Made by a program: the position numbers and the translations under genes. From Streptosporangiaceae bacterium (GTDB taxonomy: Bacteria; Actinomycetota; Actinomycetes; Streptosporangiales; Streptosporangiaceae), in the NCBI GenBank assembly GCA_030037785.1, contig JASHQA010000179.1:1-57046 (forward strand): a stretch of 57,046 bases of DNA, in the 5' to 3' direction. A model generated the notes under the pieces. It saw only the letters and a program-made list of their open reading frames with translations, was not told the DNA's origin and made no database searches. Numbering within the stretch: the stretch's first letter is position 1; each line of letters starts with the position of its first letter. Below are positions 1-57,046 of the stretch, one piece after another.

Positions 1-1964
1 TACAGCGCGCCCGAGGCCCGCTCGGACAGCACCTTGCGGCGCTGTTCGAGCGCCACCAGATCGCCGAACATCCGGTTGTAGTCGCCCGGCGCGACGACCG
101 GATTGAGGCGCTGCAAGCGCGACTTGGCCGCGGCGATATCGCGGCTGACAGCCAGTTCCTCGACGCGCGCGAGCACTGACTCGGCGAACCTGGCATCCGG
201 TTCCCCAGTGCGACCAGGAACCTCGAGCGGCTCGACCGCCAGCCTGGTGACGAAGCTCCGGACGCTGTCGTCCGGCGCCGCAGCGCGCAGCTCGTCCGAC
301 CACTCCCGCGCCGATCGCGCGCTCGCCACCCCGCCACTGGCCGCGATCAGCTGCCACACCGCCGCGTGCGCGGGCACGGTGAAGACCTCCGGCGCCAGCG
401 CATCGAACACGGGTCCGCACAGCGCCGGCCGCTGAACGGCGAGCTTGAGCGCCTGACGCTCCACGTTGACGACGGGATCATGCTGGTCGTATCCGTCGCC
501 CGTGCCGCTCTGGAGGGGAACGGGGCCGCTCGCGCCCGCCGGGCCGCCCGCAGTGCCATTGCGCGCGTCGGATTGATTGGGCCCGGCGGCCTGTCCGGTG
601 CGTGCGCCGCGGCCGCGGGCAGAACCGGCGGCCGGACGGTCACCGTGCCTCAGCACCCGGTCGACCACGAAGGCCTCGTCCATCATGCCGAGCCACCGGT
701 CCAGGCTGACCGCGTACAGGCGGCGCAGCCCGCGGTCCTTGATCCGCGCGACGATGGGCGCCGCCGCGTCGAGCGCGGCGAGCCGGCCCTCGGTCGTCTC
801 TAGGTTGTGCTCAGCCAGCACGCTGCGGATCGCGAACTCGAACAGCGGCTGGCGCTGCGCGATGAGGTCGCGCACGGCCGCGTCACCGTGCGCGAGCCGC
901 AGGTCGCACGGGTCGAGTCCGTCGCGCTGCACGGCGACGAACGTCTGGGTGACGAACTTCTCCTCCAGGCTGAACGCGCGCAGTGCCGCTCGCTGGCCCG
1001 CAGCGTCGCCGTCGAAGGTGAACACGACCTCGCCCCGGAACTGGCTGTCGTCCATCAGCAGCCGTCGCAGCGTCGCAACGTGGGTCTCCCCGAAGGAGGT
1101 GCCGCAGGTGGCCACGGCCGTCGGGACGCCAGCAAGGTGGCAGGCCATCACGTCGGTGTAGCCCTCGACAACGACCGCCTGCCGCCGTTGCGCGATCTCG
1201 CGCTTGGCCAGGTCGGCCCCGTACAGCACGGCGCTCTTCTTGAACAGCACGGTCTCGGGCGAGTTCAGGTACTTCGGCCCGTCGTCGGCGTCGGCCAGCT
1301 TGCGGGCGCCGAACGCGATGACGTCACCGGTGACGTCGGCGATCGGCCACATCAGGCGGCCGCGGAACCGGTCGATCGGACCGCGCCTGCCCTGGCTCGC
1401 CAGCCCGCCGCCGAGCAGTTCAGCCTCGGTGAAGCCGCGTCCGCGCAGGTGCCTGGTGAGCGCTTCCCAGTCCGCGGGCGCGTAACCCACGCCGAACCGC
1501 TGCGCGTCGGCGTGCTCGAATCCGCGCGCGGACAGGAAGTCCCGGCCCGCCATGGCGGCCGGGGTGTCCAGCTGCTCGGCGAAGAACTCCGCCGCGGCCC
1601 GGTGCGCCTCGATGAGCCTGCGGCGCCGGGACTGCTCCTGGCCCGGAATGTGACCGCCCTGCTCGTACCGCAGCTCGATGCCAGCCCGCTTCGCCAGCCG
1701 CTCGATCGCTTCGGTGAAACCGAGATTGTCGATCTTCTCGACAAACTTGATGACGTCGCCGCCCTCGCCCTCGGAAAAGCAGTACCAGAGGCCACGGGAC
1801 GGGGTGACGTTGAACGACGGCGTCTTCTCGTCATGGAACGGGCACAGGCCCTTCAGCGAGTCGGCGCCCGCGTTCCGCAGCTGGAGATACTCGCCGACCA
1901 CCTCGTCGATGGCAGAGCGCTCCCGGACGAGCGCAATGTCCTCGTCCCTGATCCGGCCCGCCAT
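1..1964 (-). CDS. dnaG: DNA primase DnaG (3' end truncated by window edge)
   Basis: Reverse-strand translation from ATG at 1964: MAGRIRDEDIALVRERSAIDEVVGEYLQLRNAGADSLKGLCPFHDEKTPSFNVTPSRGLWYCF...; CHC2 zinc region plus TOPRIM-type VVEGYTDVMA and FDGDAAGQ motifs; open at the left edge. Confidence 0.95.
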   Translation of the reverse strand, partial: MAGRIRDEDIALVRERSAIDEVVGEYLQLRNAGADSLKGLCPFHDEKTPSFNVTPSRGLWYCFSEGEGGDVIKFVEKIDNLGFTEAIERLAKRAGIELRYEQGGHIPGQEQSRRRRLIEAHRAAAEFFAEQLDTPAAMAGRDFLSARGFEHADAQRFGVGYAPADWEALTRHLRGRGFTEAELLGGGLASQGRRGPIDRFRGRLMWPIADVTGDVIAFGARKLADADDGPKYLNSPETVLFKKSAVLYGADLAKREIAQRRQAVVVEGYTDVMACHLAGVPTAVATCGTSFGETHVATLRRLLMDDSQFRGEVVFTFDGDAAGQRAALRAFSLEEKFVTQTFVAVQRDGLDPCDLRLAHGDAAVRDLIAQRQPLFEFAIRSVLAEHNLETTEGRLAALDAAAPIVARIKDRGLRRLYAVSLDRWLGMMDEAFVVDRVLRHGDRPAAGSARGRGARTGQAAGPNQSDARNGTAGGPAGASGPVPLQSGTGDGYDQHDPVVNVERQALKLAVQRPALCGPVFDALAPEVFTVPAHAAVWQLIAASGGVASARSAREWSDELRAAAPDDSVRSFVTRLAVEPLEVPGRTGEPDARFAESVLARVEELAVSRDIAAAKSRLQRLNPVVAPGDYNRMFGDLVALEQRRKVLSERASGAL

Positions 1965-2192
1965 CTCGGCCCTTCTGCGCTGTCGACCGCTCCCGCGTGC
2001 TGCCTGGCCGAGTCTAGTGCTGGCCCGCGTCGCGCACCGGGCGACAAGCCGGCCCGCCGGGTCGCGATCCGCGCTGGCCGTTCGTCAGCCGGACTTCGGA
2101 CGGCGCTCGCCGCCTTTGCGTGATTTCTGCCGCAGAGCGACATAGAGCGGGTTCCTGGTAGCCGGACCCGGTTGCCTTGGTACGGTCACCGC

Positions 2193-2900
2193 GTGCGACC
2201 TATTCTGGTGCTCTGGGACGTCGACAACACGCTGCTGCACGCGGCCGGTACCGGCCGGGCCCTGTACCAGATCGTGCTCGCCGAACTGTACGGCGTCGAC
2301 CTGCCGGTGCCGTTCACGTCGATGGCCGGTCGGACGGACGCGTCCATCGCGCTCGAGATGCTGACCGCCGCGGGCCTGGATGCAGCCACCGAACTGCCGC
2401 GATTCCACCAGCGGCTGGCGGAGCGAGCCCCTCAGCTAGCGGACATGATGCGTCAGCACGGCTCCGAGCTACCGGGCGCTCGCGCAGCCCTGGCCGCCGT
2501 GGCCGGTCGCGGCGCCGACGGCACGGTGGTGCAGTCGCTGCTGACCGGCAACCTTCCTGCCCTGGCCGAGGTCAAGGTCGGTGCTCTCGGGCTCACCGAG
2601 CACCTCGACCTCAGCGTCGGCGCCTACGGCGACGCGAGCCGGGTGCGCGCTGAGCTCGTGCCCATCGCCAGGCGGCACGCCGCGGCCCGCTACGGCGCCG
2701 ACTTCGCCGGACGCGCCACGGTGCTCATCGGCGACACCCCGCACGACGTGACAGCCGCCAGTGCGACTGGCGCCCGCGCAGTCGGCGTGGCTACCGGGGA
2801 CTTCTCGGTGCAGCAACTTGCCCACGCGGGCGCCGATGTCGTGCTGGCGAACCTGGCTGACACCGACGCGGTCGTGGCCGCCATCCTCGACGGTGCCTGA
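2193..2900 (+). CDS. HAD-superfamily hydrolase
   Basis: GTG start; LWDVDNTLL motif near N-terminus, LIGDTPHDV motif near C-terminus. Confidence 0.85.
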   Translation: MRPILVLWDVDNTLLHAAGTGRALYQIVLAELYGVDLPVPFTSMAGRTDASIALEMLTAAGLDAATELPRFHQRLAERAPQLADMMRQHGSELPGARAALAAVAGRGADGTVVQSLLTGNLPALAEVKVGALGLTEHLDLSVGAYGDASRVRAELVPIARRHAAARYGADFAGRATVLIGDTPHDVTAASATGARAVGVATGDFSVQQLAHAGADVVLANLADTDAVVAAILDGA

Positions 2901-2987
2901 CCGGGCGGCGACCCCGCGACCTCGCAGTGCGCAACCGGGTGACGACCCTCGCAGCGCCACAGTGCGCAACCGTCGGATGCGCACCGG

Positions 2988-3608
2988 CTAGGCGGTCGTG
3001 AGCATCGCCGCTAGCTGGTCGGCACCGAAGTCCGGCCGCGAGCGCCACAGCTCCCAGTGCATGGCCCCGACCTCGGTGGGATCGTCGCTGAACTCATAGC
3101 CCGACAGGTCAACCAGGTCTTCGAGCTCGACCTGGTCGAGATCGATGCCGCAGGCGTGCACGATCACGTACGCACCGGGATACCCGAGGCTGAAGCCGGA
3201 CTGCCAGCTCGCGAGGCTGGTGGTGCTCGCCTCCGGTCCGCCCCAGCAGGTCACCGGCCAGTCGCGATAACCGTCCGCTCGCTGCCGGGCGTACCGGACG
3301 AGCGCGCCGACCAGTCCGTCCGGTCGCTCGGCCAGCTTGCTGATCTGGTGCAGCGCCAGGTTCGCCTGCGTGTACGTCGTCTCAAATGCGATCTCTCGAA
3401 CTGGATCGAAGCCCCACGTCATCGCCTCTTCGTCGACGGAGCGTTGCGGGTAGGTGCACGTCAGCACCATGGCCGAGTCGCTGGCGTGGCCAAGCCTCAT
3501 GCCTCGGACAGGCTGGTCGCGCCGGCCGTGAATGGGCTCGACCCAGCGCAGCGACGGCCAGCCGGCGGCAAGCCCCCAGGCTGTGAATCCGGTGACGGAA
3601 GTATCCAT
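2988..3608 (-). CDS. hypothetical protein
   Basis: ORF of the track (2988..3638) with probable internal ATG (MDTSVTGFTAWGLAAGW...); no family recognised. Confidence 0.6.
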   Translation of the reverse strand: MDTSVTGFTAWGLAAGWPSLRWVEPIHGRRDQPVRGMRLGHASDSAMVLTCTYPQRSVDEEAMTWGFDPVREIAFETTYTQANLALHQISKLAERPDGLVGALVRYARQRADGYRDWPVTCWGGPEASTTSLASWQSGFSLGYPGAYVIVHACGIDLDQVELEDLVDLSGYEFSDDPTEVGAMHWELWRSRPDFGADQLAAMLTTA

Positions 3609-3726
3609 GCGTGACACCTTCTCACGCTCAGTAGCCAACTTGCCTACGGCACACGCAACGGTTTAGTCACGTCCCGTGTTCAACACCGAACATGGCGCAC
3701 ATGCGAGCGCAATCGCCGCGTGCCGG

Positions 3727-4986
3727 TCAGATGCCAGCAGCGCACAGCCGGTCGTGCCAGGCAACCGCCGAGGTATCCGTCAGCGAGGCGACCTGGTCGA
3801 TCACCACGCGCAGCCGGGCACGGTCGTCGGGGGCCGCCGCGAACTCCGCCTTGAACAGCGGATCGAGTGTGCCCGGCGCGCCCGCGCCGATGGCGCCGGC
3901 CAGCTCAGCGATGACCTGCCGCTCCACCGCTTGCGCCGCGGCCACGCCGGAGCGGCTCATGACGTAGTGCGCGGTAACGCCCTTGAGCAGCGCACACTCC
4001 AGCCGCTGCTGCCTCGGCACCGTCAGGTCAGCCTCGTAACGGCGCACCGGCGACGATCCGGCCGGCCGGGTTGCGCGCTGCGCCCCGCGGCAGAACCGGC
4101 CGATCAGCTCGCTAGTCAGGTGCTTGACCGCAGCGAGCGCCCGCAGGCCGCCGTCAAACTCGACTGGCCAGCAGTCCAGGTCGAGCAGCGCAGAAAAGAC
4201 ATCCTCCAGCTCGGCCTCGGTGGCGAACCCCGCCGGGCAGTACGACTGGAGGGTGAGGTGCGCCACCACGGCCCGTTCCGATCCGTCGCGCAGGGCGTCG
4301 AGCGTGACCAGCCCGGCGTGCAGGCCATCCTCCAGGTCGTGCACGGAGTAGGCGACGTCGTCGGCCCAGTCCATCACCTGCGCTTCCAGGCACGGACGCT
4401 CCACCGCAGCGCCGTCCCGGATCCAGGCGAACACCTCCGCGTCGTCACCGTAGGCGCCGTACTTTCCGGCGGCGCTCGCATCCTCGCCGGGCCCGAGCCA
4501 CGGGTACTTGAGCGTCGCGTCCAGGGTCGCTCGGGTCAGGTTGAGTCCCGCCCCTGGCACCTTGGCCTCGAGGCGGGTGATCAGCCGCAGACTTTGCGCG
4601 TTCCCCTCGAAGCCGCCGCAATCGGCTGCAAGCTCAACCAGCGCGGTCTCGCCGTTGTGGCCAAACGGCGGGTGGCCGAGGTCGTGCGCGAGGCAGGCCG
4701 CGTCGACCAGATCGGGATCGCAGCCGAGGGCGGCACCCATCTCGCGGCCGACCTGCGCGCACTCCAGTGAGTGCGTCAGCCGGGTGCGCGGGAAATCCCC
4801 CGAGCCCACGGCGACGACCTGCGTCTTCGCCGCCAGCCGCCGCAGCGCGGAACTGTGCAGCACGCGGGCGCGATCACGGACGAACGGGCCGCGTCCTGAG
4901 CTGCTGACCGCCTGATCGCCGCGGCCGCGCGCGGGCTGTTCGGCGACCCAGCGCGCCGTGGCATGGGAGTCGTAGCCGTCAGTCAC
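3727..4986 (-). CDS. dgt: deoxyguanosinetriphosphate triphosphohydrolase-like protein (HD domain)
   Basis: [15 protein letters not shown]...[17 protein letters not shown]-phosphohydrolase signature; GTG start ([13 protein letters not shown]) just upstream of the ppdK stop. Confidence 0.9.
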
Positions 4987-5029
4987 GCCGTGCCGCCAGT
5001 CCGCAGCAGGCCGCCGATCAACGCCGGGC

Positions 5030-7717
<2,688 letters not shown>

Positions 7718-7914
7718 TGCTCAGCGCTCCTTGACTTTGACGCCCCGCGGCGTGGTGGGCTCATTCTGGTTGCGACACCCCGCCCTCGCTTCTGAGCCTA
7801 TCGAGCCGGCGACCCGCCCGGCGCGACGGTCGCCGACCTTGCGCCCGGCGGTGCGGCGCGGCGGTGCGCTCGGTCGGCTGGCCGACCGGGCTGGCACCAC
7901 CGACAATGGCAGCC

Positions 7915-8784
7915 ATGACACAGCGAACGATCATCGGCCTGCTGAACCCCGGCGAGATGGGCGCGGCGGTCGGTCAGTGCCTGACCGACCGCGGCCTGGA
8001 AGTGCTGTGGGCCTCCGACGGTCGCGGCGCGGAGACTGCTCACCGGGCCAAGGCCGCGGGTCTCACCGACGCCGGGACCGCGCGCGACCTCGCGGCGCAG
8101 GCCAGCGTCATCCTCTCGATCTGCCCGCCGCACGCAGCGGCCGACGTCGCGTGGGCCGTGCACGGCTTCACCGGCGTGTACGTGGACGCCAACGCCATCG
8201 CGCCCGGCACCGCGCGGCAGATCGCCGAGCTCATCGCCGCGGGCGGCGGCAGGTACGTCGACGGCGGCATCATCGGCTCGCCGCCGACCGCGCCCGGTAA
8301 CTCGCGGCTCTACCTGTCCGGGGCGGACGCAGCCGCGGTGCGGGCGGTGCACCAGCTCTTCGCCGGGTCCGCACTGGACGCGCGGATCGTGGCCGGCGCC
8401 CCGACGGCCGCGTCCGCGGTGAAGATGGCCTACGCCGCCTGGACCAAGGGCAGCTCGGCGCTGCTGCTCGGCGCCCGCGCGCTCGCCCGAGCGCAGGGCA
8501 TCGAGGACACCCTGCTGGCGGAGTGGGCGCAGTCCCAGCCACGGCTCGCCGACCAGGTCGAGCGGTCGGCGCGGGCCGCCGCCACGAAGGGCTGGCGCTG
8601 GGTCGGCGAGATGGAGGAAATCGCGCACACCATGGCCGACGCGGGCCTCCCGGACGGGTTCCATCAGGCCGCGGCCGAGATCTACCGCCGGTCCCCCCGA
8701 TCTGCCGGGCCGACAGCCGACGACGCGGTGACGACGGCGGTGCTGGCCGCCCTGGCCGACCAGGACACCGGGCAGACCGACTAG
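7915..8784 (+). CDS. NAD(P)-dependent oxidoreductase, 3-hydroxyacid/6-phosphogluconate dehydrogenase-like
   Basis: MTQRTIIGLLNPGEMGAAVGQCL nucleotide-binding N-terminus; YVDGGIIGSPP motif. Confidence 0.8.
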   Translation: MTQRTIIGLLNPGEMGAAVGQCLTDRGLEVLWASDGRGAETAHRAKAAGLTDAGTARDLAAQASVILSICPPHAAADVAWAVHGFTGVYVDANAIAPGTARQIAELIAAGGGRYVDGGIIGSPPTAPGNSRLYLSGADAAAVRAVHQLFAGSALDARIVAGAPTAASAVKMAYAAWTKGSSALLLGARALARAQGIEDTLLAEWAQSQPRLADQVERSARAAATKGWRWVGEMEEIAHTMADAGLPDGFHQAAAEIYRRSPRSAGPTADDAVTTAVLAALADQDTGQTD

Positions 8785-8796
8785 CTACCGGTTGCC

Positions 8797-10185
8797 TCAG
8801 CAGCCGGCCAGGCGCTCCGACAGGTAGGGAACGAGCCCGTCGATGCCAACCCGGTCTTGCCGCATGGAGTCGCGCTCGCGAACCGTGACCGCCTGGTCCT
8901 GCAGCGAGTCGAAGTCCACCGTCACGCAGTACGGCGTGCCGATCTCGTCCTGGCGCCGGTACCGGCGGCCGATCGCGCTGGCGTCGTCGAAGTCGCAGCT
9001 CCAGTGCTGCCGCAGCGTTGTGGCGATATCCCTGGCCTTGGGTGACAGGTCGGCGTTGCGCGACAGGGGCAGCACGGCGACCTTGATGGGCGCGAGCCGG
9101 CTGTCCAGCCGCAGCACGGTCCGCTTCTCCAGCTTGCCCTGCGCGTCCGGTGCCTCGTCCTCCGCGTACGCCTCGAGCAGGAACGCGAGCAGCGACCGGT
9201 CGACCCCGACGGCTGGCTCGATCACGTACGGGATGTACCGCTCGCTGGTCTCCGGGTCGAGGTAGCTCATATCCGCGCCCGAAGCCTTGGCGTGCACGCC
9301 AAGGTCGTAGTCGGTCCGGTTGGCGATGCCCTCGAGCTCGTCCCACTCCCGGCCAGGAAAGTCGAACCGGTATTCCAGGTCGACGGTTCGCTTGGAGTAG
9401 AACGACCGCTTCTCCGGCGGATGCTCGTGCCGGCGCAGGTTCTCCTTGCTCAGGCCAAGGTCGAGGAACCACCCTTCCCGGCTGTCGAGCCAGAACTCGT
9501 GCCACTCCTCGTCGGTGCCGGGCCGGACGAAGAACTCCATCTCCATCTGTTCGAACTCGCGGGTGCGGAAGATGAAGTTGCCGGGCGTGATCTCGTTCCG
9601 GAACGACTTGCCGATCTGGCCGATGCCGAACGGGATCTTCTTGCGCGACGTCTGCAGCACGTTGCGGTAGTTGATGAAGATGCCCTGCGCGGTCTCCGGC
9701 CGCAGGTAGGCAAGCCCGGACTCGTCCTCGGTGGCACCGAGATAGGTCCGCAGCATGCCGTTGAACATCCGCGGCTCGGTGAACTGGCCCTTCGTCCCGC
9801 AGTGCGGGCAGGACAGGTCGGCGAGGCCGTGCTCGGGCGCGTGGCCGTGCTTCTCTTCGTACGCCTCGACGAGGTGATCGGCACGGAACCGGAAGTGGCA
9901 CGACTGGCACTCGGTGAGCGGATCGGTGAACTGGGTAACGTGGCCGCTTGCCTGCCAGACCTCAGTAGCCAGGATGACGCTGGAGTCGATGCCGACGATG
10001 TCGTCGCGGGCCTGCACCATCGACCGCCACCACTGGCGCTTGACGTTGTTCTTGATCTCCACGCCCAGCGGCCCGTAGTCCCACGCGGCCCGCAGTCCGC
10101 CGTAGATCTCGCTGGACGGGTAGACGATGCCACGCCGCTTGGACAAGCTGACGAGGGTTTCCATGCGATCGCTGCGTCGTGCCAT
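8797..10185 (-). CDS. glyS: glycyl-tRNA synthetase
   Basis: [53 protein letters not shown]...RPETAQGIF class II aaRS. Confidence 0.96.
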
Positions 10186-10188
10186 GAC

Positions 10189-10220
10189 TGGGTCTCCATC
10201 CGGCTGGGTCTCCATCCGGC
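10189..10220. repeat. exact 2x16-bp tandem repeat (tgggtctccatccggc) immediately upstream of glyS ATG
   Basis: Read directly: 10189-10204 and 10205-10220 identical. Confidence 0.9.
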
Positions 10221-10334
10221 TGGCGGTCGGCGGCCCGGTGTGACATGCGCAACCCTGACAGGGCGGCGGGTACGGCAAGCTTACCGGCAGGCCCGTCGGG
10301 CAGTCGCCCGAGTTACTCCGGAGCCGTGCTGGCC

Positions 10335-10414
10335 CGGCCGACCACGGGCGCTGCCCGCCACCGGCGCCGTCGGCCACCGGCGTTGCCCGCCACCGGCGCT
10401 GCCCGCCGCGGGTA
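10335..10414. repeat. degenerate 16-bp tandem repeat (~5 units) in the glyS / DUF6703-like divergent intergenic region
   Basis: cggccgaccacgggcg/ctgcccgccaccggcg/ccgtcggccaccggcg/ttgcccgccaccggcg/ctgcccgccgcgggta. Confidence 0.75.
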
Positions 10415-10488
10415 GCCTGGCAGCGGCGGCGCGCCGACCGGGCGCACCGGCGCAGTGGGGTCAGCCAGGCTGGCCAGGGAGACGAGGC

Positions 10489-10842
10489 GTGAGCACGAAC
10501 CGGCCAGCGAAGCAGCGAGTCCGGCCGCTGCCGAAGGGCAACACCCTGTACACACCCAACGCCTCGGCCGCCAGGCAGGCGGCCGAACGGCGCAGCGCCC
10601 GCCCGCTGCTCTACCTCCACCAGCTGCCGCGCTGGGTGCCGCCGGTGCTACTGGCCGTGCTGCTGGTCGTCGGCCTGGCCGTCAAGGGTCCGGGCGGAGC
10701 GGTCGCGCTGTGCGCGGTCGCGGTTGTGCTCGGCTGGCTCGCGGCGCTGTCGTGGCCCCGGCTGACCACGAGCGGCCGGGCCGGCCGGCTGCTCACGCTG
10801 GCGCTTCTCCTCGCCATCGCCGGCTACCAGGCGTCCCGCTAG
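10489..10842 (+). CDS. small membrane protein (DUF6703-like)
   Basis: GTG start; basic N-terminus then two to three hydrophobic segments. Confidence 0.6.
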
Positions 10843-11468
10843 ATCGGGGGCGCGCCGGGGTCGCGGTCGGTCCCCTTCTCGACGATGCTGACCGCGATGA
10901 GGCCCGCGACGAAGACCGCGATCATGCCGATCAGCAGCCCGAGCTCTGCGGCGCTCACCGACGGCCCGCCGGGCGTGAGGTCGACCAGGATTCGCCGGAT
11001 CACCGCGATGAGACCGACCACGATGAACGGCTGCGCGACGAGCCGGTGCGCCCGCAGTGAGAGCACAACGGTGTGCACGATCTCGATCAGGATGAGGACC
11101 AGCAGGAGCTGGTCCAGGAGCTGAGGCGCCGAGGCCGATAGCGCTCCGTGGGCGCCGTCGAGGAAGTCGACGACGCCCGACACCAGCAGCGCCGCCGCGA
11201 GCAGCACGAGCACCACGCCCACCGTCACCGCGACGATGTCCTGGGCGTGTTCAAGCACCCCGATCCAGCGCCGGATGGTCCGCGGCGCAGTCAGCCAGCG
11301 CCGGGCGCGGCCCGGTCCGCCATCAGGCTGCGCCGAGCCACCTTGCCCGCGCTCGCCCTGGTCACCCGACGCCGCAGCTTCCATTCCGCCATTGTTGGCA
11401 TCGGCTGCCTTCCGCGCCACGCCTTTGCGTGTCGAGCCGGCCGGTCCGCCGCCAGCGACGCAGAACAT
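10839..11468 (-). CDS. PsiE-like (phosphate-starvation-inducible family) membrane protein
   Basis: Four hydrophobic segments; ...LRAHRLVAQPFIVVGLIAVIRRILV...; exact start uncertain. Confidence 0.6.
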   Translation of the reverse strand: MFCVAGGGPAGSTRKGVARKAADANNGGMEAAASGDQGERGQGGSAQPDGGPGRARRWLTAPRTIRRWIGVLEHAQDIVAVTVGVVLVLLAAALLVSGVVDFLDGAHGALSASAPQLLDQLLLVLILIEIVHTVVLSLRAHRLVAQPFIVVGLIAVIRRILVDLTPGGPSVSAAELGLLIGMIAVFVAGLIAVSIVEKGTDRDPGAPPI

Positions 11469-11554
11469 ACCACCGATTCCGCGCGCCCAAATCCCCGCAT
11501 ATCACCCAGGCGAGCGCGCGAAATCGGTGGGAAGCAGGGAAACCCGGCTTGTTC

Positions 11555-11598
11555 GTCAACGTTAGTTGACAATGAGCTCGGTGTCAATATAGGTTGAC
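11555..11598 (+). promoter_or_regulatory. promoter with two overlapping palindromic operators
   Basis: GTCAAC-gtta-GTTGAC (11555-11570) and GTCAAT-atag-GTTGAC (11583-11598); TTGACA (11566-11571) and TATAGG (11588-11593) spaced 16 bp. Confidence 0.7.
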
Positions 11599-11602
11599 GA
11601 CC

Positions 11603-13222
11603 GTGAGCGAGGACATGGCGGACAGCGGAGCCGCCGACGTCGTGATCGCGGGGGCCGGTCCCACCGGGCTCATGCTGGCCATCGAGCTACGCCTGGGCGG
11701 CGTCCTGCCCGTCCTGCTCGACCAGCTGCCCGAGATCAGCGAGATCCCCAAGGGCAACGGCGTCTTCGGCATGGTCGTGCCGATGCTGGACTACCGGGGG
11801 TTGCTCGAGCCGCTGCGGGGCGAGGCGACCTATGCCGGGCCGGTGCCTCGCTTTTTCTTCGGTCCGCTGACGCTCGACTTCTCCCGCCTGGATACCAGCC
11901 CGCTGCAGGTCCTGGGGGCACCGCAGCGGACCATCGAGCGCAAGCTCGCCGAGAGGCTGACTCAGCTGGGCGGCACGGTGCGCCGCGGGCACGAGCTGAC
12001 CAGCCTGACCCAGCAGCACGACGCCGTGACCGTCGAGGTCAGCGGTCCGGCTGGTAGCTACCGGCTCCGCACCCGTTACCTGGTCGGCTGCGATGGCGCG
12101 CACAGCCAGGTGCGCAAGCTCGCCGGCATCGACTTTCCCGGCGTCACGTCCGCCACGGTGGCGCGTATCGGCCGGGTCCGGGTGCCGGCCCACCTGATCG
12201 TTCCCGGCACCGGCGAGCTCGACGTGCCGGGCGTAGGCCGGTTGCAGATGATGCAGCCGGTCCGCACCCCGGGCGGCTCGTACGCGATCGGGCCCCAGGC
12301 CAGCGTCGACAAGGCAGCACCGCGAGACGCCTACATCGTCTCCACCCAGGAGGAGCAGCCGAACGCCGACCTGACGGCGCCCATGACCCTGGATGAGCTG
12401 CGGTCCAGCGTCCACCGGGTGCTCGGCGCCGACCTGCCGATGAGCGACCCGGTCTGGCTCACCCGGCTGCGAGGTAACAGCCGTCAGGCCGAGCGGTATC
12501 GACAGGGCCGGGTCCTGCTCGCCGGCGACGCCGCGCATGTCTTCGGGATCGGCGGGTCACTCAACGCCGGACTGCTCGACGCGCTCAACCTCGGCTGGAA
12601 GCTCGCCGCGCAAGCGCGGAACACCGCGCCGGACGGGCTCCTCGACAGCTACCACGCCGAGCGACACGCGGCTGGCCAGCGCGCGCTGCTGCAGAGCAGG
12701 GCGCAACGCGCGCTGTCGGCCGACGACGAATACGCCAGGGCCGCCAGGCAGCTTTTCGGTGAGCTGCTGGCCTACGCCGAGCCGCTGCGCCATCTCGGCC
12801 AGCTGATCGCTGGCTCGGACGTCCGGTACGAGATGACCCCGCCAGGCCGTCCTGCACCGGCTGCCGGGCCGCACCCGCACCCGCACCCGGATCCGCGCCC
12901 GGATCCGCACCCGCTGACCGGCCAGCTAGCCCCCGACCTGCGGCTGGACACCGACACAGGCACAACGACGGTGGCCGAGCTGATGCGCGCGGCCAAGCCG
13001 GTGTTGCTGGACTTCACCGCCGACGGCCGGGTCGCCGCCGCCGCGGCGGGCCGGGCCGGGCCCGTTACCATTCTGGTCGCCAAACCGCTGGCCGGGACGG
13101 CACCGGCGGACGGGCTGCTGATCCGCCCGGACTGCTACGTCGCCTGGGCGGCGGGGCCGGGGGCCGCCGACCCGACGGCCGGCCTGGACGACGCGCTGCG
13201 GACCTGGTGCCCGGTCGCCTAG
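11603..13222 (+). CDS. FAD-dependent monooxygenase (PHBH / aromatic hydroxylase-like)
   Basis: [64 protein letters not shown]; His/Pro/Asp-rich linker before the C-terminal domain. Confidence 0.9.
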
Positions 13223-14019
13223 GACGGCGGGGGGAGCGGCGGGACCGGGTTGGGCTGAGCGCCGCCGTAGCGGCGGTCCCGGCTGGCGAAGATCTCGCAC
13301 GCGTGCCACAGGTGCCGCCGGTCGAAGTCGGGGAACAGCGTGTCGAGGAACACCATCTCCGCGTACGCGGACTGCCAGAGCAGGAAGTTCGAGAACCGCT
13401 GCTCCCCCGACGACCGGACGAACAGGTCGACGTCGGGGATCTCGGGCTCGTCCAGGTAGCGACGCAGCACCTTCTCGTTGACCCGGTCCGGCCTGAGCCG
13501 GCCGGCGGCGACGTCGACGGCCAGCGCCCTCGCGGCGTCGGCGATCTCTGCCTGGCCCCCGTAGTTGACGCAGAACTGCAGCGTCAGGACGTCGTTGCCC
13601 ACGGTCATCCGCTCGGCGTCCTCCAGTTCGGCGATGACGCTGCGCCACAGCCGCTGCCGTCGGCCGGCCCAGCGGATCCTGACCCCCATCGAGTTCAGCT
13701 CGTCCCGGCGACGACGGATCACGTCGCGGTTGAAGCCCATGAGGAAGCGGACCTCATCCGGCGAGCGGCGCCAGTTCTCGGTGGAGAACGCGTACGCCGA
13801 CAGGTACGGGATGCCCAGCTCGATCGCGCCCATGATGACGTCGAACAGCGCGTACTCGCCCGCCTTGTGGCCCTCGGTGCGCGGCAGCCCGCGGCGCCGG
13901 GCCCACCGGCCGTTGCCGTCCATCACGAGCGCCACGTGCCGGGGAACGAGCTCGCCCGGAATCTTGGGCGGCTGTGCCCCGCCGGGATGCGGGTACGGGG
14001 GGACGACCGGACGGTTCAT
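13219..14019 (-). CDS. uppS: isoprenyl transferase / undecaprenyl diphosphate synthase family
   Basis: [49 protein letters not shown]. Confidence 0.92.
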
Positions 14020-14074
14020 CGGCTCGGCATCCTCCGGGTCGGCGGGCGCCGCGCGGGCAGCCGTCGCGGTCTAC

Positions 14075-14827
14075 TCACGCGTGCTCCACGTGCTTCAGCG
14101 ACCTGATCGAGTGCTCCAGGTGCCACTGCAGGTAGGCGGCGGTCAGGCCGCTGCACTCTACCCGGTGCCTACGCTCGCTGCCGTCGGCGACCGCCCAGTC
14201 ACCGCGCAGCAGCGCGTCCATCAGCGCCAGCGTGGCCACCGAGGGCGTCGCCGAGCCGGGGGCCCGGCACTCCTGGCAGGTCAGGCCGCCCGCGGCCAGG
14301 CCGAACGCGCGCAGCCCGCCGGACGCCCGCGCCTGCGCGGCAGTGGTGCCGCAGACCGCGCACTCGCTCAGCGCCGGCGCGTAGCCGGCCACCGCCAGCG
14401 ACCGCAGCAGGAACGCGTCGAGCACCAGCCGTGGCTCGTGCTCCCCCGCGCCGAGCGCCCGCAGCCCGCCAACCAGCAGCAGGAACTGCCGCAGCGACGG
14501 CTCCTTCTCCACGGGAGTGAGCTTCTCGGCCGTCTCGAGCATCGCGGTACCCGCCGTGTACCGGGGATAGTCGCCGACCAGTCGCTCCCCGTACGGCCGC
14601 ACCGTGTCAGCCTGGGTGATCACGTCCAGCGACCGGCCGGTGTAGAGCAGCATGTCGACGTGGGTGAACGGCTCGAGCCGACCGCCGAACCGGGACTTGG
14701 TCCGACGCACACCCTTGGCGACGGCGCGGATCCGGCCCGACTTGCGCCCGAGCACCGTGACGATCCGGTCTGCCTCGCCCAGCTTGTGGGTGCGCAGCAC
14801 GACGCCGTCGTCCCTGTAGGTACCCAC
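14075..14827 (-). CDS. recO: DNA repair protein RecO
   Basis: YRDDGVVLRTHKLGEADRIVTVLGRKSGRIRAVAKGVRRTKSRFGGRLEPF; CxxC zinc pairs. Confidence 0.95.
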   Translation of the reverse strand: MGTYRDDGVVLRTHKLGEADRIVTVLGRKSGRIRAVAKGVRRTKSRFGGRLEPFTHVDMLLYTGRSLDVITQADTVRPYGERLVGDYPRYTAGTAMLETAEKLTPVEKEPSLRQFLLLVGGLRALGAGEHEPRLVLDAFLLRSLAVAGYAPALSECAVCGTTAAQARASGGLRAFGLAAGGLTCQECRAPGSATPSVATLALMDALLRGDWAVADGSERRHRVECSGLTAAYLQWHLEHSIRSLKHVEHA

Positions 14828-14970
14828 CAGCCCATTATCGGCAGTTCAGCGCCTGGTTGCGGCTGCCGCGCCAGGACCCTTAATTCAGGGGAACGGGGTC
14901 GTTGGCCGCCAGCGCCGTGCGCAATATTTCAGTTGCGGGCGGAAGCCGACCTGGTACTAGCCTGGCGGCC

Positions 14971-15993
14971 GTGCGCATCGAGCAGTACGACCCGACGACC
15001 GACGAGGACCGGGTGCGGGGCTGCCATGACATGATCGTGGCGGCTCAGCAGCAGGACGACCCGAACGTCCCGCCGCCCTCCCTCAGCATGCTCCGGGGCT
15101 GGCTCGCGCAGGGCTTCCCGGACGAACCGCAGCAGTGCTGGTTCGCGACCGGGGATTCGGGTGTCCCGCTCGGCTGCTACCACCTGGCACTCCCGGAGCG
15201 GGAGAACCGCCAGAACGGGTTCATCAACCTGCTCGTCGGCGTCGGCGCACGCCGACGCGGGATCGGGACGGCGCTGCTGGCGCACGCCGCCCGCCAGGCC
15301 GAAGCGGCCGAGCGCACGCTGCTGCTGAGCGACGCGCGGGTCGGCGCGCCGGGCGCTGCGTTCGCCGCCGCGGTCGGCGCGAAGGCCGGACTGCAGGAGG
15401 TACGGCGCATCCTCGACGTCGGCGACGACCTGCGCACCCGGCTGCCGGGACTGCGCCACGACGCGGCCGTGCACGCGACCGGGTACTCGCTGCGCCAGTG
15501 GGTCGGGCCGACGCCAGCGGACCTGGTGCCTGGCGTCTGCCAGCTCAACATGGCGATGGAAGACGCGCCGCACGACGCCGCGTTCGAGCCGATCAGCTGG
15601 GACGCGGCCCGGCTGCGCGCCGTGGAGCAGCGCTCGGCCCTCCAGGGCACCCGCGAGTACTCGGTCGCGGCCGTGCCGGACGGCACCGGCGAGGTGGCGG
15701 CGCTGACGCAGGTCACCGTGGACCCGGCCGGTGCGCCCGGCTGGGCGTATCAGCAGATCACAGCCGTGACCCGACGGCACCGGGGGCACCGGCTCGGCAC
15801 GCTGGTCAAGGTCGCCATGCTGGAGTGGCTCGGCAGCGCAGAGCCGAGCCTGCGGCAGATCATGACGTTCAACGCGGCCGCCAACGAGCACATGATCGCG
15901 GTCAATGTGGCGCTGGGGCACCGCATCAGCGACTACTTCCAGTCCTGCGAGCTGCCCGTGGCCGCGGCGATCGCGCTCGCCGCTCCCGGCTAG
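14971..15993 (+). CDS. GNAT-family acetyltransferase, probably two GNAT folds (paralogue 1)
   Basis: VGVGARRRGIGTALLAHAARQA and VTRRHRGHRLGTLVKVAMLEWL acetyl-CoA-binding motifs. Confidence 0.85.
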   Translation: MRIEQYDPTTDEDRVRGCHDMIVAAQQQDDPNVPPPSLSMLRGWLAQGFPDEPQQCWFATGDSGVPLGCYHLALPERENRQNGFINLLVGVGARRRGIGTALLAHAARQAEAAERTLLLSDARVGAPGAAFAAAVGAKAGLQEVRRILDVGDDLRTRLPGLRHDAAVHATGYSLRQWVGPTPADLVPGVCQLNMAMEDAPHDAAFEPISWDAARLRAVEQRSALQGTREYSVAAVPDGTGEVAALTQVTVDPAGAPGWAYQQITAVTRRHRGHRLGTLVKVAMLEWLGSAEPSLRQIMTFNAAANEHMIAVNVALGHRISDYFQSCELPVAAAIALAAPG

Positions 15994-16100
15994 CCGAGCC
16001 GGCTGGGTGGCCGGCCACCGACTCCACCCGAGACCGACTGCACCGGCGGCCGGCTCCCCCGGCGACCGAATCCCCGGCAGCTGGCCGGGCGGCGCCCAGG

Positions 16101-17162
16101 GTGCTCGGTAATCCGTTTGCCGACCCTGGCGCGCGGCTGTTAGATGCCGGGGTGGACATCGCGCGATTCGACGGCCGGGACGACACCGGCACCCTGGAGA
16201 GTTGCTACCACCTGGTGCAGCGGTGCCTGCGAGCAGACCAGCCAGCGGATCAGCCGCCCTGGTCGCTGGCGTCGTTCACGGCTAAGTGGGTGGAAGGCTT
16301 CGACGGCAACCCGCACGAGAGCTGGGCCGGATCCGATGCATCCGGTGCGGTTGTCGGCTGCTACCTGCTGACGCTGCCCAGCCGCGAGAACCTTTCGCGG
16401 GCCAGCGTCGTGCTGCGCGTGCCGCCGGACCGGCGGCGGGCTGGGCTCGGCACCGCGCTGCTGCGGCACTGCGCTGACCGGGCCCGGCTGTCGGGACGGA
16501 CCCAACTCGCGGCCGATGCGTGGGACGACTCGGCGGGCGCGGCGTTTGCCGCCGCCGTCGGCGCCACCGCGGGAATCCCCAACATGCACCGAAGCCTGCG
16601 GTTCGACGACGCGGCGCGCGCCAGGCTACCCGCGCTGCGCCGGGCGGCGGAGGCACGCGCGGCCGGTTACTCGCTGCAGTCCTGGCTCGGCCCGGCACCG
16701 GAGGAGCTGCTCGAGCAGGTCGCGGCCGTGCACGCCGCGCTCGCCGACGCGCCGCGGAACGCCGGCGTCGAGCCGTCGGTGTGGGACGCCGACCGGATCA
16801 GGCGGGCCGAGAAGCTCATAGCCGAGCACGGCCTGGTGTCCCACACCGTGGCCGCCCGCCACGACGCGAGCGGCCAGCTCGTCGCCATCACCCAGATCCT
16901 CATCGATGCGAGCGCCCCGGACTGCGGCATTCAACAGCTCACCGCCGTGCGGCCGGCGCACCGGGGGCACCGGCTGGGACTGCTGGTCAAGGTGGCGATG
17001 CTCGAGCTGCTGACGTCGGCCGCGCCTAATGTCAGCTACTTCGTGACCGACAACGCCGGCGCCAACGACTACATGATCGCCATCAACGCCCAGCTCGGGT
17101 TCGAGGTCAGCGGTGTGACTCGGACCTGGCAGCTAGACCTCGCGGGCTTCGGCGCGCCCTGA
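16101..17162 (+). CDS. GNAT-family acetyltransferase, probably two GNAT folds (paralogue 2)
   Basis: VPPDRRRAGLGTALLRHCADRA and VRPAHRGHRLGLLVKVAMLELL; colinear similarity to the upstream gene. Confidence 0.85.
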   Translation: MLGNPFADPGARLLDAGVDIARFDGRDDTGTLESCYHLVQRCLRADQPADQPPWSLASFTAKWVEGFDGNPHESWAGSDASGAVVGCYLLTLPSRENLSRASVVLRVPPDRRRAGLGTALLRHCADRARLSGRTQLAADAWDDSAGAAFAAAVGATAGIPNMHRSLRFDDAARARLPALRRAAEARAAGYSLQSWLGPAPEELLEQVAAVHAALADAPRNAGVEPSVWDADRIRRAEKLIAEHGLVSHTVAARHDASGQLVAITQILIDASAPDCGIQQLTAVRPAHRGHRLGLLVKVAMLELLTSAAPNVSYFVTDNAGANDYMIAINAQLGFEVSGVTRTWQLDLAGFGAP

Positions 17163-17220
17163 CGGCCGCGCCGGTACCAGCTACGGTGCGGCGCAGCGGG
17201 CCCGTTCCCTGCTGATCGTC

Positions 17221-18144
17221 TCAGTCGTGAAAGCCGAGCCTGCGCAACTGCCGCGGGTCGCGCTGCCAGTCCTTGGCGACCTTCACCCGCAGATCCAGAT
17301 AGACGCGGCTGCCGAGCAGCCCCTCGATCTGCCGCCGGGCCGTGGTGCCGACGTCCTTGAGCCGGGAGCCGCGCGCGCCCAGCACGATGGCCTTCTGGCT
17401 GGGTCGTTCGACGTACATGACCGCGTGCACGTCCACCAGGTCGGCCCGGTCGGCCCGCGGGCCCATCTCCTCGACCACGACCGCGATCGAGTGCGGTAGC
17501 TCGTCCGTGACACCCTCGAGGATCGCCTCGCGGATGAGCTCAGCGACCAGGATCTGCTCGGGCTCGTCGGTGAGATCATCGTCGGAATAGAGCGGCCGGC
17601 CGGCCGGCAGGTGGGACACGAGCACGTCGGCCAGCACGTCGAGCTGGAAGCCGGTCACCGCGGACACCGGCACCACGTCGGCCCACTCCCCCAGCGCGCC
17701 GACGGCCGCAAGCTGCGCCGCTACCTCCGGTCGGGCGACCTGATCGGTCTTGGTCACGATCGCCACGACCGGCGTGTTGCCGAGGCTGGCGAGCTCGCCG
17801 GCCAGGTACTTGTCGCCGGGGCCGATCCGCTCGCTGGCCGGCAGGCAAAAGCCGATCACGTCGACCTCGGTGAGCGTCGACCGGGCCAGGCTGTCGAGCC
17901 GTTCGCCGAGCAGCGTCCGCGGCCGGTGCAGGCCTGGCGTGTCGATGATGACCAGTTGCGCGTCCGGCCGGTGCACGACGCCGCGGATCGCGCGCCTCGT
18001 GGTCTGCGGCCGGCTGCTCGTGATCGCGACCTTGGTGCCAACCAGGGCGTTCATCAGGGTGGACTTGCCCACGTTCGGCCGCCCGGCGAAGCAGGCGAAG
18101 CCCGACCTGAACGCGCCGGACGGCTGCGCGGACGGGGTTCCCAC
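17221..18144 (-). CDS. era: GTPase Era
   Basis: FAGRPNVGKSTLMNALVG, DTPGLHRP, VTKTDQV and C-terminal KH region. Confidence 0.96.
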   Translation of the reverse strand: MGTPSAQPSGAFRSGFACFAGRPNVGKSTLMNALVGTKVAITSSRPQTTRRAIRGVVHRPDAQLVIIDTPGLHRPRTLLGERLDSLARSTLTEVDVIGFCLPASERIGPGDKYLAGELASLGNTPVVAIVTKTDQVARPEVAAQLAAVGALGEWADVVPVSAVTGFQLDVLADVLVSHLPAGRPLYSDDDLTDEPEQILVAELIREAILEGVTDELPHSIAVVVEEMGPRADRADLVDVHAVMYVERPSQKAIVLGARGSRLKDVGTTARRQIEGLLGSRVYLDLRVKVAKDWQRDPRQLRRLGFHD

Positions 18145-18214
18145 GTGGCGATTCTGCCGCACTGCGGGCAGGCAGCCTGCGCGCACCAGGCACGAGTCGC
18201 AGAGCCCGCGGTCA

Positions 18215-18568
18215 CTAGGGCCGCAGCACCTGCAGCACGGTGCCGTCCGGTGCCGCGTGGAAAATCACCGCGTCCGGGCCAAGCTCGCGCACCGCGGCGA
18301 GGTCACTCGGGTCAGGCGACTGTCCGTCGCTGACCACCGCGGCCGCCTCGAGTGCGCCCGCACCGCTCGAGGCGGCCATGGCCACGGCCAGGTGCAGAGC
18401 CGACAACTGCAACGACGGCAGCGCCACCGCCGCAGCCGCGTAGGTGCGCCCCGTCTCGTCGCGAACGGCGGCTCCTGCTGCCGACTCGACCCTGGCCCGC
18501 GCCGCTCGCGCCAGGGTGATGATCTTCAGATCTTCGGGGCCGGGGGTCTCCGGGACCGCCTCGCTCAT
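18215..18568 (-). CDS. cytidine deaminase-like protein lacking canonical zinc/catalytic residues
   Basis: Located directly upstream of era; GPEDLKIITLARAARARVESAAGAAVRDETGRTYAAAAVALPSLQLSALHLAVA... with no (H/C)AE or PCxxC. Confidence 0.75.
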   Translation of the reverse strand: MSEAVPETPGPEDLKIITLARAARARVESAAGAAVRDETGRTYAAAAVALPSLQLSALHLAVAMAASSGAGALEAAAVVSDGQSPDPSDLAAVRELGPDAVIFHAAPDGTVLQVLRP

Positions 18569-18672
18569 GCTGCTGATAGTAACGGCCGCAGACTCTGGTT
18601 GGCCGCGCTGCGGCTCGTGATCGGCGTCGCCGGGGAATGGCTTCGACCGACGTCATTGCCGTCACTGCCGCT

Positions 18673-18727
18673 GACCCGCCTGCAGCCGCTTTCCGGCTGC
18701 GCTGCCGGCTACTAGCTGCGGCGGGTC
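18673..18727. other. nested inverted repeat / hairpin in the cdd-sugar transferase divergent region
   Basis: Outer arms GACCCGCC (18673-18680) and GGCGGGTC (18720-18727); inner arms GCAGCCG (18682-18688) and CGGCTGC (18694-18700). Confidence 0.6.
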
Positions 18728-18982
18728 CTTTCTGCCCGGAGCGGCACCATTCGCCGCGCCCACTCATACCAAGAGTTAACCAGAGCGATCAGTTGCCTTT
18801 AGCCCGCGTGACGCATGTCCATAACAGCAAGTGCCCGATCGGGGACTGTGAGTAGTTTCGGGCTTCGTGCCTACGGGCCCGTCACGAGTCTCCCTACTGC
18901 ACGACCTGTCAACCGGGGGCCGGCGTACCGCCCGGGGGGAGGGCTGCGGGCGCGCCTGACTTGTTGTGCTGGAGGTCTGCTT

Positions 18983-20446
18983 GTGGCCGGAAACCTGACT
19001 GTCCCCGAGGCGCTGCACGTCGAGCAGTCCGTCCGGACGGTCGGCCGCCGCGTCACGCCGTGGACGAGCAGGTACCTGCGGGTCGTGACGCTCGCCGATA
19101 TCGGCTGCGGGCTCACCGCGGGCGTGCTCGCGTTCGAGGTACGGTTCAGCGTCGCCGGTCAGCGACCGAATGCCTACCTCGGTCTCGGGCTCGCGCTGCC
19201 ATTGCTGTGGCTTGCAGCCCTTGCCCTTTCCGGTGCCTATGACACCCGGTTTATCGGTGTCGGCTCCGACGAGTTCCGGCGGGTGCTGAACGCGGGAGTC
19301 TGCCTGACCGCCGCCGTCGCGCTCGCGTCCTACGCCACCAAGGCAGGGGTGGCCCGCGGCTACGTCGTCGTCGCGCTGCCGACCCTTACCTGCCTCGACC
19401 TAGTGGTGAGGTACCGGCTCAGGAAGCGGCTGCACCGCCGCCGAGCTCGTGGCACGTGCATGCGACAGGTCGTGGTCGCAGGTCACGCGGGTGTCATTGC
19501 CGACCTGATCGGGATGCTGCGGCGCGAGACCTATCACGGCATGACCGTCGTGGCTGCGTGCGTGGCGGAGCCCCCGCGACCGGCCGTGATCGACGGGGTA
19601 CCGGTGGCCGGCGGCCTCGACGACATACCGGACGTCGTCTCGCGGCACGCCGCGGACACCGTCGCGATCCTGGCGTGCCCGGAGATGATCGGCACGCGAC
19701 TACGCGATCTTGCCTGGACTTTGGAGAAGACCGGTACTGATCTCTGCGTCGCGCCCGCCCTCATCGACGTCGCGGGGCCGCGCACGACGATCCGGCCCGT
19801 AGCCGGGCTGCCACTGCTGCACGTCGATCATCCCGATCTCAACGGCCTGCGATGGCTGATCAAGTCTGCCTTCGACCGGACCGTCGCGGTCGTCGCGCTC
19901 GTCGCGCTGCTTCCGCTGCTCGCCGGCATCGCACTCATGATCCGGCTGACGGACCCTGGCCCGGCCCTGTTCCGGCAGACCAGAGTCGGCAAGGGCGGGC
20001 GGCTGTTCACTGTGTACAAGTTCCGTACCATGGTCGCCGAGGCCGAGACCCGGAAAGCCGCGTTGATGGCGCTCAATGAGAGCGACGGCCTGCTCTTCAA
20101 GATTCGCCGGGACCCGCGCGTCACGCGGACTGGCGGCTGGCTCCGGCGCTACTCGCTGGACGAGTTGCCACAGTTCATCAACGTCCTGATCGGCGACATG
20201 TCGCTGGTTGGTCCCCGCCCGGCGCTGCCGAGCGAGACCGACTCCTATCGGGACCACGTACGCCGCCGGCTCGCGGTCAAACCGGGAATCACCGGGCTCT
20301 GGCAGGTGAGCGGGCGGTCGGACCTACCGTGGGAAGAAGCCGTCCGGCTCGACCTGCGCTACGTGGAGAACTGGTCGTTCGTTCTCGACCTGCAGATCCT
20401 GTGGAAGACCTGGTCCGCCGTGATGCACGGGGACGGTGCGTATTGA
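18983..20446 (+). CDS. exopolysaccharide polyprenyl-glycosylphosphotransferase (initiating sugar transferase)
   Basis: GTG start with SD ggagg at 18971-18975; N-terminal TM segments; KSAFDRTVAVVALVALLPLL...RVGKGGRLFTVYKFRTMV...SLDELPQFINVLIGDMSLVGPRPALPSE. Confidence 0.95.
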   Translation: MAGNLTVPEALHVEQSVRTVGRRVTPWTSRYLRVVTLADIGCGLTAGVLAFEVRFSVAGQRPNAYLGLGLALPLLWLAALALSGAYDTRFIGVGSDEFRRVLNAGVCLTAAVALASYATKAGVARGYVVVALPTLTCLDLVVRYRLRKRLHRRRARGTCMRQVVVAGHAGVIADLIGMLRRETYHGMTVVAACVAEPPRPAVIDGVPVAGGLDDIPDVVSRHAADTVAILACPEMIGTRLRDLAWTLEKTGTDLCVAPALIDVAGPRTTIRPVAGLPLLHVDHPDLNGLRWLIKSAFDRTVAVVALVALLPLLAGIALMIRLTDPGPALFRQTRVGKGGRLFTVYKFRTMVAEAETRKAALMALNESDGLLFKIRRDPRVTRTGGWLRRYSLDELPQFINVLIGDMSLVGPRPALPSETDSYRDHVRRRLAVKPGITGLWQVSGRSDLPWEEAVRLDLRYVENWSFVLDLQILWKTWSAVMHGDGAY

Positions 20447-21048
20447 CCGGGCCGGTGGCCGACTGCGCGGTCGTGACAACCCCTGGCCCCGACGTCAGCG
20501 ATGGCATCGACGTCGCACCCCTCGTTCGCCGGGCGGCAGCCGGAGACAAGGCGGCTTGGGAAGGCCTCGTCGACCAGTTCTCTCGGCTGCTCTGGGCAAT
20601 GACCAGGGACTTCAGGCTGGCCGAGGTGGACGCTGCCGACGTGGTGCAGGCAACGTGGCTGCGCCTGCTCGAGCACATTGATCGGATCGAGTACCCGGAA
20701 CGGATCGGCAGCTGGCTTGCGACCACGGCGCGGCACGAGTGCCTCCGCCACATCGCCGCCAGTAAGAAGCTCACCCCCGTCGACGATCACGACATCGTGT
20801 TCAGCGGTCCCGCGGCGCATCAGCCAGAGATAGAGGAGCGGCTACTCGCCGAGGAACGCGCGCAGGCGGTACGGGCGGCAGTCGCCACGCTGCCGACCCG
20901 ATCACAGCGCCTCCTCGAACTGCTGATTGCCGATCCCCCGGTTTCCTACACGGAGATATCCGCGCAACTCGGTCTGCCCGTTGGCAGCATCGGGCCGACC
21001 CGCGGTCGCTGTCTCGAGCGACTCCGGCTCATTCTGCGGCCGGTCTGA
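20443..21048 (+). CDS. ECF-type sigma-70 family RNA polymerase sigma factor
   Basis: DQFSRLLWAMTRDFRLAEVDAADVVQATWLRLLEHIDRI (sigma2) and LLELLIADPPVSYTEISAQLGLPVGSIGPTRGRCLERLR (sigma4); TTG overlaps the TGA of the upstream gene, or GTG at 20455. Confidence 0.88.
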   Translation: MTGPVADCAVVTTPGPDVSDGIDVAPLVRRAAAGDKAAWEGLVDQFSRLLWAMTRDFRLAEVDAADVVQATWLRLLEHIDRIEYPERIGSWLATTARHECLRHIAASKKLTPVDDHDIVFSGPAAHQPEIEERLLAEERAQAVRAAVATLPTRSQRLLELLIADPPVSYTEISAQLGLPVGSIGPTRGRCLERLRLILRPV

Positions 21049-21060
21049 GACATGACGATG

Positions 21061-22173
21061 TCAGGAACAGATCGCGTCAGCGACCACCCAGCGACCACCG
21101 TCCGCCTCCACTTCCGGGAATGCGGTCCGGACTTCACGGATCAGGTCAGCGACGAGAACCAGCACGGCGTCGGGTCGCGCGGCGTGCAGGACATCGGTGC
21201 CCAGCACGGGTATGTCAGTGCCAGGCATCCGCAGCCCGTGCTTCGCCGGGGCGGCGTCGACGATGGCCGGCAGCAAGCCGGCGTCGATACCTGCCCGGCA
21301 GAGCAGTGCCACCGCCCGGGACGCCGCGCCATAGCCCAGCACGGTGCGCCCGGCGGCCTGCTCGGCAGCGAGCCAGGTGCGCAGGCTGACCGCCCGTCGC
21401 CGCGCGTCACGTTGCAACCCGGTCAGTACCGCAGGGTCGCGCACGCCGGTCCGGGCTTCGGAGTCCAGCAGCGCACGCACGGTTGCGTCCGGACCCGCGC
21501 AGTCAGCTGTCGCACGGGCCGCCGCGAGCAGCACGGTGCCGCCGTAGAGGTCAAACTGCCACGCGGTTGTCGGGCGGAGGCCGTGGCTGGCCAGCATCGC
21601 ACTGAGAGCGGTCGTGGAGTAGTACGCGTAGTGCCCGTGCCGCAGCGCGTTCCACTGGCCAGCGCGGATGATCGTGGCCAGCGAGTGAAACTGCAGCAGC
21701 AGCACTCCGCGGGAGGTCAGCCTCGCGGCCCGCTCCCGCAGCGCAGCGTCCTGATCTGCGGCGTGCATCATGCCAAAGCAGTCGATGATCACATCGGCTT
21801 GATCGCCGTCATCCGCCGTCGCAAGGCCCCGGCCGGCCATGAGGCCGAGCCAGGACCCGCCGTGCGGGCTGCCATACTCCGCGACGGTTCCCCCCGCAGG
21901 CAGCAGCCCGGCGGCGTGTACCTGGCTCACGGCGTCAGCCGCCTGAGCCACCAGTGCGGCCGGCTCGGTGGCCCTGGGCTCACCCGGAACGGTCGGATCG
22001 GCGACCAGCTGGGCCAGGCCGCAGCCTGCGCAGAGCCACATCTGGAGCGGGTAGACCGGGTCCGGGCGGGGCTCAGCCACTGCCGGAAAGTAGTCGCACG
22101 CGGGCTGGCTGCCCAAGTCCAGCACCAGCACGCCGCGCGGGGACCGGCACGCTCGGCACCTCGTCTCAGTCAT
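21061..22173 (-). CDS. SAM-dependent C-methyltransferase (Zn-binding N-terminus + Methyltransf_14-like C-terminus)
   Basis: CRACRSPRGVLVLDLGSQPACDYF...LCAGCGL...VLGYGAASRAVALLCRAGIDAGLLPAIVDAAPAKHGLRMPGTDIPV. Confidence 0.82.
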   Translation of the reverse strand: MTETRCRACRSPRGVLVLDLGSQPACDYFPAVAEPRPDPVYPLQMWLCAGCGLAQLVADPTVPGEPRATEPAALVAQAADAVSQVHAAGLLPAGGTVAEYGSPHGGSWLGLMAGRGLATADDGDQADVIIDCFGMMHAADQDAALRERAARLTSRGVLLLQFHSLATIIRAGQWNALRHGHYAYYSTTALSAMLASHGLRPTTAWQFDLYGGTVLLAAARATADCAGPDATVRALLDSEARTGVRDPAVLTGLQRDARRRAVSLRTWLAAEQAAGRTVLGYGAASRAVALLCRAGIDAGLLPAIVDAAPAKHGLRMPGTDIPVLGTDVLHAARPDAVLVLVADLIREVRTAFPEVEADGGRWVVADAICS

Positions 22174-22234
22174 AGCTGGACTCCTTTTACCCCAACGACG
22201 GTAAGGCCGGTAGGAGGAAGGGCAGGGCAGATCA

Positions 22235-23461
22235 TTGCAATATTCATGCCGTCTTTGTGACGCGGATGTCACGCGTACGTTCGTCGACCTCGGAATGTCG
22301 CCCCTGTGCGAGAGCTACGTTCGCTCAGAAAATCTGGACTCGACGGAGAACTTTTACCCACTGCACGTCCGAATATGCGACTCCTGCCTACTCGTGCAGC
22401 TGCCCGCGTACGTACCCGCCGAGGACATATTCTCGGACTACGCATACTTCTCGTCCTATTCCGAGTCGTGGGTAGCGCACGCGAAGCGATACGCCGACTC
22501 GATGATCGACCGGCTCAGCCTCGGCCCGGGCAGCCTCGTCACCGAGGTAGCGAGCAATGATGGCTATCTGCTGCAGCACTTCTACCAAGCCGGTATCCCG
22601 GTCCTCGGCGTCGAGCCGGCCAGGAACGTCGCGACCGTTGCGGTTTCCCGCGGAATCAGGACGGAGGTCGAATTCCTCCGGCCCGAGACCGGCGCGCAGC
22701 TCGCCGAGCGCCACGGGCAGGCTGACCTGGTAGCGGCGAACAACGTGCTGGCCCACGTGCCAGACATCCGCGGCTTCGCCATCGGCCTTCGTGCGCTGGT
22801 CAAGGACACCGGAGTCGTCACGCTGGAGTTCCCGCACCTGCTGCGGCTGATCGAGCGCCGCCAGTACGACACGATCTACCACGAGCACTTTTCCTACCTG
22901 TCGCTGCGCACTGCTGCCCGCGCCCTCGGCGTCGCCGGGCTTCGCGTCGTGGATGTCGACGAACTGGAGACGCACGGCGGTTCGCTGCGCGTCTACGCCC
23001 GACCGGCCGACGCCGCTGGGGAGCCGACTAGCCGGGTCAAGGCCGTGCTGAACGCCGAGGACGCCGCCGGACTGCACACGGTGGCAGGGCACGCCGGCTT
23101 CGCCGGACAGGTGCTGAAAATCAAGGGAGACCTGCTGAGATTCCTGCTCAGTGCGGCCGCTGCCGGTCGCTCTGTGGCCGGATATGGCGCCCCCGGCAAG
23201 GGGAATACGCTGCTCAATCACTGCGGCATTCGTTCCGACCTGGTCGCCTATACCGTCGACCGGAGTCTGGTGAAGCAGGGCAAGTTCCTGCCCGGCACCC
23301 ACATTCCGATTTACGCACCAGACCGCCTGCGCGAAACCAGGCCAGACTACATCCTTGTGCTGCCATGGAACCTTCGGGCGGAGATTACCAAGCAGCTCGA
23401 TTATGTGCGGGACTGGGGCGGCCGACTGGTTTTCCCGATTCCCGAGCTTGACGTCATCTGA
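22235..23461 (+). CDS. SAM-dependent C-methyltransferase (sugar C-methyltransferase family)
   Basis: CRLCDADVTRTFVDLGMSPLCESYV...ICDSCLLVQLP...VTEVASNDGYLLQHF...YHEHFSYLS...GYGAPGKGNTLLNHCGI. Confidence 0.92.
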   Translation: MQYSCRLCDADVTRTFVDLGMSPLCESYVRSENLDSTENFYPLHVRICDSCLLVQLPAYVPAEDIFSDYAYFSSYSESWVAHAKRYADSMIDRLSLGPGSLVTEVASNDGYLLQHFYQAGIPVLGVEPARNVATVAVSRGIRTEVEFLRPETGAQLAERHGQADLVAANNVLAHVPDIRGFAIGLRALVKDTGVVTLEFPHLLRLIERRQYDTIYHEHFSYLSLRTAARALGVAGLRVVDVDELETHGGSLRVYARPADAAGEPTSRVKAVLNAEDAAGLHTVAGHAGFAGQVLKIKGDLLRFLLSAAAAGRSVAGYGAPGKGNTLLNHCGIRSDLVAYTVDRSLVKQGKFLPGTHIPIYAPDRLRETRPDYILVLPWNLRAEITKQLDYVRDWGGRLVFPIPELDVI

Positions 23462-23472
23462 GGGGGCCGTGC

Positions 23473-24345
23473 ATGAAGGTCGTGCTATTCTGTGGCGGGC
23501 TAGGAATGCGAATGCGTGATGGCGTCACCAGCGCACCCAAGCCGATGGCCATGGTGGGCGACCGACCGCTGCTGTGGCATGTGATGCGGTACTACGCGCA
23601 TTTCGGTCATACCGAATTCATCCTCTGCCTCGGTTATGGCGCCTCGTATGTCAAGGACTTCTTCCTGCACTACGACGAGACCACGTCGAACGACTTCGTA
23701 CTGGAAAATGGAGCCCGCGACGTCAGCCTGTTCCGGACCGACATCTCAGACTGGCGGATCACGTTCGTCGACACCGGGCTCACCTCGCCCATCGGCGAGC
23801 GGCTGCGCCGGGTCCGACGCTTCGTCGCCGACGAGCCGCTGTTCCTCGCCAACTACGCCGATGTGCTCACGAACGCCTCGCTGCCGGACATCATCGATCG
23901 CCTCGCCGCTAGCAGCGCGATAGCGAGCTTGCTGGCCGTGCCGCCGCAGTCATCGCACCACGTCGTGGAGATCAGCGACAACGGCGTGATCAGCCAGGTG
24001 ACTCCGATGCGCGACCTGCGCCAGTGGGAGAACGGCGGCTACTTCGTGCTCCGGCAGGAGATCTTCGACTACCTGCAGGAGGGCGACGACCTGGTGGAGG
24101 ACTCCATCATGCGGCGGCTGGTGCCGAAGCGACGCGTGCTGGCCTATCCGTACAAGGGCTACTGGTCGCCGGCCGACACGGTGAAGGAGCGCGCACAACT
24201 GGAGGAGATGTATCACCGTGGCTACTGCCCGTGGATGGTCTGGGACGCCGACCGGTCGGCAGCGGTCCCGTCGCAGGGCATCGCGCTCGCGAACCTCGGC
24301 GCGGTGGGCGCGGCCTCGCCCATGCCAACGGCAGTAGCGGAGTGA
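23473..24345 (+). CDS. rfbF: glucose-1-phosphate cytidylyltransferase-like nucleotidyltransferase
   Basis: MKVVLFCGGLGMRMRDGVTSAPKPMAMVGDRPLLWHVMRYYAHFG; GYWSPADTVKERAQLE. Confidence 0.88.
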   Translation: MKVVLFCGGLGMRMRDGVTSAPKPMAMVGDRPLLWHVMRYYAHFGHTEFILCLGYGASYVKDFFLHYDETTSNDFVLENGARDVSLFRTDISDWRITFVDTGLTSPIGERLRRVRRFVADEPLFLANYADVLTNASLPDIIDRLAASSAIASLLAVPPQSSHHVVEISDNGVISQVTPMRDLRQWENGGYFVLRQEIFDYLQEGDDLVEDSIMRRLVPKRRVLAYPYKGYWSPADTVKERAQLEEMYHRGYCPWMVWDADRSAAVPSQGIALANLGAVGAASPMPTAVAE

Positions 24346-24351
24346 CGGGCG

Positions 24352-25038
24352 ATGCTGCCGGTGCGCTTTGCCGTCCCGCCGGACACGGAACTGTCCGTAC
24401 TAGCGGTCGGCGCTCACGCCGACGACATCGAGATCGGCGCTGGCGGTTTCGCCCTGGCGCTGGCCGAAAGCCAGCCTGGCCTGCGCGTGCGCTACCTGGT
24501 CCTGACCGGGAGCGCCGAGCGACACGACGAGGCGCGGCAGGCCGCCAGTTCCTTCTTTCCCGGCGCGGACATCGCCGTCGAACTGCACAGCCTGGCTGAA
24601 GGCAGGTTGCCCGCGGTGTGGGACCAGGTGAAGGAGATCCTGGCCGAGGTCGCTCGTTCGTACGTTCCGGACCTCATCATCGCGCCGCACGAGCGGGACG
24701 CGCACCAGGATCACCGGACCATCGCAGAGATCATCCCCACGGTGTTTCGCGACCACCTGTACCTGGCCTATGAGGTGCCCAAGTGGGATGGCGACCTCGG
24801 CTGCGGCCGACCGTCGCTGTACTGGCCGCTGTCGGCCGAAGCTGCCCGGCGCAAAGTCGACCTGCTGCACAAGTGCTTCCCGTCACAGCACAGCCACGAC
24901 TGGTGGGACGACGAAGTCTTCCTGGGCCTGGCCCGGTTGCGGGGCATGGAGTGTCGCGCGGTCTACGCCGAGGCCTTCATGTGCTCGAAGTTGGTGTTCG
25001 GCAGCCAGCTGCCGACTGAGATTGGGAGCAGGGAGTAA
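24352..25038 (+). CDS. PIG-L family deacetylase (LmbE-like)
   Basis: AVGAHADDIEIGAGG...HERDAHQDHRTIAE zinc-site motifs. Confidence 0.92.
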   Translation: MLPVRFAVPPDTELSVLAVGAHADDIEIGAGGFALALAESQPGLRVRYLVLTGSAERHDEARQAASSFFPGADIAVELHSLAEGRLPAVWDQVKEILAEVARSYVPDLIIAPHERDAHQDHRTIAEIIPTVFRDHLYLAYEVPKWDGDLGCGRPSLYWPLSAEAARRKVDLLHKCFPSQHSHDWWDDEVFLGLARLRGMECRAVYAEAFMCSKLVFGSQLPTEIGSRE

Positions 25039-25044
25039 CCAGCC

Positions 25045-26052
25045 ATGACCGTGCTCATTGACCCGGACCTGCGGGAAGACGCGTTCCGGCAGGCCATCTA
25101 CGGCGGCAAGCTGATCGTGCTGACCCGCCTCCCGGCGGTAAGGGAACTCGCGGACTACACCCGCGACCAGCTCGCCGAGCTGTTCCGGCCGCACGATCCC
25201 GAGCACGCGCACGAGCACATCGAGCCCGCCGAGATGGCCAGGCTCCTCGGTGCGTGGAAGCCCCGCTGGATCCACTCAGAGCGGTCAAGGACGCTCGTGT
25301 GCGAGATCGTTACGCAGGCCGGGCTGCCGGCCGAGTTCACCCACTACGACGTGCCCAAGCCGCGCACCGCGTTCCCGGTAGGCCACCTCACTACGGGCGT
25401 GGCGTGCGCTTTCCCCTGGCACCGGGACTCCTGGTACAGCGCGCCCGCCCAGCAGGTCAACTGGTGGTTGCCCGTCCTCCCCGTCCGGGAAGACAACGCC
25501 ATGGCGTTCGACCTCAGCAGCTTCGGCCGCGCAGTGCCCAACACATCCGACACCTTCGACTACTACCGGAACAACGCCCAGCGGCTCACCACTGCGAGGC
25601 AGGTGGGCCGCGAAGAGCAGTCGCGGCCGGGAGCCATCGACCACGAGGCCGCCCACGAACTCATCGTCCTGCCCTCGCCCGGCGCCGTGCTGGTGTTCGC
25701 CGGCGCGCAGCTGCACACGTCGATCCCGAATACCTCTGGGCTGGCCCGCTACAGCATCGACTTCCGCACCGTCGACGCGCGGGATCTCGGGTCCGGACTG
25801 GGCGCACCGGTGGTGGACGCGCACTGCACCGGCACCGCGATCAGGGACTTCCGCAACGTCGGCCACGACGCCGCGTTCGACGAGCGCCTCGTGGCGGAGA
25901 TATTCGGGGCACCGCCCGCGGACGCGATGCTCGTGTTCACGCCGGCCGACGCGGACCGGGCGCCCAGCGGCCCCGTTGCTACAGAGCTACGTTCTCCGGG
26001 GACGCGCCGGACCCCCTCGCCGCCGCGCTCGAATGCGAAGGTGCCGGGTTAG
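25045..26052 (+). CDS. putative Fe(II)/2-oxoglutarate-dependent (phytanoyl-CoA dioxygenase-like) oxygenase
   Basis: AFPWHRDSWYSAP (HxD), GAVLVFAGAQLHTSIPN (distal His) and ARYSIDFR (Arg) in order; overall family assignment is weak. Confidence 0.55.
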   Translation: MTVLIDPDLREDAFRQAIYGGKLIVLTRLPAVRELADYTRDQLAELFRPHDPEHAHEHIEPAEMARLLGAWKPRWIHSERSRTLVCEIVTQAGLPAEFTHYDVPKPRTAFPVGHLTTGVACAFPWHRDSWYSAPAQQVNWWLPVLPVREDNAMAFDLSSFGRAVPNTSDTFDYYRNNAQRLTTARQVGREEQSRPGAIDHEAAHELIVLPSPGAVLVFAGAQLHTSIPNTSGLARYSIDFRTVDARDLGSGLGAPVVDAHCTGTAIRDFRNVGHDAAFDERLVAEIFGAPPADAMLVFTPADADRAPSGPVATELRSPGTRRTPSPPRSNAKVPG

Positions 26053-28600
26053 CCGCTCGGAACAGAGCGGCGGACAGCGCAGCGAACTGGTCGTCGATGA
26101 GCTGAGCATTCGCCGCGTTACGCTCGGCGATCGCCTGGCGCACCGCTCCCGCGCGGTGCTCGAGCTCGGCGAACAACCTGATGAGTCTGTCGAGGTCGAG
26201 ATGACTCGCCGACTCGCAGAACTCGGATAGTCCCATGCTCGCCATGAGGGTGCGGAACTTGGCCGAGTAGCCGAGCGCGAGGGTTGGCTTGCCAAGCTTG
26301 AGCGCGCAGACCACGTTGTGATACCGGGTCGCGACGACCAGACCGACATCCGCCATCTCGCGTGCTACCTCGGCGAACGAGGCAGCCGACGCGATGACGA
26401 TGCTGCCGGCGTCGAGATCAGGCCGATCGGCACGCACGTGCGCGAGAATCTCGTCCGCGACGCTGTTGTCATATCTGTCGTCTCCGCTGAACAGCCGCAC
26501 CGTGTGACCGGTGTCGACGAGCCACGATGTGAAGGCCTTCAGCACGGTCAGGTAGGAGGCGTGAATATCCGCGGCGTTGCGCCGGTCGTCGTTGCCGCCG
26601 TAATAGGCCATCACCCCGACGCCGACCGTGCGCATGTCACCGGCACCGGCCGGCGGGAACGGGGTCGCGAACGCCAGATCGGGATAGACACGATCCCGTG
26701 CGACAGCTAGCCCGCGGCGCTGCATCGCGGCTTTCGACAGGTCGTCGCGATAGGACCGGTAGTAGGCAAGGCGCGCGGCCGCGTCGAGGAACCAGCGTGT
26801 CAGCGGCTGGCTGATCACGTTCGCCCCGACGCTCGCCAGCGCGACCTTGGTCCGGAAGACCCTGCCGGAGGCGCACAGCAAGAACATCGCGTACGGGAAG
26901 CCGAACGGCTTCACCGGAAGCGTTGCCTCCAGAGCCCCAGCCCCCGGCACGATCACGATGTCGTGCCGGCGAACCCAGTCAGCGGTGCGGGCTGCGTCGA
27001 TCGCCTTGCCTAGCGCCTTCAGCCCGATGGCGACGACACCGGTCGCGTCGCGCTGGCGGCCCGCGTACCAGAGCACCGGTATCGCGGGGATGCCGTACTT
27101 CGCCTCGACCACTTCCGGTCCGCCGCACATCGCGTCGATGACCGCGTCCGGATGCTCACGGCGGAGATAGTCAAGGACAGACTCCATCGAAACGTCGTTG
27201 CCGGTGTTGCCGGAGCCGAGAAGGCCGAACAAGCCGACCTTCGGGACCGCACCGTTAGCTGCCCTCACGTACTGAGCTCCCTTCGCACGTTGTGGTCGAC
27301 AGCCTCGGATTGATGAACGCGCTCGGGGCGCCGCCGTAATCGCCGCCTCCCGCAGCGCCACACGCAGCTGCCACCACCACACGACGGCGCCGACCCAGGT
27401 GGCGACGGTCGCCCCGCAGATGGCCCCGAGTGCACCGTCCGCGACCGCACCGGCGAGGCCGCAAGCGAGGTACACGGCAGCGCTCCAGACCATGGCTCGC
27501 AGGCTCCGCCGAGCGGCGGCCAGCGCGTGCAAGCCGGCCGTCGCGCCGGCGATGAGGCAGGCACCCATGACCGACGCCGTCATGGGCAAGACCAGCTCGT
27601 AGGTGGGTCGCCAGAGCCCGCCGAGGAGCAGGTCGCCGGCCCCCCGCGGCAGCGCTACCAGCAGGAAGGCGCCCCAGGCAAGCGCCGCGACGGCGAGCCC
27701 CGTGCCGACTGTCAGGCAGAACATGGGCAGTCGCCGCGGCGACCGGCGCAGCACGCGGTTGGCCTCCGGAATCGTCACCAGCGACATGCCCATGAACACA
27801 ACGAGGAACGGGCCCATCAAGGTGGACACCGCCTGCACGTATCCCACGGCTGCCAAGCCGGCGAGGATGCCGACGCCATAGCTGCGGAGCTGGGAGGCGC
27901 CACTGTTGCACGTGTTCTCAGCCAGATAGCGAGGGCCAAGCTCCCGAGTCCGTGCCAACCACCGGGGAATGCTCGACGGGCGAGGCAGGACCCTGGCTTG
28001 CAGTGGCCCCACGCCGGCCGCGACCGCGGCTCCCGCGCCCCACACGAGGATGAAGGCGGATACGCTCGCGTGTCCCGACATCCGCACGTAGATCAGTCCC
28101 GGCACCATCGCGAGCGCCCACGTGCAGTCGTTCAGGAATGCTTGACTGCCGCGGCCAACAGCGAAGAAGGCGTACCGCCAGCTGTCCTGGAGCAGGAGGC
28201 CGGGCAGCACAAGTCCGAGGGCAAGGAATGCGGCCCTGGTTGTTCCGGTCAGCACCCCGGTGGTAACCAGAACCACGACTCCGCTGGCGAAACCGACAGC
28301 CAGGGCGGTCGCTGAACTGCTGGCCACCGCACGCCGCCACGCTGGCGTCCGCGGACCGCTGAACCGGACCATGAGCGGATCCGTGGCGAGTCCACGCGAC
28401 GCATTCAGCGCGAAGGAGTACGTGACGTAGGCAAGGCTGAACGCACCGAACGACACGGCCCCAAGGACGCGGGCAACATAGATGGTCATCGCGAAGTTGG
28501 TCAGGCTGGACATCGCTTGGTCTGCAAGACCCCAGCTCAGCCGGCGGGCGATACCGCGAAAGCGCTTGGCGGGGACGACCGCCGTGCCATTTTCTAGCAT
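25979..28600 (-). CDS. N-terminal polysaccharide flippase (Wzx/MATE-like) fused to C-terminal polysaccharide pyruvyl transferase (CsaB-like)
   Basis: 873-aa uninterrupted ORF; ~12 hydrophobic segments then VGLFGLLGSGNTGNDVSMESVLDYLRREHPDA...IVPGAG...VVATRYHNVVCALKLGKPTLALGYSAKFRTLM. Confidence 0.85.
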   Translation of the reverse strand: MLENGTAVVPAKRFRGIARRLSWGLADQAMSSLTNFAMTIYVARVLGAVSFGAFSLAYVTYSFALNASRGLATDPLMVRFSGPRTPAWRRAVASSSATALAVGFASGVVVLVTTGVLTGTTRAAFLALGLVLPGLLLQDSWRYAFFAVGRGSQAFLNDCTWALAMVPGLIYVRMSGHASVSAFILVWGAGAAVAAGVGPLQARVLPRPSSIPRWLARTRELGPRYLAENTCNSGASQLRSYGVGILAGLAAVGYVQAVSTLMGPFLVVFMGMSLVTIPEANRVLRRSPRRLPMFCLTVGTGLAVAALAWGAFLLVALPRGAGDLLLGGLWRPTYELVLPMTASVMGACLIAGATAGLHALAAARRSLRAMVWSAAVYLACGLAGAVADGALGAICGATVATWVGAVVWWWQLRVALREAAITAAPRARSSIRGCRPQRAKGAQYVRAANGAVPKVGLFGLLGSGNTGNDVSMESVLDYLRREHPDAVIDAMCGGPEVVEAKYGIPAIPVLWYAGRQRDATGVVAIGLKALGKAIDAARTADWVRRHDIVIVPGAGALEATLPVKPFGFPYAMFLLCASGRVFRTKVALASVGANVISQPLTRWFLDAAARLAYYRSYRDDLSKAAMQRRGLAVARDRVYPDLAFATPFPPAGAGDMRTVGVGVMAYYGGNDDRRNAADIHASYLTVLKAFTSWLVDTGHTVRLFSGDDRYDNSVADEILAHVRADRPDLDAGSIVIASAASFAEVAREMADVGLVVATRYHNVVCALKLGKPTLALGYSAKFRTLMASMGLSEFCESASHLDLDRLIRLFAELEHRAGAVRQAIAERNAANAQLIDDQFAALSAALFRAANPAPSHSSAAARGSGASPENVAL

Positions 28601-28606
28601 GACTGC

Positions 28607-29314
28607 TCAGCGGCCGCTGACGCCGGCCCGCGAGCATATGAACCCATACTCTACTGCCAATCTTGAACTAACATATGGAATGTTCAAGCTACAGTGCATA
28701 TTCGCTGACTTGACCAGCGGCCTCGTCGGCTGACCGCCTCGCCAGGTGTGTGAGATCGGGAAAGACTTAGTGACCTTAAAGTGGGTGGCGAGACTGCGGC
28801 TGAATTCTTGGATGGACTGAATATTGTTAAAGGGCTCGGCGACCTGCGCGCTGCGATGGCCGAAATTCGTGAAGGTAACGAGGAAGACGCCGCTGCGACC
28901 GAGGATGCCGGCCACGTCGGCAAATTTGCGTGACTGAACATCCCCGAGGTATTCAAACAGTCCCTGGGCAACGACTATCTGGAACCTCTTGCGGCCAAAT
29001 CGTATCGGTACGTCGACAATATCTGCCTCCAGGAGATTGGGCGCTGAGTCGTGTATTGCGATGTCAATCCCGTAATAACTAATATTGTCCGGAAGGAGTT
29101 TCATCAGCGTCGCGGGCCCGCAGCCGACGTCGAGCAGGTCGGTTTGCCTTCCCCCGGCCACTTTGGTGATAACTCGGGCGAGCTTGCGCAGCCGGTAGTG
29201 AGCCGGGATGTGCCGCTGGTTCTCCTGGATCCAGAACTCTCGCTTGTAGTACTTCACAACCCGGCCCGGCCCGTCGCCAGCGAGCGCATTCACGTGGGTC
29301 GCCACCTCTTCCAA
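28607..29314 (-). CDS. class I SAM-dependent methyltransferase
   Basis: TDLLDVGCGPATLMKLL...GIDIA...VAQGLFEYLGDV; TTG at 29314 preceded by gggagg is a plausible start (GTG at 29305 alternative); the track ORF extends further upstream. Confidence 0.8.
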   Translation of the reverse strand: MEEVATHVNALAGDGPGRVVKYYKREFWIQENQRHIPAHYRLRKLARVITKVAGGRQTDLLDVGCGPATLMKLLPDNISYYGIDIAIHDSAPNLLEADIVDVPIRFGRKRFQIVVAQGLFEYLGDVQSRKFADVAGILGRSGVFLVTFTNFGHRSAQVAEPFNNIQSIQEFSRSLATHFKVTKSFPISHTWRGGQPTRPLVKSANMHCSLNIPYVSSRLAVEYGFICSRAGVSGR

Positions 29315-29367
29315 CCTCGCCCTCCCGAAGGCGCCACCTGGCCGAGCCGCGACCGGTGATCCGCTGG

Positions 29368-30309
29368 TCAGCTGGCTTGCAGTCGCTGACCAGCTACTAC
29401 TGACTCGACGGACACCGCGGCCTCCGTCGTCGGCGCTGGCGCCGCCGTCCTGGTGCCACCCTGCCGAGCGCGGCTGGCGAGCCACTGACCGAGGTAGCGG
29501 TAGCACTCCCACGTGTCGGCCAGCGACAGCGGCGCCCGCTGGATGGCCCGGACGTACGCCCAGACGTACTCCCCGTACAAGCGGACGGCAGGGTGCCGCC
29601 ACTGGCTGGCCCGTCGCGGGTCCATGTTCACGCACCGGCTGCGCATGGTCGGACAGGCCCGTTCCGCCCGGTCTTCGTGATCTCGCCGGAAGTAAAGCCA
29701 GTCCGGAACCTGATAAAAAGCGCCGTGCAGCCCGAGCTCAGCTACGATCGTGTGATCGGCGTGATAATAGCTTTCTTTCATCGCCGTTCTGCGCAGCACG
29801 TCAAGCCTGATAACGCCGTAGTCGTCATCGCCGCCACTGTCATAGAGCAGGCTCCGGAAGCGTTCCGGAGCTGCACTGGACGACGTACTGAGCGAGTACT
29901 TGATGGCTGCGGTCAGCGCCCCTGAGTCATTGATCCTGGCCGTCCATGCATGGGCGAGCACAACGTGCGGGTTCTCATCGAGCGCAACGACACACCGCTC
30001 GAGCAGGTCACGCGCATAGAGGTCGTCGCTGGCTGCCCACTTGAACAACTCGCCGCTGGCCCGATCGGCCACGAAGTTGTGGTTCGGCGAGAGTCCGACG
30101 TTTCGAGGCTGGCGAAAATACCGAATCCTGGAGTCCTGGCTGGCATACCGCTTGCAGATATCGGCGGTTCCATCGGTCGAGGCGTTGTCGGAAATGATGA
30201 GCTCGAAGTCCTCGTAGCTCTGGCCGAGGAGGGCTTCGATAGCCTGTGATAGATACCTCTCGCCATTGAAGACCGGTAGTCCAACGGTCAGTCGGTGCGG
30301 CCGGTTCAT
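29368..30309 (-). CDS. glycosyltransferase family 2
   Basis: LTVGLPVFNGERYLSQAIEALLGQSYEDFELIISDNASTDGTADIC...ASDDLY. Confidence 0.95.
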   Translation of the reverse strand: MNRPHRLTVGLPVFNGERYLSQAIEALLGQSYEDFELIISDNASTDGTADICKRYASQDSRIRYFRQPRNVGLSPNHNFVADRASGELFKWAASDDLYARDLLERCVVALDENPHVVLAHAWTARINDSGALTAAIKYSLSTSSSAAPERFRSLLYDSGGDDDYGVIRLDVLRRTAMKESYYHADHTIVAELGLHGAFYQVPDWLYFRRDHEDRAERACPTMRSRCVNMDPRRASQWRHPAVRLYGEYVWAYVRAIQRAPLSLADTWECYRYLGQWLASRARQGGTRTAAPAPTTEAAVSVESVVAGQRLQAS

Positions 30310-30460
30310 CGACGGGTGTCTTCCCGCCGTCCGGCTTGCGGCAGTGATGCGCAGCCTGCTGCTGGGTGTGGCGTCATCAGTTTCCCTGGGTCAGGAATGC
30401 CCGGCGGGCGCAACGGCGAAGCTTGCTCGATCTGACTACGGGAGCCTGCGCTCAGGTGCT

Positions 30461-30486
30461 CTGATACATGCTCCTCGGTGTATCAG
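30461..30486. promoter_or_regulatory. inverted repeat CTGATACA-N10-TGTATCAG in divergent intergenic region
   Basis: Perfect 8-bp arms 30461-30468 / 30479-30486. Confidence 0.65.
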
Positions 30487-30598
30487 GACCGCAAGGTCAG
30501 CGCTCAGATTCACGGTGGCTCACGCGGCAGCGTGGCCGAGTCCAGCGCGGCCCATCGCGCGCGCAGCAGCCTAGGCCGAGTTGTGGGGGGAACCGTCC

Positions 30599-31846
30599 AT
30601 GAGCACGCCGGTCATGGCGTTCCCGGCGCGGTTGCGGGCTGCCTTGCCAGCGACCGCGGAAACCCGCGAACGCTGGGTGCGGCGCAGGGTGGGCCTGGTC
30701 TGGGCACTGCTGGTCCTGAACGTGCTGACGTTCGCCGCAGGCACCTGGAATCAGGAGCCGCTGATCGTACCCATCCCGTCGACCGTCGGCAAGATCATCA
30801 CGCAGGGAGCCCTGCCTGCGGCGCTGATCGTCGCCCTGACCCTCAACCGTCGGCTGATCATCCGTCCGAATGTGTTTCTGGTCCTGACGACCCTGCTCGC
30901 GATAGCCGCGATCGTGTCGGCCGTGCACCCCGACGGGCACGTCTCCGGCACGTTGTATCGGACGGCCCGGCTTTGCGGCTTCGTCGCGACCCTGTGGCTG
31001 CTGTCACCCTGGTGGGGTCGCCGCGACCTGCTCCTGCTCCGGTGTCAGCTCTGGGCGCTTGGCGCGGTGCTGGCGTCCGTGCTGGCTGGCTTGCTCGTCG
31101 CCCCCGGCCGTGCGCTGGCCCAGGGCAGGCTCTCCGGCGAGTTCTGGCCGCTCCCCCCAACCGAGGTCGCGGACCTGGCGGCGGTGCTGGTGGGACTGGT
31201 ATTTGTGCTGTGGCTATGCCGCATGGTGCGAAGCCGCGTCGCCCTCGCCGTCATTGTCGTCGGCGGCGTACTGCTGCTGCTGACCCACAGCAGGGTTGCC
31301 CTGCTCGGCATGCTGGCAGGGACCCTCGCCGCCGGGCTGAGCGTGTTCGTGACCAGGGCCCGGGCGCGCTGGACGCTTGCCGCAGCCGCGGTCACCGCCT
31401 CGCTCGCGGTCACCGCGTTTTCCGGTGCGCTCACGACCTGGCTGGTCCGTGGTCAAAGCGCCAACCAACTGGAAGGCCTGACCGGGCGGACATCGGTGTG
31501 GAGCATGGTCCTCAAGACGCCACGGGACTCGTTTCAGGTCTTGTTCGGGTTCGGCCTGTCCGACAAGTCATTCAACGGGTTTCCCGTTGACAGCAACTGG
31601 ATCGGCGCCTACCTGGACCTCGGCATCGTGGGAGTCGTGCTCTCAGCCACGCTGCTGCTATTCGTACTGATCGCCGCCTACTTTCACCCAAGCGGCGCGC
31701 GCCGTGCCCTTGCCCTGTTTCTCGTTACCTACCTCCTCGTCGCGTCGTTCACCGCGACCGGGCTCAGTGACGCGTCGATCGCCCTTCTCGAGCTTTCCCT
31801 CGCGGCGTCGCTGCTCGTGCCGAGCCTGGCCGGAGGCGGTCCCTAG
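30599..31846 (+). CDS. O-antigen ligase/polymerase-like membrane protein (Wzy/WaaL type)
   Basis: Multi-TM; VLLLLTHSRVALLGMLAGTL and large non-TM loop FGFGLSDKSFNGFPVDSNWIGAYLDLGIVG. Confidence 0.8.
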   Translation: MSTPVMAFPARLRAALPATAETRERWVRRRVGLVWALLVLNVLTFAAGTWNQEPLIVPIPSTVGKIITQGALPAALIVALTLNRRLIIRPNVFLVLTTLLAIAAIVSAVHPDGHVSGTLYRTARLCGFVATLWLLSPWWGRRDLLLLRCQLWALGAVLASVLAGLLVAPGRALAQGRLSGEFWPLPPTEVADLAAVLVGLVFVLWLCRMVRSRVALAVIVVGGVLLLLTHSRVALLGMLAGTLAAGLSVFVTRARARWTLAAAAVTASLAVTAFSGALTTWLVRGQSANQLEGLTGRTSVWSMVLKTPRDSFQVLFGFGLSDKSFNGFPVDSNWIGAYLDLGIVGVVLSATLLLFVLIAAYFHPSGARRALALFLVTYLLVASFTATGLSDASIALLELSLAASLLVPSLAGGGP

Positions 31847-33091
31847 ATGAAGGTGCTGATAGCGCACAATCGATATCGTTCCGGGACACCGAGCGGCGAA
31901 AATCGCGTCGTTGACGCCGAAAGCGTGGCACTCGCGGCCGCCGGGCATGAGGTGGTCCGCTTCGAACTGCGCAGCGACCAGATCAGCGCCTGGCGGCTGG
32001 CCAGGAAGGCCACCCTGCCTGCCAGAGTCATCTGGAATCCGGAGGCGTATCGCAACCTGGGTGTCATGCTGCGCGAGTCCAGACCGGACGTTGTGCACGT
32101 GCACAATACCTTTCCGCTGCTCAGCCCCGCGATCCTGTACGCGTGCCGGCGGGCCAGGGTCCCGGTCGTCCTGACCGTCCACAACTACCGGCTCTCGTGC
32201 GCCACCGGCGACTTCTTCCGAAACGGCGTGATCTGCCACGCCTGCGCTCGCGGCGCGGGCCCGATCCCGGCGGTCGTGCATGGCTGTTACCGAGGGTCGC
32301 GCGCTGCGACCGTCCCGGCGGCGCTCGCGATCAGCGCGCACCGCTCAGCGTGGCGGTCGCTCATCTCCGCGTACGTGTTCATCTCGGCGAGGCAGCGCGA
32401 CCTCCTGAGCGGGCTCCGCCTCCCCGCCGATCGCGTGTTCGTCGCGTCCAACCTCGTACCTCGCCGAGACCTGCAGCGCCCGCCGAGGTTGCCCGTCGCG
32501 CTCTACGCAGGCCGGCTGGAGGAGGCCAAGGGCGTGCGGCTGCTGATGTCGGCCTGGGATCGCCTCTGCGCTACGCCTTGCGACGTCGGGCTCCGGCTGC
32601 TGATCGCCGGTACCGGGTCGCTCGATCGCGAAGTAGCCGGGTGGGCGGCGACGCGGCCCTCGGTCGAGATCCTCGGACACGTGCCGAGCGCACGATGCGC
32701 AGAGCTGATGGCCCGGGCACGTGCCGTCGTCGTGCCGTCACTGTGGCAGGAGGCGTTCGGACTCGTCGTCGTCGAGGCCATGGCCGCGGGGACACCGCCG
32801 ATCGCGTCGGAGCACGGTTCGTTCGCTGAGCTCATCACCCCCGGCCTGGACGGCGTGCTGTTCCCGCCAGGAGACGCCAAGGCGCTCGCGCTGATCCTGG
32901 CCGACGTGGCTGCCGACCCCGCCCGGTACCGCGGCTACGGCGACCAGGCCAGGGTCTCCTACGAACAGCGCTTCAATCCCGACGATCACGTCGATCGGCT
33001 GGTTGAGATCTACCACTTCGCGATCTCCAACCCGGTCTGGCTGGGCTTGGCCGAGGGGGAGCAGCGACGACCAACACGGACCGTGGCATGA
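31847..33091 (+). CDS. glycosyltransferase family 4
   Basis: VVHVHNTFPLLSPAIL...LYAGRLEEAKGVRLLMSAW...VVPSLWQEAFGLVVVEAMAAGTPPIASEHG. Confidence 0.95.
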   Translation: MKVLIAHNRYRSGTPSGENRVVDAESVALAAAGHEVVRFELRSDQISAWRLARKATLPARVIWNPEAYRNLGVMLRESRPDVVHVHNTFPLLSPAILYACRRARVPVVLTVHNYRLSCATGDFFRNGVICHACARGAGPIPAVVHGCYRGSRAATVPAALAISAHRSAWRSLISAYVFISARQRDLLSGLRLPADRVFVASNLVPRRDLQRPPRLPVALYAGRLEEAKGVRLLMSAWDRLCATPCDVGLRLLIAGTGSLDREVAGWAATRPSVEILGHVPSARCAELMARARAVVVPSLWQEAFGLVVVEAMAAGTPPIASEHGSFAELITPGLDGVLFPPGDAKALALILADVAADPARYRGYGDQARVSYEQRFNPDDHVDRLVEIYHFAISNPVWLGLAEGEQRRPTRTVA

Positions 33092-33987
33092 CTGATAGCA
33101 GGGTTCGGTCCACCGATCCAGCCAGCCGTCCGCGCCAGCGAACCACGCAGGCGCAGCTCCGGCGTCGGCTGGCCAGTTCACCGTTCGGGCGGGCCGCGGC
33201 GTTGCCGGTTCGGACGATGGCCGTGGCGCGCTACGACGCCCGGCTGATCGGACGATCACTCGACTGGCTCGTCCGCAGCCGAGAGACAACGAACTACACC
33301 TACGACCTCGAGCCGCTCAACCTCGACCAGCTCGGCTGGTTTGTGTCGGCGGTCACCGGTGCCAGCATCGCGGACGTCCGTTCCTGGCTGCAGGAGCTGC
33401 AAGACGACCAGCACCTGTCCGACCAGCTCACCCACCGACTGGCAGCCAATCCCCGGCGGCGCATCTGCGCTAGCGAGCCGCACTGGGCCCGCCGACTAGG
33501 CTGGTACGCGCTGGTGCGCGCCACCCGGCCAGATCACGTCGTGGAGACCGGGACACACCTCGGTCTCGGGTCATGCGTCATCGCCGCGGCCTTGCTGCGC
33601 AACGGAGGCGGCCGGCTGACCACGATCGACGTCGATGCCGATGCCGGCTACCTCATCGGACAGCCGTGGTCCAGCGTCATCGACCGACGCATCGAAGCCT
33701 CGGTCGCGGCGCTGGCAACGATGTCAGCTGTCGACATGTTCCTGCACGACAGCCTGCACACGTATGAGTACGAGATGCGAGAGCTAGCCGCGGTGGCGCC
33801 GAACCTGCGTGCGGGGGCCATCGTGCTCTCAGACAATGCCCATGACTCTCGTGCACTCTCTGACTGGGCCGAGCACACCGGGCGCCGCTACCTGTTCTTC
33901 AAGGAACATCCGCGGGATCACTGGTGGCCGGGCGACGGTATCGGCGCTGCCTGGCACGTCCGGACAGCAGAGCCGAACAGGCGCTAG
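33088..33987 (+). CDS. class I SAM-dependent methyltransferase (Methyltransf_24-like)
   Basis: DHVVETGTHLGLGSCVIAAALLRNGGGRLTTIDVDAD...MFLHDSLHTYEYEMRELAAVAPNLRAGAIVLSDNAH; ATGA overlap with upstream gene. Confidence 0.85.
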   Translation: MTDSRVRSTDPASRPRQRTTQAQLRRRLASSPFGRAAALPVRTMAVARYDARLIGRSLDWLVRSRETTNYTYDLEPLNLDQLGWFVSAVTGASIADVRSWLQELQDDQHLSDQLTHRLAANPRRRICASEPHWARRLGWYALVRATRPDHVVETGTHLGLGSCVIAAALLRNGGGRLTTIDVDADAGYLIGQPWSSVIDRRIEASVAALATMSAVDMFLHDSLHTYEYEMRELAAVAPNLRAGAIVLSDNAHDSRALSDWAEHTGRRYLFFKEHPRDHWWPGDGIGAAWHVRTAEPNRR

Positions 33988-35879
33988 TGCCGGGCGGTCG
34001 TCCGCACCGGAGCGGGGTTGTAAGTGCTACCGCCGTCCTGACCGAAGGGACCTGCGCACTGACCGCTCTGGTGGTCCTCGGCGGTGCTGCACTTGTCGCC
34101 CCGCGCGACGCTGCCCGTCCACTGGCGCCAGCTCACCACGTTCCCCTGGTTCCACGCGAAGAAGGCTGACGGGCCGTTGTAGGTGTTGTCTGACCACGAA
34201 TCCTGGCGGAAGAAGGTGACCTCGGTCGCGGTAACCCAGCTAGGACCGTGATTCGGCGACCCGTACTCGCTGAAAATGCCGCCCGCACCGCAGTCTGGCC
34301 AGGCGGTGCGGTTGCAGTGCGGGATGTCTGCCGGGTTGAAATCTATGGTGTTCCCGGTCACGTGCACGCTGACCGTCTCCCACTGGCAGCCGTCCCACCA
34401 GTCCTCGGCTGGCGACCCGGTTCTGTCGCCGACGTAGGTCGTCAGGCTGACCGAGGCCGACGGCAGCTGCGCCGTACACGCCGAGACGCTAAAAGGACCC
34501 GCGGAGCCGCCCGCCACGAGCGTGCACGCCGCGTCATATCCGGCGGCGCAGGTCCGGCCAGAGTCCTGAAAGAGGAAAATGTTGCCGCCGTTGTCGACGA
34601 GCGTGTTTCCGGTGATAACCGACTGCTCCTGATAGGAGCGCTGGTCCGCGCACGCCGCCTCCGGGCAGGCCGGAACCCCGCCCAGGTACGCTGGGCTGCC
34701 ACTCCCGTTCACGTAGATGGCAGGCTGCGGGAACCCCGGATTGTTCAGGCCATCAGCCCAGTCGTTGTCCGCGATGTAGTTGTCAGTGATCGCAAAGTTG
34801 TAAGAGATCTCCTCGATGACTGCCGCACCCTCGTTGGCTGCGAAGGCGTTACCGCGAATGGTGGTATTGGCGTTATCGGTGTCGACCCAGGCGCCTGGGC
34901 CCCAGTTGTTGTGGACGTCGTTGTCCGTGATGGTCACTCCGTCGGTGCGCCAGAGCTTGAACCCGCCCTCATCACCATCCGGGACGACCGTGCCACAGTG
35001 GGCGTTCCGGTACTTCGCTGGGACCGGGTTGTGGTGGGACCAGCCAATGGCTGAGTTCTTCAGCAGCCCCTCGTAGTCGCACGTGTCGTTGTAGCTGATC
35101 TCGTTGCCGTCGACCGTGATGTCGTAGGGACCGCCGGTCAGCGAGTCGCCTCCCCAGGGGGTAACCGCGGACGACTGGAAACCGTACTGACCGTTGCGCG
35201 TGAGGCAGTTGTCCTTGAGCGTGTTGCCGGTGCCTGCCAGAACGCCGGCGCCCGGAACATTAAGTGTGACCGTATTATACTGGATTGTCCAGTCTATGTT
35301 CGCGTCGAGATTGACCGCCGCCGCGTTCGGCCCGGGCGTGAACTTCTCGATCGTGAGGTACTCGATCGTCACTCCAGGCTGGTCACCATCGGAGTAGTTC
35401 GAGTCGATACCCCACGGCTCGCGGTGCGAGTAGTCACCGGAAAGAATCGTCGTGGTGCCGTCTTCCCGGTCACCCCCGACGAACGCGTCATGAGCCCTCG
35501 CCTGGAAGCTCCCGATGTGCGTCCCTGGCGCCAGGTAGTAAACCGTGTCGGGGCGCAACTCGTACGACGGATAGTCGCGTGTTCCCGCCGCGACGACGAC
35601 ACCCGTGGTGTCGCGAGGGAAGGCCGTCCCCGGTGAGCCATACGTAGGCAGGCCAGGGGTGCCGCTCCGATAGGCGCCGGCCACGCCGTCATAGTCGTAC
35701 GGCGAGTGCAGGATCGGCGCACCGCAGACAGCCGGCGCCGAGCCGGGTGGCACGGCCACCGCAACTCCGGGTGCGCCGCCAGCGGCACGCGTGTCGGCGC
35801 TTGGCGCCGCGCCACTGCACGCCGCGAGCAGCAGCGCCGACATGACCAGCGGGACAACCGGGGGGATCGGCTTCGACAT
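33984..35879 (-). CDS. secreted lipoprotein with right-handed parallel beta-helix repeats
   Basis: Signal peptide with lipobox LLLAAC; repeated short strands with N-ladders (TVDGNEISYND, TITDNDVHNNWG, TTIRGNAFAANEG, AITDNYIADND). Confidence 0.85.
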   Translation of the reverse strand: MSKPIPPVVPLVMSALLLAACSGAAPSADTRAAGGAPGVAVAVPPGSAPAVCGAPILHSPYDYDGVAGAYRSGTPGLPTYGSPGTAFPRDTTGVVVAAGTRDYPSYELRPDTVYYLAPGTHIGSFQARAHDAFVGGDREDGTTTILSGDYSHREPWGIDSNYSDGDQPGVTIEYLTIEKFTPGPNAAAVNLDANIDWTIQYNTVTLNVPGAGVLAGTGNTLKDNCLTRNGQYGFQSSAVTPWGGDSLTGGPYDITVDGNEISYNDTCDYEGLLKNSAIGWSHHNPVPAKYRNAHCGTVVPDGDEGGFKLWRTDGVTITDNDVHNNWGPGAWVDTDNANTTIRGNAFAANEGAAVIEEISYNFAITDNYIADNDWADGLNNPGFPQPAIYVNGSGSPAYLGGVPACPEAACADQRSYQEQSVITGNTLVDNGGNIFLFQDSGRTCAAGYDAACTLVAGGSAGPFSVSACTAQLPSASVSLTTYVGDRTGSPAEDWWDGCQWETVSVHVTGNTIDFNPADIPHCNRTAWPDCGAGGIFSEYGSPNHGPSWVTATEVTFFRQDSWSDNTYNGPSAFFAWNQGNVVSWRQWTGSVARGDKCSTAEDHQSGQCAGPFGQDGGSTYNPAPVRTTARH

Positions 35880-35916
35880 GGGGGGCTCCCTGCGCTAGGC
35901 GGCGTCGGCTCAGGGC

Positions 35917-37650
35917 TCAACCCGGCTGCGGCAAGCTGGCGGCCGCGTCGCCCGCGATCGACGCTGACTCAGCGTCGCCGGCCAGTGGGTCAGCGCGCAG
36001 CCTGGGCGCAGTCGGCTCGTCGCGTCCGCGGGCGACGCCCAGGCTCTGATCGGTCGCGTCAGCGCCCACCAGCACCGCGGAGACCTGGTCTATCCCCGCA
36101 AGCCTGACCATCTCGCCGACCGAGTGGACGCGCTCGGCAGCCGACTGGCCGGCTGTCAGCATGACAACTGCGGTCTGCGTCCAGGTCGCAAGGTGCTCCG
36201 CACCCACGGCCGGATCCAGGCTGGACAGCGTGAGCAGTAGGTCTGCCGACCCGCTGACACCGATGAGCTGCTCGGAAGCTCGACCTGGCCGGCCAGCCCC
36301 CAGTTCGTGCTCAAGCGGACCGACGGGCGCGACGTCGTCGGGTTCAGGAATCACGACCGACACCTTTCCGGCGGAGGTCGTCGGCTGGTGGACGCCCGGC
36401 GTGTCCGCCCCGAGCAAGTGCGCGGCAGGCGCGCCGCTGCACAAGTCCGCTAGCACGACCCGCAAGCCACGCCCGCTGCAGCCGGTGGCTAGCGACACCA
36501 GCGACAGAGCGGCAGCGTGCGGGTCGTCGACCGGAACAATCGCCAGCGAAGCGATCCCCGGCGGGCTGGTCGGCTCCGGCAGGGTTCGCCGCAGGTACGT
36601 GGCTATCCGCCGGATCTCTGGATCGGCGACGGCCGGGTCGCCAGGATCACCGCCAGCGAAGTCGCTCACCCTGCCGACGGACAGCTTGACCGGCGCTCCG
36701 AGTACGCGCGCCACGTCGTCTCGGCGGCGCAGCTTGTCGGACGTGACAGCCCGGATCACCACGATGCCCGTGCCCAGCGCGAGACCGACGACGAGCCCGA
36801 CCACGGCGTAGGTAAGCCAGCCCTTGAGCCGAGACTGCGGCACAGCAGCCCCTGGATCAAGAACGCGGCTACCCTGCACGGCAGTCGCCGTGCTGACTGC
36901 CATGCTCGCCACGGTCTGCGTGTTCGCCAGTTTCAGTTCCGCCAGTGCGTCGGCTGCCTGCGAGTGCGCAGACCGCAGGCTCGCGAGTCTGGCAGAGTGT
37001 CCTGGCGCTGACGAGGCACCAGACAGGCGGCTGATCTGCGCGCTGAGCGAGTCGAGGTGTTGCTGCGACTGGGCGACCTGCTGCTGTAGCGAGGCAGCGA
37101 CAAGACGGTCTTGCACCTGCAGCAGTTGCCGCTGAAACGCGAGGAACGCGCTGGCCACCGCGTTAGCAGCGCGCACGGCTGCCGTGGCTGACCCCGCCTT
37201 CGTGGTGATGACGAGGACGCGGTCGGTCGGCGTGGTGACCGCATACTGACGAAGGAAGCTGGTCGCGCTCTCGTGGCTGCCGAGGTTCCTGAGCGCCGCC
37301 GTGGCCACCGTTCGGCTTTGCGCTATGGCCTGGTCATCCAGGATCTCGCCGGTATACGTCGACGGCGGGACCAGAACGGTCGCCGTTGCCTGTGGGGCCG
37401 GCGGTCTCGCCGTGTACCACCCAGCACCAGCCACCAGGCCGAGTGCCGCTGCGGTGCACCAGAACGCGGCGCCGCGCCGCAGCGCGCTCTTGATGAACCC
37501 AAGGTTGACCAGGCCGACTCCGAGCCCGGCCGGTGCGGGCTCCGGATCGCCGAGATCCGCGTCGATCGCCCACAGCGTGTCGGCCTGACCGGCAGCACCG
37601 TAGTCCGCAGCCGACGCCAACACTCCCCCGCGCTCGCGGTAGCTCCTCAT
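35917..37650 (-). CDS. Wzz-like chain-length determinant with degenerate BY-kinase-like domain (1)
   Basis: TM-GxxxGAGWYTARPPAPQATATVLVPPST, coiled-coil SLQQQVAQSQQHLDSLSAQISRLSG, second TM, then Rossmann-like LAIVPVDDPHAAALSLVSLATGCSGRGLRVVLADL without GK(S/T). Confidence 0.75.
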   Translation of the reverse strand: MRSYRERGGVLASAADYGAAGQADTLWAIDADLGDPEPAPAGLGVGLVNLGFIKSALRRGAAFWCTAAALGLVAGAGWYTARPPAPQATATVLVPPSTYTGEILDDQAIAQSRTVATAALRNLGSHESATSFLRQYAVTTPTDRVLVITTKAGSATAAVRAANAVASAFLAFQRQLLQVQDRLVAASLQQQVAQSQQHLDSLSAQISRLSGASSAPGHSARLASLRSAHSQAADALAELKLANTQTVASMAVSTATAVQGSRVLDPGAAVPQSRLKGWLTYAVVGLVVGLALGTGIVVIRAVTSDKLRRRDDVARVLGAPVKLSVGRVSDFAGGDPGDPAVADPEIRRIATYLRRTLPEPTSPPGIASLAIVPVDDPHAAALSLVSLATGCSGRGLRVVLADLCSGAPAAHLLGADTPGVHQPTTSAGKVSVVIPEPDDVAPVGPLEHELGAGRPGRASEQLIGVSGSADLLLTLSSLDPAVGAEHLATWTQTAVVMLTAGQSAAERVHSVGEMVRLAGIDQVSAVLVGADATDQSLGVARGRDEPTAPRLRADPLAGDAESASIAGDAAASLPQPG

Positions 37651-38930
37651 CTGGACTCCAGAGTGACGCTCGAGAGACGACTAGGTGTCACGGTGCGAGG
37701 TGACCGGGTCAGCTGAGGGACCCGGCCGGTCGTCTGGTCCGCCGGCTCGGGATCGGCAACGATGACTCCGTCGATCGGATGACCGCCGGCTGCGGCGCGC
37801 GAGGCCACCATCGCTAGCTGCTCCGCCGTCACCGAGCCCGCCGCCACTCCGAGCAGCGTCGCGCTGGTTCTCGACGTGCGAGCGGTCTCCGAGTGCGGGC
37901 TGACAACGGACACGACGACCGTGAGCGCCGCGCCCGGTGACGGTCTCGCGACACCATCGTCGGCGGTGGCGAGCTGCAGACCTGGCCGCCGAGGCGGGTG
38001 GCCAGCAACGGCCGAGCGCAACGCGGCGGTATTGTCGGCGTGCGGTTGCGGACCGATGACCAGCGTCGTGGCGACGCCCTGGGCCGCCGCCGACGCGGCC
38101 AGCTGCGGGCCCAGAGCGAGAGCACGCCGATCAGAAGCCAGTGACAGAACGGTGACCGACAAGCCGCTCGGGCGAGGCGTTCGGTCCGATATCACCTCGC
38201 CGAGCCCGAGATAGTGCAGCGTGTTTCGGACCTTCCAGGCGAGCTCGACGTCGGGTTTGTAGTTGCCGATGAGACCAGCCCAGTTCGCGGCGCTTCTGGG
38301 CTGCCACACCGGAAGCGAGGCGAGTACCGGCGCACCGACGGCGTCCGCGATGTCGTCCCGACGCCACAGCCGGCGATCACCACGGAACTTGGCCAGCACG
38401 AAGAGCAGCCCTATCAGCGCTGCCAGGAGGGCACCGATGCCGCAGGCAGCGCCGAGCATGGCCGCTACCGGTGTGCTGGTTGCGTCACCGGCCGGCTGGA
38501 ACAGGTTCGCCGCTACCACCCCGCCGGCGCTGCCCTTGGTGTGCACGTAGGCCACGTAGCTGGCAGCCACCCGGTTGGCAGTGCGCTCTGCTGCTCGCGC
38601 GGTGTCGCCTGTCGCCTCGACCGACACGACGTTGGGAGTCACCTCGGTCACGTGCACGTGCCGGCGCAGCGCTGCCAGCGACTGGCCGGGGCCGGAGTTG
38701 CGCGACGCACCAGCGAGGACCGGGTCACTCCCCGCGATCACCACTTGAGTGGCGATGTCGTGCGTTGAGGTCGGCAGCACGACAAGCGCGCTACTCGAGT
38801 ACGTTGGCGGCTTGAGTGCGGTGTATCCGGCGCCCGCAATCAGGCCCAGGGCAGCCATCGCAGCCACCGGCAGCCAGTGCCGCCGCACGATGTGCCAGGA
38901 CCGCCTCAGGTCCAGCGCCCGCTCGCTCAA
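37647..38930 (-). CDS. Wzz-like chain-length determinant with degenerate BY-kinase-like domain (2)
   Basis: RRHWLPVAAMAALGLIAGAGYTALKPPTYSSSALVVLPTS...; second TM; VTVLSLASDRRALALGPQLAASAAAQGVATTLVIG lacks Walker A. Confidence 0.75.
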   Translation of the reverse strand: MSERALDLRRSWHIVRRHWLPVAAMAALGLIAGAGYTALKPPTYSSSALVVLPTSTHDIATQVVIAGSDPVLAGASRNSGPGQSLAALRRHVHVTEVTPNVVSVEATGDTARAAERTANRVAASYVAYVHTKGSAGGVVAANLFQPAGDATSTPVAAMLGAACGIGALLAALIGLLFVLAKFRGDRRLWRRDDIADAVGAPVLASLPVWQPRSAANWAGLIGNYKPDVELAWKVRNTLHYLGLGEVISDRTPRPSGLSVTVLSLASDRRALALGPQLAASAAAQGVATTLVIGPQPHADNTAALRSAVAGHPPRRPGLQLATADDGVARPSPGAALTVVVSVVSPHSETARTSRTSATLLGVAAGSVTAEQLAMVASRAAAGGHPIDGVIVADPEPADQTTGRVPQLTRSPRTVTPSRLSSVTLESR

Positions 38931-41035
38931 CCAGTCCTCCCTGGATCATTCATCGCTTCCTGCCCGTCGGATATGACAGGGTGTTCGCCTTGCTGGCTGA
39001 CGGCAGCTGCCGCGGTCGCGGTGGCGTCGTGGAACTCCAGGCGCGTGGTCAGCAAGTGATCGGGCGTGGTGCGTCCGCGGCCAATCAGCGTGTACGCCGC
39101 CTGGCGGCTGCCGAGGCCAGCCGAGTACCAGCCCAGGATCGGGCTCGTTTCCCCTCGGTGCAGGCTCCAGCGCAGCGACGCCGGAAGCTCCATCCGCGCC
39201 GCACCAGCTCGCTCGGCGCCAGACCGAGACGGGGTAGGCCAGCGCAGCGTCGCGGTGCTGCCTGCCAGCCGCACCTCGACGTCCGGGCCGAGGTGGAAGG
39301 CGAGCCGGACGTGGTAACAGCCACCAGTGATCTCGTCGACGATGTCCACGGCCCGCGTTGCCCGGTCGAGCCGTACGCACCGTCGGTGCCAGGCCGGAGG
39401 GTCGAGCTTCTGGTACCCGTCGTGCTCGGCGGTCCACTCGACCGCGTCGCCAACATCACGGACTTCGATGACCCGGGCGCTCGCGTGCCGCAGCCACAGG
39501 AACGGGCCGCCTTCCCGGGACTGACTCGTGCCGTCGAGCTCAACGGTGTTATGCGCGATCGTCGAGCGGAAGTACGAACGCCACTCGTGCTCGCCGTGGT
39601 AGCAGTACGTGCCCGGATCTGCCAGGACGTCCACGCCGCCGTACCTGACCTCGGTCGACAGCGCGTCGGCATGCGCGTGGGCCGCGGTGCTGAGAAAGCC
39701 GTGCGGGCCACCGTCGCACCGGCACCAGATCTCTGGGTCGCGACCCCCGCCTCGCAGCAGCGTGACGCCGGCATCGGCGAAGTGCCAGGGCCGCTCGGTC
39801 GGCCTGCCGCCGACCTCGATCTTCATGGCCGACATCGCGCCGATGATCGAGCTTGCTGCGTCCGGCGTCGTGGCCGGCCACCAGTCAAGCCGGCCGAACA
39901 GCGCTCCGCCCAGGGCCAGCAAGGACGGCCAGCGATTGTCGGTCGGGGCGTCGAGCAGCAGGGCCCGGCCCTCGTCACCGTCACCCTGCCGAGGCGGCCG
40001 ACCTCGCTCGTCGAGCAGTGCGGCGCCGCTGTCGAGGGTCGCGCAGAGCCGCTGCCACACGGCCACGCTGAGCGGGTGGCCGGCCGCCGTTGCCTCGACG
40101 GCCGCCAGGATTCCGAGCTCCGCAACCAGCGAGTGATAACCCGACGCGAGCTCCCGACCGATCCCCGACGGAAACGTGTTGCGGATCAGCTCGCGCTCAA
40201 AGAGCCGGATCGCGGTCTGCCGCCACTGACCGCTACGGGCGAACCAGGGAAAGGCACAGCTCGCCACCAGCTGGCCTGCCGCCTCCGCGATGACATGGTT
40301 GTTGGCCGACGAGCCGCGGCTCTGGAAGGCCGCAAGGTACTGCTGGTGCCACCCGATCTGGCGCACCGCAAGCTCGCTGCGCTCGAAGTGATCGGGCACG
40401 TCAGGCCACTCGTCGAGGAGCCGCCGTATCCAGGTGAAGCTGACCAGGCGGAGACCTACCTCGATGCCGCTCGTCCAGTGCACGCCGGACAGGAACGGGT
40501 TGGCCCGCCACCACGACTCGAGCTGGTCGACAGCGCGCCGCGCGTACGCTTCGTCATGAGTGAGGAACCAGGCTGCCGCCAGCAACGTCAGGTGCTGCAG
40601 CCGAGACAGCTCCCAGACCTGCTTGATGTTGCCGGTCTCAGCCTCCGAGCGGTGGTTGATCCTGAAGGCGTAGCCGTTCGCCGGAGCGTGGCGGCCAGTG
40701 ACGGGATCGGCGAACCAGTCGGGCACCCGAAGGTCAGTCCGAGCGACCCCCATGACCTGCCAGCGCCCCTGCATGAGCTCGTCGGCGGCGGCCACCACCG
40801 ACTCCCTGGCGGGCGCCGGCACCACCGCGGCTATCCCGGGCGGCAGCACGGCCGTGAACCGGCGGTCCGGAGGCTGGGCGCGCACGGACTCGGCCAGCTC
40901 GTCGCGTCGCACCCGGCGACCAGACCAGAGCAGCTGCCGTGCCCTGTCGCGGCCGCGCCAGATCAGCTCGGCGCCCGACATCCGGCTGACACGGCGCGCG
41001 TACCAGCCGAAGCGCGAGGTGTCCAGAACGCTCAT
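38927..41035 (-). CDS. heparinase II/III family protein
   Basis: NHRSEAETGNIKQVWELSRLQHLTLLAAAW...SSANNHVIAEAAG...HAHADALSTEVRYGGVDVLADPGTYCYHGEHEWRSYFRSTIAHNTVELDG. Confidence 0.93.
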   Translation of the reverse strand: MSVLDTSRFGWYARRVSRMSGAELIWRGRDRARQLLWSGRRVRRDELAESVRAQPPDRRFTAVLPPGIAAVVPAPARESVVAAADELMQGRWQVMGVARTDLRVPDWFADPVTGRHAPANGYAFRINHRSEAETGNIKQVWELSRLQHLTLLAAAWFLTHDEAYARRAVDQLESWWRANPFLSGVHWTSGIEVGLRLVSFTWIRRLLDEWPDVPDHFERSELAVRQIGWHQQYLAAFQSRGSSANNHVIAEAAGQLVASCAFPWFARSGQWRQTAIRLFERELIRNTFPSGIGRELASGYHSLVAELGILAAVEATAAGHPLSVAVWQRLCATLDSGAALLDERGRPPRQGDGDEGRALLLDAPTDNRWPSLLALGGALFGRLDWWPATTPDAASSIIGAMSAMKIEVGGRPTERPWHFADAGVTLLRGGGRDPEIWCRCDGGPHGFLSTAAHAHADALSTEVRYGGVDVLADPGTYCYHGEHEWRSYFRSTIAHNTVELDGTSQSREGGPFLWLRHASARVIEVRDVGDAVEWTAEHDGYQKLDPPAWHRRCVRLDRATRAVDIVDEITGGCYHVRLAFHLGPDVEVRLAGSTATLRWPTPSRSGAERAGAARMELPASLRWSLHRGETSPILGWYSAGLGSRQAAYTLIGRGRTTPDHLLTTRLEFHDATATAAAAVSQQGEHPVISDGQEAMNDPGRTG

Positions 41036-43194
41036 ACGCGCTCCGGGGCGCCGCTGGCCAGGCTCGCGCGCACCGCGAGTGTCGCTCGCGTGGTGGCAAC
41101 CAGCGACTCAAGGGAAATCGGCATCGCGCTGTCCTTGCGGCACGCCTCGACGAACCGCGCGACCTGCTCCTGCTGGCCTTTGCCATGACCACGGGACCGC
41201 AGCTGGTGGCGCCGCCGGCCAGTCCAGACCACAGCTCGCCGGAAGTTGTCGAGCCGCGCGTTCCTGCCACCGGCAGCGGCATCCAGGATCTCCTTGGGAT
41301 GCGTCGGACTCCCGCCGGTCAGGTAACTGATCACGCTGGTGCTGCCGTTGCCAAACGTCACGACCGCCTGGACGTCGTGCTCGGATGAACCCCTGGTTGC
41401 GTACACCTCGACGGGCAGGCTCTCCGTCCACCAGCTGAGCGTGTCGATGAAGTGACCGCCCTCGCCGGTGAAGCGCGAGCCCTCGAGCCCGGCGTCGAGG
41501 TACCAGCTGCCGGCCTCCAGTCGCCCGGCGTTGACCAGGTATCGGCTCGTGGACAGCCCGCCCGCCACGCCAAACGCCGTCCTCAGCTCGCTCAGCAGCG
41601 GCGCGAAGCGACGGTTGAAGCCGACCATCAGGCGGTCGTTACCGCTCTCGTGGACGACCTCGATGACGCGCTGCAGCTCCTCGTCAGTGAGCGCCAGTGG
41701 CTTCTCGACGAAGACCGCCCGCCCGGTCCGCAGCGCTCGGCAGACGAAGTCAGCGTGGTTGTGGTGCCGCGTCGCAATGAAGATCACGTCAAGCGACGAG
41801 TCGTCGAATACAGCCTCGGCGGTGGTCGACGCGGTCGCGAAGCCGAAGCGGCGCTGAGAATTGACCGCCGACAGCGAGCGCGTCGTCGCCACGTGACGCA
41901 GCTCCACGCCGCCGAGCCTGGCCAGGTATGGCAGCAGCATGGCTGACGCGTAGTTGCCGGCACCGATGAAGCCGACCGCCACCCGGTCGCGCGGCGCCGA
42001 CCGCGCCGGGCGACTGACCTGGGCGCTGGTCGCCGCCGTGGGCTGAGGGCCGGGCTGGGCAGGAGCCGGGTACTCCAGCAGGACAGCGACTCCGGACAGC
42101 GCCCCAGCGGCCAGCTCTTCGTAGGCAGTGGCAGCGCTGGTCATCGGGTAGACGGCCGAGATCAGCGAGCCGACCTCGACGTCGTCGTGCGCCAGCAGGT
42201 CGAGGAAACAGGCCAGGTTCCGCCGCTCGGTCCACCGCACGTAGCCTGCCGGGTAGTCACGTCCGCCCAGCTCATAACCGTCGTCGTAGCGACCGGGGCC
42301 GTAGGAGCGGGAGAAGCGGACGTCAAGTTCCTTCTCGTAGTAGGCGTTCCACGGCAGGTCGAGCCGGGTTTTGCCGATATCGACGACCCTGGCCCGGTCT
42401 CTGGCGAGTCGGGCCGCCGCCTCGGTGGGGCCGTTGGATGACCCGCCAGCGGCGAGCAGAACGTGGTCGGCGCCGCGGCCCTGGGTGAGCTCGCCGAGCG
42501 CCGCCGCCACAGCCGCGAGTCCCTCCTCGGTGGGCGCGGCGCACAGCACGGCTCCCGCCCGCTCCGCGAGCCGACAGCGGTCGTCGACCACATCGAGGCC
42601 GACGACGCGCACGCCGGCCGCGATCAGCAGGCGAACGACCAGCTGTCCGACCAGACCGAGGCCGATGACACAGGCTGTGTCGCCGAGCTGCGCCTCGGTC
42701 CGGCGCACACCGTGCATGGCGATCGCGCCGACGGTCGCAAAAGCGGCGTGCTCCGGGGAGACTCCCGTGGGTACGGGAACGCACAGGTTGACCGGGATCC
42801 AGTTGTACTCGGCGTGCAGCGCGTGCTCGTTACCGGCAGCGGCCACAAGCTGGCCGAGGTGGAACTCTTCGGCCCCCCGGCCAACCTCGGCCACCACGCC
42901 ACACAACGAGTACCCGAGCGGCGTGTAGGAGTCGAGCCGCGTCATCACCTTCTTGTAGGTGGACACGACGCCTTGCTGGGCGACCGAGTCGAGCACTGTC
43001 CGCACCTGGTCAGGACGCGCTCGGGCCTTCCCGATCACTGACAGGTTCGCCTCGGCCACCTTCATCATCTCGGTGCCCGTAGAGATCAGCGAGAACAGCG
43101 ACCGCACCAGGACACCGCCAGGCCGGCACGCAGGGGCTGGCGCGTCCAGCACCGTGAGCTCCCCGGACTTGTAGTTCTGCGCTACTTGCTTCAT
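41032..43194 (-). CDS. bi-domain oxidoreductase: zinc-type alcohol dehydrogenase-like + Gfo/Idh/MocA
   Basis: ADH-like N-half (CVIGLGLVGQLVVRLLIAAGVRVVGLDV) and Gfo/Idh/MocA C-half (VGFIGAGNYASAMLLPYLARLGGVELRHV...FVEKPLALTDEEL). Confidence 0.93.
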   Translation of the reverse strand: MKQVAQNYKSGELTVLDAPAPACRPGGVLVRSLFSLISTGTEMMKVAEANLSVIGKARARPDQVRTVLDSVAQQGVVSTYKKVMTRLDSYTPLGYSLCGVVAEVGRGAEEFHLGQLVAAAGNEHALHAEYNWIPVNLCVPVPTGVSPEHAAFATVGAIAMHGVRRTEAQLGDTACVIGLGLVGQLVVRLLIAAGVRVVGLDVVDDRCRLAERAGAVLCAAPTEEGLAAVAAALGELTQGRGADHVLLAAGGSSNGPTEAAARLARDRARVVDIGKTRLDLPWNAYYEKELDVRFSRSYGPGRYDDGYELGGRDYPAGYVRWTERRNLACFLDLLAHDDVEVGSLISAVYPMTSAATAYEELAAGALSGVAVLLEYPAPAQPGPQPTAATSAQVSRPARSAPRDRVAVGFIGAGNYASAMLLPYLARLGGVELRHVATTRSLSAVNSQRRFGFATASTTAEAVFDDSSLDVIFIATRHHNHADFVCRALRTGRAVFVEKPLALTDEELQRVIEVVHESGNDRLMVGFNRRFAPLLSELRTAFGVAGGLSTSRYLVNAGRLEAGSWYLDAGLEGSRFTGEGGHFIDTLSWWTESLPVEVYATRGSSEHDVQAVVTFGNGSTSVISYLTGGSPTHPKEILDAAAGGRNARLDNFRRAVVWTGRRRHQLRSRGHGKGQQEQVARFVEACRKDSAMPISLESLVATTRATLAVRASLASGAPERV

Positions 43195-43237
43195 CGCGTC
43201 TTCTGCTTCGGCTCTCGTCCCTCGCCGCGCCCGTGCC

Positions 43238-45151
43238 TCATCCGGCCACGCCGTGCGCCTGGGCGTTGCGGTACCAGAGCTCGAGGGTGAGCAGCTGCCA
43301 GATCTGCTTTGACCTGTCCTCGCGGCCAGCCCGGTCGTCGCTGATCAGTTGCATCAACCCGGTGCGCCGGATCATCCCGGACCGCACCAGCTCGCCGGCG
43401 ACGAGTACGTCGTTGATGACCTCGGTCAGATCGCGCCGTACCCAGGCCCGAAGCGGCGCGCTGAAGGAGGCCTTCGGCCTGCCGATGATCTCTGGCGGCA
43501 GCCAGCCGCGAGCGGCCTGCTTCAGCGCGACCTTGCCGTGGCCACGACGGATCTTCGCATCCCCCGGCAGCGCGAAGGCGGCCCGTGTCACCACCGGATC
43601 GACGAACGGCACGCGCACCTCTACGGAGGCGGCCATGCTCGCGCGGTCGGTGTAGGCGAGGTTGAGGCCAGGCAAGAACAGCCGCGTGTCCGCCAGGCAC
43701 ATCCGGTTTACCTCGTCGGACAGCACGTTGTCGTGGTACACGTCGGCGTGCTGGGCGAGCACCGCGCCGATGCAGTCAGCCAGGTCCGGGCTGACCAGGC
43801 CGGCAAGCTCGGCTCCGTCGTACAGCGTGTAGCTCCGCCGGAACCGTGGCTCCGCCGGAAGCTCGGCGAAGGTCAGGAAGCGCTTGGCCCAGCGCGCGTA
43901 GCGCAGCCCCCGGCCGCCCACGCTGACCGGAGCCCAGTCGACCACCCGGCGGCAGAACCCGCGGGCCGCGCCGGGCAGCCGGTCGTACTGGCCGGCCAGC
44001 CGGCACGCGATGTGCTTGCGATATCCGCCGAAGAGCTCGTCCGCCCCGATCCCAGACAGCATGACCTTGACACCGCGCTCTCGTGCGCTCTCGCACATGA
44101 GCAGCGTGTTGATCGCGGCCGGATCACCGACCGGCTCGTCCAGCACATCGACGACGCGCGGCAGCATCTGCACGACGTCTGGGGAGATCTCGATCTCGTG
44201 CAGCCTGATGCCATCGCGGCTCGCGACTTTGCGCGCGTATCCCGCGTCGTCAGGCATGGCCTCGAAGCGCTGATCTGCCGCCCGGAACGTGATCGTGTAC
44301 GCGTCGATCTCCTGGTTCGCTCGGTGTGCCAGCACTGTCACGATGCTCGAGTCCAACCCGCCGGACAGGAAGCTCGAGATCGGCACGTCGGCAACGAGGT
44401 GCGCAGCGACCGAGTCCTCGATGACGTCCCCGAGGTCGGCGCGTGGCCCAGCCGCCGCGCTGGCCGCGACCTCAGCCACGTTCCAGTACTGCCGGATAGC
44501 CGGGCCCTGGCCCGGCCGGACGCACGCCCAGGATCCGGGCGGCAGCTTGGCCACCCCGTCAATGGCACAGAGCTGTTCGGGCAGCCAGTAATAGAGCATC
44601 GACGCGATCAGCGCGCCGGGCTGGACTCGCAGCTCGGCGCCCAGGGCTGCGACGAGGGCCTTGAGCTCTGAAGCGAACACCAGCCCGTCGCCGCGGGGCA
44701 GGTAGTACAGCGGCTTGATTCCGAGCGGATCGCGGGCCAGGATCAGCTCTCCCGAGCGCCCGTCGAAGAGCGCGAACGCAAACATGCCGCGGAACCGGCC
44801 GAGCGCACCCGGCCCCCAGCTGCGCCAGGCCTCGAGCACCACCTCGGTGTCGGAGCGGGTCGTGAAGCGCACGCCCCGCGCCGTGAGCTCGGCCCGCAGC
44901 GCACGGTAGTTGTACAGCTCACCGTTGTAGACGATCGTCAGGCCGTCCTTGGACTGCGGCTGGTTAGCTGCTGGGCTCAGATCGATGATCGACAGCCGCC
45001 GGAAGCCGAACTGCACGCCGACGCCGTCAGCGTCAGCGTCAGAACTCCAGAACCCGGCTGCGTCCGGCCCGCGGTGCGCTATCCGGTCGGTCATGATGTC
45101 GACGAGCTTTCGTCCGTCTGCCTGCTGATAGCAGCCCGCTATCCCGCACAC
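43238..45151 (-). CDS. asnB: asparagine synthase (glutamine-hydrolysing) family amidotransferase
   Basis: GTG start then CGIAGCYQQADG (Cys2 nucleophile), RRLSIIDLSPAANQP, FLSGGLDSSIVTVLA, SGIGADELFGGYRKH. Confidence 0.95.
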   Translation of the reverse strand: MCGIAGCYQQADGRKLVDIMTDRIAHRGPDAAGFWSSDADADGVGVQFGFRRLSIIDLSPAANQPQSKDGLTIVYNGELYNYRALRAELTARGVRFTTRSDTEVVLEAWRSWGPGALGRFRGMFAFALFDGRSGELILARDPLGIKPLYYLPRGDGLVFASELKALVAALGAELRVQPGALIASMLYYWLPEQLCAIDGVAKLPPGSWACVRPGQGPAIRQYWNVAEVAASAAAGPRADLGDVIEDSVAAHLVADVPISSFLSGGLDSSIVTVLAHRANQEIDAYTITFRAADQRFEAMPDDAGYARKVASRDGIRLHEIEISPDVVQMLPRVVDVLDEPVGDPAAINTLLMCESARERGVKVMLSGIGADELFGGYRKHIACRLAGQYDRLPGAARGFCRRVVDWAPVSVGGRGLRYARWAKRFLTFAELPAEPRFRRSYTLYDGAELAGLVSPDLADCIGAVLAQHADVYHDNVLSDEVNRMCLADTRLFLPGLNLAYTDRASMAASVEVRVPFVDPVVTRAAFALPGDAKIRRGHGKVALKQAARGWLPPEIIGRPKASFSAPLRAWVRRDLTEVINDVLVAGELVRSGMIRRTGLMQLISDDRAGREDRSKQIWQLLTLELWYRNAQAHGVAG

Positions 45152-45152
45152 G

Positions 45153-46370
45153 CTAGGTCCCTGCCCGCGTGCCAGGCCGAGCAGCGCTGAGTACCTGCGC
45201 GTAGACGCCCAGGTACGCGCGCTGCTGGTGGTTCCAGGCGAGCTCCTGCTCGACCCGCACCCGGCCGGCCTTGCCAAGCCTCGCCCGCCCTGGCTCGTCG
45301 TCGAGCAGCTCGACGATCGCCGTCGCGTACTCGCGCACGTCGTTGGGCCTGACGTATACGGCCGCCGGGCCGGCCGAGACCCGCGTCTCGCGCAGATCGA
45401 AGGCCACGACCGGGAGCTCAAAGGCCATGTACTCCATCGTCTTGTTCATGGTCGACACGTCGTTGAGCGGATTCTTGGGATCGGGCGACAGGCCGATGTC
45501 CGCGGTGGAAAGGATCGCTCTGACTTGCTCGTCCGGTATCCGACCGGTGAACTCCACGTGCCCGGTGAGGCCGAGGTCGTTCCGCAGCGCTACCAGGTCG
45601 TCGTAGCAATCACCGGAGCCGATCAGCGTGAACGCGATGTCGTCTCGGCCGAGCTCGTGCACCACGATCGCCGCGGCCCTGACGACGATGTCGACGCCAT
45701 CCTGCGGACCCATGACGCCGATGTACGCGGCCAGGTACCGGCGTCCTCTGCGGAGCGGAGGGCTGGGCTCGACGGTGGTCAGCCGACTCGGGTCCGGTCC
45801 GGTCCGCACGACCGTGACCTCCGCCGCGGACTTGCCGCCGCGCGTCAGGGCGATGTCCCGATACGACTCGTTCGTCGCGATCACGTGCCGAGCGGTGCGG
45901 TGCGTCCGGCGCTCCAGGAACAGCAGCGCGCGCAAGGGCGGGCCGGTGTGACCGGGAAACCGTGACTGATAGAGCTCCGGGCACAGGTCGTGATGGTCGA
46001 ACACGAACACGGTGCCATCGATGGCTCGCAACAGCAGGGCGAGGGGCCAGAAGATATCGGGCGGATTGCAGGCCTGCATGACGTCGAACCGGCCGCTGCG
46101 TCGGGCCCTGAGCGTCAGCCAGACGGTGACAAGAAACGAGTAGACGTACTCGACCACGAAGCTGGCCTTGCTGCCGCCCGGCGCGTACGGCCGGTACTTG
46201 TACACCTGTACTGAGTCGATGACCGCGTAGCCAGGATCACCCTTGCCCTTGGGGCACACCACCACAACCTCGTGGCCGGCCGACAGCAGGGCCTTGCACT
46301 CGAGCCAGACTCGCCGGTCGAAAGGAACGGGCAAGTTCTGCACGACGATCAAGATGCGGCTCACCGCCAA
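45153..46370 (-). CDS. glycosyltransferase family 4
   Basis: QNLPVPFDRRVWLECKALLSAGHEVVVVCP...SPDPKNPLNDVSTMNKTMEYMAFELPVVAFDL; TTG 46370 or GTG 46364 start. Confidence 0.93.
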   Translation of the reverse strand: MAVSRILIVVQNLPVPFDRRVWLECKALLSAGHEVVVVCPKGKGDPGYAVIDSVQVYKYRPYAPGGSKASFVVEYVYSFLVTVWLTLRARRSGRFDVMQACNPPDIFWPLALLLRAIDGTVFVFDHHDLCPELYQSRFPGHTGPPLRALLFLERRTHRTARHVIATNESYRDIALTRGGKSAAEVTVVRTGPDPSRLTTVEPSPPLRRGRRYLAAYIGVMGPQDGVDIVVRAAAIVVHELGRDDIAFTLIGSGDCYDDLVALRNDLGLTGHVEFTGRIPDEQVRAILSTADIGLSPDPKNPLNDVSTMNKTMEYMAFELPVVAFDLRETRVSAGPAAVYVRPNDVREYATAIVELLDDEPGRARLGKAGRVRVEQELAWNHQQRAYLGVYAQVLSAARPGTRAGT

Positions 46371-46659
46371 GCCCCCTCCCGCATCCTTGGCACCGCCGTG
46401 ACATCTCCTGTCGGTCAGGTGCCAGCACGGCGCACGCGCCGAGCGGCCGACAGCGCGCTGCGCAGCCGTCGGTGATCACCTGAACGCCGAGCGAGTCGCC
46501 GTGATACCGAACCGGCGCAGTGGCGCCGACTCGGCGGCCCAGCGCAGCCGTGACCGCTCCGCGTGCGTCTCGGGGTGTATCAGGCGCCAGCCGGTCAGGT
46601 TCTTCAGTAGTGCGGCCGATTGTGGCGGCGGCAACGGTGGCCGAATTGGGGAGCAGCCC

Positions 46660-47718
46660 ATGCGAGTTCTGGTTGCGGGTGACCGCGGCTACATTGGTGC
46701 GATTCTTGTCCCGTTCTTGCTCGCGGCCGGCCATGAGGTCGACGGGCTCGACGCCGGCTTCTATGAGGGCTGCGACCTCGGCCCTCCGGCCGAGGCCGCA
46801 CGTAGCCGGCGAGTGATCGACATCAGGGATGTCAAGGCCGGGCACCTGGCGGGCTACGACGCGGTTGTCTGCCTGGCGGCCCTGTCCAACGACCCACTGG
46901 GCGACCTCAATCCGGCCGCCACGTTCTCCGTAAACCTAGACGGCACGCTGCAGCTGGCTCGTGCCGCGAGGACAGCTGGCGTCAAGCGCTTCCTGTTCGC
47001 ATCATCCTGCAGCCTCTACGGCGCCGCGGGCTCGGCCGGGGTGGCCGAAGACGCGCGGTTGTACCCGGTCACGCCCTATGGCGAGGCCAAGGTGCAGGCC
47101 GAACGCGAACTGTCGCGGCTGGCCACCGACTCCTTCAGCCCGACGTACCTGCGCAACGCGACGGCCTACGGATTCTCGCCCCGGCTGCGGCTGGACATCG
47201 TCGTCAACAATCTGGCCGCCGTCGCGACGACGACCGGCAAGGTCAGGCTGGAGAGCGACGGCACCCCGTGGCGTCCGCTGGTGCACGTCGAGGACATCAG
47301 CCGCGCGTTCCTCGCCGTCCTCCAGGCGCCCCGGCACGTCGTCCACGACCAGGCGTTCAACGTCGGCCGGGCTGAAGACAACGTGCAGATCAGGGACATC
47401 GCCGAGCTCGTCCGGGACGTCGTGCCCGGATCTGTGCTGTCGTTCGCCGACGGCGCCGGAGGAGATCTGCGCAACTACCGGGTCGATTTCGCGAAGCTCG
47501 CGGATACCTTCCCCGAGCTGGACATGCGCTGGAGTGTGCGAGACGGGGTCACGGAACTCGTCGGAGCATATTCCGAGCACCGGCTGAGCTACGCAGACTT
47601 CACGTCCGCCAGGTACGTCCGGCTCCGCCGGATCTGCGAACTCCTGGAGTCGGGCCACCTCGACCGTCTGCTGCGGCGTACCGAGTCTGACCGCGTGACC
47701 GCGGCAGCTACCCGCTAG
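46660..47718 (+). CDS. NAD-dependent epimerase/dehydratase (extended SDR)
   Basis: MRVLVAGDRGYIGAILVPFLLAAGHEV...FASSCSLYGAAG...TPYGEAKVQAE (YxxxK). Confidence 0.92.
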   Translation: MRVLVAGDRGYIGAILVPFLLAAGHEVDGLDAGFYEGCDLGPPAEAARSRRVIDIRDVKAGHLAGYDAVVCLAALSNDPLGDLNPAATFSVNLDGTLQLARAARTAGVKRFLFASSCSLYGAAGSAGVAEDARLYPVTPYGEAKVQAERELSRLATDSFSPTYLRNATAYGFSPRLRLDIVVNNLAAVATTTGKVRLESDGTPWRPLVHVEDISRAFLAVLQAPRHVVHDQAFNVGRAEDNVQIRDIAELVRDVVPGSVLSFADGAGGDLRNYRVDFAKLADTFPELDMRWSVRDGVTELVGAYSEHRLSYADFTSARYVRLRRICELLESGHLDRLLRRTESDRVTAAATR

Positions 47719-47759
47719 CCGCCAACGGCGCGGCCGCCATCAGCACGAAAGACCAGCCA

Positions 47760-48422
47760 GTGATCGCCGGCTCGGTGTCGCGCATCGCAGGCGTGGTGCT
47801 GTTCACGCCGACTCCGCACGTTGACGAGCGCGGCTTCTTCTCCCGCACGTTCGACGCGGAGGTCGCCCGCGGGGCGGGCATTGATCCCGGCTGTTTCGTT
47901 CAGGACAGCATTTCCCGCTCGGCGCTTGGGGTAGTACGCGGTCTGCACGTCCGCCGCGGCCGGGGTGAGGCCAAGCTCGTGCGCTGCTCGTACGGCGCGG
48001 TCTTTGACGTCGTGCTCGATCTACGGCCCGGTTCGCCGACCTACTTGCGGTGGGAGAGCTTCGAACTGGCCGACGACTCGCAGACGTCACTGTTCATCCC
48101 GGCCGGGTGCGCGCACGGCTTCCAGGCCCGCACGAGTCCGGCGGACGTTTCCTATCGCATAGACCGGCCGCACGACCCGAGCGAAGACGTGTCGATCGCC
48201 TTCGACGATCCCGACCTGGCTATCCCGTGGCCGCTGCCGGTGTCGGTCATATCCCGGCGGGACCGGCTCGCCGTGCGGCTCGCTGAGGCTGTCGGGCTGC
48301 TGCACGCGCCGAGGCACGGTGGGCAGCCGACCCCGGGGCGCGAGACAGCCGATGCTGATCCAGATCGGTCCGTGGCGGCAGCTCCTGGCGAGCCCCGGCG
48401 CGACCCCGCGGCGACGTCCTAG
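47760..48422 (+). CDS. dTDP-4-dehydrorhamnose 3,5-epimerase family (RmlC-like)
   Basis: DERGFFSRTFD...VRGLHVRRGRGEAKLVRCSYGAVFDVVLDLRPGSPTYLRWESFELADDSQTSLFIPAGCAHGFQ. Confidence 0.92.
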   Translation: MIAGSVSRIAGVVLFTPTPHVDERGFFSRTFDAEVARGAGIDPGCFVQDSISRSALGVVRGLHVRRGRGEAKLVRCSYGAVFDVVLDLRPGSPTYLRWESFELADDSQTSLFIPAGCAHGFQARTSPADVSYRIDRPHDPSEDVSIAFDDPDLAIPWPLPVSVISRRDRLAVRLAEAVGLLHAPRHGGQPTPGRETADADPDRSVAAAPGEPRRDPAATS

Positions 48423-49792
48423 TCCAGCCGAGATGCCCCGTTGCGGGCGCCGTCCGGGGTGTCAGCGTGGCGGTTGTCAGCAGGCTGGCTGGCTTGCGCC
48501 TCACCCGCTGCTGGGGGCACTCCCGCAGCAGCGTCTGGCTGACCCGCGCGACGCACCGTCACGGTACCGATCCGGTTGCGCCGCCCGGTCAGGTTCTCCG
48601 CCGTGAGCCGCAGCCCGGCGACCGTGGCCTGCGATCCCGCGATCGGCACCTTGCCGAGCTGGTGCGCGAGCAGGCCGCCGACGGTCTCCACGTCCTCGGC
48701 GTCGATGCCCACGCTGAATAGCTGCTCGAGCTCCTCCACCGAGAGCCGGGCGCTCACCCGGGCAGAGCCGTCCGACAGCCATTCCACCGGCGGGCGCTCC
48801 CGGTCGTACTCGTCGGTGATCTCACCGACGATCTCCTCGAGGATGTCCTCGATGGTCACCAGGCCGGCGGTCCCGCCATACTCGTCGATCACGATGGCCA
48901 GGTGCACGTGCCCCGCCTGCATCTCGCGCAGCAGGTCGTCGACGGGCTTGCTGTCGGGTGCGAAGGTGGCTGACCGCATGACCGTCTCGACCGTCTCGAC
49001 CGACTCGCCTTCGGGATGCTCGTGGATCCGGGTGATGAGGTCCTTGAGGTAGGCGATGCCGATGACGTCGTCGAGATTCTGGCCGATCACCGGGATACGG
49101 GAGAAGCCGCTGCGCAGCGCCAGCGACAGCCCCTGGCGGAGCGTCTTGGATCGCTCGACGAACACCATGTCGGTGCGCGGCACCATGACCTCGCGGACGA
49201 TCGTGTCGCCGAGCTCGAACACCGAGTGGATCATTGCCCGCTCGCCCGGCTCGATGATCTGGCGCTCCTCCAGCAGGTCCACCAGGCCGCGCAGGTCCTC
49301 CTCCGAGCCCGACTCGCTCTCCCGCCCGGCCTCTCGCGGCGCGATCGCGGCGCCCGCGGCGGCCAGCAGCCGCGGCAGCGGCCCAAGCAGCCGGCCCACC
49401 GGCCACAGCACCGACGCGGCGGCGCTGGCGACGCGCACCGGGTAGTGCTGCCCGATGCCGCGCGGGATCACCCCGACCAGCAGGTAGCTGGCGACCGTCA
49501 TGGCCACCGCGCTGATGAGAAAGGGCTTCCAGTCGACGCCGAGCCAGCTGACCAGCACGGCGGTGACGAGCACGACCGCGCCTATCTCTGCGGCGATCCT
49601 CGCGAGCAAGACCACAGAGAGGTAACGGGGTACGTCGGTGAGCACGGCACGGAGCGGCTCCGCGGTGTCACCAGGGGACCGGCTGAGCTCCCTGGCGCCG
49701 GCCGTCGAGACGCGCAACAGCGCGGTCTCCGCGCTCACGCACCAGCCAGCCAGCAGCATGAACGCGAACGCGGCGACGAACAGCCAGCCCAT
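48419..49792 (-). CDS. hemolysin-family CNNM/CorC-type transporter with CBS domains
   Basis: N-terminal TM domain; REVMVPRTDMVFVERSKTL...FSRIPVIGQNLDDVIGIAYLKDLI; CBS pair and C-terminal CorC/HlyC domain. Confidence 0.94.
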   Translation of the reverse strand: MGWLFVAAFAFMLLAGWCVSAETALLRVSTAGARELSRSPGDTAEPLRAVLTDVPRYLSVVLLARIAAEIGAVVLVTAVLVSWLGVDWKPFLISAVAMTVASYLLVGVIPRGIGQHYPVRVASAAASVLWPVGRLLGPLPRLLAAAGAAIAPREAGRESESGSEEDLRGLVDLLEERQIIEPGERAMIHSVFELGDTIVREVMVPRTDMVFVERSKTLRQGLSLALRSGFSRIPVIGQNLDDVIGIAYLKDLITRIHEHPEGESVETVETVMRSATFAPDSKPVDDLLREMQAGHVHLAIVIDEYGGTAGLVTIEDILEEIVGEITDEYDRERPPVEWLSDGSARVSARLSVEELEQLFSVGIDAEDVETVGGLLAHQLGKVPIAGSQATVAGLRLTAENLTGRRNRIGTVTVRRAGQPDAAAGVPPAAGEAQASQPADNRHADTPDGARNGASRLD

Positions 49793-49798
49793 TGCCGG

Positions 49799-50308
49799 TC
49801 ACCCGGTTCCTGGGCGCCCGTCGGGCTCGACGGCAGCCCGCCACGATGCGAGCAGCCTGTCCTGCAGCCCGAACATGGTGGCGTGCTCCTCGGGCTCGGC
49901 GTGGTCGTAGCCGAGCAGGTGCAAGATCCCGTGCGTGCACAGCAGGTCGATCTCCGCCTGCACGTCGTGGTCGGCCTCAGCCGCCTGCACGGCCGCGACC
50001 TGAGGGCAGATCACCACGTCGCCGAGGAGCACGTCGGTCGGATCGGCGTCCGGCCCGCTGTGATCGCCGTGCGGTCCGCCCGGCTGCGGCACCCTCAGCT
50101 CGTCCATCGGAAACGCCAGCACGTCGGTGGGTCCCTCCGCACCCATCCAGCGCACGTGCAACTCGGTCATCGCAGGCTCATCCACGAGCAGAACGGACAG
50201 CTCGGCCAGCGGGTGGACACGCAGGTCGTCGAGAACGTGCCGGGCCAGGGCGGCGAGCAGGGCCTCGTCGACGTCGACGCCGGACTCGTTAGCGATATCG
50301 ATGCTCAT
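49799..50308 (-). CDS. ybeY: rRNA maturation endoribonuclease YbeY
   Basis: [47 protein letters not shown] zinc motif. Confidence 0.95.
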
Positions 50309-50356
50309 CTGGCCCCCGTTCTGGCCCGTTCCCCCGATGACCGGCTAACCGGCCTG

Positions 50357-51565
<1,209 letters not shown>

Positions 51566-51649
51566 TGGTCCTTCCCTGCCGGGACCGCCCCGTGGTCGGC
51601 CCGCTGGCCATGATACTGGCCGTACCCGCCAGCCGCCCCGCTGGCCGTG

Positions 51650-51994
51650 CTAGCCAGGCGGCCAGGACATCGGCCGGCCGCCAAGCACGTGCGCGTGCAC
51701 GTGTCCGACCGTCTGCCCTGCCTCCGGCCCGGTGTTGAAGACGATCCGGTAGCCGCTGTCGGTGATGCCCTCGGCGAGCGCCACGTCCCTGGCGTGGGCC
51801 ACCAGGTCGGAAAGCAGCGCCCCGTCGACGGCAGCGAGCTCGGCGAGATTCGGGTGATGGGCGCGCGGGATCACCAGCACGTGCACCGGAGCCTGCGGGT
51901 TGATGTCGCGGAAAGCGACGGTGCGTGGATTAGCCGACACGATCGTGGCCGGTATCTCGCCGGCCGCGATGCCGCAGAACAGGCAATCTGCCAC
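51650..51994 (-). CDS. histidine triad (HIT) family protein
   Basis: CLFCGIAAGEIPATIV; QTVGHVHAHVLGGRPM. Confidence 0.95.
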   Translation of the reverse strand: MADCLFCGIAAGEIPATIVSANPRTVAFRDINPQAPVHVLVIPRAHHPNLAELAAVDGALLSDLVAHARDVALAEGITDSGYRIVFNTGPEAGQTVGHVHAHVLGGRPMSWPPG

Positions 51995-52063
51995 CCGGTG
52001 ATCTTAACGTCTACCAGGCCGGCACGGTCAGGGACATATATGGTTGCACTGCTGCGAACCCTC

Positions 52064-52087
52064 GGTGCACCACCCCTCTGGTGCAAC
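52064..52087. other. hairpin in HIT / ECF sigma divergent intergenic region
   Basis: GGTGCACCA-CCCCTC-TGGTGCAAC, 9-bp arms with one mismatch. Confidence 0.5.
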
Positions 52088-52221
52088 GGTACCGGCAGGT
52101 GCTGGCTCTCCGTCGCCCAGAGACTGGTCATGCGCGGGCACTCGCTGGCGTGACTGGGTGTGGGGGGAATGGAAGCAGCTTGGAAGTCTTGTCTGGCGAC
52201 CCAGTGTCGCAGCGCTCGCGA

Positions 52222-52809
52222 ATGACCGCGAGTGAACCTTCGGACGTAGTTGCGCGTCCAACTGACGTGACGGAGGCCTGGGCTGGGCGTGTTCCGCTCG
52301 TCTCAGCCCGGGTCGACACCGATGCCGACCGGGCCGTGACAGAGCTGTACAGCGCTCACTACCGCTCGCTGGTGCGGCTCGCTGCCCTCCTGGTCCGCGA
52401 CCTCGGAACCGCGGAGGAAGTAGTGCAGGACGCGTTCGTCGCGATGCATGGCGGCTGGCACCGCCTGCGCGACAACGAGAAGGCGCTCGCTTACCTACGT
52501 CAGGCTGTCGTCAATCGCTCACGTTCCGTGCTCAGACACCGGCAGGTTGTCGACCGGAACGCGCCCAAGCCAGCGCCGGACATGCCGAGCGCGGAGCACG
52601 GGGCAATCGCGCTGTTCGAGCGGTCTGCGGTGATAGCGGCGCTGCGGACACTCCCGGCGCGGCAGCGTGAGGCACTGGTGCTACGGTTCTACGCCGACAT
52701 GCCAGAAGCGCAGATAGCCGAGACGATGCGGATCAGCCGCGGTGCCGTGAAGAGCCATACGGCCAGGGCCATGCAGGCGCTGCGGACGATGCTGGAGCGC
52801 GAGGAATGA
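52222..52809 (+). CDS. ECF sigma factor (SigE-family-like)
   Basis: ATG 52222; AVTELYSAHYRSLVRLAALLVRDLGTAEEVVQDAFVAMHGGW; LPARQREALVLRFYADMPEAQIAETMRISRGAVKSHTARAMQALR. Confidence 0.9.
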   Translation: MTASEPSDVVARPTDVTEAWAGRVPLVSARVDTDADRAVTELYSAHYRSLVRLAALLVRDLGTAEEVVQDAFVAMHGGWHRLRDNEKALAYLRQAVVNRSRSVLRHRQVVDRNAPKPAPDMPSAEHGAIALFERSAVIAALRTLPARQREALVLRFYADMPEAQIAETMRISRGAVKSHTARAMQALRTMLEREE

Positions 52810-53618
52810 ACGCCTCAGCCAACCACGAGGCTTACCTCCGCGCCGCCCTGCACGCGGCAGCCGACTCGCTCGAGCCGCAGGACGACGGCCTCGAGCGCAT
52901 CAGGGCGCGGCTGCAGCACGCGCGGCCACGGGCCGTGAGCTGGCTGCTCGCCGCCGGCGACGCGGTTCGACTGCGCACTCCGGCGGCCCTGCAAGACGCC
53001 CTCTACCGGCTGAACGCCGGCCTCTGGACGGTCTGGGAGCGCTTCGCGCCCGCGCCCGCGCCGGGCAAGCACCGCTCCCGCACCCAGGGCCTGCTCCGGC
53101 CGCTGGCCGCGATGGCCGTGGTCGTCTTCATCGTCGCGGCCGGCACCTACGTGGCGATAGACGTCTCGACGGCCGTGTCGCCGAGCAGTTCGAGCTCGCA
53201 CCCGCGCACCGGGCCGACGGGTCCGGCCGGGCATCCCGCGAGCTCGCCATCCTCGTCGCCCACCGCTTCGGGGGCCGGGCCCGTCACGCACCGCCCGTCG
53301 GCGTCGCCAACCTGCTCACCCACCACGACCCCGCAGCCGTCGGGCTCGCCGTCGCCGTCCCCGAGCCCCACCCCGACGCCCACGCCGACCGCCACGCCGA
53401 CGCCCACGCCGACCGCCACGACCGAGGCGAGTACCGCCCCAGACGCCGTGAGCGCCGTGCGGCTGACCGCCTTCATGACCGTGGCGTCCGCTGCCGCGCC
53501 AACCGTCCCGCAGGACGCCTGCGGGACGCAGCCGACGAGCACGGTGACGCCTGAGTCCAGCACGAGCTATGCAGTCTCTCAATCGCCGGCTGGCCGACGG
53601 CACCGGGCGGTCAGCTAG
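52806..53618 (+). CDS. single-TM protein with Ser/Pro/Thr-rich extracellular region (candidate partner/anti-sigma)
   Basis: ATGA overlap with sigma gene; cytoplasmic ~100 aa, TM PLAAMAVVVFIVAAGTYVAI, then PSGSPSPSPSPTPTPTPTATPTPTPTATT. Confidence 0.7.
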   Translation: MNASANHEAYLRAALHAAADSLEPQDDGLERIRARLQHARPRAVSWLLAAGDAVRLRTPAALQDALYRLNAGLWTVWERFAPAPAPGKHRSRTQGLLRPLAAMAVVVFIVAAGTYVAIDVSTAVSPSSSSSHPRTGPTGPAGHPASSPSSSPTASGAGPVTHRPSASPTCSPTTTPQPSGSPSPSPSPTPTPTPTATPTPTPTATTEASTAPDAVSAVRLTAFMTVASAAAPTVPQDACGTQPTSTVTPESSTSYAVSQSPAGRRHRAVS

Positions 53619-54328
53619 CCCGTTGCGCGGTCGCGCCAGCGGCCAGTCTGGCTCAGCACCACGCTGGCGGCCGCAACTCCGGCCGTCGAGGCGCGCAGCA
53701 CGGTAGGCCCCAGCGCGGCCGGGATCGCGCCGGCGGCGCGCATGGCAGCAACCTCGTTCGGGGTGATGCCGCCCTCCGGCCCGACGACCAGCACGATGTC
53801 TCCGGCGGCGGGCGGCTCGAGACTCGCCAGGTGGGCGGCAGCGTCGGGGTCAAGCACGATCGCCAGCGCTGCCGCCTGGATGCGGCGCACCGCGGCGTCA
53901 AGGTCGGCCGGCGCGGTCACGTCGGGAAACCAGGCCCGCCTGCTCTGCTTGGCGGCCTCGTGCGCCGTCGTACGCCACCGGGCCCGGGACCGGGCAGCGC
54001 GGTCGCCGCGCCAGACCGCGACGCAGCGCTCGGCTGACCACGGCACGATGACGTCGGCCCCGACCTCGGTCAGCAGCTCGACGGCGAGCTCGCCGCGATC
54101 ACCTTTGACGATCGCCTGCAGCACGACCAGCCGCGGCTGCGGCAGCGGCTCGGTGCGCCGCGTCAGCACGGCCAGCGATAGCTCGCCGGGCGCCGAGGCG
54201 ATGACAGTGCACTCGGCGACGGTGCCGGCGCCATCGGTGACGTCCACGCGCTCGCCGGCCGCGAGCCGGCGCACCGTGCTCGCGTGCCTGCCCTCCGGAC
54301 CGCGCAGCACGATCTGCTGACCAGCCAC
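53615..54328 (-). CDS. rsmE: 16S rRNA (uracil1498-N3)-methyltransferase RsmE
   Basis: VLRGPEGRHASTVRRLAAGERV...LVVGPEGGITPNEVAAMRAAGAIPAALGPTVLRASTAGVAA; true N-terminus probably upstream of 54328. Confidence 0.93.
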   Translation of the reverse strand: MAGQQIVLRGPEGRHASTVRRLAAGERVDVTDGAGTVAECTVIASAPGELSLAVLTRRTEPLPQPRLVVLQAIVKGDRGELAVELLTEVGADVIVPWSAERCVAVWRGDRAARSRARWRTTAHEAAKQSRRAWFPDVTAPADLDAAVRRIQAAALAIVLDPDAAAHLASLEPPAAGDIVLVVGPEGGITPNEVAAMRAAGAIPAALGPTVLRASTAGVAAASVVLSQTGRWRDRATG

Positions 54329-54379
54329 GTCGGCGGCAGCGGCGGCGAAGACCGGCGGCCTCAGGACCGGCCGACCCTG

Positions 54380-55519
54380 CTAGCGGCCGTTGAACGCATC
54401 GCGCAGCCGGGAGAAGAAGCCCTGCTGGCCGGGTGCGAACTTGCCCGGCGGCGCCTCTTCGCCGCGGAGCTTGGCGAGCTGGCGGAGCAGCTCCTCCTGC
54501 TCGGGTTCCAGCTTGGTCGGCGTCTCCACGGTGACGTGGACGATCAGGTCGCCCCGGCCGGAGCTGTTGAGCCGCTCCGTGCCCCGGCCGTACATGGGGA
54601 TGGCCTGGCCCGACTGCGTTCCCGGCCGGATGTCGAGCTCGGAGGGCCCGTCCAGGGTGTCGACCGTCAGGCTGGCGCCGAGCGCCGCCGCCACCATGGG
54701 AAGGGTCACCGTGCAATGCAGGTCGTCGCCCTGCCGCTCGAAGATCGGGTGCGGTCGCTGCACGATCTCCAGGAACAGGTCCCCCGGCGGTCCGCCGCCC
54801 GGGCCGGTCTCGCCCTCGCCGGCGAGCTGGATGTGGGTGCCATCCTCCACCCCAGCCGGGATGCGGACCTTGATCGTCCGCCGGGTCCTGACCCGGCCGT
54901 CGGCGTCGCACTCCGGGCATGGCTTGCGGATGACCGTGCCGTAGCCGCCGCACGCCGGGCAGGGCCGTGAGGTCATCATCTGCCCGATGAAGGACCGGGT
55001 GACCTGGCTGATCTCACCGCGGCCGTTGCACACGTCGCAGGTGACCGGGTGGGTGCCCGGCGCCGTTCCCTCGCCGGAACAGGTCGGGCAGACGACCGCG
55101 GTGTCGACCACCAGCTCCCTGGTCGTTCCGAACGCACACTCGGACAGGTCGAGATCGACCCGGATCGTCGCGTTCCGCCCCCGGCGAGCACGGCTGCGCG
55201 GCCCGCGCGGCGCCGCTCCGCCGCCGAAGAACGCGTCCATGATGTCGCTGAACGGGAACCCGGCCGCCCCGAACCCCGGACCGCCGGCGCCTGGCCGCGC
55301 GAACGGGTCGGCGCCCAGGTCGTACATCTGCTTCTTGTCGGGATCGGAGAGCACCTCGTAGGCCTGGGTGACCTCCTTGAACCGCTCCTGCAGCGCCGGA
55401 TCGGGGTTGACATCCGGATGCAGCTCGCGGGCGAGCCGCCGGTATGCCTTCTTGATCTCGTCAGGGCCCGCATCCCGGCGGACACCGAGGATCCCGTAAT
55501 AGTCGTTAGCCACCGGCAT
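54380..55519 (-). CDS. dnaJ: molecular chaperone DnaJ
   Basis: DYYGILGVRRDAGPDEIKKAYRRLARELHPDVNPD; four CxxCxGxG-type zinc repeats. Confidence 0.97.
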   Translation of the reverse strand: MPVANDYYGILGVRRDAGPDEIKKAYRRLARELHPDVNPDPALQERFKEVTQAYEVLSDPDKKQMYDLGADPFARPGAGGPGFGAAGFPFSDIMDAFFGGGAAPRGPRSRARRGRNATIRVDLDLSECAFGTTRELVVDTAVVCPTCSGEGTAPGTHPVTCDVCNGRGEISQVTRSFIGQMMTSRPCPACGGYGTVIRKPCPECDADGRVRTRRTIKVRIPAGVEDGTHIQLAGEGETGPGGGPPGDLFLEIVQRPHPIFERQGDDLHCTVTLPMVAAALGASLTVDTLDGPSELDIRPGTQSGQAIPMYGRGTERLNSSGRGDLIVHVTVETPTKLEPEQEELLRQLAKLRGEEAPPGKFAPGQQGFFSRLRDAFNGR

Positions 55520-55521
55520 TC

Positions 55522-56535
55522 CTAGGACTCCGCCAGGATCTGACCCACGTACCGTGCCACCGCGCGCACTGCTCCCATCGCTGTCGGGTAGTCCATCCGG
55601 GTCGGGCCGAGCACCCCGAGCCTCGCGAGTGCCAGGTCGCCGGTCCCGTACGCGGCCGCCACCAGCGACGTGCCCTGCAGTTCCTGCACCGCGTTCTCCG
55701 ACCCGATCCGCACCGTGACCGCGTCCCGGTCACCGGACTCGCCGAGAAGCCGCATGAGGACCACCTGTTCCTCCAACGCCTCGAGCACTTCGCGCAATCC
55801 CCTGGAGAAGTCCGCCGGGGTGAGATTCGCCGCACCGCTTACCACGACCCGCTCCTCGTGGCGCACGATCAGCGTTTCCATGATGACCGAGAACACCGCG
55901 GCGGCATTCGGCCGTTCGGCCGGGGACACCCGCTCCGGCAGTTCGGCGATGATCGAGGCGATGTCGGCGAGCTTGCGGCCGTCCAGGCAGGCGTTCAGTA
56001 GCGCGCGGAGCTGGGCGATCTCGTCCTCGGCCATCGGTGCGGGCAGCTCGGCGGTCCGCTGCTCGACCCGGCCGGTGTCGGTGATCAGGACCAGCAGGAG
56101 CCTCCGGTCGGTCAGCGACACCAGCTCGACGTGTCGCACCGCCGACCTGATCAGCGACGGGTACTGGACCACGGCCACCTGCCGGGTGAGCTGGGCCAGC
56201 AACCGGACGGTGCGCATGACCACGTCGTCGAGATCGTAGGCCCCGGTCAGGAACGTCTCGATGGCGCGCCGCTCGGCCAGCGACAGCGGCTTGATCCCCG
56301 ACAGCCGGTCGACAAAGAGCCGGTAGCCCTGCTCGGTGGGGATCCGGCCGGCGCTGGTGTGCGGCTGGACGATGAATCCCTGCTCCTCCAGGACGGCCAT
56401 GTCGTTGCGAATCGTTGCCGGTGAGACGTCCAGGTTGTGGCGGTCCACCAGCGTCTTCGAGCCCACGGGTTCGTTCGTGGAGACAAAGTCCTCCACGATC
56501 GCGCGCAGGACGGCCAGCTTCCTGTCGTCTAGCAC
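55522..56535 (-). CDS. hrcA: heat-inducible transcription repressor HrcA
   Basis: [78 protein letters not shown] start. Confidence 0.97.
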
Positions 56536-56548
56536 GCGGCACCTCCCC

Positions 56549-56573
56549 TGGCACTCTCCAGCACTGAGTGCCA
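56549..56573. promoter_or_regulatory. CIRCE operator
   Basis: TGGCACTC-N9-GAGTGCCA perfect 8-bp arms, directly upstream of the hrcA start. Confidence 0.92.
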
Positions 56574-56690
56574 AGTCTAGGGCCGATTCGCCGCCGGGGC
56601 ACTTATCGCCTGATCAGCAGGGCAAGAGAAAAAGCCGACATAAGGGAACAGAGGTCCCCGCCAACCGCAGCCGCTCGGTCTGATCCCCTT

Positions 56691-56735
56691 AACGTGGAAT
56701 GTTGGCGTCCTATGCGGACGCCCACATTCCACGTT
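56691..56735. terminator. long imperfect hairpin between hemW and hrcA (candidate terminator)
   Basis: AACGTGGAATGTTGGCGTCC-tatgc-GGACGCCCACATTCCACGTT; 20-bp arms, one mismatch. Confidence 0.6.
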
Positions 56736-56751
56736 GCGCCAAGTCTCCGTG

Positions 56752-57046
56752 TTAGTCCGTGATGGCGCGGACGACCGCGTCGGCCAGCAACCGGCCTCGC
56801 TGGGTGAGCCGGACCAGGCCCTCGGCCAGCGCCTCGTCGCCGACCAGCCCGTCGGCAGCGGCCTGCTGGGCCGCTGCGCGGCCCGCCGGCGCGAGCTCGG
56901 CGACCGGGCAGCCCGCCGCCAGCCTGGTCAGCAGCATGATCCGTTCGGTGGCCCGGTCGGAGTCGGTGAGCAACTCCCTGGCCTGGCCAGGGCTCGCGCC
57001 CGCCGCGATGCGGCGGGCGTAGGCGGCCGGATGCCGCACGTTCCAC
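56752..57046 (-). CDS. hemW: HemW-like radical SAM protein (C-terminal part only; truncated by window edge)
   Basis: WNVRHPAAYARRIAAGASPGQARELLTDSDRATERIMLLTRLA...EGLVRLTQRGRLLADAVVRAITD; position next to hrcA fits. Confidence 0.8.
   Translation of the reverse strand, partial: WNVRHPAAYARRIAAGASPGQARELLTDSDRATERIMLLTRLAAGCPVAELAPAGRAAAQQAAADGLVGDEALAEGLVRLTQRGRLLADAVVRAITD

Follow-up and report, generated by a model that had tools for sequence, protein, structure and literature searches.

The operon at 22235-26052 raises two linked questions: what a sugar C-methyltransferase, a cytidylyltransferase and a deacetylase make together, and what the oxygenase-like protein encoded after them contributes. 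The window, i.e., the whole stretch of 57,046 nucleotides that was analysed, carries four plus-strand ORFs at this place, and their coordinates bear out the gaps of 11, 6 and 6 bp given in a first-pass annotation. The four genes and their neighbours are as follows.

18815-20446, plus strand: undecaprenyl-phosphate sugar transferase (Bac_transf), the repeat-unit starter, a neighbour conserved among relatives.
21061-22173, minus strand: second C-methyltransferase-like protein, divergent from the operon, with RHGH in place of YHEH.
22235-23461, plus strand: TcaB9/MtmC-type sugar C-methyltransferase (C-MT; Methyltransf_13/23/14), with YHEH and the SAM motif EVASNDG intact.
23473-24345, plus strand: RfbF-like sugar-1-phosphate cytidylyltransferase (CyT), with a PKPM motif; nearest solved relative 1tzf.
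24352-25038, plus strand: PIG-L/LmbE deacetylase (PIG-L), with the zinc-site motifs AHADDIEIG and HERDAHQDH.
25045-26052, plus strand: divergent PhyH-like Fe(II)/2OG oxygenase, with H126, D128, H224 and R235.
25979-28600, minus strand: fusion protein with a flippase-like N-terminal half followed by a polysaccharide pyruvyl transferase, the convergent neighbour of the oxygenase gene.

The rest of the window is a polysaccharide locus, and the operon most likely sits in one of the Wzx/Wzy type. The second C-MT-like gene, which is kept at the same place in relatives, has a likely ATG start at 22173 within a longer ORF reaching 22272. At the other end of the operon, the oxygenase gene overlaps its convergent neighbour by 74 bp, and the last ~25 residues of the protein are not conserved.

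The C-MT exceeds the Pfam cut-offs for PF08421, PF13489 and PF08484, and these three domains together with the YHEH catalytic motif place it among the TylC3/TcaB9-type sugar C-methyltransferases. Its best solved relatives are MtmC (4rv9; ~283 bits) and TcaB9. The match of the CyT to TIGR02623 spans the full length and scores 195.6 bits, under the equivalog cut-off of 300.25; the use of glucose 1-phosphate, and indeed of CTP, is therefore assumed. The PIG-L passes PF02585 (50.9 vs. a cut-off of 28.2 bits) with its AHxDD and HxxDH zinc motifs present, and lies under the BshB1 equivalog cut-off (50.6 vs. 182.5 bits). The equivalog scores of these two proteins are consistent with a product other than a C-methyl sugar, in which case the RfbF-like enzyme would use another nucleotide or a non-sugar phosphate and the PIG-L would be an esterase or amidase acting on a later intermediate. 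We consider this improbable, given the strong match of the C-MT to MtmC with an intact catalytic motif, and the position of the gene set among sugar transferases and RfbC.

The first-pass annotation had interpreted the four genes as a dedicated sugar pathway. Their reading as a coherent sugar-modifying operon holds, but the set is not self-contained: two genes of a wider cassette, overlooked at first, lie 20 kb downstream in the same window.

46660-47718, plus strand: cassette SDR (F2), with SSCSLYG where the dehydratase TDE motif is expected.
47760-48422, plus strand: RfbC/RmlC-like sugar 3,5-epimerase.

The SDR is 72-75% identical in five relatives and does not contain the Thr-Asp-Glu active-site motif of NDP-sugar 4,6-dehydratases; the dehydratase D-E dyad is replaced by C-S in all 11 aligned SDR sequences. 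The best PDB match of its L028 orthologue is 6vo6 (98.9 bits), which we take to be Cj1427, and the similarity suggests that the 46660 SDR resembles this enzyme. Cj1427 is a C4-dehydrogenase that is recycled by 2-oxoglutarate (PMC10680097). With a Cj1427-like SDR devoid of the dehydratase dyad, a 4-keto sugar could thus be formed in the absence of RfbG. The earlier observation that the window holds no RfbG can be extended, as no match over the TIGR02622 cut-off was found in the organism's own genome or in seven relatives; the set was rightly set apart from a standard CDP-dideoxyhexose (rfbFGH) pathway. Alternatively, the cassette could follow the classical scheme and yield a CDP-6-deoxy C-methyl sugar, the gene for the 4,6-dehydratase being located at another site in the genome. 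TcaB9 and MtmC do act on 4-keto-6-deoxy dTDP sugars, and several SDRs elsewhere in G000 are weakly similar to TIGR02622 (best 81.8 bits). However, none reaches the cut-off in the eight genomes, no 4,6-dehydratase is annotated in the 8-9 kb cassette flanks of the plasmid records, and the Cj1427-like SDR is present, which makes the classical route fairly unlikely.

The C-MT, CyT and PIG-L genes fall within a larger cassette, which is found repeatedly in both Actinomycetota and Alphaproteobacteria. It includes the SDR and, variably, RfbC, DUF4910, a glutamate-1-semialdehyde-aminomutase-like (GSAM-like) PLP enzyme and a second C-MT-like protein. Combinations of C-MT, CyT and PIG-L with SDR, DUF4910, rfbC and GSAM-like genes were found in Streptomyces, Tsukamurella, Gordonia, Neorhizobium, Mesorhizobium, Rhizobium and Qingshengfaniella; in the Actinomycetota and Alphaproteobacteria examples the genes often overlap by 4 bp. 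Both DUF4910 and the cassette-type aminomutase (>50% identity) are absent from G000, G001, G004 and G027. The cassette is often plasmid-borne in Actinomycetota and rhizobia, and its recurrence in these groups implies that many soil-dwelling and symbiotic bacteria may share a cell-surface sugar not yet described. A literature search, with most subscription papers outside its reach, found nothing published on the cassette.

The fourth gene had been proposed as a candidate 2OG oxygenase on the basis of HxD...H...R residues, with their conservation as a check. These residues, H126, D128, H224 and R235, are invariant across 24-26 homologues at 27-78% identity. Profile comparison with the PhyH set (hhalign, probability 92, P 6.6e-7) aligns the HxD, H and R with the catalytic residues of PhyH, and every profile match in the PDB is an Fe/2OG oxygenase (PtlH, CytC3 and leucine hydroxylase). 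Pfam matches are weak and all under cut-off (PF13759, PF05721); the score against PF05721 (PhyH) is 14.7 vs. a gathering cut-off of 22 bits, with a close relative (L014) at 20.8. The AF2 model has a mean pLDDT of 36, obtained from a shallow alignment of 8 close sequences, and a scan of viral contigs for further homologues found none. Taken together, the invariant motif and the profile match to PhyH support the candidate as a real 2OG-oxygenase-like protein.

Among the genomes tested, the oxygenase occurs almost only alongside the cassette: in a set of 100 relatives, 10 of 10 oxygenase genomes carry the cassette CyT, which is found in 21 of the 100 (Fisher P 2e-8). The four-gene order including the oxygenase is repeated in three other MAGs. 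The oxygenase gene directly follows that of the PIG-L in four genomes and lies directly upstream of C-MT or CyT in four more; it adjoins C-MT in three further genera and CyT-SDR-CMT in G204, and in Sinorhizobium americanum it is found within the cassette cluster. The oxygenase could in principle be a stray catabolic PhyH-like enzyme in a coincidental position, as distant homologues in other Actinomycetota (~27-37% identical to the window or L028 proteins) have neighbours unrelated to sugars, among them sarcosine-oxidase-like and IclR-like genes, and a Phyllobacterium plasmid carries a copy among transporter-like genes, without the cassette on that record. We regard this as very improbable, since those distant homologues form a separate, long-branched group and the association with the cassette, seen in at least two arrangements, persists when counted by genus (P 1e-7).

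Outside the four-gene group, the nearest oxygenases (61-66%) are those of Dactylosporangium and do not adjoin the cassette; all 4 Dactylosporangium genomes carry both, unlinked. This separation, and the location of the G030 oxygenase beside GT and F8-type genes with the cassette on a different contig, could indicate that the oxygenase has some other component of the polysaccharide locus as its target, be it a different sugar, an acyl or pyruvyl group or the lipid carrier, and simply co-travels with loci that bear the cassette. Such an independent role is unlikely in view of the positions directly next to PIG-L, C-MT or CyT and the strict co-occurrence even where the genes are unlinked. Three genomes of the same genus hold the cassette without the oxygenase, which is therefore not needed for the core sugar. 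The oxygenase is thus accessory to the cassette, yet tied to it, and most likely tailors the C-methyl-branched CDP sugar of the cassette or the glycan that holds this sugar. Its near-exclusive occurrence with the cassette makes it a genetic handle, and its substrate should help reveal the cassette product.

On balance, the C-MT, CyT and PIG-L probably form the core that makes a C-methyl-branched, likely CDP-linked, sugar for a Wzx/Wzy polysaccharide, with the accessory PhyH-like hydroxylase tailoring that sugar. From gene order, intact motifs, cassette conservation and oxygenase co-occurrence we infer the reactions, nucleotide, order of steps and product of a possible pathway. The CyT would activate a sugar 1-phosphate, and the Cj1427-like SDR (46660) would oxidise C4, so that a 4-keto sugar forms with no dehydration at C6. 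The RfbC-like enzyme (47760) may then epimerise C3/C5, and the C-MT would methylate beside the ketone, at C3 by analogy with TcaB9 and MtmC. The PIG-L would subsequently take an acyl group off an amino position, and the oxygenase could hydroxylate the activated or lipid-linked sugar with O2 and 2-oxoglutarate. Entry by C4 oxidation would mean that branched sugars can be reached in two ways, the other being through a 4,6-dehydratase. More tentatively, a cross-phylum pathway may rely on direct C4 oxidation, not on 4,6-dehydration, for its CDP-linked, C-methyl-branched sugar, and a new Fe(II)/2OG oxygenase subfamily may have been recruited more than once to hydroxylate or desaturate that sugar or to close a ring in it, while it is attached to the nucleotide or the lipid, which would give an undescribed polysaccharide building block.

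Several known systems share features with this scheme. The CDP-3,6-dideoxyhexose pathway (rfbF, rfbG, rfbH) shares the RfbF-like cytidylyltransferase and the supply of a polysaccharide sugar, but here the C-MT, PIG-L, Cj1427-like SDR and RfbC take the place of an RfbG over cut-off. The 3-C-methyltransferases TcaB9, MtmC and TylC3 of antibiotic pathways have the three-domain architecture and YHEH of the window C-MT, whereas they serve dTDP-4-keto-6-deoxy sugars in natural-product clusters and the C-MT has an RfbF-like partner in a polysaccharide locus. Modification of GDP-heptose in Campylobacter (Cj1427, Cj1430 and a C4-reductase) likewise combines a C4-dehydrogenase-type SDR with a C3/C5 epimerase and no C6 dehydration, although it involves no C-MT, PIG-L or RfbF-like enzyme. 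The TIGR04324 family, the sporadic carbohydrate cluster 2OG-Fe(II) oxygenases, is named for carbohydrate clusters, but the window oxygenase scores 14.6 bits against its 150-bit cut-off. This oxygenase, whose Pfam scores are all under cut-off, has the HxD...H...R order and the profile-profile match to PhyH in common with the PhyH-like Fe(II)/2OG hydroxylases, among them PtlH (2rdn) and the sugar-acting KdoO.

The sugar operon in the window is real and coherent, and the finding is bigger than the first-pass annotation had it. The source genome is a 4.34 Mb draft in 461 contigs (93.6% complete), of which the window is the entire contig C298, and its kin are MAGs labelled Streptosporangiaceae. ORF coordinates bear out the four plus-strand genes initially read from the sequence, spaced by 11, 6 and 6 bp. 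The operon and its surroundings comprise the following features:

20455-21048, plus strand: Sigma-70-region-2 protein, ECF-like, between a sugar transferase and the cassette
21061-22173, minus strand: second protein like the sugar C-methyltransferase (C-MT), divergent from the operon, with RHGH where C-MT has YHEH
22235-23461, plus strand: C-MT; MtmC 4rv9 match of ~283 bits, motifs YHEH and EVASNDG (Pfam and PDB comparison)
23473-24345, plus strand: RfbF-like cytidylyltransferase (CyT); 1tzf match of 151 bits, TIGR02623 score of 195.6 bits against an equivalog cut-off of 300 bits
24352-25038, plus strand: PIG-L deacetylase; AHADD and DAHQDH motifs both intact
25045-26052, plus strand: oxygenase-like protein; Pfam matches all sub-threshold
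25979-28600, minus strand: fused 873-aa ORF; C-terminal half polysaccharide pyruvyl transferase (PF04230), N-terminal half flippase-like
46660-47718: cassette SDR, ~20 kb downstream of the operon
47760-48422: RfbC-like epimerase, ~20 kb downstream of the operon

The four genes first proposed as a dedicated pathway form a coherent operon, but this operon is one piece of a larger cassette, with the SDR and RfbC-like genes lying ~20 kb downstream. The four-gene order is known from draft genomes, of which two carry public names (L013 and L019, both from one metagenome project, JOPF), and their proteins are 67-82% identical to those of the window. Four other genomes of the same family have SDR, a DUF4910 protein and one unassigned protein next in line after C-MT, CyT and PIG-L. 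Plasmids from Streptomyces (L042), Tsukamurella (L044) and Gordonia (L123) on the Actinomycetota side, and further from Neorhizobium (L041), Mesorhizobium (L121), Rhizobium (L122) and Qingshengfaniella (L043), also carry the cassette core, in which C-MT, CyT and PIG-L mostly overlap by 4 bp. RfbC, DUF4910 and an aminomutase-annotated protein are variable members of these plasmid cassettes. Loci of the latter two are:

L042:15930-17255, L044:12330-13682, L123:11341-12678, L041:2131-3537: glutamate-1-semialdehyde aminomutase-annotated protein
L028:4654-5922, L042:10647-11936, L041:4786-6072: DUF4910/M28-like protein, repeatedly adjoining the cassette SDR

Recurrence of the aminomutase across phyla suggests an amino-sugar step. 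Neither DUF4910 nor a cassette-type aminomutase (>50% identity) was found in the window's genome or the three others with the four-gene operon; in draft genomes such absences weigh less than presences. The cassette appears uncharacterised in the searched literature.

The fourth protein aligns with Fe(II)/2OG oxygenases. H126, D128, H224 and R235 are invariant in every homologue row reaching those positions (down to 27% identity), so the HxD/H residues on which the first-pass annotation had staked its assignment are conserved. The family profile matched the PhyH protein set (probability 92, P 6.6e-7) with HxD, H and R each in register, and PDB profile matches were Fe/2OG oxygenases only (PtlH, CytC3 and a leucine hydroxylase). 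A structure model, built from an alignment of 8 close sequences only, failed.

Three same-genus genomes (G002, G003, G005) carry C-MT, CyT, PIG-L and SDR and lack the oxygenase, which is thus an accessory gene; in G002 the gene at that site, which converges on PIG-L, encodes a class IV aminotransferase. Among 100 relatives, the oxygenase occurs in 10, all of which fall among the 21 with cassette CyT (Fisher P 2e-8 by genome, 1e-7 by genus, with CyT called at >=330 bits, a threshold picked after the score gap was visible, and relatedness accounted for at genus level only). Outside this sample, four Dactylosporangium genomes have both the oxygenase and CyT-PIG-L, at separate places; in two of them the latter was read as C-MT-CyT-PIG-L adjoining SDR. 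Genome G204 has the order oxygenase-CyT-SDR-C-MT and no cassette-type PIG-L, and in Sinorhizobium americanum the oxygenase lies ~11 kb from PIG-L in one cluster. The site of the oxygenase varies by lineage, lying after PIG-L in the window but upstream of C-MT or CyT in other lineages, and a long branch parts the two arrangements in the tree. This suggests that the association formed repeatedly and does not reflect inertia. Overall, the oxygenase is convincingly an accessory gene linked to the cassette. A Phyllobacterium plasmid has the oxygenase and no cassette on that record, and the L017 contig (Acidimicrobiales) is too short to judge. Distant homologues in apparently catabolic operons (L071:2517-3383, L072:6394-7251, L076:9472-10311) adjoin sarcosine-oxidase-type-like and IclR-type-like genes and likely represent a catabolic branch of the family. 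Within unannotated loci, the genes next to those of interest were called by a simple codon-usage script.

Beside the operon, the second C-MT-like protein keeps its place in relatives, and its kin adjoin cassettes in G204 and Dactylosporangium. The two halves of the fused ORF match separate genes in relatives (L098, L099), and 74 bp of this ORF are shared with the 3' end of the oxygenase gene. The Sigma-70-region-2 protein, conserved in G001-G004, is a possible dedicated regulator.

C-methyltransferases of this family methylate beside a ketone, as TcaB9 and MtmC are known to do. No CDP-glucose 4,6-dehydratase scored over the cut-off in the window's genome or seven relatives. The best PDB match of the cassette SDR (taken from the L028 orthologue) is 6vo6, which we take to be Cj1427; the dehydratase D/E dyad is missing from all 11 aligned SDR sequences. 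We propose a series of putative reactions in which activation would be followed by C4 oxidation, by analogy with Cj1427, then optional epimerisation, C-methylation, deacylation and, last, hydroxylation by the oxygenase. In the Cj1427 system, C4 of GDP-heptose is oxidised, NADH is recycled by 2-oxoglutarate and a C3/C5 epimerase acts next (PMC10680097).
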